Origin: Bacillota bacterium
Lineage (GTDB): Bacteria; Bacillota; UBA4882; UBA10575
Direction: 5' to 3'
NCBI GenBank assembly: GCA_012735135.1
Contig: JAAYHY010000040.1
Location: 1-46,777, forward strand
DNA length: 46,777 nt
Position 1 is the first letter of the stretch. Every line of letters starts with the position of its first letter. This document shows, in pieces, positions 1 through 46,777 of the stretch. Below the pieces are notes generated by a model. The model did no database searches and was not told the origin of the DNA. It was given only the letters and a program-made list of their open reading frames with translations. The position numbers and the translations under genes are program-made.

Positions 1-56
1 ATCACGATGGCAAAAAAAAGGTTGATCAAACCGATGATGTTGCCGGCATAGTTCAT
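1..56 (-). CDS. 5' end of a membrane-anchored protein, probably LonB protease (truncated by window edge)
   Basis: Only the first 18 codons are in the window. They begin with ATG at 56-54, preceded by a strong GGGGAGG ribosome site 8-9 bases upstream. The peptide starts MNYAGNIIGLINLFFAIV, a hydrophobic N-terminal segment. In many spore formers the gene after clpX is lonB, an ATP-dependent protease with a short N-terminal membrane anchor. Both the position and the anchor fit that, but no catalytic sequence is visible. A terminator separates it from clpX, so it probably has its own promoter or depends on readthrough. Confidence 0.45.
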   Translation of the reverse strand, partial: MNYAGNIIGLINLFFAIV

Positions 57-129
57 CTATTTTTCCTCCCCATGACCTGCTTTCTTCCGTTTATTATCTC
101 CACTGACGCAATTTTCATGAGTAATTTCC

Positions 130-157
130 AAAAAAATAACCCGCTGCCAAGCGGGTT
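130..157 (-). terminator. Rho-independent terminator after clpX
   Basis: On the minus strand an 8-bp perfect stem (AACCCGCT / AGCGGGTT) with a 4-base loop is followed by A and a run of seven T. It lies about 10 bases past the clpX stop codon and should end the tig-clpP-clpX transcript. Confidence 0.85.
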
Positions 158-168
158 TCAAAACTTTG

Positions 169-1434
169 TTACGCTGATTCTTCCTTCTTTTTCTTGCGTT
201 GTTCGGCGCTGGTTGAAAGGAGCGGTTCCTTGTGTTCCTCCACCATTTCCCTGGTAATGACGCACTTTTTCACGTCGCTGCGGGAAGGAACTTCGTACAT
301 CACATCTAAGAGCAGCTTTTCGATGATCGCTCGCAGGCCGCGGGCGCCCGAATTTCGTTTCATCGTCTGGGCGGCAATGGCTTCCAGCGCATCAGGGGTG
401 AATTCCAACTCCACGCCGTCCAGTTCCATCAACTTCTTAAACTGTTTGATCAAGGCGTTTTTCGGTTCCGTTAAGATCCGGATCAAAGCCGCTTCATCCA
501 GAGCATCCAGCGAGACAATGATTGGGAGACGGCCGATGAACTCCGGAATCATGCCGAATTTCAACAAGTCTTCCGGCATCACTTGGCGCAGAATCTCCCC
601 AATCGGCTTCTCCTGCTTGGATTGGATCTCCGCGCCGAAGCCCATGGTCTTCTTCCCGATCCGGCTTTCGATGATCTTTTCCAGGCCATCAAAAGCCCCA
701 CCGCAAATAAAGAGGATGTTGGTGGTATCCAGTTGGATAAACTCCTGGTGGGGGTGTTTCCGCCCGCCCTGAGGGGGAACGGAAGCCACCGTTCCTTCCA
801 AAATCTTCAATAAGGCTTGTTGGACTCCTTCGCCGGATACATCCCTGGTAATGGAAGGGTTTTCGGTTTTGCGGGCAATTTTATCGACTTCATCAATATA
901 AATAATACCCTTCTCCGCCTTTTCCACATCATAGTCGGCCGCCTGGATCAATTTGAGCAGGATATTTTCGACATCCTCACCCACATATCCCGCTTCCGTC
1001 AGGGAGGTGGCATCGGCAATGGCGAACGGAACATTAAGGATCTTGGCCAAAGTCTGGGCAAGTAAGGTTTTTCCGCTACCCGTTGGCCCCATGATCAGAA
1101 TATTACTCTTTTGCAGCTCCACATCGTCAAACATTCCCTCGGCATTAATCCGCTTATAGTGGTTGTAGACGGCGACGGAAAGAGTCTTCTTGGCCTCCTC
1201 TTGACCAATGACATACTGATCAAGAATCGCCTTGATCTCGGCGGGCTTAGGAATGTTCTCCAAATCAAAGGTCGTATCGTCGGTCAATTCTTCATCAATA
1301 ATCTCGTTGCAGAGTTCGATACATTCATCACAGATATAGACCCCGGGTCCGGCGATTAACTTTTTTACCTGTTCTTGTGCCTTTCCACAAAAGGAACACT
1401 TTAACTGCCCTTTGTCATCGCCGAATTTAAACAT
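169..1434 (-). CDS. clpX: ATP-dependent Clp protease ATP-binding subunit ClpX
   Basis: AAA+ unfoldase that recognises tagged substrates and threads them into ClpP in the cytoplasm. The 421-residue length is normal. The N-terminal zinc-binding domain has the four cysteines C13, C16, C35 and C38. Walker A (GPTGSGKT) is at about 116-123, followed by Walker B (IIYIDEVDK), and the arginine-rich RGLRAIIE element is near the C-terminus. The ClpP-docking loop appears as MGFG rather than the usual IGF. The start at 1434 has a GGAAAGAGGTGG ribosome site close upstream. It follows clpP by 24 bases and is the last gene of the tig-clpP-clpX run. Confidence 0.97.
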
Positions 1435-1458
1435 TTCACCACCTCTTTCCTTGGGAAG

Positions 1459-2049
1459 CTATTTTATTGCTCTTTGGGTGATAATCTCATCAACGAGGCC
1501 GTAGGCTTTCGCTTCTTGGGCACTCATCCAATAATTCCGGTCCACATCATGAGCGATCTTTTCCAAAGGCTGACCGGTATGGCGCGCCAGAATACCATTG
1601 GTCACTTCCCGTAAACGCAAGATCTCCCGGGCTTGAATCTCTATATCGGCCGCCTGCCCCTCGGCGCCCCCTAAAGGCTGATGGATCATTACCCGGGAAT
1701 TGGGCAACGCATAGCGTTTTCCGGTCGCGCCCGCACACAACAACAACGCGGCCATGCTGGCGGCAAAACCCACACAAATGGTGGAGACTTGCGGTTTAAT
1801 ATACTGCATGGCGTCGTAAATAGCCAATCCTGAATAGATTACCCCGCCGGGGCTGTTAATATACACGGAGATATCTTTATCCGGATCTTCACTCTCCAGG
1901 TAAATTAGCTGGGCGACGACTAAATTGGCCATGTTGTCGTCGATGGGACCGCCAATAAAGACGATCCGCTCCTTCAGCAAACGGGAGAAAATATCATAAG
2001 CCCGTTCCCCACGATTGGTTTGTTCAACGACCATCGGGACCAGATTCAT
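1459..2049 (-). CDS. clpP: ATP-dependent Clp protease proteolytic subunit ClpP (Asn at the catalytic Asp position)
   Basis: Self-compartmentalised serine peptidase that partners ClpX. The length, 196 residues, is normal. Ser98 lies in GFAASMAA and His123 in MIHQPLGG, both at canonical positions. The third triad residue, Asp172 of the DTDRD motif in typical ClpPs, is Asn172 here (DVDRNYW, codon AAT). Known Listeria monocytogenes ClpP1 also has Asn172 and has unusual activity, so catalysis may be weak or conditional. The start codon overlaps the tig stop as ATGA, which indicates translational coupling. The N-terminus ([19 protein letters not shown]) matches the family and needs no further processing to align. 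Confidence 0.97.
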
Positions 2050-3395
2050 TCTGCTTTCACCTCTTCCTCTTTTTCGTCGGCGGTAACCGCCGGAGCAGTC
2101 TCAACCTCCCCGGTCGCCGCATCCACGATAAACTTCACAGTTTTTTCCCGCTCCAGGGAAGACAGTACTCCTTCGATAAAATCAGGGTTCTTCCCCTTCA
2201 GGACTTCCTCTTGCGCGGCCGGCGGGTAAAACTGGAGTAGATACTGGACTCTCTCTTTTAGTTCGTCCTGACTGACCGTAATTCCTTCTGCTTTTGTAAT
2301 GGCCGACAGCACCAGGTCGGTTTTTACCCGCTCCTCAGCCTGTGGCCGGAGTTCTTCCCGCATCTTCTCTAGGGTTTGCCCGGTATGCGCTAAATACTCC
2401 TCCAATTTTAACCCTCTGGCTTCCAAATCATGCTCCAGGTGGTGCACCATATGGTCCACTTCCCGCCGGATCAAAGTATCAGTAAGCTGAACTTTACTCT
2501 CTGCCACCACTTTCTTAATCACTTCATTTTCCAACCGGCGCCGGGCCTCTTTTTCTTTATATTCCTGGAGCCGCTTCCGTTGGGCCTCTTCTAAAGCAGC
2601 CAAGGTCTCGTATTCTCCCATACTTTTGGCAAAATCATCATCCAAGGCCGGCAGTTCTTTGGTTTTAATTTCATGGAGTTTAACCTTGAAGACCACTGCT
2701 TTACCGGCCAGATCCTTTTGATGGTATTCTTCCGGGAAGGTCAAGTTCAACTCCCGCTCCTCCCCGGGGGCCATCCCGATAAGACCATCCTCAAAACCCG
2801 GAATAAACCGGCCGGCGCCTACTTCTATAGTATATCCTTGAGCGGCGCCTCCGGGGAATGGTTTTTGGTCTAAATATCCCTCAAAATCAATAACAGCAAA
2901 ATCGCCCTTTTCTAAATTTTGCTTATCACAGGCGACCAATTCCGCATGGCGTTCCTGAAGGGCTTTCAGCTCCTGCCGCACCTCTTCATCGGTCACCACC
3001 GGTTCTTCCTTTTCGACTTTTATTTCTTTGTAGGCGCCAAGCTCAACCTCGGGGAGGACTTCCACTTCGGCCTGGAAGGCAAAGGGTTTTCCTTCTTCAA
3101 TTGCCCCGTCAAAATCGATCTTGGGATTATCCACCGGTTCTAGTTTATGTTCACGGACCGCTTCATAATAACCTTTGGTGACTAAGATTTCCACCGCATC
3201 CTGGTGGAAGATTTCTTTTCCGAATTGTTGTTCCAGAATAAAGCGGGGGGTCTTCCCTTTCCGGAAGCCGGGGACACTAACCTGCTTGACCACTTTTTTA
3301 TAAGCTTGGGTAAAAGCGGCGGCCACTTCCTCCGGATTGGCCTCGAACTTTAACAAAACGCGATTATTATCCAGTTTATCCAGGGTTGACTGCAT
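2046..3395 (-). CDS. tig: Trigger factor, ribosome-associated chaperone
   Basis: Ribosome-bound chaperone with peptidyl-prolyl isomerase activity that meets nascent chains at the exit tunnel. The ribosome-binding signature GFRKGKTP is at residues 43-50. The FKBP-type domain follows at about 160-245 ([25 protein letters not shown]), and a long helical C-terminal domain occupies the rest. The length, 449 residues, is usual. The ATG at 3395 has AAGGTGG about 8 bases upstream, and a TATACT -10-like element lies on the minus strand at 3442-3447. It is the first gene of a tig-clpP-clpX operon; the ATGA overlap with clpP is tight. The C-terminal tail is rich in Glu and Lys. Confidence 0.97.
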
Positions 3396-3480
3396 AACTA
3401 TCCACCTTACCTCTCATCTCTAAAATTAACAGATTATGGTTAGTATAACCAAAATAACCAAGAACCGCCATGGCAATGCG

Positions 3481-3511
3481 GAGCCGATAAAACCTAGGGT
3501 TTTATCGGCTC
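3481..3511. other. Long perfect hairpin upstream of tig
   Basis: A 14-bp perfect inverted repeat (GAGCCGATAAAACC / GGTTTTATCGGCTC) has a 3-base loop. It lies 86 bases upstream of the tig start and about 100 bases past the 3' end of tRNA-Leu. Neither strand has a T-run after the stem, so it is not a classic terminator. It could be a protein-binding operator, an attenuator or a processing site. Confidence 0.6.
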
Positions 3512-3580
3512 GTTTCCTGCGATCATTCAGGCATACCATGGCTAAATTGTAACTTTCCATTAATCCAGTGTCAAGTTAAT

Positions 3581-3607
3581 AAAAGAAAAAAAACGGTTGA
3601 CACCGTT
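3581..3607 (-). terminator. Rho-independent terminator of tRNA-Leu
   Basis: On the minus strand a stem AACGGT / ACCGTT with a 4-base loop is followed by a run of eight T and then CTTTT. It begins about 7 bases after the encoded CCA of the tRNA gene. Confidence 0.8.
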
Positions 3608-3613
3608 ATTTTC

Positions 3614-3696
3614 TGGTGCGAGAGAGGGGACTTGAACCCCTACGGTTGCCCACTAGATCCTAAGTCTAGCGCGTGTGCCAATTCCGCCACTCTCGC
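3614..3696 (-). tRNA. tRNA-Leu (anticodon TAG)
   Basis: Minus strand, 83 bases, with CCA encoded at the 3' end (3616-3614). The acceptor stem GCGAGAG pairs with CTCTCGC. The anticodon stem CTAGA / TCTAG closes the loop CTTAGGA, giving anticodon TAG (3662-3660). The T arm contains GGTTCAAGTCC. A long variable arm, as expected for a class II leucine tRNA, lies between the anticodon and T arms (GTGGGCAACCGTA). Confidence 0.96.
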
Positions 3697-3719
3697 TAAC
3701 CTTCTGTTAAACCCGCTTT

Positions 3720-3752
3720 ATTATACTACCATAAAAAGCGGCGGACCGTCAA
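3720..3752 (-). promoter_or_regulatory. Probable promoter of tRNA-Leu
   Basis: On the minus strand TTGACG (3752-3747) resembles a -35 box. The -10 region reads TAGTATAAT: TAGTAT is 18 bases downstream, while the better TATAAT hexamer is 21 bases away. The -10 ends about 24 bases before the tRNA 5' end. The match is good but the spacing is ambiguous. Confidence 0.5.
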
Positions 3753-3832
3753 TCTCCTTCTTCTAGCCCTCCTTAGAAAATAGCCCTGGTTCTTCCCCCG
3801 GCTTTGATTAATTCACTGGCCGGCATGGGCGA

Positions 3833-4513
3833 CTACACCGCAAAGACATGGCGCCCAATCCGCGTGGTGACGGTCCGCGACCAAATCCAGGCGGAGGTCG
3901 TTTTCCCCGGATTGTAGAAATACAAAGCGCCGTTGGTCGGATCCCACCCCGCCTTCGCCAGCCGGGCGGCCCGGTAAGCGGTGGCGTCCGGTTGCAGCCA
4001 GATTTGGCCGTCCCGGACGGTACAGAACTCGCCTTTTTTAAAGACGACGCTCCACAGGTCATCGGGGAAATTGGGGTTTTTAACCCGGTTAATCAGGACC
4101 GCGCCGACGGCCACTTGTCCCTCCAGCGGCTCGCCCCGGGCTTCAGCGTAAATCACCCGGGCCAATAAATGGAGGTCGACCGGATCCGGTTGCCGGTTCG
4201 TGGCCGGATTAGCCGCGGTGCTTGGGGTTGACGCCGGCGTTTGCTGCTGTTCCTGGCGAACAGGCGGAGCCGGCGGCGGACTTTGGCTTGTTTTTTCCCT
4301 TTCCGCCGATAGCGCGCCCCCGGATTGATCGGCGGCCGGAACCGATCTTTCCGTTGTTACCGCTGTTTTTGCCGCTTTCGTCCGGTGAGCCGCTGGCGCC
4401 GGCACAAAGATACTAAAGCCCAAGATCCCTAAGAAAGGAACTGCCCAACAAAGGAAGAAAACTAAGGCCACCCAGCGTTTGTGTTGGGGTTTAATGAAAG
4501 AGATAAGTTGCAC
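3833..4513 (-). CDS. Membrane-anchored cell wall hydrolase, SleB/CwlJ family
   Basis: Predicted peptidoglycan lytic enzyme of the Hydrolase_2 family, used by spore formers for cortex lysis at germination or for wall turnover. I place the start at the GTG at 4513 because GGAGGTG lies 6 bases upstream; the ATG at 4561 has no ribosome site. The 226-residue protein has a short basic N-terminus, one membrane segment (about 15-38), a linker rich in Pro, Ala and Gln (to about 110), and a C-terminal catalytic domain. In that domain YAEARGEP carries the conserved Glu, followed by VAVGAVLINRV and ALYFYNP. SleB's usual peptidoglycan-binding repeat is absent; only a membrane anchor and linker precede the domain. 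No ypeB-like partner is adjacent. It appears to stand alone between tRNA-Leu and the gene at 4625. Confidence 0.85.
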   Translation of the reverse strand: MQLISFIKPQHKRWVALVFFLCWAVPFLGILGFSIFVPAPAAHRTKAAKTAVTTERSVPAADQSGGALSAEREKTSQSPPPAPPVRQEQQQTPASTPSTAANPATNRQPDPVDLHLLARVIYAEARGEPLEGQVAVGAVLINRVKNPNFPDDLWSVVFKKGEFCTVRDGQIWLQPDATAYRAARLAKAGWDPTNGALYFYNPGKTTSAWIWSRTVTTRIGRHVFAV

Positions 4514-4624
4514 CGTTTTCACCTCCATATCCGTTTCCATCAAGTATCTAGATGATAACATAAGAACAGGGAGGTGAATAACCCCTTAACCTTTGCCAGT
4601 CCGGGAAAATACGCCCTTAATTAG

Positions 4625-5113
4625 TTAATTGTAGGACAAACCCAACCCGAGAAAAATCGCATTGGCCTGGCTGTTGTAACCCACACGGACCAACAAGGGC
4701 GGGAGGATCTGATAAAAAGCTTCCACCTCGTAGATGACCAGCTGCGAAGGGACCAAACATTTTACCCCGCCGCTCAATAAAAAGGGGGAATAACTATTAT
4801 GGTAATTAAAGCCGGCGCCAAACAAAAAATCCAGTTTGTTCCCGATGTTCGCACCGACCATCGCATACAAACCCGAATCATTGGTAAAATGCGCCAGTGT
4901 GCTACTAATTTGGATCTCCGAGGCAAAAACCCCGTTGATTTGGCTGGAAACAATTTTGGTCGCGACATCATCTTCGTGGCGGTAGCCCATCTCCCTACCC
5001 GTCTGGCCCAGATCCATCCCCAACCAGACCGTATTCTCCCAGGCTCCGTAAGCGATTGTGGCCATTGATACAACCAATACTAGGGCAAGGATTATCGTCA
5101 CTAAACCTTTCAT
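4625..5113 (-). CDS. Small secreted beta-barrel-like protein of unknown function
   Basis: I do not recognise a named family. The start is taken at the ATG at 5113, which has GGAGGCG about 7 bases upstream; an in-frame ATG at 5143 lacks one. The 162-residue product has a clear signal peptide (about 1-23, ending near TIAYGA) with no lipobox cysteine. The rest alternates hydrophobic and polar residues with many Gly and aromatic residues, for example YAMVGANIGNKLDFLFGAGF and FLGLGLSYN. This is the pattern of a small outer-membrane barrel. It is about the size expected for an 8-strand barrel. A barrel would imply an outer membrane, as other genes here also suggest. It sits downstream of the response-regulator gene, with a separating gap of about 140 bases. 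Confidence 0.6.
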   Translation of the reverse strand: MKGLVTIILALVLVVSMATIAYGAWENTVWLGMDLGQTGREMGYRHEDDVATKIVSSQINGVFASEIQISSTLAHFTNDSGLYAMVGANIGNKLDFLFGAGFNYHNSYSPFLLSGGVKCLVPSQLVIYEVEAFYQILPPLLVRVGYNSQANAIFLGLGLSYN

Positions 5114-5256
5114 GCGAAGATCGCCTCCTACAAAGATTTCCACAAAAAAACCGCTCCCGTGTGTTAATTATTGAAACGGTCGAAAGTATCAGCGGCAACC
5201 AACCCCTAATATTAGGTTCGTAGCCAAAAAGGTAATTCCTGCATCTTAAGGATAAT

Positions 5257-6904
5257 TTAAGGGACGATTCTCTTTTCTTCGCGGTAATACTTTTCATAAG
5301 TGAGAGGAGTCATTCCGAGGTAATGTTTAAATACTTTAAAAAAATAATTATAATTAGTAAAACCAACTTCTTCCGCGATCTCCTTGATCAGAGAGCCACC
5401 ATTTTCAATCAGGCTTTTCGCCTTCTTGATTCGGAAAGTATTAAGGTAACTCTACGACCCCTTGTCCGCAATCCTGTTTAAATCTCCTACTTAGATAAGA
5501 ACTATTCACCCCTACTGCCTCGGCGATCTGTCGCAGCCCAATCGGTTTTTGGTAGTTCAGCTGGATGAACCGGATGGCCCTTCGTGTCACTTCCGTCAAA
5601 TTGTCATCTAAATAATACAATTCCATGACTTCGATCAGTTTATTATAGAGCGCAAAAAGCCAATCTTTAACCTCTTGGATCGTATCAAAACGTTCTAACT
5701 GGGTGAATGGGTTATGGTTTTCCGGGTAAACCATTTCACTTGGAAGTTCAAAGTCACGGATCAGCCGGTTGGCGATACTCACCAGATTAATAAAAACCAT
5801 CTTACTGGTACTAACCTTTGGTTGGTAACGTTGGATCCGCGCAAAAATAGTATTAAGAATCTGGCTTAATCCCTCTCGGTTCTGAGTTTTTACCAACTCC
5901 AATAAGCGTTTTTCCTCTTTAACTTCCAAAAGGGGAAGGTTTACTGACCTTTGATCAACCGCATGGTCATAAAAAACCTGGTCTTTACCTTGATAAAACC
6001 GTTTTTCCAACATCTGCTCCGCTTGCCGGTAAAAGAAACATAACTTCGAAATAACGTTACAGATTTCGCTGACGCCAAAACAAACCGTTATATTCAAATA
6101 CCGCTTGAGAGTTGCCCTGATTCGGTTCAAGGCCGTAAATACCTGGTTATACATCTTTTGATTACTGCAAATGTCGTCAAAGGAAAAAATGATTACAAAT
6201 TTTCTTTCCGCCAGTGGAGAAATTAAAGTTTGGCCCGAATCTTTAAGAATCTCCGCAGCAATATTCACTAACGACCGGACTAAATCGCTTAACTCAGCTG
6301 CCGAATACCGCTCTTGCAATAACGGATAATCATCAATCACTCCTGCCGCCACGATCAGGTTTTTCATCTTCAAGTTTAAATTAAGATTTTTAATGGTGTT
6401 GCCAATCTCCGCCTCATTCGGGTGTTCCTCGAAGATTAACTTTTTTATGAAATTCTCTACTAATACTGAACGCCCCAAGTCAATTTGTTCTTTGATCTGT
6501 TTTTGATCCTTCTCCCTTCGCTGTTCTTGGCTGATCATTCGTTTTACCGAACGTAAAACGTTGATTAGCGCTTCGGGTGTTAGGGTGTGTTTGAGAAGAT
6601 AGTCAATCGCCCCCATTTTTAAACTTTGTTTTACATATTCAAAGTCCTTATAAGCACTTAAGGCGATCACCTTAAGCCGCGGATTACTATCAAGAACTTG
6701 TTGAATTAAACTTACCCCATTAATTCCTGGCATATTCATGTCAGTGATCATCAGGTCGGGATTGACCGTCGTTATTAAATCTATGGCTTCAGCCCCATTA
6801 ACGGCTGTCCCACAGATCGTAAAATCCTCTGCTTCCCAGGAAATTAACTGTTTAAGAATGGTATGAAAAAATACGTCATCATCAACGATGATGGTTTTAA
6901 GCAT
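5257..6904 (-). pseudogene. YesN-like response regulator, AraC-type output (frameshifted)
   Basis: Transcription regulator of a sugar-responsive two-component pair. The receiver domain (about 1-120) has the phospho-acceptor Asp in MITDMNMPG. A long linker domain follows, then an AraC-type double helix-turn-helix. The open frame stops early after GQGVVELP. One base later the missing second half reads on in another frame (YLNTFRIKKA, EIAEEVGFTNYNYFFKVFK) to a stop at 5259-5257. Removing one A from the AA at 5448-5449 (TT on the coding strand) restores VVEYLNTFR and a 548-residue protein. As read, the second helix-turn-helix is lost and DNA binding should fail. It may be a real mutation or a sequence error. 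The kinase gene ends 13 bases upstream, so the two genes are one operon. Confidence 0.85.
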
Positions 6905-6917
6905 CTCCCATTCCCCT

Positions 6918-8733
6918 TTATTTAATAATTGGCAAACTTATTTCCACCATTGTAAAATGATTGGGACAACTTTCAAGGCGCAACCCGTATTTATCACCGA
7001 AAAAAAGTTTGATTCGTTCTTGAACATTTTTAAGCCCGATCCCGGAAAAACGATCGGACGAGCCATTGTTTCCCGCCAGAACTTTTTTGATTGTCTCTTC
7101 TGACATTCCGACACCATCATCGGTAATGGTAAAGTATAATTTACCCTCATACAGATAACCCTTAACCTCAACCTCGCCTGCTCCTTTTTTAAGCCCAATC
7201 CCATGGATGATCGCATTTTCCAAGATCGGTTGGAGTAAAAATTTGGGGATCTTACAATCGAGAATCTCTTCTTCCAGCATAAAGGTGACCTGAAATTTTT
7301 GGTAGTACCTGTATTCCTGGATATTTAAATAATTACGCAGGTAATCAAGTTCTTTCTGGACCGTAATCAACTCTTCATCTTTGCCCATACTGGCATGGAG
7401 AAGATGAATAATCGAACTTAGTAAAGACGCCAAATTTTCCGCATTTTGCGCGCTAGCCAGTAAACGTGCAGTATTAAGCAAATTTGATAAAAAATGAGGG
7501 TTAATCTGGGCCTGTAAAGCCATTAGTTCCGCCTTTCGCTTTTGACTTTCTTTGTTCTGAATATCGTTCATCAGCACTTTAATCTCTTTAACCATCGCAT
7601 TAAAATGGTGGGTTACCAACGCAATCTCATCCCTGCTGTTATCTGGAACATTGAAGGAAAGATTACCCTGTTTTACTTCATTCATTGCCTTAATTAAACT
7701 ATGCAACGGCGTAACAATACTTTTGGTAAACAAAATTGATAAAAGAACGGCCAGTGAAAAACAGCCCAAGCCTAGCAGGAAAATTTTCCACCGGATGATC
7801 CCCGCTTCGGCGTTAAGATAGGTATAGGGAATCGTGGCTACTACGTACCAATCAGCACTTTCAAGGTTGGCAAAAGTAACTAAGTACGGGTTATCCTTTA
7901 TATCCATTGTAAACACATTTATTCCGGCTTTTTCATACGCGCGAAGGTTGGTAATTAGCGTCTCCTCAAAATAAGGTTTTTTAAAGGGGATGCCGGCCGT
8001 TCGGCTCGAAACGATAATTCCCTTTCCATCAATAATAAAGAGATCGGCGCCTGGACCTAAATCGATCTCTTCATAAATTTCCGCAAAAAAGCGTTCGTTC
8101 GTGCGAATCAAAACCGAACCGATGTACTCCCCTTCATATAAACTTTTGATCACCCTTCCCACCAGTAAGCCATTGCGATAATCGATAATCCGTTCCACAA
8201 TATGTTCTTCATCTTCCCAATTAACCGCCGCCCAAACGGAGCCACCGTTACGCCTTTTAATCTCCGTTAATATCGGATCCTGAACCCTAAACTTTAATTT
8301 ATAACCTTCATCACCATAGGCTATAATCCAATCGTTATTTACGGTAAATAATAACACATCAGAAACATCATGGAGGAAGGAGAATTTTTTAACCAACAAA
8401 TCGCGAATAGCATATTTAGCATTGATCTTTCCCATTCTGTTAAAGTGTAATAATTCGCTAACAGGTCTGGACCAGTTCGGAAAAGCCGATTTCAATCGTG
8501 TCGTATTCCAATCTTTTCATTTCGACCTGAATATTACGGGCTATTTGATTAACTACTTGTTGGGAATAGGTATTTATTTTGTTCTGAATCGCCTGGCTTA
8601 ATTGGCGGTTGGCGAAATAACCGGTAATCGCCATCGGTAAAAGAGCAAATAGTAAAAATAAAGTAACCATTCGAGTTTGAATTTTCGTATTCCGGATCCG
8701 CCAAAAGGCTCTACCTTTAAGATTCAGCTTGAT
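6918..8733 (-). pseudogene. YesM-like sensor histidine kinase (frameshifted, ATG start lost)
   Basis: Membrane sensor kinase partnered with the regulator at 5257. Reconstructed order: N-terminal membrane helix (VTLFLLFALLPMAITGYF), extracellular sensing domain, second membrane helix, HAMP linker, His_kinase domain with LQAQINPHFLSN (phospho-His), N box (NAIIHGIG) and ATP-binding GVGM and GIGLKN. Two defects are visible. A one-base insertion near 8464-8465 (GG, CC on the coding strand) splits SELVQT from SELLHFNRMG. The codon best placed after the GGAGG at 8748-8744 is ATC (8733-8731), where ATG would give MKLNLKGRAFW. The next in-frame ATG is at 8670, without a ribosome site. With one base removed the reading from 8733 gives 604 residues. 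Confidence 0.8.
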
Positions 8734-8850
8734 TTTTAGCTAACCTCCTTCTTCTCTCCCGCAATCTTATTCCACGAGTATGAGATGGAGTAACTACCTA
8801 GGAAATAGCTCTGATCTTCACCCGACCTCGATTATAACTTAATATAACTT

Positions 8851-8964
8851 ACCGACTCTACACTGGCGGTAGTCGGTGTGAACAACCAATTTATTCGCGG
8901 CTGGGGTTGTCGCCTGGCTTTAATTTCATTACTACGCTCAAACTGGCGGTAGCCAGTGTCAGCG
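8851..8964. repeat. Two similar hairpin elements between importer and kinase genes
   Basis: The 11-base core ACTGGCGGTAG occurs at 8862-8872 and 8942-8952, followed by TCGGTGT and CCAGTGT respectively. The first lies within an inverted repeat ACCGACT / AGTCGGT (8851-8857, 8871-8877). The second forms ACTGGC-GGTA-GCCAGT (8942-8957), flanked by CGCT and AGCG. The second is about 10 bases past the last permease stop and may act as an mRNA 3' end; neither has a T-run. A related string containing GGTAGCCAGT and GCCAGTGT occurs near 39915-39940. Confidence 0.45.
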
Positions 8965-8973
8965 ATTACCGGA

Positions 8974-9864
8974 CTATTCTTTAATCGCTCCAATCGTTAA
9001 ACCGGAGATAAAGGCTTTTTGGTTGAGAATATAAATGATAATAATGGGGAGAACAGACAGAACTGCTCCAGCCATCAGCATATCGTAATTATGCCCATAG
9101 GGGGTAATCAAAGAACTAAGTCCAATGGGAAGGGTCATATGTTCATTGGATCGAAGGGCAATTAAGGGCCATACCAGGCTGTTCCAACTAAACATCGCCT
9201 GGAGGATAATAATGGCGCCAAAAGCCGGCTTCATTAACGGCATCATAATCTTAAAATAGATGCCATACTCAGAACACCCATCGATTCTACCCGCATCCAA
9301 AAGATCTCTCGGTAAACCAAGGGCATATTGGCGGAAAAAGAAAACGGCAAAAGGCGGAACCGCAAAGGGTAAAATAACCCCGGCATAGGTATCAATGATG
9401 CGTAAACGAACAATTAACTCATACAAAGGAAGCATTAAAATTTCAATCGGCACCATCATCACAATAAGCACCGTGATGAAAATTAAATTCCGGCCTCGAA
9501 ACCGGTAAATCGCCAAGCCATAACCGACAGCCGCACTTAAAAAAACAGCCACGAGGGTCTGGAAGAAAGTAATTAAGACACTATTTTTATACCAATGGAG
9601 GTAGATTCCTTCTTTCCCCGTGAAAAGAAGGAAATAGTTCTTTAACGACATAATTTCGGGTTGCAATTTTAAATTGATCCCATATCTAATTAATTCCGAT
9701 CCGGGTTTAAAGGAAGATACCAGCATGAAATAGAAAGGAACTAAGGCAAAAATACTAAAAAACAACAGCATAAGAAAGGTAATAACCCTTGCCCACTTTC
9801 CTTTCTGGAGCTTCTTTTCTTTGATTTCAAACGGGTTTCCGTTTTTTTCTATTTGATAATTCAT
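8974..9864 (-). CDS. Carbohydrate ABC transporter permease (MalG/UgpE type)
   Basis: Inner-membrane subunit of a CUT1-family sugar importer. The 296 residues contain about six membrane helices and the cytoplasmic EAA-type loop near LDAGRIDGCSEYGIYFKIMMPLMKP, which contacts the ATPase. The ATG at 9864 has GGAGG upstream, and that ribosome site lies inside the last codons of the preceding permease gene, one base away, so translation is coupled. No ATPase gene is in the cluster; such importers often share an MsmX-type ATPase encoded elsewhere. The substrate cannot be told from sequence. The adjacent YesMN pair probably controls the cluster. Confidence 0.93.
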   Translation of the reverse strand: MNYQIEKNGNPFEIKEKKLQKGKWARVITFLMLLFFSIFALVPFYFMLVSSFKPGSELIRYGINLKLQPEIMSLKNYFLLFTGKEGIYLHWYKNSVLITFFQTLVAVFLSAAVGYGLAIYRFRGRNLIFITVLIVMMVPIEILMLPLYELIVRLRIIDTYAGVILPFAVPPFAVFFFRQYALGLPRDLLDAGRIDGCSEYGIYFKIMMPLMKPAFGAIIILQAMFSWNSLVWPLIALRSNEHMTLPIGLSSLITPYGHNYDMLMAGAVLSVLPIIIIYILNQKAFISGLTIGAIKE

Positions 9865-9865
9865 G

Positions 9866-10777
9866 CTAATTTACCTCCTTTTTAAAGAACCCCATCACCG
9901 TCAATTGGATTAAATTGACCACCATGACAATGAAGAGCAGCGTGACCCCGATTGCGGAAGCAAACCCCATATCAAAATCGTTAAATCCCATTTGGTAAAG
10001 GTAAGATACAATAGTCATCCCGATATCCCCCGGTGTATGCGTCTGCCAATAGGCAAAACTCTCGGCAAACATGGAATAACCGCCGTGAATACTAATGGTA
10101 ACGACATAAATGATTACCGGTTTTAAATGCGGCAGTGTGATCTGGAAAAAACGATCCCAGGCATTAGCGCCATCAATCGCCGCTGCTTCGTACAACTCCT
10201 GGGGAATCGCCTGCAAACCCGAGAGAAAATAGACAATATTTACCCCCAACCAACGCCAAGTGCAAAGCACAACCAGGGCAAACATCGCCGAACCCCTCTC
10301 CTGCAACCAAATACGGGGTTCCATCCCAAATAGCCCAGTAATGGCATTCACCAAGGTAGTAGCTTGTTCCCCAAAGGAATAGCGGAAAAATATACCGGCA
10401 ACAATCACCGAAGTCAATGCTGGCATAAAGAGGGCACTTTTAAAAAAACTTTTGCCTTTGGTTGCCGGGTTGTTTAAGAGGACAGCGAGGATAATCGGTA
10501 AAGGAATTAAGACCATAATCGTCCAGAAGGTATATGCGGTAGTCGTTTTTAAAGCATTAAAAAAGTGCACATTATTTAATCTCCGGTAATTATCAAACCC
10601 AATAAAAGTGACATCATTAAAACCAAAAATCTGTTCCATACTCATCTCAATGGTCTTGATAAAAGGGTAAACATAGCAAACTAAAAAAAACAGGATAAAA
10701 GGCGCAACAAATACATACGGAGCGATCTTAGGAGAAGAGAAAAAGGAGCTTACTAAGGTTTTCTTCATTTTAGACAT
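9866..10777 (-). CDS. Carbohydrate ABC transporter permease (MalF/UgpA type)
   Basis: First permease of the importer, 303 residues with about six membrane helices. The EAA loop is plain: LYEAAAIDGANAWDRFFQITLP at about 205-226, the docking site for the ATPase. The N-terminus is short, as in UgpA/MsmF rather than MalF of enteric bacteria. It lies 150 bases downstream of the binding-protein gene with a strong hairpin between them, and runs directly into the second permease gene. GGTGGG precedes the ATG at 10777. Confidence 0.93.
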   Translation of the reverse strand: MSKMKKTLVSSFFSSPKIAPYVFVAPFILFFLVCYVYPFIKTIEMSMEQIFGFNDVTFIGFDNYRRLNNVHFFNALKTTTAYTFWTIMVLIPLPIILAVLLNNPATKGKSFFKSALFMPALTSVIVAGIFFRYSFGEQATTLVNAITGLFGMEPRIWLQERGSAMFALVVLCTWRWLGVNIVYFLSGLQAIPQELYEAAAIDGANAWDRFFQITLPHLKPVIIYVVTISIHGGYSMFAESFAYWQTHTPGDIGMTIVSYLYQMGFNDFDMGFASAIGVTLLFIVMVVNLIQLTVMGFFKKEVN

Positions 10778-10834
10778 CTATATGAGCCCACCTTTTCTTA
10801 TAAAATTGAGCCAAAATTGAGCAAATTGATGAAG

Positions 10835-10883
10835 AAGGGCTGTAGACTCAATTAACCCTCTTTATCCTTCATCTACAGCCCTT
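10835..10883. other. Intercistronic hairpin between binding protein and permease genes
   Basis: A 12-bp perfect stem (AAGGGCTGTAGA / TCTACAGCCCTT) encloses a 25-base loop, and flanking GATGAA / TTCATC can extend it. On the minus (transcribed) strand it is not followed by a T-run, whereas on the plus strand six T follow. Structures of this kind after a binding-protein gene commonly protect the upstream mRNA, giving more binding protein than permease. Partial termination is possible too. Confidence 0.6.
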
Positions 10884-10927
10884 TTTTCATCCGAAACTAC
10901 CGTAGAACAGAACTCCGTTTTTAGTGT

Positions 10928-12202
10928 TTACTGACGAAGTTCTTTAGCCGCTTCCTTTAAGGCTTCTTCCGGAGTTTGACTTAACTCTCTTAAGGCTTTG
11001 AAACAAACGTTTTTCTTTAACAAATCGATAGCTAAGGGATATTTATCCGTAATTACCGTTGGATTAAACTCATCTTTAATCGTTAACAACATATCAAAAA
11101 CGTCTTTCCCAAAGTATTCGGTGTAAACATTATCTTCCCGCATCGCCGGGTCATCCCACACGTCCCAGCGCAAGGGGTCAAACCCCAAAATCGTCCAGGT
11201 CTTGATTGCCCCTTCTTTAGAGAGTTTAGCAGCCTCTAAAAAGCGGACGGCTAAATCCTTGTGTTTACTCTGAACTGTAACTACAGTACCGATTCCACCC
11301 ATCCCGGCTGAACGGTTCCCCCCCGGCTTCCAGGCTGGTAGCGGCCGGACGATAATCTTTCCTTTTAGATCCGGCATATACTGGACAAAACGTCCCATAA
11401 ACCACAAAGGCATCATTAAGGAAGCAGCGCCACCTTGGTTCATAAAGGCCCAATACTCCTCTGCATGGTGGAATCCACCCGGTGCCGGAATGGCAATTTT
11501 GTGTTTATAAATCATGTCTTTAATAAAAGTAAGCACCTTGATATTATCCGCATTATCAAGGATGACTTCGCCATTTGGCGCAAAGATATCCGTACCATAT
11601 TGACTGAGCATAGGATAGAAAGTCCAGTGTTCGGTGACTTCTACCGTTGTCATTGGCTTACCGGTCGCCGCGACCACTTTCTTCCCGGCTTCTACATAAT
11701 CATCCCAAGTGACAATAGTATCCACATCAACCCCGGCTTGGTCCATGTATTCCTTATTGTAAAACATAACCGTAGCGCCGACATGGTAATCAATGCCATA
11801 ATACTTACCGTCTTTAGCATAGTTGTCAAAGCGCGCTTTAACTAATTTGTCCAACACCGGTTCGATGATATTATTTAACGGTACTAGTTGGGGATTTTTA
11901 CCCTTAAGATAGTTAGCAAACTTGGCAATTTCGATATCGGCCAAATCAGGCGCACCCACCCCGGATTGCAAGGAAATAAGTAGTTTATTGTGAATTTGGT
12001 CGTAAGGATAAACCTCAGTTTTTAAAAGAATTTGTTCTTTCGGGTGTGCTTTATTCCAGGTTTCAACCGCGTCATCCATAAAAGCCTTATGTAGTTCTTG
12101 GAAGGTCCAGAAAGTAAGCGTCGTCGGCGAAGCGGTATTTCCCGGTAAAGCTAGAATCATGATGCATAAACTCACGAACAGGAGAAAAATAACCTTTCGC
12201 AT
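10928..12202 (-). CDS. Extracellular sugar-binding protein of an ABC importer (family 1)
   Basis: Captures the substrate outside the inner membrane and delivers it to the permeases at 8974 and 9866. The start is set at the ATG at 12202, which has AGGAGG 8 bases upstream; an in-frame codon at 12232 has no such site. The 424-residue length is typical. The signal peptide (MRKVIFLLF...LPGNTAS) has no cysteine at its end, so the mature protein is not a lipoprotein. That is unusual for a Gram-positive cell but normal where a periplasm exists. Bacterial solute-binding features include FWTFQELH at the mature N-terminus, GIDYHVGATVMFYNKEYMDQAG and the aromatic-rich EEYWAFMNQGG. The ligand is unknown. 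Confidence 0.93.
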   Translation of the reverse strand: MRKVIFLLFVSLCIMILALPGNTASPTTLTFWTFQELHKAFMDDAVETWNKAHPKEQILLKTEVYPYDQIHNKLLISLQSGVGAPDLADIEIAKFANYLKGKNPQLVPLNNIIEPVLDKLVKARFDNYAKDGKYYGIDYHVGATVMFYNKEYMDQAGVDVDTIVTWDDYVEAGKKVVAATGKPMTTVEVTEHWTFYPMLSQYGTDIFAPNGEVILDNADNIKVLTFIKDMIYKHKIAIPAPGGFHHAEEYWAFMNQGGAASLMMPLWFMGRFVQYMPDLKGKIIVRPLPAWKPGGNRSAGMGGIGTVVTVQSKHKDLAVRFLEAAKLSKEGAIKTWTILGFDPLRWDVWDDPAMREDNVYTEYFGKDVFDMLLTIKDEFNPTVITDKYPLAIDLLKKNVCFKALRELSQTPEEALKEAAKELRQ

Positions 12203-12509
12203 AAAATCAACCTCCTTAATCTTTGTTAACAATAAGTATAATCTTATTTTTACTTGGAGGTACTCTAATATTTTTACCTTTTGCTATATATTTGTTACAA
12301 ATGAAAATCATCAAGCTGAATCTGCCCGCAGAGTTTCCTTACCAATTTCCCCCTCATGGCTGAGATAGCCAAAAAAAAAGACATCCCGCGCAGGAGGTCC
12401 TTTAGTTTACTGTGTTTTTCTCAGTTTTGTACACTAAAAAGTGTAACCTTTCATCCGGATATCACCGGGCTGAATTCTTAAACCAGGTTTTTAGTGATGA
12501 TAATCCGGG
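12203..12509. other. Intergenic region upstream of the binding-protein gene
   Basis: About 300 bases hold no gene that I can support. The part nearest the binding-protein gene is AT-rich and includes a TATACT -10-like hexamer on the minus strand (12240-12235) without a clear -35 partner. The terminator at 12371-12399 and a small stem ACACT-AAAA-AGTGT (about 12429-12446) are the other visible structures. Confidence 0.5.
12371..12399 (-). terminator. Rho-independent terminator of the moxR-DUF58-DUF4129 operon
   Basis: On the minus strand an imperfect stem (GACCTCC / GGGATGTC, one mismatch) with a GC-rich loop is followed by nine consecutive T. It lies about 110 bases past the stop of the DUF4129 gene. 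Confidence 0.7.
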
Positions 12510-13991
12510 TTAATCTCCTCTCACTCCTAACTCCTTTCTCGACCCGCTTAACCCTTTTTCTAATACCCGTCGCCGGCGTTCAAAGGAGAACAATTTTTCC
12601 CTGGACGGATCGACCGGACCATAGCGGGCTTCCTGGTAAACGGCGGTGACATGCTTGACGGCTTCCTCCGCTTCCGGCAGCATGGCGGTGAGCGCCGTGC
12701 CAATCTCTTCCGGGGTCTGGCTAGCCTGCCACAACAACCCCTGTTGGCGGGCTTTAGATAACAGACGGTAGTATCCCCGGCGGATTAAAGCCCGCGAACC
12801 TCGCCCCCAAGTAAGGATCTCTTTCCGCTTCCGCCCGCGGCTAACGGGATCGCTCTCCAGGCGCGACTGTCCTTCCCCCAAAAGGCCGGTTTTTCGCAGC
12901 CGCTTCTGCCAAAGCCGCCGCAGAAAAAGATAAAAGCGGGTCAAGGTTTTCGGTAAACCCCGCAACTTATGGACTTCCCCGGCCACCGAACGGTAGAGGA
13001 AGAAGCCGATGAGCCCGAGGAGAACACCGATGATCAAAGCCATCAGTAAGCCCATGAAAAAGAGGTAAAGGATGGAAAGGATTTGGGTGAATAATCCGGG
13101 CTGCCCATCGGAGAACGCAGCGATCTTCCAGGGGGAAGCGGAAGGGATTTCCGTTTCTACCTCCGGCGCCACCGGTTCCGGCCAAAGGGAAACCAAACGT
13201 TGGTAGAGCCAACGTAGCCCTTTAAAGCCCACCGCCTGAAAATCACCGGGTAATAACAGGTTAAGGATGGATAGGCTAAGGAGGAACACCCCCGTCCAGC
13301 TCCGCCATTCCTTACGCAAGGGCGAATCGGCCTTAAGCCCTTCCATCGTCCAGAAAGCCTGTTGGTAACAATAATTACCCTCGGTCAACAGCAACAGACC
13401 GCAAAGAGTGAAGAGCCAAAGCAAGATTCTGCCCGTCGCCGGGGGCATGCCCCCGGTCAGATGGGAAGAGAGGGCAAAGCCCATCACCCCGATCCCCAGC
13501 AAGCCGCCGACGGCGGATTGGAAATCCCGCCAATGATTGATCCAGAAGGTCATGTCCACTACCTTCTCTTCCCACTGTTTCGACCAGATATGAACCGGGC
13601 GGGACGGACGGCGCTGTAATCCGTAAAAGAGCCGGCCTAACCGTTTTCCGCCCTCCCACGTGATCACCGCCGGGATCCACCAACGGGAAGCTTGGGCCAA
13701 ACTTTGCCCGGAGAAAAGGAGCTCTCCCGGGTTCACCCCGCCGGCCCGGCCCCACAAGATCAACGCACCCCCCTGGAGCAACAAGAAGAGGCTTACCCGC
13801 AATAGCACCGGTAAGGCCTGAAACAGAGGCAAGGCCGGATAAAAACTCCCCCCTACGGCCAACAGCAGGAGCAAGAGGGCAGTGACGACAGGATGAGACT
13901 CGTACAAATCGAGGGGCAGCAAAAGGGTTACCAAGAGCATGAACAGCCAGAAAAAAAGGCCGGCCAAGAACTGGCCCCCACCGGAAAACAT
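12510..13991 (-). CDS. Multi-pass membrane protein with C-terminal DUF4129-like domain
   Basis: Third gene of a MoxR/DUF58 operon. I choose the ATG at 13991 (AGGAAA upstream, 13 bases after the DUF58 stop); the longest frame, from 14075, would overlap DUF58 heavily. The 493-residue protein has about five membrane helices in the first 130 residues, further helices around 165-250, and another at about 320-345. It ends in a soluble, basic domain containing RGYYRLLSKARQQGL and TPEEIGTAL, typical of DUF4129. That domain closes many transglutaminase-like proteins, but no transglutaminase Cys-His-Asp core is seen. The role is unknown; family clusters are linked to envelope integrity and protein assembly. 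Confidence 0.75.
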   Translation of the reverse strand: MFSGGGQFLAGLFFWLFMLLVTLLLPLDLYESHPVVTALLLLLLAVGGSFYPALPLFQALPVLLRVSLFLLLQGGALILWGRAGGVNPGELLFSGQSLAQASRWWIPAVITWEGGKRLGRLFYGLQRRPSRPVHIWSKQWEEKVVDMTFWINHWRDFQSAVGGLLGIGVMGFALSSHLTGGMPPATGRILLWLFTLCGLLLLTEGNYCYQQAFWTMEGLKADSPLRKEWRSWTGVFLLSLSILNLLLPGDFQAVGFKGLRWLYQRLVSLWPEPVAPEVETEIPSASPWKIAAFSDGQPGLFTQILSILYLFFMGLLMALIIGVLLGLIGFFLYRSVAGEVHKLRGLPKTLTRFYLFLRRLWQKRLRKTGLLGEGQSRLESDPVSRGRKRKEILTWGRGSRALIRRGYYRLLSKARQQGLLWQASQTPEEIGTALTAMLPEAEEAVKHVTAVYQEARYGPVDPSREKLFSFERRRRVLEKGLSGSRKELGVRGD

Positions 13992-14004
13992 GTTATTTTC
14001 CTGT

Positions 14005-15204
14005 TCATCCCGGGTTATTTCCTGTTCTCCCCTTGGTGAAAGTAAATTCACCCCGCTCACGCCCTTTGCGCACAATATACCATTGGAGATGTTCTTTTTT
14101 CAATTCCGTCGCCGGAACCACCCCCGCCCGGAAGTACGGCCATAAAAAGATCGGCTGCCGGCCATTCTTCCGTAACCGGGCGGCCCATTCCACCATCGTC
14201 GGGGTAATCTCCGGGGTAAGAAAGAAGAGGACCGACCCCACCGGCAAGCGTTGCGCCGCCAAAAATAACTCTTCCCAGCTCTGCCCCCGCCCCGGAGCTA
14301 CCCCCGCCAGGTAGGTAAGGATTTTCTCCTCTTGGCTCTTCCCCCGTTTCGGCGGCCAAGACAAAAGCCCCGCTTCGGCGCCAAACGCCTTTCCGTTCCC
14401 ATAAAAACCAACGGTTTCATCGTTTTGGGCCAAAGCGTGAAAGAGGGAAGCGCTTAATTCAATTAAAAACTCCACCAAAAAGTACCATTCACCGGTTGGC
14501 AGATCCTCTTCCCGCAAATTCAGGAAAATGCCGTAATCGGTTTTGAGGGTTGTTTCCCACTCCTTCACTTGTAAGCGCCCGGTCCGCGCCACATTGGGCC
14601 AATGGATCTTTTTTAAACGATCGCCGGGAAGGTACTCCCGGCTGCCCTGAAGCCGGGTCGGGTCTTCATATAAATTGCAATAAAGCCGGTAAGGCCCGAT
14701 CGGCATCCGCCGGGGCAAAGCCAGCCCCCGGAGCGGCCGGAGCGAGGGAAAGACGATAAGTCTCTCTTCCCCGGTTACCATTAGCTGTAGTTCCGTTAAG
14801 CCCCAGGGATCCCCCAGCAGCAATTGGGTGGGGGGCAGGGCATAAATCCCGCGGCGTTCCGCATGGATCTTGATGGCAAACTCCTTTCGCCGGCGGGGCG
14901 GAAGGGAAAGCAAACTTTTCATCCGGTCGGCGCTCACTTCGGAAAAGGAGTGATAAACAACACACCAAAAAACCGGGAAAAAGGTCGGGTTGACCAGACG
15001 AATGGTAACCGTAAGGTCATCGCCGACAAACCCCTTCCCGTTCGTTACTTCCCTCACGACCCGGAGTTTCTCCACCACCCGCCGCCGCCCCCACCGGATA
15101 ACCAGCAACAGTCCGGTGAGCATATACAGGGCTACCGCCGGCGTATAGCTAACCGCCGTCAGCAAAAAAACCACAAAGCTCAAAGCGGGCAAGGCTTTAC
15201 GCAT
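14005..15204 (-). CDS. DUF58 domain-containing protein
   Basis: 399 residues. Two N-terminal membrane helices (about 5-40) are followed by a soluble region. The DUF58 core has the diagnostic YLPGDRLKKIHWPNVARTGRL near residues 190-215 and a following VKEWE. DUF58 proteins have a degenerate von Willebrand A-like fold and almost always sit beside a MoxR ATPase, as here. Its ATG lies inside the last codons of moxR (8-base overlap), implying coupled translation. The molecular role is not established for this subfamily; envelope-related assembly is the usual proposal. Confidence 0.9.
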   Translation of the reverse strand: MRKALPALSFVVFLLTAVSYTPAVALYMLTGLLLVIRWGRRRVVEKLRVVREVTNGKGFVGDDLTVTIRLVNPTFFPVFWCVVYHSFSEVSADRMKSLLSLPPRRRKEFAIKIHAERRGIYALPPTQLLLGDPWGLTELQLMVTGEERLIVFPSLRPLRGLALPRRMPIGPYRLYCNLYEDPTRLQGSREYLPGDRLKKIHWPNVARTGRLQVKEWETTLKTDYGIFLNLREEDLPTGEWYFLVEFLIELSASLFHALAQNDETVGFYGNGKAFGAEAGLLSWPPKRGKSQEEKILTYLAGVAPGRGQSWEELFLAAQRLPVGSVLFFLTPEITPTMVEWAARLRKNGRQPIFLWPYFRAGVVPATELKKEHLQWYIVRKGRERGEFTFTKGRTGNNPG

Positions 15205-16180
15205 TTAGAGCTTCCTCCGTCGGAACGGGGGTGGTAGCAAGGATTTCCTCGACGATATGAATGTCCTTCTCGCCCCGGGCAAAGGCTTCGGTGGTCAAAA
15301 CCAACCGGTGGGCCAGGATAAAGGGGGCCAAGTATTTGATATCTTCCGGCAGGACATAATTCCGGCCGCGCAGAACCGCCCGCACCCGGGAAGCTTGGAA
15401 CAAAGCGATGCTCCCGCGGGGACTGGCCCCCAGCTCTATCCGGGGATGGCGGCGGGTTCTGTTCACGATTTCCACGATATAAGACCGGAGACTATCTTCC
15501 ACAAAGACTTCCCTGGCCGCCTGGATCAGGCGGAGAATCTCCTCCGGGGATACTACTGGTTTTAAATTGTTGAGCGGATGTTCCTTTTCCATCCTGGCCA
15601 AAACCTGCCGTTCTTGATCAGGGTTGGGATAACCCAAGGCAATCCGCATTAAAAACCGGTCCAACTGTGCTTCAGGCAGGGGAAAGGTCCCCTCAAACTC
15701 AATGGGGTTATTCGTCGCCAAGACCATAAAGGGAAAGGGTAAAGGAAGAGTCTGACCATCCACCGTTACCTGCCGCTCACCCATAACTTCCAAAAGCCCC
15801 GACTGGGTCCGGGGGGTGGCCCGGTTAATCTCATCCACCAGAACAATATTGGCCATCACTGGCCCCGGACGGAAGGAAAAACTTCCTTCCTTCGGGTTAA
15901 AGACGGAAACGCCGGTTATATCTGAAGGCAAAAGATCGGGTGTACACTGAATCCGGTTAAAGGACAGCCCCAAAGAGCGGGCCAGTGACCGGGCCAACAT
16001 GGTCTTCCCCACCCCCGGAACATCTTCCACCAACAAATGTCCTTCGCAGCCCAGGGCCACCAAAGCGAGTTCCACCGCTTCTTCTTTCCCCACTAAAACC
16101 CGGCTAACATTGGCGATAATTTTCTCCGCAAACGCTTGAGGGTTAGGCTCGTCCATCGCCAATCCCCCTTTAAAACTCAT
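15197..16180 (-). CDS. MoxR-family AAA+ ATPase
   Basis: Chaperone-like ATPase that acts with the DUF58 partner. 327 residues with Walker A (GVPGVGKTM-like: VEDVPGVGKTM at about 53-63), Walker B (NIVLVDEINRA), sensor 1 (LATNNPIE) and the MoxR signature region GPVMANIVLVDEINRATPRTQ. The C-terminal lid domain contains LGASPRGSIAL. Two starts are possible: ATG 16180 (GTAGGAG upstream) and ATG 16156 (GGGGG upstream). It heads the three-gene operon with DUF58 and DUF4129. The BaiN-like gene ends 120 bases upstream and may be co-transcribed. Confidence 0.93.
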   Translation of the reverse strand: MSFKGGLAMDEPNPQAFAEKIIANVSRVLVGKEEAVELALVALGCEGHLLVEDVPGVGKTMLARSLARSLGLSFNRIQCTPDLLPSDITGVSVFNPKEGSFSFRPGPVMANIVLVDEINRATPRTQSGLLEVMGERQVTVDGQTLPLPFPFMVLATNNPIEFEGTFPLPEAQLDRFLMRIALGYPNPDQERQVLARMEKEHPLNNLKPVVSPEEILRLIQAAREVFVEDSLRSYIVEIVNRTRRHPRIELGASPRGSIALFQASRVRAVLRGRNYVLPEDIKYLAPFILAHRLVLTTEAFARGEKDIHIVEEILATTPVPTEEALNA

Positions 16181-16300
16181 TTTCTACTCCTACTTCGCCT
16201 TTTTTAACCGGTCTCCTCTCTTTTGGAACAATTTTCCGGCTATGCCCGTAAAGATGATTACCGGACAATATCCATCACTGAAAGCGAATTCTTTTCCGGA

Positions 16301-17533
16301 TCAAGACCGGAGGGCCGCGTTTTCTCCCGCCACGAACCCGGAAGACCAGGCCCATTGCAGATTGTAGCCGCCGCAACGGCCGGCCAGATCGATAATCTCA
16401 CCGGCGAAAAAGAGGCCGGGGACCAGCTTGGACTCCATGGTTTCCGGATCAAGTTCGCCGGTTGCCACGCCTCCCACCGTCACCTGGGCACTGGGCCAGC
16501 TTTTTGTCCCCCGGACCGGGAACCGCCAGTCGGTCAGGATCGCCCCGATTTGGTCGATCTCCGCCGGAGTCAGGGTATCCGCCGGCCGTTTTAAATCGGG
16601 AAAACCGGCTTCCTTGAGTAAGACCGGGATCAACCGTTTATTAATAAACCCCACCAGACTAAAGGCGAGGGTCTTCCCGGCAGCCTGCCGGAAGCGGGCG
16701 TTGAGGAATGCGGCCAACTCGGCGCGGTCCATCCGGTCGATAATGGACAACTGTAAAACCGGTTCCTTCCCGGCTTCCAATAGCCGTCCCACCAGTGAAC
16801 TGAGTTGAAAAACCGGCGGGCCGGAAAGGCCGTAATTCCCGAAGATGATGTCCCCCCGCTCCCTACCGAGCACCGTCCTACCGTCCCACAAGGCCACCGT
16901 GCCGGCCAGTTTAACCCCTTGGACCTGAGGAAAAAAAGGACCTTCCAGTTTTAACTGGACCAAACCCGGATAAAGCGGAGTGACGGTATGGCCAAGACTC
17001 CGCGCCAGATCATAACCATTCCCATCGGAACCGGTGGAAGGCTTCGCCTTTCCCCCCGGAGCCAGGATCAGGCGGTCCCCTTCAATGCTGGACCCATCGG
17101 CCAATTCCACCCGAAACTTTCCCCCCACCCTCCGGACCTTTGCCACAAAAGCGTTGACCCGGATCTGCACTCCCAAAGTTTCCAATTCGTAAAGAAGAAG
17201 ATCAAGTACACTGGAGGCCTGGTCGGACCAAGGATAGACTTTCCCCTCCTCCTCCTTTGGGACAACCCCTAGCTCCTTGAAGAACGCCATTGCTTCCGTA
17301 CTGCCAAAAATCCGGAGGGCGGCTTCGGCAAAGCGTGGGTTCTCTCCCTGAAAGCAACCGTAATCCATATTGATATTAGTGAAATTACACCGTCCGTTCC
17401 CGGTCTCCAGCAACTTTTTGCCGACCCGGGGGTTCCGTTCGAGAAGCATTACGTCCGCCCCCCGCCGCCGGGCGGTGATTGCAGCCATCATCCCGGCAGC
17501 CCCACCGCCCACCACCAAAACTTGTCGCTTCAT
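16301..17533 (-). CDS. NAD(P)/FAD-dependent oxidoreductase, HI0933/BaiN family
   Basis: Flavoprotein of 410 residues. The dinucleotide-binding motif VVGGGAAGMMAA is at the extreme N-terminus, followed by LLERNPRVGKKLLETGNGRCNFTN, the hallmark of the HI0933 family. The C-terminal FAD site reads LFFAGEIIDLAGRCGGYNLQWAWSSG. The start at 17533 is preferred because GAGGGTGG lies about 8 bases upstream; an in-frame start at 17557 lacks a good site. Family members are linked to reduction of unsaturated substrates such as bile-acid intermediates, but most are uncharacterised, so the substrate is unknown. Confidence 0.9.
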   Translation of the reverse strand: MKRQVLVVGGGAAGMMAAITARRRGADVMLLERNPRVGKKLLETGNGRCNFTNINMDYGCFQGENPRFAEAALRIFGSTEAMAFFKELGVVPKEEEGKVYPWSDQASSVLDLLLYELETLGVQIRVNAFVAKVRRVGGKFRVELADGSSIEGDRLILAPGGKAKPSTGSDGNGYDLARSLGHTVTPLYPGLVQLKLEGPFFPQVQGVKLAGTVALWDGRTVLGRERGDIIFGNYGLSGPPVFQLSSLVGRLLEAGKEPVLQLSIIDRMDRAELAAFLNARFRQAAGKTLAFSLVGFINKRLIPVLLKEAGFPDLKRPADTLTPAEIDQIGAILTDWRFPVRGTKSWPSAQVTVGGVATGELDPETMESKLVPGLFFAGEIIDLAGRCGGYNLQWAWSSGFVAGENAALRS

Positions 17534-17807
17534 TCTTCTACCACCCTCTTCCACCATTTATTCTAACTGATCCTGCTGCAGAAGGAAAGTCCGTTCCCCG
17601 GCGTCCTTCCGGGGTTTTGCAAAAAGAGCTTTTTTTAAAGAAAAAGGGGTAAAATTGACGGGAGGGTGTTTTTGGGGAGAATAACGAAATGAAATCTTGA
17701 GGGGTAAACCGATCCGGCCGATAATCATAAATAGCGTTGATTGCAGAAAGAGGCGTTTTCCCAAAAAACGCCATCCTGCCGAAATTAAGTCTTGAGGAGG
17801 CCAAGCT

Positions 17808-18983
17808 ATGCCCTATGATTTTGACCAAATTATCGACCGTCGGCAAACCAATAATGTCAAGTGGGACCGGCGGGCGGAAGTTTTCGGCGCCGGTGACCTG
17901 CTTCCTCTGTGGGTAGCGGATATGGATTTCGCCGTCCCTCCGGGAGTCACGGCGGCGCTGAGTGCCCGGATTAAACATCCGGTTTACGGCTATACTTTCC
18001 CCCCGCCCGAATTTTACCAGGCGGTCATTGATTGGCTGGCCAAACGGCACCACTGGAACGTCAAACCCGAATGGTTGCTGGTCACCCCTGGGGTTGTCCC
18101 GGCGCTAAACTTAGCGGTGTTAGCCTTTACCCGGCCGGGGGAGACCGTTCTGATTCAACCCCCGGTTTACCGGCCCTTTTTCCGCGCCGCTGAAAATAAC
18201 GGGCGGCGTTTGGCACTTAATCCTTTAAAAGAAGTGAACGGCGGCTATACGATCGACTTTGCGCAGCTGGAAGCCGTCGTTGATTCAAAGGTCAAATTGA
18301 TGATCTTCTGCAGCCCCCATAATCCGGTGGGACGGGTCTGGCGCCAAGAAGAACTGGCCCAAATCGGTGACTTCTGCCGGCGTCATCAGATTCTGCTCGT
18401 CTCCGACGAAATCCATTCCGACTTGGTTTATAAAGGCCATACCCACACCCCCGTGGCTTCTTTAAGCCCGGAACTGGCCATGAATACCATCACCTGTCTC
18501 GCCCCGAGTAAAACCTTTAATATCCCTGGGCTGACCACCGCGGTGACGATCATTCCCGATCCGGAGAAGCGCCGCTGTTTTCAACAGATCCAGGCCGGTC
18601 TCGGCCTGGAGGTCTATAATACGCTAGGGATTACCGCCTTTACGGCCGCCTACCAAACGGGCGAAGACTGGCTTAAGGAGTTGATCCCTTATCTCCAGGG
18701 GAATCTCGATTTCCTGTTGGACTATTGCGCCCGGCGGATCCCGCTGATCCACCCCGTCAAACCGGAAGGCACTTATCTGGTCTGGCTTGACTGCCGGCGT
18801 TTACCCCTTACTCCCGATCAACTGAGAAGCTTTCTGATTAATGAGGCGAAACTCGGCCTGAACGATGGGCGTGAATTCGGCCCGGGCGGAGAAGGTTTTG
18901 CGCGGATCAATATCGCCTGTCCCCGGCCGGTCCTGGCGGAAGCCCTCCACCGCCTGGAACAAGCCGTGGGAAAACTGCTTTAA
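17808..18983 (+). CDS. PLP-dependent aminotransferase / C-S beta-lyase, MalY/PatB family
   Basis: Class II fold-type I PLP enzyme, likely cleaving cystathionine or cystine-type C-S bonds to ammonia, pyruvate and a thiol. The 391-residue length is typical. MalY/PatB signatures include the N-terminal YDFDQIIDRRQTNNVKWD and LPLWVADMDF, SPHNPVGRVW in the middle, SDEIHSDLVY (PLP ring Asp) and the Schiff-base Lys in APSKTFNIPGL. GAGGAGG lies 8 bases upstream of the ATG. It is transcribed alone and converges on the kor operon. No regulator is adjacent. Confidence 0.93.
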   Translation: MPYDFDQIIDRRQTNNVKWDRRAEVFGAGDLLPLWVADMDFAVPPGVTAALSARIKHPVYGYTFPPPEFYQAVIDWLAKRHHWNVKPEWLLVTPGVVPALNLAVLAFTRPGETVLIQPPVYRPFFRAAENNGRRLALNPLKEVNGGYTIDFAQLEAVVDSKVKLMIFCSPHNPVGRVWRQEELAQIGDFCRRHQILLVSDEIHSDLVYKGHTHTPVASLSPELAMNTITCLAPSKTFNIPGLTTAVTIIPDPEKRRCFQQIQAGLGLEVYNTLGITAFTAAYQTGEDWLKELIPYLQGNLDFLLDYCARRIPLIHPVKPEGTYLVWLDCRRLPLTPDQLRSFLINEAKLGLNDGREFGPGGEGFARINIACPRPVLAEALHRLEQAVGKLL

Positions 18984-19035
18984 GTCCATTCGCCCATGAT
19001 GGAAAGGGAATTCCTCGCAGGACAGGACGGAAGAT

Positions 19036-19329
19036 CTACTCAACAACTACACTGATGGCCGCGTCAGGACAATAGTAGGCGCAGATTCTACAGGTACTAC
19101 CGCCGTCGGCGTCAACCGTCACCCGGTTGGCGCCGTAAGCGCCTAAATCGGATGCCCACCGGATCACCCCCGCCGGACATCTTTCAATGCAAAGGCCGCA
19201 ACCTTTACACAACTGAGGAAAGATCGTCCAGGAGCCCCGCGCCGTCGGCCAGCATTCACCGGTAAACTCCGGCCCTTGGTCATCAGGGGTAGTATTCGCT
19301 AATTCGCTGGGCTTCTTTACATCAACCAT
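19036..19329 (-). CDS. Ferredoxin-like delta subunit of 2-oxoacid:ferredoxin oxidoreductase
   Basis: Electron-transfer subunit, 97 residues. The first cluster motif is complete: CKGCGLCIERCP. The second reads STCRICAYYCP. The expected first cysteine of this cluster (four residues C, C, C, C-P) is Gly, leaving three ligands, so the second cluster may be [3Fe-4S] or altered. In relatives the position is usually DxxKCTGC. It lies 29 bases downstream of the gamma subunit gene at the end of the operon. The N-terminal 35 residues are unlike typical ferredoxins (TPDDQGPEFTGECWPTARGSW), as seen in VorD/KorD chains. Confidence 0.88.
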   Translation of the reverse strand: MVDVKKPSELANTTPDDQGPEFTGECWPTARGSWTIFPQLCKGCGLCIERCPAGVIRWASDLGAYGANRVTVDADGGSTCRICAYYCPDAAISVVVE

Positions 19330-19358
19330 TTGGATAAGCCTTTCCTTTCTTTATTCTT

Positions 19359-20039
19359 TTAAGACCGGACCGGTTCCGGGGCGGCCACCAGTTCCAGCCC
19401 TTTGGCCAAGGCCTGCAAATTCCAGGTCTTCAGTTCCGGTTTAGCCCGGAATTTCTCGCCAAACTTCTTTTCGATGGCCGCCTCCACCTGGGCGGGGGAC
19501 AGGACCTGAATCAGCTGGACAATGGCCCCCAGGACAATAATGTTGAAGACCCGGTTGGTCAGTTCGGTTTTAGCCACTTGGGCGGCGGGGATGCCTACCA
19601 ACCTCACCCCGTCGGCCGCCGGTGGACGCGGGGGCGGCCCCGGCTCCGCCCCGGTCATCCGGGCGAAGGCCTCCGGCGCCACGGTCTCATAACCCTGAAT
19701 CCCGACGGTCCGGTCGTCGATGACCGGGGGTTTAAAGGCCGATTGGTCATAGAGATAGATCGTCCCCGCCCGGAGATAACCTTTGATCCGCTCCCCCGCC
19801 CGTTCACTTAAGACGGCCACCAAATCAGCCTTTTGAAATTTGGGCGCGCCAATGGACCCCTCGGCAATCTGGACAAAAGCGATGGAGACCCCGCCCCGCT
19901 GTTCCACCCCGAAGTTGGGGATATAGAGGGCTTCCTTCCCCGCCTGGAAGGCCGCTTCGGCCAAGAGTTCACCGATGCTCTGGACCCCCTGGCCTCCCTC
20001 CCCCGCGATGAGGATCTTCCATGTTTTTTCCGCCACCAT
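19359..20039 (-). CDS. korC: 2-oxoacid:ferredoxin oxidoreductase, gamma subunit
   Basis: 226 residues with the family motif AGEGGQGVQSIGELLAEAA at the N-terminus and FGVEQRGGVSIAFV at about 43-56. The gamma subunit contributes to CoA-dependent oxidative decarboxylation of 2-oxoacids (2-oxoglutarate or branched-chain) to acyl-CoA, with electrons passed to ferredoxin. Its ATG overlaps the beta-subunit stop by one base (TAATG). The part before the C-terminus contains an extra Pro-rich stretch (EPGPPPRPPAADG). Confidence 0.93.
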   Translation of the reverse strand: MVAEKTWKILIAGEGGQGVQSIGELLAEAAFQAGKEALYIPNFGVEQRGGVSIAFVQIAEGSIGAPKFQKADLVAVLSERAGERIKGYLRAGTIYLYDQSAFKPPVIDDRTVGIQGYETVAPEAFARMTGAEPGPPPRPPAADGVRLVGIPAAQVAKTELTNRVFNIIVLGAIVQLIQVLSPAQVEAAIEKKFGEKFRAKPELKTWNLQALAKGLELVAAPEPVRS

Positions 20040-20833
20040 TATCCCTCCTCCTCCCCGGGGGGTGCATCCGCCGTCCGGAACTCGCCCACTTTATAATAGC
20101 GGGGCATCTCCCCCTGCAGAAAAGCCCAGGTCTGTTTGGCATTGGTCCGCCAGTTGGTCGGGCAAGTGGAGAGCACCTCCACAAAGGAGAAGCCCCCTCC
20201 GGTCATCTGGTTCAGAAGGGCTTTCTGCAAATACTTCTTTAATTGCTGGTATTCCCCGACCGTCGCCCGGGCCACATAAGACCCCTCCGGCGCAATCGCG
20301 GCCACCAACTCCGGCCCAAGCATGGGAAGGCCGGTCTTGGCCTCCTCCCGCCCGTAAGGAGTAGTCCCCGTCTTTTGCCCCGGTAAAGTCGTAGGCGCCA
20401 TCTGTCCGCCGGTCATCGCATATAAAGTATTGTTGGCCAAGATCGCGGTAATCTTCTCCCCCCGTTGGGCGGCGTTGACCAAGTGTTGGGCGCCGATGGC
20501 GTAACCCCCGCCGTCCCCCATATAGGCGATGCCGATGAGCTCCGGCCGGGCCCGTTTGGCGCCGACGATCACCGGAATGGTCCGCCCGTGATGGGTCTGA
20601 ATATTGTCAAAGTTAAAAAAATCCCAGCTCAGCAGGGAACAGCCAATGTCGCAACCGTACAAAACCCGGTCCAGAATCCCCAATTCGTCCACGACCTCGC
20701 CCAAAGCTTTCAAGGCGATGCCATGACCACACCCGGGACAAAACCGGTGGGGTTTGGTCTCTTTTCGCCAGGAAAGGGGCAGCTTGGTATTGCCCGGCGT
20801 TTCCTGAAGGACCGGTTTTTGGCCTTCCGTCAT
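20039..20833 (-). CDS. korB: 2-oxoacid:ferredoxin oxidoreductase, beta (ThDP) subunit
   Basis: 264 residues. The iron-sulfur or structural motif CPGCGHGI is at about 35-42. The thiamine diphosphate-binding motif begins GDGGGYAIGAQHLVNAA and ends ILANNTLYAMTGGQMAP. These are diagnostic of the catalytic beta chain. It overlaps the alpha gene by four bases (ATGA) and leads straight into the gamma gene. The substrate could be 2-oxoglutarate (Kor) or a branched-chain 2-oxoacid (Vor); sequence alone does not decide. Confidence 0.94.
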   Translation of the reverse strand: MTEGQKPVLQETPGNTKLPLSWRKETKPHRFCPGCGHGIALKALGEVVDELGILDRVLYGCDIGCSLLSWDFFNFDNIQTHHGRTIPVIVGAKRARPELIGIAYMGDGGGYAIGAQHLVNAAQRGEKITAILANNTLYAMTGGQMAPTTLPGQKTGTTPYGREEAKTGLPMLGPELVAAIAPEGSYVARATVGEYQQLKKYLQKALLNQMTGGGFSFVEVLSTCPTNWRTNAKQTWAFLQGEMPRYYKVGEFRTADAPPGEEEG

Positions 20834-21975
20834 GAGACCGCCTCCCCCTCTTCCGTTTGGTCAACGGCGGCTGCAATCTCCTCCGCCGTAATCCCCACCC
20901 CCGGTTTTAATAAGGAGTCCACCGGATTGGTGAGCCCGTAGAGTTCAGCTTTGACCATGGCCAGCAACTGCCCGTAGGCCGACTCTACCACCAGGAGGCG
21001 AAGGTTGGGGCTGGCCGCCGCAATTTGGCGCAAGGCCTGGCCCGGAAAAGGCCGGACGGTCACCGGACGGAAATAGCCAACCTTCCATCCTTGCCGGTTC
21101 AGGCTCTCCTTGGCCTGTCGCGCCGCCCGGGCCACAATCCCGTGGGCAACTAGTAAAACCTCCGGTTCGGGGGGAACCTCCGCTTCCCACTCGGTCACCT
21201 CCGGCGCGATCCGTTCATAGACGGCCAGCTGATCCATTAAGCGTGTGTACAACTCTTCCTCCAGATTGAAGGTGTTCCGGAGGTGAACCGGATCCCGGTC
21301 CCGCGCCGGCACCCCCGGCAGACAGAGGATGGGCTCCGCAGGGACAAGCTCCCACCCTCTGTTCTCCGGCCGGAACAGGGTAACCGCTTCCCGCATCTTC
21401 GCCTGATAGCCGTCGCCCAAAACAAAAGTGGGGAAACGGTACCGCCAAGCCGAGTTAAAGGCCTTGATCGTATATTCGAAGAGCTCCTGGTGGGAGGCGG
21501 TGGAATAGACGATCCGGAGGCCCTCGCCGTTCCCCCCGGTGGCGGTCAGCCTTAACTCCTGTTGGGAATAGATGACCGTCGCCGTGGAAGGTCCCCCCCG
21601 CTGTTGAATAATCCAAACCCCCGGTATCCGCATCATCTCGGCCATGGCGATGGGCTCTTGCATTAAAATGTTGCCCGGCCCGGCTGTCGCCGAAAAGGTT
21701 TTCTTTCCCACCAAAGCGCCGCCCGGCATCGCAAAACCGGCCGACATCTCATCCTCCGTTTGGAGAAAACCCCGGCCAAAGTGGGGCGTCAGGCGGGCCC
21801 AATAATGCATAATTTCGTTCTGGGGCGTAATCGGGTAACCATACATCAAATCGGCTCCGGCGGCCAGGGCCGCCCAGGCCACCACTTCGTTACCAGTCAT
21901 AAAACTCCGCTGTTCCCTCCGGAGCACTTTTTCGTACTCCCCACTCAGCTGTCTGCTTACGATTTTGATCCCCAC
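20830..21975 (-). CDS. korA: 2-oxoacid:ferredoxin oxidoreductase, alpha subunit
   Basis: 381 residues. The pyrimidine-domain signature GADLMYGYPITPQNEIMHYW starts at about 40, followed by DEMSAGFAMPGGALVGKKTFSATAGPG and the C-terminal LLVVESAYGQLLAMV region. The GTG at 21975 follows GGAAAG. A shorter start at ATG 21900 (GGAGGG upstream) would remove 25 residues not typical of the family, so the start is uncertain. The small hairpin TGCCTGA / TCAGGCA at 21988-22006 lies between this gene and the P-loop gene, without a T-run on the transcribed strand. Confidence 0.93.
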   Translation of the reverse strand: MGIKIVSRQLSGEYEKVLRREQRSFMTGNEVVAWAALAAGADLMYGYPITPQNEIMHYWARLTPHFGRGFLQTEDEMSAGFAMPGGALVGKKTFSATAGPGNILMQEPIAMAEMMRIPGVWIIQQRGGPSTATVIYSQQELRLTATGGNGEGLRIVYSTASHQELFEYTIKAFNSAWRYRFPTFVLGDGYQAKMREAVTLFRPENRGWELVPAEPILCLPGVPARDRDPVHLRNTFNLEEELYTRLMDQLAVYERIAPEVTEWEAEVPPEPEVLLVAHGIVARAARQAKESLNRQGWKVGYFRPVTVRPFPGQALRQIAAASPNLRLLVVESAYGQLLAMVKAELYGLTNPVDSLLKPGVGITAEEIAAAVDQTEEGEAVS

Positions 21976-22033
21976 CTTTCCTTCGGTTGCCTGAATTCCT
22001 CAGGCATTGGGTTTTTTAGGGTTCCCGCCTGTT

Positions 22034-22708
22034 TCACCAGAAGGCGCCGGACATAAAACGTTCGATGGGCCAGACCGGATTGCCCATCCGGTCGACGGAA
22101 CCAAGCTGGCGGGCATATGGGCGCAAGGCGGTGGTGGCCAGGACCGGACAACCCACCCGGCGGGCAGCGGCGGTGACCAGCACCGCCCCCTCCTGAATCA
22201 GCTCGACCGTGGTTTCCTCCCCTAAATGGGTATTGTTGATTAAACCATCCACCGCGCCAAACTCGTCAAGATAAGCGAGGATTAAGGGGAGGGAAGAGGT
22301 GACCGGCCGCGTTGTATTCACCACCATAATCAGGCGCAAGGCTTCCTCCCCGTTTGCCTGGGCAAAACCGCCCTCAATCAAGTTTAAAAGCCGCCGGCCT
22401 TCCACTCCGTAACCCACATCGATAATCACGTCTCCGGGAAAAGCCAGGGCAGAGACGATCTCTTTTTTGAGAGGGATCGCCGCTTCCCCCGGACCAATCA
22501 GTTCCTTGGTTTCCCAAGCCAAGACTTGAAGGCCCTGGGCTTCCAGTTTCCGTTTAAGCGGGCGCAACGTATAAGCCGGTTCCACCAGATCCAAATCGAC
22601 CAGCCGCACCCGGCGGCCCGCCCTCACCAGACGCAGGCCCCGGTTTATAGCATTCTCACTTTTTCCGCTGGCATACTCCCCGACATAGGCTTCTAAAACC
22701 CGCCGCAA
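22034..22708 (-). CDS. P-loop NTPase of unknown function, first gene of the kor operon
   Basis: 224 residues. Residues 10-17 are GEYASGKS, a Walker A motif (GxxxxGKS). VRLVDLDLVEPAYTLRP at about 34-50 resembles the switch region of SIMIBI-type ATPases such as MinD or CobQ relatives. The start is TTG at 22708, with AAAGGGGGG upstream. The stop lies 58 bases before korA on the same strand, so it is probably in the kor operon. It could help assemble the enzyme's iron-sulfur or ThDP centres, but no function is shown by the sequence. It is divergent from spoVAC. Confidence 0.75.
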   Translation of the reverse strand: MRRVLEAYVGEYASGKSENAINRGLRLVRAGRRVRLVDLDLVEPAYTLRPLKRKLEAQGLQVLAWETKELIGPGEAAIPLKKEIVSALAFPGDVIIDVGYGVEGRRLLNLIEGGFAQANGEEALRLIMVVNTTRPVTSSLPLILAYLDEFGAVDGLINNTHLGEETTVELIQEGAVLVTAAARRVGCPVLATTALRPYARQLGSVDRMGNPVWPIERFMSGAFW

Positions 22709-22800
22709 CCGCTTCCCCCCTTTCTCTCCTCTCTCATCTTCTCCCTTTCCGGCGGCATAAAAACCGCCGACTTGGAAAAGTTAAAAGGGAGGTGAAGGCG

Positions 22801-23256
22801 ATGGCCAAAGCAAAACTGACTCCCAGGCAACAAAAGTACCAGGCAAAAGCAAAAAAAGCCGAACCCAAACCGGATTATTTCCGCAATGCCATCTCCGCCT
22901 TTTTCAGCGGCGGCCTCGTTTGCCTGTTGGGACAGGCTTTAATCGATTTTTACAGTCAGATCATGAAGGTTCCACCTAAGGAAGCCGCCAATCCGGCCAC
23001 CGCGACCATGATTCTAATCGGCGCCCTCCTGACCGGTTTTGGCGTCTTCGATAACCTGGCCAAATACGCCGGGGCCGGGTTGGCGGTACCGGTTACCGGT
23101 TTTGCCAATTCGGTCGTTTCCTCCGCTTTGGAATTCCGGGAAGAAGGTTTAGTCTACGGTGTCTGCGCCAAAATGTTCACCCTGGCCGGCGCCGTCATCA
23201 CCTTCGGAGTCATAACCGCCTTCGTCTTCGGGTTAATCCACGCGATCTTTCATTAG
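22801..23256 (+). CDS. spoVAC: Stage V sporulation protein AC
   Basis: Inner-membrane component of the SpoVA channel that moves dipicolinic acid into the forespore and out at germination. The ATG at 22801 has GGGAGGTG six bases upstream; an in-frame GTG at 22792 overlaps that site and is not used. The 151 residues begin with a basic stretch, then NAISAFFSGGLVCLLGQAL, and have about four membrane helices with VPVTGFANSVVSSALEFREEGLVYG, diagnostic of the family. spoVAD follows 87 bases downstream. Confidence 0.96.
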   Translation: MAKAKLTPRQQKYQAKAKKAEPKPDYFRNAISAFFSGGLVCLLGQALIDFYSQIMKVPPKEAANPATATMILIGALLTGFGVFDNLAKYAGAGLAVPVTGFANSVVSSALEFREEGLVYGVCAKMFTLAGAVITFGVITAFVFGLIHAIFH

Positions 23257-23343
23257 TGGCATTCGAGGAAAGAAGGTTATGTGCGCCTCCGATTGAGTAA
23301 GATTTTGGGAAGCGAAGAAGCAGGATCAAGAAGAGGGAAAAGC

Positions 23344-24351
23344 GTGAGCAAGAAAACGGGAAAGCAAACCTATCAGTTTGGCAATCCGCCGAAGATCATC
23401 AGCACCGGCACGGTCGCCGGTCCCCTTGAGGGGCAAGGGCCGCTCCACGAAGATTTTGACGAGATCCTTACCGATGCGCGCAACAACGAAAAAAGTTTTG
23501 AAAAAGCCGAACGCTCCATGTTAACCAAAGCCTGTCAACTGGCTTTGAATCATGCTTCCTGCTCCACGGACGAGGTTGATCTTTTTCTGGCGGGGGACCT
23601 CTTAAACCAGATTATCTCCGCCAACTTTACCGCCGCCACCTTGGGCATCCCTTTTCTCGGGCTCTACGGCGCCTGCTCCACGGCCGCCTTAGGCCTGAGC
23701 CTCGGCGCCATGCTACTGGACGGGGGATTTGCCGAAACGATTTTGACCGCCACCTCCAGCCATAATTGCACCGCCGAACGGCAATACCGCTATCCCACCG
23801 AATATGGCGGCCAACGCCGTCCTTACCAGCAATGGACAGTGACCGGCGCCGGCGCCGCGCTCCTCGGTTACCACGGGGAAGGGCCGAAAATCACCGGCGT
23901 CACCTTGGGTAAAGTCGTGGATCTAGGATCAAAGGATCCCTTAAATATGGGGGCGGCCATGGCTCCCGCCGCCGCCGACACCATCCTCCAGCATTTTCAG
24001 GATACCGGCTGGGACCCTAAGGCCTTCGATCTGATTGTCACCGGCGATCTCGGTAAAGTCGGGATCGACCTTTGCCGCCAGGAGCTGGCCGAAAACGGTC
24101 TCGAGCTCGGCGACAACTTCAGCGACTGCGGCCTCTTAATCTACGATCTGAATAAACAGGATGTCCACGCCGGCGGCAGCGGTTGTGCCGCTTCCGCCTT
24201 GGTCACCTACGGCCACCTCTATAAAAAGTTGCAGCGGAAAGAGCTTAGCCGGCTGCTCCTGGTCGGAACAGGGGCGCTCCATAGCACCACCTCTTTCCAA
24301 CAGGGCGAAAATATCCCCTGTATTGCCCATGCAGTGCGAATTGAGGTTTAA
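23344..24351 (+). CDS. spoVAD: Stage V sporulation protein AD
   Basis: Soluble, thiolase-fold subunit of the SpoVA channel, which binds dipicolinic acid. I set the start at GTG 23344 because AGAGGG lies just upstream and the product then begins MSKKTGKQTYQFGNPPKI, aligning with the Bacillus subtilis N-terminus (GKQTW). The longer frame from 23281 adds 21 atypical residues. It has 335 residues, a usual length, and contains FLGLYGACSTAALGLSLGA and the C-terminal LLVGTGALHS region. spoVAE, which normally follows, is absent; the next gene is metabolic. Confidence 0.95.
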   Translation: MSKKTGKQTYQFGNPPKIISTGTVAGPLEGQGPLHEDFDEILTDARNNEKSFEKAERSMLTKACQLALNHASCSTDEVDLFLAGDLLNQIISANFTAATLGIPFLGLYGACSTAALGLSLGAMLLDGGFAETILTATSSHNCTAERQYRYPTEYGGQRRPYQQWTVTGAGAALLGYHGEGPKITGVTLGKVVDLGSKDPLNMGAAMAPAAADTILQHFQDTGWDPKAFDLIVTGDLGKVGIDLCRQELAENGLELGDNFSDCGLLIYDLNKQDVHAGGSGCAASALVTYGHLYKKLQRKELSRLLLVGTGALHSTTSFQQGENIPCIAHAVRIEV

Positions 24352-24429
24352 TCCCCGGTTTCTTTTTATCTCCGCCCGTACAGAATGGTGTTTCCTTACT
24401 CCACTTTCAACAACAGGAGGATCATTCCC

Positions 24430-25866
24430 ATGCCTACCACCGTCGCCCAATGGGTCGTCCAGCAACTGGCAGCCTGGGGCGTAAAGTCAGTCTACGGCGT
24501 GGCCGGTGACGCCATTTTACCACTTCTGGCTGCGCTCAATGAGCATCCCCAGATCCGCTTTTATAGCGTGATCCATGAAGCCACCGCCGCCTTTATGGCC
24601 TCGGCCCAAGCCAAATTGACCGGGGAATTAGGGGTTTGCGTCGCCACCAGCGGACCGGGGGTGGCCAACCTCTTGAATGGCTTGATGGACGCCAAAAAAG
24701 ACCGGGCGCCGGTTCTCGCCTTAACCGGTCAGGTGGCCAGTTACAACCTGGACACCGATTACAAACAAGCGGCCGACGAAAATCTACTCCTTGCGCCGGC
24801 GGTGGGCTATTCCGGTTTAGCGTCCACCCCCAAGGCGGCCAATGATCTGCTCGGCAAAGCGCTCCGGACCGCCGTTGCCCAAGGTTCCCCCGTCCACTTG
24901 GCTTTTACCAAAGACATTTGGTCTGCGCCAGTGGCCCAGCCGGTCCACCCGCCCGAACCATACCTGATGACCAAAGCCCACTCCAGCCCGGAGGTGGTCG
25001 CCGGTGCTTTCCCCCTTTTAAACGAGGCGGAGCGACCGGCGATCCTCGCCGGCCGCGGAGCCATGGGCCTTGGGCCGCTTCTTTTGGACCTGGCTACCCA
25101 CTGGGAAAGCGGGATCACCCTGACCATGCCGGCCAAAGGGACGGTCCCCGGGGAACATCCCTTGGTCCTGGGCGGACTGGGTCCGGGGGGCAGTGAAGCC
25201 GCCAGTAAAATGCTGGCCGAAGCCGACCTCCTGCTCATCGCCGGCGCCACCTGGTGGCCCGAGCTTTATCTTCCGGAGCACCTGAAAATCGTCCAGCTTG
25301 ACACCGCCGTTGAGAACATCGGCGGAAAAATTCCCGTCACCTACGGGCTCGCCGGCGATCTACACCTGCTGCTTCCCCGCTTGCGGGAAGGAATCCAGAA
25401 AAAAGAGAAACCCCGGTGGCAGCAGCGCTTGGCTGAGTTAAAAGCCGACTGGCAAGCGGAGATCCGGCCGGAACAGCAAGTCGTTGCTTTGGCCGGCGAC
25501 GGTGGTTTTGCCCAAAGTCTGCCCGATTTCGTGACCGCCGTCCGCTACCGGCTGCCGCTCACGCTCATTATCCTGAAAAACGAATGGCTGGCCATGGAAC
25601 GGGACCGGATGGAACTTCTGGCGCTGGATCCTTGGGTCACCCGGCTGGTCACGCCGGATTTCGCCGCCTTTGCCGAGGCTTGTGGCGGAAAGGGCTACAC
25701 CGTTCATGACTCCTCCCAATTGGAAGAGATTTTCGCTTTGGCCCTCAACAGCCAGGAGCCGGCCATCGTCCAGGTGCAAACGGCCGCTCCCGTCTTTCCC
25801 GGACTCGTCTCCCAATTTCGCAGAGAAAAAAATGAGCAAGAAAGGAGTGTACCCTTGTGGGTGTAA
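24430..25866 (+). CDS. Thiamine-diphosphate enzyme, pyruvate oxidase/acetolactate synthase-like, with internal deletion
   Basis: ThDP-dependent decarboxylase-type protein. The start is ATG 24430 with AGGAGG upstream, giving 478 residues; relatives have about 550-580. The N-terminal pyrimidine domain is intact (GVAGDAILPL, the catalytic Glu in HEATAAFM, ATSGPGVANLL). The central domain is present (PAILAGRGAMG). In the C-terminal domain WQAEI at about 347 is joined directly to RPEQQVVALAGDGGF. Roughly 65-75 residues that normally lie between these points are missing; in relatives they hold part of the ThDP diphosphate site and the GSMG-like turn. The frame is preserved. The protein probably cannot bind cofactor normally. 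A second oddity is KN in place of the usual NN after the GDG motif. Confidence 0.8.
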   Translation: MPTTVAQWVVQQLAAWGVKSVYGVAGDAILPLLAALNEHPQIRFYSVIHEATAAFMASAQAKLTGELGVCVATSGPGVANLLNGLMDAKKDRAPVLALTGQVASYNLDTDYKQAADENLLLAPAVGYSGLASTPKAANDLLGKALRTAVAQGSPVHLAFTKDIWSAPVAQPVHPPEPYLMTKAHSSPEVVAGAFPLLNEAERPAILAGRGAMGLGPLLLDLATHWESGITLTMPAKGTVPGEHPLVLGGLGPGGSEAASKMLAEADLLLIAGATWWPELYLPEHLKIVQLDTAVENIGGKIPVTYGLAGDLHLLLPRLREGIQKKEKPRWQQRLAELKADWQAEIRPEQQVVALAGDGGFAQSLPDFVTAVRYRLPLTLIILKNEWLAMERDRMELLALDPWVTRLVTPDFAAFAEACGGKGYTVHDSSQLEEIFALALNSQEPAIVQVQTAAPVFPGLVSQFRREKNEQERSVPLWV

Positions 25867-27263
25867 TCGAGGAAGTCAGCCGGACCCTGGTGGATAGGAT
25901 GGCCGATCAGTTTCTTCTGCGCTTGATGCGCGACCCCTATGTGGAGAATCTCTGGGAGATCATCTCTACCTCGATGAAAGTGCCCCCTCGGGAGTTGATG
26001 GAAATTGTCCTCCGGGCGGAGAAGGGAAAACCTTTGGGGCGTCCCTTCGGGTCGGTTGAGCATTTTTCCCCGTGGCAGGATCTGATGTTTAATCCGGTTC
26101 ATTTGGTCCGGTTGCCCACCGCCGATGCCCAAAGCGTCGAAACCAAGGTCGTCTTGGGTCCCAAGGCCAAACGCCCGTTGGAACTTAAGATCCCGATTAT
26201 CCTTTCGGGGATGTCCTACGGGGGCGCCTTAAGCAAACAAGCCCGGATTGCTTTGGCCTAAGCTTCGACAGCCGCCGGTACCGCCACCAATACCGGCGAA
26301 GGAGCCTATCTCCCGGAAGAACGGGAGGCCGCCGCCAAATACATCTACCAATACCATCGCGGCCGGTGGCCCCATGGTAATAAAAAAGATTTTTACACAC
26401 TGGCCGATATGATCGAAATCCAACTGGGCCAAGGGGCCCAGGCGTCTTCGCCCCAAACCACCAAGGCCGACAAGGTGGACGAAGAGTTCCGGGATATTTT
26501 CGGTTTGGACGCAGGAGAGGACGCGGTGATCGCTTCCCGTCTCGACGGGGTGGAATCGGGGGAAGATCTGAAGCACCTTGTCTCCCGGTTGAAGGAGGAA
26601 ACCGGCGGCGTCCCCATCTCCTATAAATTTGCCGCCTCCCACTACCTGGAGGAAGAAATTGAATTGGCGGTCGCCGCCGGGATTGATGTCATCGTCATCG
26701 ATGGGGCCGAAGCGGGGACCCACGCCGGGCAGCCTCTCCTCGCCGACGCCTTCGGCTTGCCGACCATGCATGCGCTGGTGCGGGCCGTCGATTACCTGGA
26801 GGAAAAAGGCGTCCGGGACCGGGTTTCCGTCATCGCCAGCGGCGGGCTCTTCTCCCCCGCCCACTTTCTGAAGGCGATGGCCTTGGGGGCCGATGCCGTG
26901 TATATCGGTACCGCCGCGGTCATGGCCATGATCCATACGCAAATGGTGGAGAGCAGTCCCTTTGAACCCCCCACCCAACTGGTCCTCTACAGCGGGCGTC
27001 TCAAAGACGAACTCGATATCGACCTGGCGGCCAAAAGCCTCACCAATTACCTGTATTCCTGTGTGGCGGAGATGGTCTTGGGCGTGGTGGCTTTGGGGAA
27101 AAACGCTTTGTCCGAGGTTAACCGGGAAGATCTCTGCGCCCTCACTCCCCATGTAGCCGAGATCACCGGAGTGGAACTGGCTTACCGGAGCAAGGGTGTT
27201 GCCCATTATTCCTTGCGGGAACAACCGGCCGGCGTCGGCACGGAGGTCCCGGTACCCCACTGA
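25857..27263 (+). pseudogene. FMN-binding glutamate synthase-like protein (interrupted by in-frame TAA)
   Basis: Resembles the FMN-barrel domain of glutamate synthase (GltB2-type). The GTG start at 25857 overlaps the previous gene by 10 bases and has AGGAG 9 bases upstream. The frame opens normally through GMSYGGALSKQARIALA, then TAA at 26259-26261, then ASTAAGTATNTGEGAYLPEER in the same frame and onward to 27263, with IVIDGAEAGTHAGQPLL and VIASGGLFSPAHFLKAMALGAD. Relatives read IALAKGAS here, so Lys-Gly is replaced by a stop and the lesion is not a simple base change. Without readthrough only a 134-residue fragment is made. Restart from an internal codon is possible but has no good ribosome site visible. 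Confidence 0.85.
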
Positions 27264-27302
27264 GCAAAGATTCCTCGGGTACGACGCAAAAGTTCAGTTT
27301 AA

Positions 27303-27344
27303 AAAAGCCCTTGGTCTTCCCATCCGGGATGACCAAGGGCTTTT
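27303..27344 (+). terminator. Rho-independent terminator of the FMN protein gene
   Basis: A 14-bp perfect stem (AAAAGCCCTTGGTC / GACCAAGGGCTTTT) has a 14-base loop and is followed on the plus strand by TTTTCTCC. It lies about 40 bases after the stop of the FMN protein gene and ends the spoVAC-to-FMN-protein run. Confidence 0.85.
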
Positions 27345-27416
27345 CTCCTTCCTAGCTTAGGAGAGGGGACTTAAGAAATTACTTGAATAGAGCTTAACCG
27401 CCAAGCTCTCTACGGC

Positions 27417-28045
27417 TTAAGGAGTGAGGGGGCTTTTCAAATCCCCTTCATCAATAGTTGCTTGCGCGACAAAATCGGGATCGACCCCTTTTTGATATAC
27501 TTCCAAAACAGCTTCCGGAGAAGGATAACCTTCCTGAAGTTCTTTTTCAGCGACAAGTTTTTCTTTTTTATTTAGAAAAGAAGGACTTTGCGGGTCTTTT
27601 TTAAAAATTCCTTGATCATTGATATTCGAATATATACGGGCAGTGGTATATTCTTCTTCTATGGTTAAATCAACTATCGCTGCGAAGGAAATTCTTATTT
27701 GATCCCCTTGCGGTTAAATATATCCCGCGAAAACCCAAATTCACGATCATTTGGAGTGATTTCGAGAATACGCTTTAACAAACCATTGTTTAAGTCATTG
27801 GCCCAATTGTCGTAATTATTCCCAATTTGATCGAGTATGTCGTAAGCAAAGTTCGAATTACTTTGTATAGCAATTGCTTTCATAAAATAACTGTTTTCTT
27901 CTTCCTGCTTGACAACGCCTTTAAGGGATTCCGGAAAAGACGGGACTCTATTAAAGACCGGTTTTATTCGGGGGCTAGAAGACCTGCACCCCGCAAGAGC
28001 TATGGCCACCAAGCAACAAATTATCACGGGCCAACTTTTCCTCAC
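27417..28045 (-). pseudogene. Putative lipoprotein of unknown function (frameshifted)
   Basis: I do not recognise a family. The start is probably GTG 28045, with AGAGGTG 6 bases upstream, giving MRKSWPVIICCLVAIALAGC, a classic lipoprotein signal with lipobox LAGC. A longer frame from ATG 28105 has no good site. The open frame ends at GIK, but joining the frame after the four-G run (C at 27704-27707) gives RKGDQIRISFAAIVDLTIEEEY and continues to a TAA at 27419-27417, making 209 residues. One G appears missing from the run. The C-terminal part is highly charged (KKDPQSPSFLNKKEKLVAEKEL). The gene stands alone and may be controlled by the promoter at 28183-28211. Confidence 0.65.
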
Positions 28046-28356
28046 CAAAAACACCTCTTTTGGCTTTCTTTTTGATTTTTGCTTAGTTTTGCTGATTAAG
28101 CCCACTTTCTTTGAGTCTTGCTTTTAATAGACAAATAATTTTTCAGCTCCCGACAGTTATGGTTATTATTGGTTTCTTAAATTTATTAACATAATTTTAT
28201 ATATATGTCAATTCTATATACATATACCAATTACTCCCTTGGTCAAGGGTGAAGAAACAGTAGCCAATCTTGACTATTTCTTTCCCAGCGTATAAAGTAA
28301 AATATAACTTATAAAGTAATAGCCACTTCTTACTTTTTACTTTAGGTGTGATGTCA
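28046..28356. other. AT-rich intergenic region between divergent genes
   Basis: No gene is supported. On the plus strand TTGACT (28270-28275) precedes TATAAA (28291-28296) with a short 15-base spacer, a weak candidate promoter for the ABC-F gene. The string TATAAAGTAA occurs twice (28291-28300, 28310-28319). The lipoprotein promoter lies on the other strand. Confidence 0.4.
28183..28211 (-). promoter_or_regulatory. Candidate sigma-A promoter of the lipoprotein gene
   Basis: On the minus strand a perfect -35 box TTGACA (28211-28206) is followed by 17 bases and TAATAA (28188-28183), a weak -10 with three matches to TATAAT. The start codon at 28045 lies about 140 bases downstream. The surrounding region is very AT-rich. 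Confidence 0.4.
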
Positions 28357-30216
28357 GTGATTAAAGTAGAGAACCTCGCTAAAGCCTACGGCGAACAAGT
28401 ACTCTTTACCGACGCCAGTTTCTTAATCAACCCGGGCGAGCGGGTCGGGCTCGTCGGCCGGAACGGGCACGGTAAAACCACTCTCCTCCGGCTCCTGGCC
28501 GGGGAGGAAGAGCCGGATGCCGGGAGCATCACCTTCCCTAAAAATTACCGGGTCGGCTACCTCAAGCAGCACTTGAGCTTTACCCAGTCCACCCTTTTGG
28601 CCGAAGCCTGCCATGGTTTACCCGCCGCCCAAGAGGGGCAAACCTGGCAGGTAGAAAAGATCCTGCTCGGACTGGGCTTTACCAAAGACGACTTTCAGCG
28701 TCCTCCGGCCGAGTTTTCCGGAGGGTTTCAGGTCCGGCTAAACTTGGCCAAGGTCCTGGCCGCCGAACCCAACCTCCTGCTTTTGGACGAACCCTCCAAC
28801 TACCTGGATATCGCCTCCATCCGGTGGCTCATCCGCTTTTTACAGTCCTGGAAGAACGAACTGATTCTGGTCACCCACGACCGGAACCTCATGGACCAGG
28901 TGATCACCCATACCCTGGGGATCTACCGGCAAAAACTGCGCAAACTGGAGGGAAAAACGGATAAATTCTATGCCCAACTGGCCAAGGAGGAAGAGATTTA
29001 CGAAAAGACCCGGATCAACGAGGAGAAGAAGCGGAAGGAGATTGAGGTCTTCATCAACCGCTTCCGGTATAAAGCCACCTTAAGCAGCCGGGTCCAGTCC
29101 CGCATCAAAATGCTGGCCAAGCGGGAACGCCTGGAGAAACTGGCCAAACCCGAAGAACTGGATTTTTCTTTCCCGGAAGCGCCGATGCCGGGTAAATTGA
29201 TCATGGAGGTGAAAGGGCTTTCCTTTGCCTACCAGCCGGCCGGCCCCTTCCTCATCGACGGCCTCAGTTTCACCGTAGGGAAAAACGACCGGATCGGGAT
29301 TATCGGGAAGAACGGGAAAGGCAAATCCACCCTCCTCCGCCTCCTGGCCGGGGAACTTAAGCCGGTCAGAGGCGCCATCACTTGCCATCCCGCCCTCCAA
29401 ACCGGCTATTTCGGCCAGACCAATGTGGAACGGCTGGATCCGGAAAAAACCATCCTGGAAGAACTGCTGGCCACCACCCCCGCTTGTACTCCGGAAATGG
29501 CCCGCAAGGTCAGCGGCGCCTTTTTGTTCAGCGGTGATTTAGCCCTGAAAAAGATCCGGGTCCTCTCCGGGGGCGAAAGAAGCCGGGTTCTCATGGGCAA
29601 ACTCCTCCTCGCCCCCAGCAACCTGCTCTTGCTGGATGAGCCCACCAACCATTTGGATATGGAAGCCTGCGATTCATTGCTGGAGGCCCTGGATGCCTAT
29701 AACGGCGCGCTCATCCTGGTCACCCATAATGAAATGTTCCTGCACGCCCTGGCCGATAAATTAATCGTCTTTGACCGGAACCAGGTTCTCTTCTTTAACG
29801 GCAATTACCAACGTTTTCTGGAAGAGGTGGGCTGGGAAGCGGACCAGGATCTCGAGGCCACCCAGAACGGAAGGGCAATTGCCGCAGGTACCACCAACTC
29901 CCGGAAAGCGCTCCGGCAGGAAAGGGCGGAGATCATTAACCGCCGTTCCATGGTGTTAAATCCGCTCGCCGCCAAGATGGAACAGTTGGAAAAGGCCATC
30001 ACCCAACTGGAAGAAGAACTGGGGCAAAACAATCAGGAACTCATCACTGCCTCCGCCGCCGGAAACGGCGAGCGCATCGCCGCCTTAGCCAAGCGGAACG
30101 CGGAAATCAACGCGGAGGTGGATGCCCTCTATGACGAACTGGCCGGTGTCACCGAGGAGTACGAGCGGGCGGCCGCCGCTTTCGCCGCCGAACTGGAAAA
30201 CTTAAACGCCGTCTAG
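28357..30216 (+). CDS. ABC-F family ATPase (ribosome-associated, Uup/YdiF-like)
   Basis: Soluble twin-ATPase protein; relatives act at the ribosome E site in translation or antibiotic protection. Two nucleotide-binding domains: first Walker A GRNGHGKT, signature FSGGFQ, LLLDEPSNYLD; second Walker A GKNGKGKS, signature LSGGER, LLLDEPTNHLD. There are no membrane segments. A basic linker between domains and a C-terminal coiled coil (roughly 540-619) follow. The start is uncertain: ATG 28351 and GTG 28357 are both possible; the latter has AGGTG eight bases upstream. It overlaps the converging U32 gene by 15 bases. It does not match a known resistance subtype here, so the exact role is open. Confidence 0.93.
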   Translation: MIKVENLAKAYGEQVLFTDASFLINPGERVGLVGRNGHGKTTLLRLLAGEEEPDAGSITFPKNYRVGYLKQHLSFTQSTLLAEACHGLPAAQEGQTWQVEKILLGLGFTKDDFQRPPAEFSGGFQVRLNLAKVLAAEPNLLLLDEPSNYLDIASIRWLIRFLQSWKNELILVTHDRNLMDQVITHTLGIYRQKLRKLEGKTDKFYAQLAKEEEIYEKTRINEEKKRKEIEVFINRFRYKATLSSRVQSRIKMLAKRERLEKLAKPEELDFSFPEAPMPGKLIMEVKGLSFAYQPAGPFLIDGLSFTVGKNDRIGIIGKNGKGKSTLLRLLAGELKPVRGAITCHPALQTGYFGQTNVERLDPEKTILEELLATTPACTPEMARKVSGAFLFSGDLALKKIRVLSGGERSRVLMGKLLLAPSNLLLLDEPTNHLDMEACDSLLEALDAYNGALILVTHNEMFLHALADKLIVFDRNQVLFFNGNYQRFLEEVGWEADQDLEATQNGRAIAAGTTNSRKALRQERAEIINRRSMVLNPLAAKMEQLEKAITQLEEELGQNNQELITASAAGNGERIAALAKRNAEINAEVDALYDELAGVTEEYERAAAAFAAELENLNAV

Positions 30217-31428
30217 CCGGCGGCGCAGGACCGCTCCGACCGGAACCTCCCGTTCCATCGGAAAATAAACCCGGTAACTGTTATGTCCTTCCTTGATCGG
30301 TTGACCGTCTTCGTCGGTCATGGCGGTTGAATCCAAAGGAAGTGTAGCATCGGGCAACAAAAGCTCCGTTTCGTCCCCCGCCACCAGGTGGTTTCTCAGT
30401 TCGACCAGGATCTTCCCCTCCGCGGGCCGGTAGGCCAGCACGGTCCCGGCAAGACCATGGGTCTTCCGGTAGCTTTGGTCAGGATTAACCCCGGCGAAGG
30501 CTTTATCTTTCGGTTTCAGATAAAACCCCGTAGTGTACCCGCGGTGGGAAATCTTGTCCAGTTCCGTGAGCCAAAAGGGCTCGCACCGGTAACCCGCCGG
30601 ATCTTTTACCGCTGCGTCCAAAGCCCACCGGTAAGTCCTCGTCACCACCGCCACATAATAGACGGTCTTCATCCGCCCCTCAATCTTCAGACTAGAGACC
30701 CCAGCGGCCAGGATTTCCGGGAGATGCTCGATCATCCGGAGATCCTTTGCACTAAGCAGGTAACTGTAGCGTTTATCCCCAGTCACGACCAAGGGTTCAT
30801 CGGGCCGCGTCCGTTCCGTAAGGGTATACTCCCAGCGGCAGGGATGGGTACACTCCCCCCGGTTGGCGCTCCGCCCTGTCAGGTAGGCTGAGAGCAGACA
30901 GCGGCCAGAAACTGCCAGACACATCGCGCCATGCACAAAAAGCTCCAACTCAACTTCGGGCACAGCAGTGGCAATCTCACCAATCTCAGCCAGGCTCAGC
31001 TCCCGGGCCAAAACAATCCGCTTGACCCCCAACCCGTGCCAAAAGCGGACCGTTGCCGTATTGGTCGTGTTCGCCTGGGTGCTGAGGTGCACCGGGAGCC
31101 GGGGTGCCGCCTGCCGGACGATAGCCAAGACCCCCGGATCACTGATGATCACCGCATCCACCCCAATCTCCGCCAGTTCCCCTGCTCTTTGCCGGACCAA
31201 AGTTAAATCCCTATTCCGGGCAAAAATATTCATAGCCGCGTAGACCTTCACCTTGCGCTGGTGGGCCAGGCGGACTCCTTCCGCCAATTCCGCCATGGTC
31301 ATCTCCGCCTGCGTGGCGCGGAGACTCAGCCCTTCCACACCGGTATAGACCGCATCGGTCCCGTACAGGATGGCGGTCTGCAGTTTCTCCAAATTACCGG
31401 CCGGAACCAACAGTTCAGGTTTTTTCAT
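30202..31428 (-). CDS. Peptidase U32-family protein, probable tRNA hydroxylation protein (TrhP/YrrO-like)
   Basis: 408 residues with the U32 signature ELFVHGAMCLAVSGRC and further cysteines at GECTHPCRWEYT. Despite the old collagenase label, bacterial relatives YegQ (TrhP) and YrrN/YrrO make 5-hydroxyuridine at the wobble position of tRNA, using prephenate and an iron-sulfur centre. The N-terminal barrel starts ELLVPAGNLEKLQTAILYGTDAVYTG. A small C-terminal beta domain (about 320-408) is present. The GGGGGAG ribosome site lies 5 bases before ATG 31428. It is a single gene, convergent with and overlapping the ABC-F gene by 15 bases. Confidence 0.9.
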   Translation of the reverse strand: MKKPELLVPAGNLEKLQTAILYGTDAVYTGVEGLSLRATQAEMTMAELAEGVRLAHQRKVKVYAAMNIFARNRDLTLVRQRAGELAEIGVDAVIISDPGVLAIVRQAAPRLPVHLSTQANTTNTATVRFWHGLGVKRIVLARELSLAEIGEIATAVPEVELELFVHGAMCLAVSGRCLLSAYLTGRSANRGECTHPCRWEYTLTERTRPDEPLVVTGDKRYSYLLSAKDLRMIEHLPEILAAGVSSLKIEGRMKTVYYVAVVTRTYRWALDAAVKDPAGYRCEPFWLTELDKISHRGYTTGFYLKPKDKAFAGVNPDQSYRKTHGLAGTVLAYRPAEGKILVELRNHLVAGDETELLLPDATLPLDSTAMTDEDGQPIKEGHNSYRVYFPMEREVPVGAVLRRRLDGV

Positions 31429-31608
31429 CTTTCTCCCCCAGTCTTTACTAAACTCAATTTCGTAAACCCGTAAAACTTATCCCGCCTAAAACTTTTCCCG
31501 CCGCCCCCACCTGCAACTTCTTCCCCTCTCCACCCCAGATCCTCATCTTCCGGCGGATGGCGGAGGGTCAATGCTATTCTTTAATTAATTGCCAAGGGAA
31601 AGCCAAAA

Positions 31609-31633
31609 GGTCACGCCCTCCTCCAGCGTGACC
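31609..31633 (-). terminator. Terminator after the CopZ-like gene
   Basis: An 8-bp perfect stem (GGTCACGC / GCGTGACC) has a 9-base loop. On the minus strand it is followed by TTTTGGCTTT, and on the plus strand by CTTTATTATT. It lies about 40 bases past the stop of the CopZ-like gene and could serve both strands. Confidence 0.6.
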
Positions 31634-31670
31634 CTTTATTATTAAGTCAGAAAACCCCGGACCAACTTGA

Positions 31671-31889
31671 TCAATTATTCTCCTTAATCGCCGTAACGTC
31701 ATAACCCATCTCTTCCACCACGGCTTTCAACCGGGCATCGGTTACGGCCCCGTCCACCTCGACCACCGCTCTCTTTTGGCCTAAATCAACCTTGACTTTC
31801 CGCACCCCCGCCACCTGTCGGAGGGCGCTTTCCACATGGGCTACACAATGCTGACAACTCATTCCCTCAATCAAAATTACCTTTTCCAT
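31671..31889 (-). CDS. Heavy-metal-associated (CopZ-like) copper chaperone
   Basis: 72 residues, one HMA domain. The metal-binding motif GMSCQHC (CxxC) is in the first loop, followed by the usual beta-alpha-beta fold (VRKVKVDLGQKRAVVEVDG, MGYDV). It likely binds Cu(I) in the cytoplasm and passes it to a CopA-type exporter. No copA or csoR is in the window. The ATG at 31889 has AGGATGG about 8 bases upstream. Confidence 0.9.
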   Translation of the reverse strand: MEKVILIEGMSCQHCVAHVESALRQVAGVRKVKVDLGQKRAVVEVDGAVTDARLKAVVEEMGYDVTAIKENN

Positions 31890-31936
31890 CGGTCACCCAT
31901 CCTTTCACGCTTATGGGTACAAGCGATAAGTCATCT

Positions 31937-32735
31937 TTACTCCCGCTCTACCCTCAACTCTTCGTCTTTATTTTTTTTCGGCGAAAACTTTCCTACCCAC
32001 TTATTATTTTTTGCTTTTTGCGAGAAATGCCGTTCGCGGGCGGCGCTCCATTGTGTCAAAAGGTCAATGAACCGGTCCTTTGAATAATAGCCGACCAAAA
32101 AGAGGAGGACCGCTCCAGAAAATAAAAGCACCGCCGTCAGGTAATCCCGCTCCTGAAGATTGGCCCCGATGATGACAGAGCCCAGAAGAGCGGGGAGACG
32201 GGCGCCGGTGGCAATCATGAAGAATTTCAAAGGAGGCACATAAGCCAAACCCGCTGCATAGGTCAGAAGATCCTTGGGCAACCCCGGCAAGAGGAAAAGG
32301 AGGAAAACAACGAGATCAAATCTTTTACTCTGCAATAAGGTCCGGAACTTATCGTATTGGGCTTGGGGAAGAAAAGCCTTAAGTACCGGATAGCCAAGGA
32401 GCCGGGCGGTATAAAAGGCCAGAACCGAGCCGATCAACAAACCGATTAAGAGATAAAGCGTGCCTTTTCCTACCCCGTAGAGATACCCCCCCGGCGATCT
32501 GGACAAACTCACCAGGAATCGCCGAAATCACCACCTGAAGCACCTGGAAAGCAATAAAGACAAGGACCCCGGTTTTCCCATAAGACTGAATCAGTTCGCG
32601 AAAATGTTCGGGTTCACTCACCAGGCGAGTGATGACCGGTGCATAAGCGACTGTGAGATAAACCGAGAGCGCCAAAAAGGCGCCAAACAAGATCAAGTTA
32701 ATGACCGAAACCTTATGCGTACCGTTGGAAAACAT
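31937..32735 (-). pseudogene. TVP38/TMEM64 (DedA-like) membrane protein, frameshifted in a run of seven G
   Basis: Inner-membrane protein of the TVP38 (SNARE-associated) family, linked to lipid movement. The first half ends FQVLQVVISAIPGEFVQIAGG and then runs into non-family sequence; the second half begins YLYGVGKGTLYLLIGLLIG in the next frame. The break is at a run of seven G on the coding strand (C at 32486-32492); six would restore the frame and give 265 residues from ATG 32735 (AAGGGG upstream). A longer start at 32774 gives 278. It is either a sequence error, a true mutation, or a slippage switch. The conserved family motif region around residues 85-105 is split by the break. Confidence 0.85.
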
Positions 32736-32913
32736 CTTTTTCCCCTTACCGTAGAACCCTTTTCCGTTTTTCATAAGTGGTATCCATATTATTTTACTTT
32801 GGATGGAATTTCACTAATGGCGCAGAGAATAAATTTAAACCCCATAATTAGTTGCATTTATAGTATAACATTATGGATATACTTGTCAAATCAAGCAGTA
32901 GGCATCTTAAGAG

Positions 32914-32940
32914 ACCCGGTTTAATGACCTACGGCCGGGT
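32914..32940 (-). terminator. Possible terminator after the chemoreceptor gene
   Basis: ACCCGG and CCGGGT (32914-32919, 32935-32940) form a six-base stem with a 15-base loop, extendable by one G-C. On the minus strand only TCTT follows. It lies 55 bases past the chemoreceptor stop; weak evidence. Confidence 0.3.
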
Positions 32941-32994
32941 TAACTTGTTTGCCGCCTGTGAAGCAACACAGATGTGATCTTCTTGATTTCGGTT

Positions 32995-35091
32995 TTATAC
33001 TTTAAAGACTTTAATGGCTTCCGCCAGCCTTTCCGCCATGAGGTTCAGGTTTAATGCCAACTGCTGAAGTTGGGCTGCCGTACTGGCCTGTTCTTCTGCG
33101 GCAGCGGATACTTCTTCCGCGGCGGAGGCGGTCTCCCCGGAAATAGAATTGATGGTCAGCATTGAATCGACCGAAGACTCTTTTAACAGATTCACTTGGG
33201 TTAAGTCGAGAGCTGCCTGATTAATCATAGTTACGGTTTTGTCCATCGCGGTGATAATTTCGGCAAAGCTATCATTGACTGTGGTTACGGCGGTAAAGTG
33301 TTCATCAACGATCTGGTGGGCTTCTCCCACATATTCGGCGGAAATTAAGGCTTTTTTCTGAATCCTGGATAAAATACTATTAATCATTTCCGCCGCTTTT
33401 TTCGATTGGATCCCTAAGTTATTAATTTCATCCGCAAGGACGGCAAAACCACGACCGGCTTCCCCCACCCGGGCAGCTTCAATGGCCGTATTAATCGCCA
33501 GAAGGTTAGCCCGTTCGGCAAAGCCAGTAATGGTTTCTGTGATTTTTTCAATTTCATTTGCTTCAATCGTCAGATCATTAATATTTTTGTAAACGAGATC
33601 GGTTATTTCCCCCGTTTCTTTCGCCTTTGTCAGCAATTGATTCATGGCCGATTGCGAATTAAGACTCAGTCTTTTCGTCGTGTGGGCTATCTCCTCAATC
33701 TCTCCCGTTCTTTGCATCATTTGATCAATTCCCTCGGCCAAGTGGAGAATTGTCGAGGAGGTTTTCTCAATCTCTGTAGATTGTTCGGTGGTTCCTCTCG
33801 TGATCTGCTCCATCGCAGTTGCAACCCCTTCCGAGGTTTGGGTTAATTGGTCCGCGCTTTGATTCATCAATTCACCAAGCTGGACCACTTGATCAACGGC
33901 TTTTTTCGTATCGATAATTAAAGCACTGAACTTATCAATCATCATGTTAAAGGCTTTTCCCAAGTAACCCAGTTCATCTTCGGAGTTGATATTCGTCCGA
34001 TGCCTTAAATCGCCATCTTCCGTTTGTTTCATGGTATTTACAACTTGGTTTAAGGGAACGGAGATCATTTTCGATAAGCGTCAAGAAAGAAGAAAAGCAA
34101 ATAGACCGGCGAAAATAAGGAGGAGAAAAGTTATCCAGCGCAACCATCCAATCTCTTTAAAAAGATACGCAACGGGGAAGACATTAAGGATATACCAGTT
34201 ATGTTCAAAAGGTTGATAAAAGAATAAAACTCTCGTCCCTTCCAAACTACTATAAATCTCATTTTGGTTCTTTTGGAAAGCAAGCGGTTGATGATTTTTC
34301 GTCAAGGCAGTAATTTTTTCCCCGACATACTCTTTAAAGGGAGCGGAGATTACTTGACCATCTTCGCTAAGTAACATGGAATATTTATTAATTTTCTTAT
34401 TGAGGGGACGATTATCCGCTTCACGATATAACTCGTGATTTAGTAATTGATTTAAACTCTCTTCCCGAAGAAAGATAAAAAAGGATCCTAAATTTTCGTT
34501 GGTTCCGCTTTTGGTAATTTTCCGCCCTACAATTATGGTGTTGACCTTTTCCTGGTTAATATCGGGCACCGGTAATAAGGAGGACCAAGCTAATTCATGG
34601 CGGTCAAGTTCTTCAGCATATTGCTTAAAAGCAGGGGTATCAATAAAACTTTGGGGAACCCGGTCTGATAAGTTATAAACTACCTTTTGTCCGGGATCGA
34701 GGAAAACCATATCAAAAATAAAATCATCACCATATTTAAAACCCGCCAAGTATTGAGTAAATAAGTTTTTCATATTATACCTTTCGAAAAAATGCGGACT
34801 GTTTACCATCAAATCAACAATATTATTGATTTCACTGTTGGCGATCAGCTGGAAAGAGATATCTTCATAGTTATCCAGTTTAACCTCAATGTTAACGCCT
34901 TTTTGGGCTAGACTTTCCCTGGAGTAATCCTTGATTTTGTTAATAATGGCATTCTTGGCAAAGAGATAGGTAACCCCTCCGCTAAAGGAAAGAGGAATTA
35001 ATGCAATCAGCAGAAAAAAGAGGATTAACTTATAATGGATGCTCAATTTTTGTAATATTTGGTAATTAATATGAAACATTCTCCGTTCCAA
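32995..35091 (-). pseudogene. Methyl-accepting chemotaxis protein interrupted by in-frame TGA
   Basis: Membrane chemoreceptor. Segments in order: N-terminal membrane helix (KLILFFLLIALIPLSFSGG), extracellular Cache-like sensing domain (about 50-310), second membrane helix (about 315-336), HAMP ([20 protein letters not shown]), and a C-terminal signalling domain with the tip [25 protein letters not shown] at 34083-34081 is codon 337, directly after FAFLLS and before RLSKMISVP, all in one frame. CGA to TGA is the simplest explanation. As read, receptor and signalling parts would be two proteins; an ATG at 34068 could restart the second. The TTG at 35091 with GGGGGTG upstream is the likely start. 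The full reading is 698 residues. Confidence 0.87.
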
Positions 35092-35155
35092 ACAACCACA
35101 CCCCCATTTTTTCGAAAAAACACGGATAAATCTTGATCTACGGTAGGGTGCTCAA

Positions 35156-35182
35156 TTAACGGCTATAAACTTTATGTTTTGA
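35156..35182 (-). promoter_or_regulatory. Candidate sigma-28 (SigD) promoter of the chemoreceptor gene
   Basis: On the minus strand TCAA (35182-35179), a 15-base spacer and GCCGTTAA (35163-35156) match the TAAA-N15-GCCGATAA motility promoter with one mismatch in each box. It lies about 65 bases upstream of the start at 35091. Chemoreceptors are commonly SigD-dependent. A chance match cannot be excluded. Confidence 0.45.
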
Positions 35183-35439
35183 GCTGTAATTATGCATTTT
35201 TTTACCAAAAGTAAAATTGCGGCAGATAACATTACAACATCTACTTGCCCTTTTCTTTTTTTTTACCAGTTATTTAATAATAATACAGCAAATTTCATTT
35301 TTTTCAAGGGTTAATCTTAACCGCCCCATTCTTCGTGGTATTAATGAAGCTAACCTGAGCGCTTTGGTGATCAAGATGGGTAACTGTTTTACAGTCGGCA
35401 AGAATTATGTCCCCGAAAATTCATCCGCCCATATATATA

Positions 35440-35465
35440 AGGCTACTCACGAGCAAGTAGCCTTT
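35440..35465. terminator. Hairpin after the membrane hydrolase gene
   Basis: A 9-bp stem (AAGGCTACT / AGTAGCCTT) has an 8-base loop. TCTTTC follows on the plus strand; ATATATATG on the minus strand, where the hydrolase gene ends 57 bases earlier. It may act as its terminator despite the poor T-run. Confidence 0.45.
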
Positions 35466-35521
35466 CTTTCACCAAACTCTTCTCTCAACAAGAGTACAAC
35501 CTGACCATAAGAAGAACAACT

Positions 35522-37438
35522 TTAAAAATAAGCCGCTCCTCCGCAAGTAATCCACGCGACAATCATCGCGGTAATTAGCGACCCAAGATATACCTTGCCT
35601 GTCTTACGGTAGAAATATGTCGCCACAAAAAACAGCACGAAAAACTGGGGAAAAATAAGGACAAGCGCGCTCATGAACGGGCCGTCGAAGATTGTAAGAC
35701 CGGTTAAAGCCCAGCCTGTCCCATAGCCAAGCAGAAAGGGAACATATTCAAAAAGCGCAACAATAACCAGACCACCCAGCATTACATAGATATTTTTCAG
35801 CCACCAGACCAGCTGTGTTTTCACCGGTGATTCATATTCCTTTAGGCGCATTTGCCCAAACAGTCTTACTCCTCCGTTAAACAGGAAAAACACCAGAAAG
35901 AACGGCAGGTATAACAGGAATTGCAGGAAACGGCCGGGTGTAAACGGGCGCAGGAAAGGCCAGATAAACCTGAGATCAGTATTGAAAAAGCGATAACCTA
36001 TTGTTGTTAAAGCATACAGCAGCCCAAACATAATAAGGGCCATCAGAACAGTCTTGCCTATTATTTTCCAATCCAACACCGTCTTTTCCCGTTCGAAAGA
36101 TAAACCCATGTCATACATTGTCACGCCAAGCTCTTTTCCTTCCCCTTTTTTATACCATCGGCGGAACAGGAAAAACGCGATGACAAACAGCAGATCCAGC
36201 CAGAGGATCAGTCCTCCGGCCATCAGGGTTTTGAAAAGACCATCCGGGTACGGGAAAAGGCCATGCCCTAACTGGGTCACAAAGGGATAAAAGATTGCGC
36301 TTAATAAAATGCTTGTGATCGCCATTTTATGCCAGCTTTTCTTCGGGGCCGTATACCTGTCTGGAAGCGGCTGGGCCACCGGAGCAAAGAATTTCGTCGT
36401 AAGCAGAAATGAACAAAGCGGCAACAATGAAAGGACCGCAGCTAACAAGGCAAGACCCATCAACAGTTCTCTTTGCATGTACACCAAATCCGACGGCGGT
36501 ATCTCCGGCACAACCCCGAGCGCGGTCGTAAACCATTCCATCGCGGTGGAAATCCCCTTTTTACTATGGGTAACTCCCCGGTGCACAGTATTCAAAAACT
36601 CCATGCGTCTGGCCGTACCATCGGCAAAGCTGCCGTAGGTTTTATTCCATTCAACCGGGGCATCCTGTCCGCAAAATATTTTATACCGCCATTCGCTTTT
36701 GTTCAAATTCTCCGTTGTTCGCCAATAATCCCTGAAATAGTCGAACTCGTCATATTTTGCTTGCAGAAGCAGTACATTACGAAAGGTAACATTGCCATCC
36801 CCATCACGAACAGGCCCTTCCACTTCTCCGCACTGAATCACGATGGCGGCATGTCCGGGATTTTCGGCGGCAACCGTATATGAACTCCATGTTCCCATTG
36901 AATGTCCGGTAATTCCGACTTTGTCCGCCAAGACATAGTCACGGGATTGAAGCCACCGGAAAGCGGCCGTTCCGCCCATTGAAGAATCAATTATCCCGTC
37001 AACTTGATCAAAGTTCAGGGTTGAAAAACTCATAAACATCTTAAACCGGTTCGGACCGGATCTGGATAAATCGTAACCTCTGTTCCGCATGCCAATTGGA
37101 TTTTCACCGTGGCCGAACTCGTCAATTGAAAGCGCGACAATTTTACGACGCGCCAGCTCAAGCGCAAAAGCAGCTGAAGTATCCTTGTCATTCTGATATC
37201 CATGCATCAGCAGCACTGCCGGAGCAGGGTTTGCGCTGTTTACTCCCTCGGGCAGGTAAAGTTTGGCGTGAATATAAGTTGATACCCCGTTGTTAGTCGT
37301 AATTGGGATCTTAATCTGTTTTACACTAACTTTTCCAAAATCACTTTCGATGTAGGAGGCAATAATCATTGATGCCACAGCTAAAAAAATACAAACAAAA
37401 AAAGCAATCAAGCTTTTAAATCTTTTTTTCTGCAACAT
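35522..37438 (-). CDS. Membrane protein with alpha/beta hydrolase domain and C-terminal multi-pass region
   Basis: 638 residues from ATG 37438 (GGGGGG upstream; an in-frame start at 37477 has no site). Order: N-terminal membrane helix (about 10-30), a hydrolase domain of the dienelactone-hydrolase type with LLMHGYQNDK, nucleophile elbow GITGHSMGTWSS and FGHGENP (about 60-330), then about eight membrane helices to the end. The domain should face the outside of the inner membrane. The substrate is unknown. I do not recognise a named family for the fusion. It is a single gene between the chemoreceptor and the envelope cluster. Confidence 0.8.
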   Translation of the reverse strand: MLQKKRFKSLIAFFVCIFLAVASMIIASYIESDFGKVSVKQIKIPITTNNGVSTYIHAKLYLPEGVNSANPAPAVLLMHGYQNDKDTSAAFALELARRKIVALSIDEFGHGENPIGMRNRGYDLSRSGPNRFKMFMSFSTLNFDQVDGIIDSSMGGTAAFRWLQSRDYVLADKVGITGHSMGTWSSYTVAAENPGHAAIVIQCGEVEGPVRDGDGNVTFRNVLLLQAKYDEFDYFRDYWRTTENLNKSEWRYKIFCGQDAPVEWNKTYGSFADGTARRMEFLNTVHRGVTHSKKGISTAMEWFTTALGVVPEIPPSDLVYMQRELLMGLALLAAVLSLLPLCSFLLTTKFFAPVAQPLPDRYTAPKKSWHKMAITSILLSAIFYPFVTQLGHGLFPYPDGLFKTLMAGGLILWLDLLFVIAFFLFRRWYKKGEGKELGVTMYDMGLSFEREKTVLDWKIIGKTVLMALIMFGLLYALTTIGYRFFNTDLRFIWPFLRPFTPGRFLQFLLYLPFFLVFFLFNGGVRLFGQMRLKEYESPVKTQLVWWLKNIYVMLGGLVIVALFEYVPFLLGYGTGWALTGLTIFDGPFMSALVLIFPQFFVLFFVATYFYRKTGKVYLGSLITAMIVAWITCGGAAYF

Positions 37439-37575
37439 AATACCCCCCAATCCACTTGATTCTGTTTCCATTACCAAAGATATGGTTGGGTTATCCTTGG
37501 ATGACGCCGGTGAATCAAGACAAATGTAAATTTATTTTAAATTTATTTTATCATATAATAGAAAAAATTGGAAGA

Positions 37576-38913
37576 CTAAAACCCCACGTTCGTCTGAATC
37601 TTCACCTGCTTCTGCTCTGCCAATAGACCGAACTCGCTTTCTCTTTTTCCATAAGGAAGCTGTACACCAAAGGAAAGGGAGAACAAGTCCCTTTCGTAAC
37701 TGAGGAGAAAGATGGCCAGGCCGCTTTCGTCCACCAGATTTTGAATGACGATCTGTTCCAAGGCCAAAGCCGGCAGTAACTCATTACAAAATCTGGCCAT
37801 CGCATAGTGACGGAGAAGACCCGGAAAACCTGCCTCCGCTAAAAAGGCAGTCGCCTTTTGCAGCCTGGCGCCCACCAACGGATAATTCTGTACTTCCAGC
37901 GCCAGTCTGCTGTTGGCAGTCATATATTGTAAAACCTTCCCCCATTCTTTTTGGGTCAAGCCGGACCCGTTAAAGAAGTATTCAACGATTAGATTCCCCC
38001 CGCCGGCAAAGGTGTAATGCCCCCCCAGCAGCGCTTTAAGGCTTCCTCGCTCAGCCGTCGCCATGAGCGGGGGCGGAACGGCCCCCGTTTCTTCCTCCAA
38101 AAGGGCATAGAACAGTTCATTAAGCTGTTTAACATGATTTTCTTCCCATTCTTCCCAGCCCATTTCACAATGGGTTTCCAACCGGTCGCCCCAAACTCTG
38201 GCCAGACTCAAACCGGTCCTCCACTGTCCGCGATAGGAGATGAGACCGCAAAGATCTAAACCGGCGAACCCGCCGCTCACCATCGCCCACGTTAGGGCAG
38301 TTTGCTGCGGAGAACCTATGTATCTCCAAAGGAACCCGTCCCCATTTTCCGCCCATTTCAGTTGGGGCGCCCACCCCACCTGCATGGTCAGACGGGGAAA
38401 AAGGTATTCACCCCGAATTAAGACCTTGCCTTCGGGAGGCGCTCCCCGATCCTGCATAAAAGTGGACTGTTCCGGCCATAATCCTGCCGGGTTTAGAAAA
38501 TAGCCGGTGCCGGCGCAAAGCACTTGTTTGCCCAGATCGACAAAGCAATCATCCAGAGGGTTCATGGAGAAATATAACTCATTGAGCCGGTTATTCAACT
38601 CCGGTCCATTCCGGTCAAGACGTAACCGCACTGTATCGGCGATGAAAAACCGTCCGCCGTTATCGAACAACCACTCTCCTTCCCCGTTCAGGAGAAAAAC
38701 ACCGGTTAACTCTGGTTCCTGCTGTAATATCGCTCCCGGATTCATGAGGGACGGCACCGAAGGAAGAGAAAGTCGCCAGTAGTTCTGGATGGAAAAAGAG
38801 GTGTTGCTCACCGTCAGTCCAAGACAACCGGAAGGAGCCGCGACCAAGAGACCAAGTCCCAACCCTAGGGTCAAAAGGACATGCCGGAGCGAACAGGGGT
38901 TGACCTTACTCAT
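37576..38913 (-). CDS. Predicted outer-membrane beta-barrel protein, last gene of an envelope cluster
   Basis: 445 residues with a signal peptide (about 1-32). The C-terminus is NVGF: a terminal Phe, the usual beta-signal for insertion by the BAM complex. The body has alternating hydrophobic residues, Gly and aromatics, for example NELYFSMNPLDDCFVDLGKQVL and GTGYFLNP, as in outer-membrane proteins with a short plug-less barrel of porin or export type. I do not recognise an exact family. It follows the LolA-like gene by 20 bases. The GTTGACC sequence before the start contains no clear ribosome site, so translation may be coupled. Confidence 0.7.
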   Translation of the reverse strand: MSKVNPCSLRHVLLTLGLGLGLLVAAPSGCLGLTVSNTSFSIQNYWRLSLPSVPSLMNPGAILQQEPELTGVFLLNGEGEWLFDNGGRFFIADTVRLRLDRNGPELNNRLNELYFSMNPLDDCFVDLGKQVLCAGTGYFLNPAGLWPEQSTFMQDRGAPPEGKVLIRGEYLFPRLTMQVGWAPQLKWAENGDGFLWRYIGSPQQTALTWAMVSGGFAGLDLCGLISYRGQWRTGLSLARVWGDRLETHCEMGWEEWEENHVKQLNELFYALLEEETGAVPPPLMATAERGSLKALLGGHYTFAGGGNLIVEYFFNGSGLTQKEWGKVLQYMTANSRLALEVQNYPLVGARLQKATAFLAEAGFPGLLRHYAMARFCNELLPALALEQIVIQNLVDESGLAIFLLSYERDLFSLSFGVQLPYGKRESEFGLLAEQKQVKIQTNVGF

Positions 38914-38933
38914 CAGCTCACCCTTCTCTTCTT

Positions 38934-39734
38934 TTATTTGATGGGCACATAGGTGAAACGGGGCAGGTACTCTTTACGGTAATAATTCGCCGGCAAGCTT
39001 TTTTCAGCCAGCCGGATATATTTCATAACCGTATATTTTTCAGATTGTGTGCCGTCACGGATGGTCACCTTCATCGCAACCGGCTTGCCGAATACTGTCT
39101 GGTATTCCTGGTATGCAATGCTCTTCAACAATTTCCCGCTGCGGGCATAAAACTCCCCGGCGACCGGCAAAGAGGATTCTTTATCTACCCACAAGAGGAT
39201 CTTCTGATAGTTTCCGCCTCCATTCTCCCGTGCTTCCAACAGGAGACACCAGTGATCCGCCGATTCCCCGTCCGGCAGAAAGCGGCATTGATAAGCAGAG
39301 GAGAATCCTATCTGCAATATGTCGCCATTGGCCACTTCACCCAAGAGGATTTGAATCGGTGAGAGCTTAATCACATTTTTGGTCTTTGGGAAATGCATCC
39401 AGACCTCATCCCCGCTCATCAGCATTTTTTGCCCGTTCACCTTCGGCGGCTCCAGAAAGTAGAGGAGAGTTTGGGCTTTTGCTTCTTCGATCCGGACATA
39501 GCCGGCCAAAGTATACCGGTCGCTCACCTCCCCATTCTGATAAGCCGTAATCTCCATTTCAAAGGCAAATTGGGGCCTTAACACCCGGTTCTCATCGACC
39601 CGCCGTAGAATCTCCTGGGCTGTTTCCGCTCTTGCTCCGCCAGTCAGGTTTATCGAGAAACATAGAAAAACACCGACCAGCAAAACCCGGCCGAACTTGT
39701 TCCGCCCGGATCTCCGCCATCCCGAATGAACCAT
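38934..39734 (-). CDS. LolA-like outer-membrane lipoprotein-sorting protein
   Basis: 266 residues, signal peptide ending near ARAE without lipobox. The mature part starts TAQEILRRVDENRVLRPQFAFEMEI and contains YVRIEEAKAQTLLYFLEPPKVNGQKML, MSGDEVWMHFPKTKNVIKLSP and DGTQSEKYTVM, the open-barrel pattern of the LolA-like family that travels with FtsX permeases. Family members carry lipids or lipoproteins across the periplasm. AGGAGAAGG lies before ATG 39734. It is 213 bases downstream of the permease gene, with no gene between. Confidence 0.83.
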   Translation of the reverse strand: MVHSGWRRSGRNKFGRVLLVGVFLCFSINLTGGARAETAQEILRRVDENRVLRPQFAFEMEITAYQNGEVSDRYTLAGYVRIEEAKAQTLLYFLEPPKVNGQKMLMSGDEVWMHFPKTKNVIKLSPIQILLGEVANGDILQIGFSSAYQCRFLPDGESADHWCLLLEARENGGGNYQKILLWVDKESSLPVAGEFYARSGKLLKSIAYQEYQTVFGKPVAMKVTIRDGTQSEKYTVMKYIRLAEKSLPANYYRKEYLPRFTYVPIK

Positions 39735-39947
39735 CGGCCTTCTCCTTTCGATAATAATATGGACAAATATAAATACTTCTCATTACTCATGGGGATATTT
39801 TTCTTGAGTCGGATCTCCCCAGCCGGGGACAGATGGTCTCCCTCCGGACGACTTGATTTTTCACCGGAAGAAAGCGATCCCTTTGGCCCCGGCGGAGAAT
39901 GTTGATGGACGGGTGGTAGCCAGTATGGCCATCGCCAGTGTGGACGA

Positions 39948-41180
39948 CTACAAAAAACGTAACGCCTCGGCAATCTTTAAATTTGCCCCTTTATACGCTG
40001 GGTAAAGCGAAGCCAGGACCGAGACCGCCAACGCTAAAAGGAGGTTTTGCCAGACCGTGACGGACGAAGACGCAAAAAAGGCTTGGTAACCTTCGGCCAT
40101 GCCCGGCGGGGGCGGTATATAGATCCCGCCGAAGAGATTATTGATCAAGGAGGAAGCAATAAGCCCCAGCAAAACACCGCTGATTCCACCAAGCAAACCG
40201 ATCCAGAGTCCTTCCGCTATATAAAGCCGGATAATTGCGCCTTTTTGCGTGCCAAGAGCACGGAGCGCGCCAATCTCCCGGGTCCGTTCCAAAACTGACA
40301 TGGTCATGGTATTAATAATCGTAAAGATCACCACCAGCATGATGATGAAGCGAATAATTTGTAAGAGCGTGCCATAAAAGCCCTGCACTTGCTGGTAGTA
40401 ATCGGCCAGTTCATCCCAGGCCTTAACCGCCAGCGGTTGACCGGATTGGCCGTTAAACGCTTGGGTAATAATCTCCTTGACTTGACCGGTATATTCGGTC
40501 CTCTCCAGAACGGTAATCAACAAAGGGACACTGGTAATATCCAGAAATTCCATGGCGGTCGGCAGATCCATAAAAACCTGCATGTTGTCGAGCTCCCGTA
40601 AACCGAGGGTGGCAATGCCGACCACCTCCAGATCGGCGGCGTTCAATCCACCGTTTCTGGTGATCGCCATCATCGTCATTGTATCGCCAATCTTGGCGCC
40701 GATCTTTTCCGCCACTCCCCGCGCCAAAATCACCCGGTAACGGTCTTCAACCTGCAGATCCCGTCCTTCCACGATCTGGCGGAAACTCAAGAGCGAACGG
40801 GCAAGTTCAACCGGGACCGCCTGCACCATCACAATGCCCGATTTTTCCGCGCTCGCCAAGGTCGCGGAGAAAGTCACCTGCGGAACCACATTTTTCACCT
40901 CCGGAAGGGCCTGCAGTTTACTGATGATCGCCTCTTGGTCGGTGAAAAGATAACGAAAAGGGTCAAAATTACCGGTGGTGAAATATTCCTCCGCCGTTGC
41001 CAGTTGCAGATGGCCAAGGCCGTTACGAATGGTTGATTCCTGCAGCCCCCATAAGGTGTAACGGACAAAGCCGTCAAAGAGGACCAAAGCCATAATTCCG
41101 ATCATAATCGCCGTTAAAGTAAATAAAGTCCGACGTTGGTTCCGGAAAATATTCCGCCAGGCCAAAGATAAACTCCTCAT
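39948..41180 (-). CDS. ABC transporter permease, FtsX/LolC/MacB family
   Basis: 410 residues. One N-terminal membrane helix (TLFTLTAIMIGIMALVLFD at about 18-36), a large periplasmic MacB-type domain (about 45-270), then three C-terminal helices around 275-400 ending in the FtsX domain. It contains the cytoplasmic-side motif VLERTREIGALRALGTQKGAII near residue 290, characteristic of lipoprotein exporters. The ATG overlaps the ATPase stop by four bases (ATGA), so translation is coupled. Confidence 0.93.
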   Translation of the reverse strand: MRSLSLAWRNIFRNQRRTLFTLTAIMIGIMALVLFDGFVRYTLWGLQESTIRNGLGHLQLATAEEYFTTGNFDPFRYLFTDQEAIISKLQALPEVKNVVPQVTFSATLASAEKSGIVMVQAVPVELARSLLSFRQIVEGRDLQVEDRYRVILARGVAEKIGAKIGDTMTMMAITRNGGLNAADLEVVGIATLGLRELDNMQVFMDLPTAMEFLDITSVPLLITVLERTEYTGQVKEIITQAFNGQSGQPLAVKAWDELADYYQQVQGFYGTLLQIIRFIIMLVVIFTIINTMTMSVLERTREIGALRALGTQKGAIIRLYIAEGLWIGLLGGISGVLLGLIASSLINNLFGGIYIPPPPGMAEGYQAFFASSSVTVWQNLLLALAVSVLASLYPAYKGANLKIAEALRFL

Positions 41181-41860
41181 CCCTCTTCCTCCCTCACAAT
41201 TAACCCGTCGCGCAAGTACAAAACCCGCTTCATGTAGGAAGCGACCATCGGGTCATGGGTGGCAAGGATAAAGGTGGTTTTCTCCTTTTCATTCAGCTCT
41301 TTCATCAATTCCAAAATCGCTTTTCCGGTGCTTTGGTCCAGGTTACCGGTGGGTTCATCGGCAATGACCAGTTTCGGTCCGGTAATGAGCGCCCGGCCGA
41401 TCGCCACCCGTTGCCGCTGTCCGCCGGAGAGCTCATCCGGACGGTGGTCTTTGACCGCAGTGAGTCCCACCGCCGCCAGCATCTCTTCCACCCGCCGCCG
41501 CCGCTCTTTCTTGGCAATGCCTTGTAAAACCAAAGGATACTCCATATTTTCAAAGGCGGTTAAGACGGGAATTAGATTAAAGGACTGAAAGATAAAACCC
41601 AAGGTTCTACTCCGGAAAGCGGCTAACTGCCGGTCACTCATGTTCTCTAAATCCCGGTCATACACAAAGACCTTTCCCCGGTCGGCAAAGTCGATCCCGC
41701 CCATCAGATTGAGCAGGGTCGTTTTCCCGCTCCCCGACGGTCCCATTAAACCAATCATCTCTCCTTCCATCAGTTGCAAGCTAATCCCGTTCAGCGCCGG
41801 TGTCGTTGTCTTTCCCAGCTTATACTCCTTATAAACCTGCTCTAAACTGACGACAACCAT
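41177..41860 (-). CDS. ABC transporter ATPase, LolD/MacB type
   Basis: 227 residues with Walker [11 protein letters not shown]-loop [10 protein letters not shown], signature [15 protein letters not shown], Walker [13 protein letters not shown] and the switch His in [12 protein letters not shown] and the FNLIP pattern fit the LolD/MacB/FtsE group. It drives the permease encoded directly downstream and overlapping. Substrate is not known. Confidence 0.95.
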
Positions 41861-41872
41861 CCCCCCCTCCCT

Positions 41873-42661
41873 TCATCCCGCAAACAACTCCAGAAGCGCT
41901 TTGGCCTGGGCGCCAACCTCACCCGCCGGATCAAGTTCGTAGGCTTTCCGCCAGTAAGCGATCGCTTCTTCGATCTTTTTTTCTTTCTTATAGTAATTGC
42001 CTAAGTGTAGGTACACGGAAGGCATAATCCCGCTGGGGATCCGTTCCGGCTCCCGGGAGTACCACTGTTCCAGCCTTAAAAAATCTTCAACGGCGGTCTT
42101 TTCCCGTTTAAAGAAGGCGGGGAGGGCAATCCCGACGTTGGCGCGTAACAATAAAGGATAATAAGAATTTTTTCCGTAATTTTTGACAATGGTATCTAAA
42201 TATTTCAGTCCATCTTTAACCCGTTTTATTTTGGTCAGCGGGTTTGTCGCCTCACCACCAGCCAGCGCCAGACTGGAGCCAAGATAGGCCCCGCTGATCG
42301 GCCGGAGCTCTTCCGGTAAATCCGGATGATGATAGAGCCTGGACAGGATCTCCGCCGCTTTTTCGGCATAACCGCGGTATCCCTTTTCCGCGCCGTTTAA
42401 GGAAAGATTATGGTAAAGAATGCCCACCCTTAAGGCGGATAAAAATTCTTCCGGCGCGAGACTCCCCGGAGAAAACAGTCCGCTTAATTCTTCGCTCTTC
42501 CGCAACAAAGTGTCCGGATCGTTGCAACCGGCGTCAGCCAGGAAAAAGACCTCATAGGCGCTGAGTTGTTTTTGGTCAAGGGCCAGTATTTTACCGGAAA
42601 ATACGACCAGGAAGATTCCGAAGACTATGGTTCTCCAGAATAAGGTTCTCTTTTTACACAT
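41873..42661 (-). CDS. Secreted TPR-containing protein
   Basis: 262 residues. Start set at ATG 42661 (GGGAG upstream); a start at 42682 is longer by 7 residues. It has a basic N-terminus, a signal peptide (to about 28, SGKILALD) without lipobox, and several TPR-like helix pairs, of which YLHLGNYYKKEKKIEEAIAYWRKAYELDP near the C-terminus is the clearest. The family of its N-terminal part is not recognised. It lies 12 bases upstream of the ATPase gene and should sit in the same envelope operon, perhaps as a periplasmic adaptor. Confidence 0.75.
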   Translation of the reverse strand: MCKKRTLFWRTIVFGIFLVVFSGKILALDQKQLSAYEVFFLADAGCNDPDTLLRKSEELSGLFSPGSLAPEEFLSALRVGILYHNLSLNGAEKGYRGYAEKAAEILSRLYHHPDLPEELRPISGAYLGSSLALAGGEATNPLTKIKRVKDGLKYLDTIVKNYGKNSYYPLLLRANVGIALPAFFKREKTAVEDFLRLEQWYSREPERIPSGIMPSVYLHLGNYYKKEKKIEEAIAYWRKAYELDPAGEVGAQAKALLELFAG

Positions 42662-43051
42662 CCGTCCGACTCCCTTCTTCATTCTGTTTTAATTAAAAGA
42701 TTTCATCGATGCCAAAGAAAACTTCATTGCCGCCTTGCCGATTCCACCCCATTTCTAAGCGGAATTGCCGGCCAGCGGTCGGGGTCGCTATGATGACCCG
42801 CTCCCCAAAAGGTTTTTCTGGTTTTTATAATAAAAAGGAATGACTTAAAATTCATCCGACTTTCGGTCGTTTTTGGCCGGAGAAAAGCAGGAGGAAAATC
42901 TCCTTCGCAAGGAGGAGGTCTTTTTAACTGAAAGGACCAGATTATTGGGATAGATTCGGGAAGGCAGAGGATAGAGGAAGAGTTTTCCGCAGGGGGTGGT
43001 GAAAGGAAAATATTTGCGGGGACTCAACCGGAGAAAGGAGGAGGTGGAAAC
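42662..43051. other. Intergenic region between the TPR gene and the kinase gene
   Basis: About 390 bases without a complete gene. It contains a 43-codon open stretch on the minus strand (see 42693-42824) and a hairpin CTCCTT / AAGGAG at 42900-42914. On the minus strand ATTTTCC follows the hairpin, a possible weak terminator of the two-component operon. No promoter is clear. Confidence 0.45.
42693..42824 (-). pseudogene. Possible C-terminal remnant of a barrel-type protein
   Basis: A stop-bounded open stretch of 43 codons lacks a start codon and ends in Phe. Its residues (GERVIIATPTAGRQFRLEMGW, GNEVFFGIDEIF) alternate in the way of a beta-hairpin and resemble the end of an outer-membrane barrel. 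It follows directly upstream of the TPR gene. It may be a fragment of a decayed gene or chance. Confidence 0.25.
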
Positions 43052-44119
43052 CTAACAAGAAGGGCCGGAAGGGCTTGACAAAGGAATCTGTACGGTTATG
43101 GTAGTACCCTGACCAAGCCTGGAATGGAGGAAGAAAGCGCCGTTTAAGGCCGTAATCCGTTCTTCCATGCCAACAAGGCCAAAATGGCCGGTGCTTTTCG
43201 TTTGACCAACGTCAAACCCGTGTCCGTTGTCTTTGATTGTAACTAATACCTCTCCGTTGTCTTGGATGGTCAAACTGACTTCAGCTTTGGTTGCTTGAGC
43301 ATGTTTGACAACATTATGCAAAGCTTCTTGGATCACACGGTATAAAGCCAGCTGGATTTGGGGATCCACTTGCGTCTCATCCCCGCTGATGTGTGAAATG
43401 ATCTCCAGTTTATAGCGGGTCTGAAAGAGCGCATAGAGGGCTTCCAGGGCTTCAAAGAATCCTTTTTCCTGTAAAATAGCGGGTTGCAATTCATAAATCA
43501 TCAGCCGCATTTCCCGTTGGGCTTCTTCCACCATCTCTTTAACCTGTTCGATCAGGACTTTGGCTCTTTCCGGTTGCGTCTGGAAGATCAAGCCCAATGT
43601 GTTCAGGTTAAGGCTGATCCCAAAAAGGCTCTGGGATACGGAGTCATGCAATTCCCTGGCAATGCGGTTTCGCTCTTCAATCACCGCCAGTTCTTTATTT
43701 TTTTGCTCCAACCGGAGCCGTTCATCCTTGAGGTAAAAATATTCGAAGGCCAAGCAGATCATCACCGAGATGATCCCTACGCCCAGACTAGTCCAGAAAG
43801 CGATCAGCCGGGAAGGAAAGAATGACCAGGGTAATATAGTTACGGGCAGGGCAGCGAGGAAAAAAGTCAATGTGCATACCAAATAGGCCTGGAGCATTCT
43901 TAAGGAAAGGTGTTCATTGTAGACCTGAAAACGGGAGAAGAACTTTTTAGTCGCTAAATATGAGGAGGAAATGAGAAACCCGACCACGAGACCAAAAATA
44001 GTGTAGGTGAGGAAAGTAGGTAGCGGACAAGGAAACCCTTCGATGGTCAGCATGAACATGAGCGCGATGCCGATCCCGATTAGTCCGCTCAAGGCAGGGA
44101 TTCTCGTTTGCTTCTTCAT
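43052..44119 (-). CDS. Sensor histidine kinase, NarL-type (HisKA_3)
   Basis: 355 residues from ATG 44119 (GGAGG upstream; a longer frame begins at 44137). Two membrane segments occupy most of the first 130 residues. HisKA_3 follows with ERNRIARELHDSVSQSLFG (phospho-His), then the N box EALHNVVKHAQAT and DNGHGFDVG, HFGLVGMEERI. It pairs with the regulator at 44191, 71 bases upstream. Organisation resembles LiaS or DegS kinases. It has no recognisable extracytoplasmic sensor domain, so the signal may be sensed within the membrane. Confidence 0.93.
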   Translation of the reverse strand: MKKQTRIPALSGLIGIGIALMFMLTIEGFPCPLPTFLTYTIFGLVVGFLISSSYLATKKFFSRFQVYNEHLSLRMLQAYLVCTLTFFLAALPVTILPWSFFPSRLIAFWTSLGVGIISVMICLAFEYFYLKDERLRLEQKNKELAVIEERNRIARELHDSVSQSLFGISLNLNTLGLIFQTQPERAKVLIEQVKEMVEEAQREMRLMIYELQPAILQEKGFFEALEALYALFQTRYKLEIISHISGDETQVDPQIQLALYRVIQEALHNVVKHAQATKAEVSLTIQDNGEVLVTIKDNGHGFDVGQTKSTGHFGLVGMEERITALNGAFFLHSRLGQGTTITVQIPLSSPSGPSC

Positions 44120-44190
44120 GGTCTGTCCTCCAATCAACCAAGAATCTGAATCTAAACCGGTCTCAGGCGGTTCAGTAATTTTGCTTTAGC

Positions 44191-44814
44191 CTAAACCAGT
44201 TTCAGGTTAATAGCTTTGATTACCGCTTGGGTCCGGTCTTTGACTTGTAATTTCTGAAGAATACTACTGACATGAGTTTTAACAGTTGTCTCGGAGATGT
44301 ATAGTTCGGCGCCAATTTCTTTGTTGGACTTACCTTTAACCAATTCCCGCAGGACCTCTTTTTCTTTGGCGGTCAAAGGCTCAACCGCCGGCTTATCCTG
44401 GCGAACCTGTTGCATCAATTTTTTAGCGATCCGGGGATGGAGAACAGGTTCGCCGCGCTGGGCGGCTTTGACGGCCGCCAACAGTTTTTCCGGCGGGGAG
44501 TCTTTCAGTAGATAACTTAATGCTCCGGCATCGATCGCCGCGATAATCTCTTCATCCTCACAAAAACTGGAGAGAATAATCACCTGGGTCCGTAACTGAC
44601 TTTCTTTTATGACTTTGATAACCTCCACCCCACTCATCCGCGGGAGATGAAGGTCGATGATGGCCACCTCCGGATCCAGTGTTTTCAGCGCCGGTAAGGC
44701 AGTTTCCCCATCCCCCGCTTCTCCGACGATGCGGATCTCCGGATCAGTACTGAGATAGGTCTTGAGTCCTTCCCGGACAAAGGGATGGTCATCGACGATA
44801 AAGACGCTAATCAT
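44191..44814 (-). CDS. Response regulator, NarL/FixJ family
   Basis: 207 residues from ATG 44814 (TAGGTGA 6 bases upstream; a longer GTG start at 44835 lacks a site). The receiver domain has the phospho-acceptor Asp in VAIIDLHLPRMSG. The C-terminal LuxR-type helix-turn-helix contains KGKSNKEIGAELYISETTVKTHV. It is the first gene of the pair; the target regulon is not evident. The esterase gene is divergent from it. Confidence 0.95.
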   Translation of the reverse strand: MISVFIVDDHPFVREGLKTYLSTDPEIRIVGEAGDGETALPALKTLDPEVAIIDLHLPRMSGVEVIKVIKESQLRTQVIILSSFCEDEEIIAAIDAGALSYLLKDSPPEKLLAAVKAAQRGEPVLHPRIAKKLMQQVRQDKPAVEPLTAKEKEVLRELVKGKSNKEIGAELYISETTVKTHVSSILQKLQVKDRTQAVIKAINLKLV

Positions 44815-44931
44815 TAAATCACCTACTCTTGTCACTCGTGTAAAAATTTGACACCAATAGACGATTGTGATATATCTGATATTAATATGATATAAATAAA
44901 CATAAAAGTCAATTTTTAGAGGAGGATGACT

Positions 44932-45924
44932 TTGGAACCAAAGCGCCTGTTGCTGGTTTTTATTTTCTTGTTATGTTTATTTCAAATCAACGCGTTTGCC
45001 GAGGAAAACCGCTTAATCACCGTCCAGATTCCGGCTCCGTCTTTACAGAATAATCTAGTGGGAGAGGCACTAAATCAGCTCTTAGTGATCGCCCTCCCAC
45101 CATCCTATTATTCCTCAGACCAATGCTACCCGGTGGTATACTTTTTACATGGTTTTGGCGAATCGCCGCATAATGTCGGACTGTTCGCCCGGCTTGCCGA
45201 TTCCCTATACGAAGAGAACCAGCTTAATGAGATGATTATTGTCGGAGTTAACGGTACTAACCGACTGGGTGGCAGTTTCTATGTTAATTCCCCAGTCACC
45301 GGTAATTGGGAAGATTTCGTGGTTAATGATGTCATCGGCTACCTTGATCAAAACTACCGGACCCTTCCCCAAAGTTCTTCCCGGGGAATCGCCGGATTCT
45401 CCATGGGCGGGTTTGCCGCCATCAATTTGGCCTTCCGGCATCCCGGTGTTTTTAGCGTAGTATATAGTTTAGCGCCGGGGTTATTTGATGAAAACGGTTT
45501 ACCACAAGCGATGACCACTTGGGATCAGAGATTCAGAAACGCTTACGGAGCAGCCTTTTCTCCCAACCCCAACCTCCCTTATCCTCATAGTGAAATCCCG
45601 GTCCTGGATAACTCGGCCGATGATAACCGGATCAAGGCTAATTGGGAAAATGGCTTTGGTAACCTTGAGCAAAAAATTGCTGATTATTTATGCAGAGGAA
45701 TAACACTAAAGAGTATCCGGATCGAAGTTGGGGAGCGTGATTACTATAAATGGATTATTAATGGTTGCCTTTATTTTTCTCAGTTATTAACGGAGCAAGG
45801 GATCCCCCACGAGCTAAACCGTTTCTCCGGAGGGCATACCTTGACCAGTAGTTTAATTGAAAAAAATATTTTGCCCTATTTTTCCCAGCAATTAGAGAGG
45901 ATGAACTCCATCACGAATAACTAA
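44932..45924 (+). CDS. Secreted putative esterase (esterase D / Fes family)
   Basis: 330 residues. I choose TTG 44932, six bases after GGAGG; an ATG at 44926 abuts that site. A signal peptide (about 1-23, INAFAEE) precedes a carbohydrate-esterase-like hydrolase: YFLHGFGESP (oxyanion), nucleophile GFSMGGFAA, acid region, and His in GGHTLTS. Relatives include feruloyl and acetylxylan esterases and S-formylglutathione hydrolase. Given a secreted form and a sugar importer elsewhere, a polysaccharide ester is plausible but unproved. It is divergent from the response-regulator gene, with a 117-base gap that may contain the operator. Confidence 0.88.
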   Translation: MEPKRLLLVFIFLLCLFQINAFAEENRLITVQIPAPSLQNNLVGEALNQLLVIALPPSYYSSDQCYPVVYFLHGFGESPHNVGLFARLADSLYEENQLNEMIIVGVNGTNRLGGSFYVNSPVTGNWEDFVVNDVIGYLDQNYRTLPQSSSRGIAGFSMGGFAAINLAFRHPGVFSVVYSLAPGLFDENGLPQAMTTWDQRFRNAYGAAFSPNPNLPYPHSEIPVLDNSADDNRIKANWENGFGNLEQKIADYLCRGITLKSIRIEVGERDYYKWIINGCLYFSQLLTEQGIPHELNRFSGGHTLTSSLIEKNILPYFSQQLERMNSITNN

Positions 45925-45940
45925 TTTCCTTCACTTCTAA

Positions 45941-45972
45941 CAAAGGGTGTCCCCGTTGGGAGACACCCTTTG
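45941..45972. terminator. Shared terminator between esterase and gap genes
   Basis: An 11-bp stem (CAAAGGGTGTC / GACACCCTTTG) with a 10-base loop lies between the converging esterase and gap genes. Neither strand has a strong T-run, but position suits a bidirectional terminator. Confidence 0.65.
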
Positions 45973-45999
45973 TTACATCAGCGTATGTTTCGAAGACTC

Positions 46000-46777
<778 letters not shown>

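Follow-up and report, generated by a model that had tools for sequence, protein, structure and literature searches.

The closest described system to the gene cluster reported here is the predicted export system BBJ23-29 of Borrelia (PMC13078400, 2026), in which one or more secreted TPR proteins, a LolD-like ATPase, a single homodimeric FtsX permease and a LolA-like protein are encoded in one cluster together with an Omp85-type protein. AmeABCD of Castellaniella (PMC6394551) combines a LolA-superfamily carrier (DUF1329) and a dedicated DUF1302-type barrel with an inner-membrane exporter of the RND HAE3 type. The aryl polyene exporter ApeLMN (PMC8253772) has a LolA-like carrier, a dedicated transporter with an RND motor and a LolB-like partner, with no dedicated barrel listed, and belongs to a fatty-acid-type biosynthesis cluster. 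Lipoprotein sorting by LolDF or LolCDE-LolA (PMC11784454, PMC10865981) relies on a LolD-like ATPase, FtsX permeases and a LolA-fold carrier, and MacAB-TolC joins an ABC ATPase and an FtsX/MacB_PCD permease to an outer-membrane exit by means of a MacA-type adaptor and a TolC-type channel. Diderm Bacillota are said to build their outer membrane without Lol; a cluster in Halanaerobiales, assessed on its LolA homologue, is the exception (PMC11784454, PMC5007114).

The window analysed here is a stretch of 46,777 nucleotides from a Bacillota bacterium (contig JAAYHY010000040.1). An ORF check of the window recovered all five genes named in a preliminary description, running in one direction (Table 1). 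Their description as overlapping or closely spaced holds for TPR-ATPase (12 nt), ATPase-FtsX (4-nt overlap) and LolA-like-barrel (20 nt), not for the 213 nt between the FtsX and LolA-like genes. As in BBJ23-29, a TPR protein, a LolD-like ATPase, a single FtsX and a LolA-like carrier share one operon. The Borrelia cluster lacks a two-component pair, whereas the window encodes a kinase and a regulator as well as a DUF1302-like barrel, and no Omp85-family member was found among the ORFs of the window cluster or with Pfam. A LolA-superfamily carrier is shared with AmeABCD, and the dedicated barrel may correspond too, having no direct Pfam match but a profile match to DUF1302-like barrels; the motor, however, is ABC-FtsX and the carrier belongs to PF17131; with ApeLMN the likeness lies in carrier and transporter. 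MacAB was rejected, since the cluster has no adaptor or TolC-type gene and instead encodes a LolA-like shuttle and a porin-like barrel. The single FtsX, the dedicated TPR factor and the dedicated barrel, thought to set the cluster apart, are all supported; one FtsX in place of a LolC/LolE pair is not itself new, being widespread in the form of LolDF (PMC11784454) and also the arrangement of Borrelia BBJ26/27 (PMC13078400).

Table 1 Features of the cluster and the adjoining regulatory genes (window coordinates)
Feature	Position	Strand	Basis
Outer-membrane beta-barrel, DUF1302-like group	37576..38913	-	Model, PDB fold matches, profile match
LolA-like periplasmic carrier, N-terminal signal-like segment	38934..39734	-	PF17131
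Single FtsX/MacB_PCD permease	39948..41180	-	PF02687, PF12704; tree position
LolD-like ABC ATPase	41177..41860	-	PF00005; TIGR02211 under cut-off
Secreted TPR protein	41873..42682 (conserved start 42661)	-	PF00515/PF07719; hydropathy
HisKA_3 sensor kinase	43052..44137	-	PF07730, PF02518; hydropathy; synteny
LuxR/NarL-type response regulator, probable operon regulator	44191..44835	-	PF00072, PF00196

Families were searched for in the genome one at a time. The same five-gene order recurs in four other MAGs (proteins 52-90% identical), which answers the earlier call for a gene-order comparison, and chance co-location is ruled out by this synteny across five genomes. The locus is accessory and has decayed in one close relative. 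A permease scan of genome contigs returned the four known relatives and distant FtsX matches, nothing else, and says little about the spread of the system. Pattern scans for promoters and terminators gave nothing usable, promoter matches being near the shuffled expectation.

Although the barrel has no Pfam or NCBIfam match, a model built from 48 homologues has about 18 strands (pLDDT 71.7, pTM 0.68), with MOMP, OmpU, OccAB1, AlgE and OmpM1 as its best PDB matches. It supersedes an uninformative AlphaFold model from 5 close sequences (pLDDT 28). The profile of the barrel matches MMPL-linked DUF1302-like barrels (97%, E 9.4e-11). The assignment as a barrel, to be given up if structure prediction yielded another fold, is therefore retained on the basis of the model. 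The terminal Phe pointed out earlier is present in the window protein (...VGF) and is not invariant, two orthologues ending in Leu. The genome is diderm, as indicated by BamA, OmpH, LpxD and LptF/G: Omp85/BamA, OmpH, LpxD, LptF/G and LptC are encoded together on one contig, and outer-membrane genes, the lack of which would have spoken against an outer-membrane route, are present. Two Spo0A C-terminal domains in the genome agree with a spore-former. Assembly of other barrels was considered as a function of the cluster and dropped, BamA being encoded separately.

The remaining parts were compared with Lol. The LolA-like carrier matches PF17131 (119 bits against a cut-off of 30, E 1.8e-34), with 3buu, 9tp6, 3bk5 and 4z48 as solved relatives. 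The ATPase reaches 239 bits with the LolD model TIGR02211 (cut-off 307.75) and the permease 120.7 bits with the curated LolCE model (cut-off 362.45), both missing the cut-off. In a quick permease tree with long branches and with outgroups from a plasmid search, LolC, LolE and LolF form one set (support 100) and the window permease falls in another (99). LolC and LolF have a Hook stretch 4-5 residues longer than that of the window permease, but its sequence varies, and LolE, although it has the length, does not bind LolA (PMC10865981). A true but divergent Lol of the LolDF type would use an FtsX homodimer to extract lipoproteins, the LolA-like protein to carry them and the barrel to insert or expose them. 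The types of parts are indeed those of LolDF plus LolA, the solved structures closest to the permease are LolE and LolF, and relatives are annotated as lipoprotein-sorting protein. Nevertheless, besides the differences in carrier family, permease clade and Hook length and the added TPR protein and barrel, neither canonical LolA (PF03548, found in the E. coli control by the same search) nor Lnt was found in the genome, which carries five parallel modules, making this reading quite improbable. By the sequence comparisons made here, the Lol reading fails, and a housekeeping Lol was likewise rejected on the missing LolA and Lnt and the patchy distribution. The preliminary description proposed a route for lipoproteins or lipids. 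Its predicted ATP-driven passage from inner to outer membrane is kept, but lipoprotein trafficking as the likely job is not supported, because LolA and Lnt were not found, the permease lies outside the LolC/E/F clade and the cluster is an accessory one that has decayed in a close relative.

The five LolA-like modules of this genome include two sister modules with MMPL motors. Phylum-wide, 64 of the 69 interior LolA-like loci have a related barrel as well as a transporter, either ABC-FtsX or MMPL, next to the LolA-like gene. The two motor types can replace each other, with carrier and barrel unchanged. Omp85-like genes accompany the G009 cluster, where they adjoin the TPR gene, and some sister clusters; only one shared repeat is detectable between the TPR proteins of sister clusters and that of the window. 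As LolA-like genes in this lineage belong to many parallel transporter-carrier-barrel modules, finding a LolA-like gene beside FtsX genes says little in favour of lipoprotein sorting.

Homologues of all five window proteins, in the same order, were found on an E. coli plasmid, within a cluster that also contains a ketoacyl synthase, an ACP, a dehydratase and a FeeM N-acyl amino acid synthase. The window TPR protein is 29% identical to its plasmid counterpart (E 1.6e-18) and 62-80% identical to those of the relatives, which conserve the ATG at 42661 (longer ORF start 42682). It has one PF00515 repeat barely over the cut-off and, by hydropathy, an N-terminal signal-like segment and no lipobox. 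Copies in Rahnella, Enterobacter, Klebsiella, Aliiroseovarius and Paraburkholderia also lie in ketoacyl-synthase or PKS-like clusters, and the window permease groups with such proteobacterial permeases in the same quick tree; the Vibrio and Plesiomonas copies lie outside biosynthesis clusters. The window cluster is linked to a cargo class by homology only, and such hints as exist point to fatty-acid-derived small molecules.

We therefore favour, with a probability of roughly 0.6, a trans-envelope exporter that is regulated, is driven by an ABC motor and moves a lipid or another amphiphilic small molecule. That it is dedicated to a lipid-like product is probable, given that on the E. coli plasmid these five genes lie within a fatty-acid-type biosynthesis cluster. 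Also counted in its favour were the pattern at the 64 loci, the swappable motor, the proteobacterial clusters, the permease grouping and the RND-driven analogues with LolA-type carriers, which move apolar molecules (PMC6394551, PMC8253772). Counted against it were the lack of biosynthesis genes beside the window cluster, LolE/LolF as the nearest structures, the Vibrio and Plesiomonas contexts and the quick, long-branched tree. Sequence or model gives the gene identities, their order and conservation, the barrel fold and the homology of all five genes to the plasmid operon; regulation, stoichiometry, direction, the roles of carrier and TPR protein, and the cargo are inferred. In such an exporter, the membrane-embedded sensor kinase and the LuxR-type regulator would switch the operon. 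The machine, its permease presumably a homodimer, would pull a fatty molecule from the inner membrane and hand it outwards to or through the outer membrane. The periplasmic TPR protein might help in hand-over or assembly, and the LolA-like protein would keep the acyl part covered on its way through the periplasm and deliver it to the dedicated barrel, from which the cargo would be released into or through the outer membrane.

Two points argue against lipid uptake or retrograde transport, in which the barrel would admit hydrophobic nutrients and the carrier bring them inward: ABC transporters of the MacB/Lol type work as exporters, and the homologues are associated with biosynthesis clusters. 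We give this reading very little credence, although P. putida requires DUF1302/DUF1329 proteins to grow on Tween 20 (PMC10866462) and n-C28 alkane induces an MMPL-LolA/porin pair in Thalassolituus (PMC6304351).

The window and Borrelia permeases fall in one 27-row set (SH-aLRT 98-99), with a long Borrelia branch. We tentatively propose, at somewhat less than even odds for the whole, that the single-FtsX, TPR-assisted LolA-like/barrel operons of Bacillota, Pseudomonadota and Spirochaetota are a single class, spread by horizontal transfer, of ABC-driven exporters of lipids or natural products reaching the outer membrane, and that the cluster of LolA and LolCDE regarded at one time as the first Firmicutes Lol belongs to the same super-module, as a member with two FtsX proteins, and is not a lipoprotein-sorting system. 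Since the version on the E. coli plasmid lies in a compact lipid-type biosynthesis cluster, it brings the cargo and mechanism of the class within reach of direct tests in a laboratory strain, and it may help to interpret the Borrelia cluster, so far unexplained.

An efflux or tolerance pump for external hydrophobics (fatty acids, alkanes, terpenes, antimicrobials) would share the mechanics of the favoured exporter and have no dedicated self-made cargo. It would fit the adjacent two-component pair, of the membrane-sensing type, the TetR regulators over other modules of this genome and the drop in monoterpene tolerance upon deletion of AmeABCD (PMC6394551). We regard it as unlikely, however, as the nearest permeases outside Bacillota sit in biosynthesis clusters.

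The kinase/regulator pair adjoining the five genes was missed in the preliminary description. By hydropathy and Pfam, the sensor kinase has 4-5 hydrophobic segments but lacks any further sensor domain, and it is syntenic in four relatives. The response regulator, the probable regulator of the operon, travels with the cluster in four relatives, at two different positions.

The operon runs along the minus strand of the window in the order TPR, ATPase, FtsX, LolA-like carrier (PF17131) and barrel. TPR and ATPase genes are 12 nt apart, ATPase and FtsX genes share a 4-nt overlap, and gaps of 213 nt and 20 nt precede the LolA-like and barrel genes, respectively. A response regulator/kinase pair, absent from the preliminary description, is encoded upstream. 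The kinase has four to five hydrophobic segments by hydropathy, beyond which Pfam and hydropathy yielded no second sensor domain; signal peptides were likewise called from hydropathy alone. The preferred reading, with a probability of roughly 0.6, is an exporter that is ABC-driven and carries a lipid or amphiphile. The ABC-FtsX motor would drive export, the LolA-like protein would shuttle the cargo through the periplasm, the dedicated barrel would be its outer-membrane partner and the putatively membrane-sensing kinase/regulator pair would control the exporter.

Features of the window and of related loci (L-numbers are DNA stretches with sister modules or homologous loci)
Feature	Location	Strand	Annotation or gene order
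TPR protein	window, start 42661/42682	-	Pfam TPR_1/TPR_2, one repeat
ATPase	window, between TPR and FtsX genes	-	Pfam ABC_tran
Permease	window, between ATPase and LolA-like genes	-	Pfam FtsX + MacB_PCD
LolA-like carrier	window, between FtsX and barrel genes	-	LolA_like PF17131, E 1.8e-34
Barrel	window, down to 37576	-	no match in Pfam search
LuxR-type response regulator + HisKA_3 kinase	window, 43052-44835	-	syntenic in four relatives
Alpha/beta-hydrolase	window, 44926-45924	+	
Alpha/beta-hydrolase	window, 35522-37477	-	
Chemoreceptor	window, 32995-35091	-	sensor half and signalling half
Module on contig C58	L020:2797-8717		TetR-ATPase-FtsX-FtsX-LolA-barrel
Module on contig C87	L021:6995-12350		LolA-ATPase-FtsX-FtsX-barrel
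Module on contig C29	L022:3247-8507		TetR-(MMPL+LolA fusion, one 1044-aa protein)-DUF1302 barrel
Module on contig C32	L023:6322-10530		TetR-MMPL-LolA; ends at contig end
Omp85-type gene, relative G009	L028:10589-11938	-	precedes TPR gene
Escherichia coli G8 plasmid	L154:11878-25180		exporter enclosed in biosynthesis cluster
Borrelia sp. RT5S	L151:10405-12939		SagB, SagC, YcaO-like genes after export cluster

The window contig belongs to a 2.56-Mb genome (99% complete) that is closest, among named relatives, to Hydrogenispora sp. and Bacillota MAGs. The preliminary description presupposed an outer membrane and a true barrel, and both expectations held. Omp85/BamA, OmpH, LpxD, LptF/G and LptC all lie on a single contig, adjoined by a 733-aa protein without Pfam match that is probably LptD. 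Because of this gene set, the organism is, by gene content, an LPS-type diderm; two Spo0A C-terminal domains indicate that it is probably a spore-former. Modelling the barrel from five close sequences was uninformative (pLDDT 28), and 48 homologues gave a model of about 18 strands (pLDDT 71.7, pTM 0.68). In the PDB it matches general porins and AlgE, OprD and OmpM-like barrels (modest TM-scores, 0.3-0.5), so that the fold class, though not the subtype, can be assigned.

The full set, in the same order, occurs in four further MAGs, all of which (4/4) carry the kinase/regulator pair, upstream of TPR in G004 and G007 and downstream of the barrel in G009 and G014. Since it is found on either side, the pair moves with the cluster. 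The full cluster is missing from 11 of the 16 family genomes searched, and all that the relative G003 retains of it is fragments of the LolA-like and barrel genes. Judged from these genomes, mostly draft MAGs, the cluster is an accessory locus.

A PF17131 search returned five strong copies in the window genome, one in the window and four in the modules on C58, C87, C29 and C32, and matches in 40 of 199 genomes sampled across the phylum. Neighbour scoring, with home-made profiles from the window genome and a simple ORF caller, covered 65 LolA-like loci of the class and 36 from the rest of the phylum. Of the 69 loci lying 3 kb or more away from either end of their stretch, 64 combined a transporter (FtsX or MMPL) with a barrel, one of these barrels being called from length and terminal residue alone. 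All 52 barrel matches among the 808 ORFs of the class set were no more than four genes away from a LolA-like gene. The window-barrel profile also aligns with barrels adjoining MMPL transporters (hhalign 97%, E 9.4e-11), some of them DUF1302. By these module and neighbour counts, the inner-membrane motor is thus the exchangeable part, and carrier and barrel are the constant pair.

A single FtsX is found at twelve class loci, of which five belong to the window type and the other seven are sister loci. A kinase gene, usually with a regulator gene, adjoins nine of the twelve. In five sister loci a protein of about 265 aa precedes the ATPase, and those scanned are TPR proteins (3/3). Some single-FtsX loci include an Omp85/ShlB-like gene; those of the sister loci are weak matches related to each other. 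The G009 gene (E 2.8e-7, weak POTRA match) is reminiscent of the Omp85 protein encoded in the Borrelia cluster.

The preliminary description favoured a Lol-like route for lipoproteins or lipids. The window genome has no match to PF03548 LolA or to Lnt, the latter being dispensable for LolDF systems (PMC11784454), and neither ATPase nor permease reaches its NCBIfam cut-off (LolD and LolCE, respectively). A quick permease tree (SH-aLRT support only, some long branches) places LolC, LolE and LolF together in a set of their own (100). The window permease groups there with other single-FtsX permeases, including biosynthesis-linked and Borrelia ones (98-99), and with four permeases of two-FtsX loci. 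Nearly all inspected module permeases have a Hook stretch, the LolA recruitment site of LolC/LolF (PMC10865981), that is shorter by 4-5 residues, though LolE has a full-length Hook without LolA binding. As the window permease is nearest LolE/LolF among solved structures, it is reasonable to say that the system works like Lol, but not that it is Lol.

Using the window permease and carrier as tblastn queries, adjacent FtsX and LolA-like genes were found on plasmids of Escherichia, Rahnella, Klebsiella, Enterobacter, Vibrio, Plesiomonas, Aliiroseovarius and others. On the E. coli G8 plasmid (type IncK2/Z), each of the five window proteins has a homologue and the gene order is unchanged: TPR (29%, E 1.6e-18), ATPase (50%), FtsX (35%), LolA-like (33%) and a barrel that is weak pairwise (E 7e-5) and E 1.8e-25 by profile. 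Around them lie genes for an SDR, an ACP, a FabA/Z-like dehydratase, a ketoacyl synthase, a FeeM-type N-acyl amino acid synthase and an enoyl-CoA hydratase, apparently for an N-acyl amino acid or fatty-acid-type product. This cluster is carried by 2 of 5,426 E. coli genomes. A ketoacyl synthase lies 3.6-5.2 kb from the Rahnella, Enterobacter, Klebsiella and Aliiroseovarius copies, the Enterobacter operon includes a small protein with weak TPR matches, and the Paraburkholderia copy adjoins SDR, P450 and phosphopantetheinyl transferase genes. The Vibrio and Plesiomonas copies have their own kinase/LytTR pair in place of biosynthesis genes. A Borrelia sp. plasmid carries the ATPase, FtsX and subsequent genes; in RT5S, azole-peptide biosynthesis genes follow.

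The window itself holds no cargo-identifying feature. A lipid or amphiphile is our guess from the Proteobacteria neighbourhoods and from RND-driven analogues, namely AmeABCD (PMC6394551), ApeLMN (PMC8253772) and an MMPL-LolA/porin pair induced on long alkane (PMC6304351). Among described systems, the Borrelia BBJ23-29 cluster comes closest; transport of a non-polar ligand was proposed for it in 2026 from structure models (PMC13078400). The DUF1302-like barrel and the two-component pair distinguish the window type from it. The Lol proposal for Halanaerobiales was built on LolA homology, two LolC/E-like permeases and LolD (PMC5007114, repeated in PMC11784454). Because the two-FtsX modules share this part list and add a barrel, that assignment merits re-testing.

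Alpha/beta-hydrolases lie on both sides of the operon. No counterpart of the minus-strand one was found near the orthologous clusters; the plus-strand one is retained beside the G007 cluster (81% identity). Farther along, a single in-frame stop codon (near 34082) lies between the two halves of a chemoreceptor, reflecting a recent pseudogene, a sequencing error or two genes.
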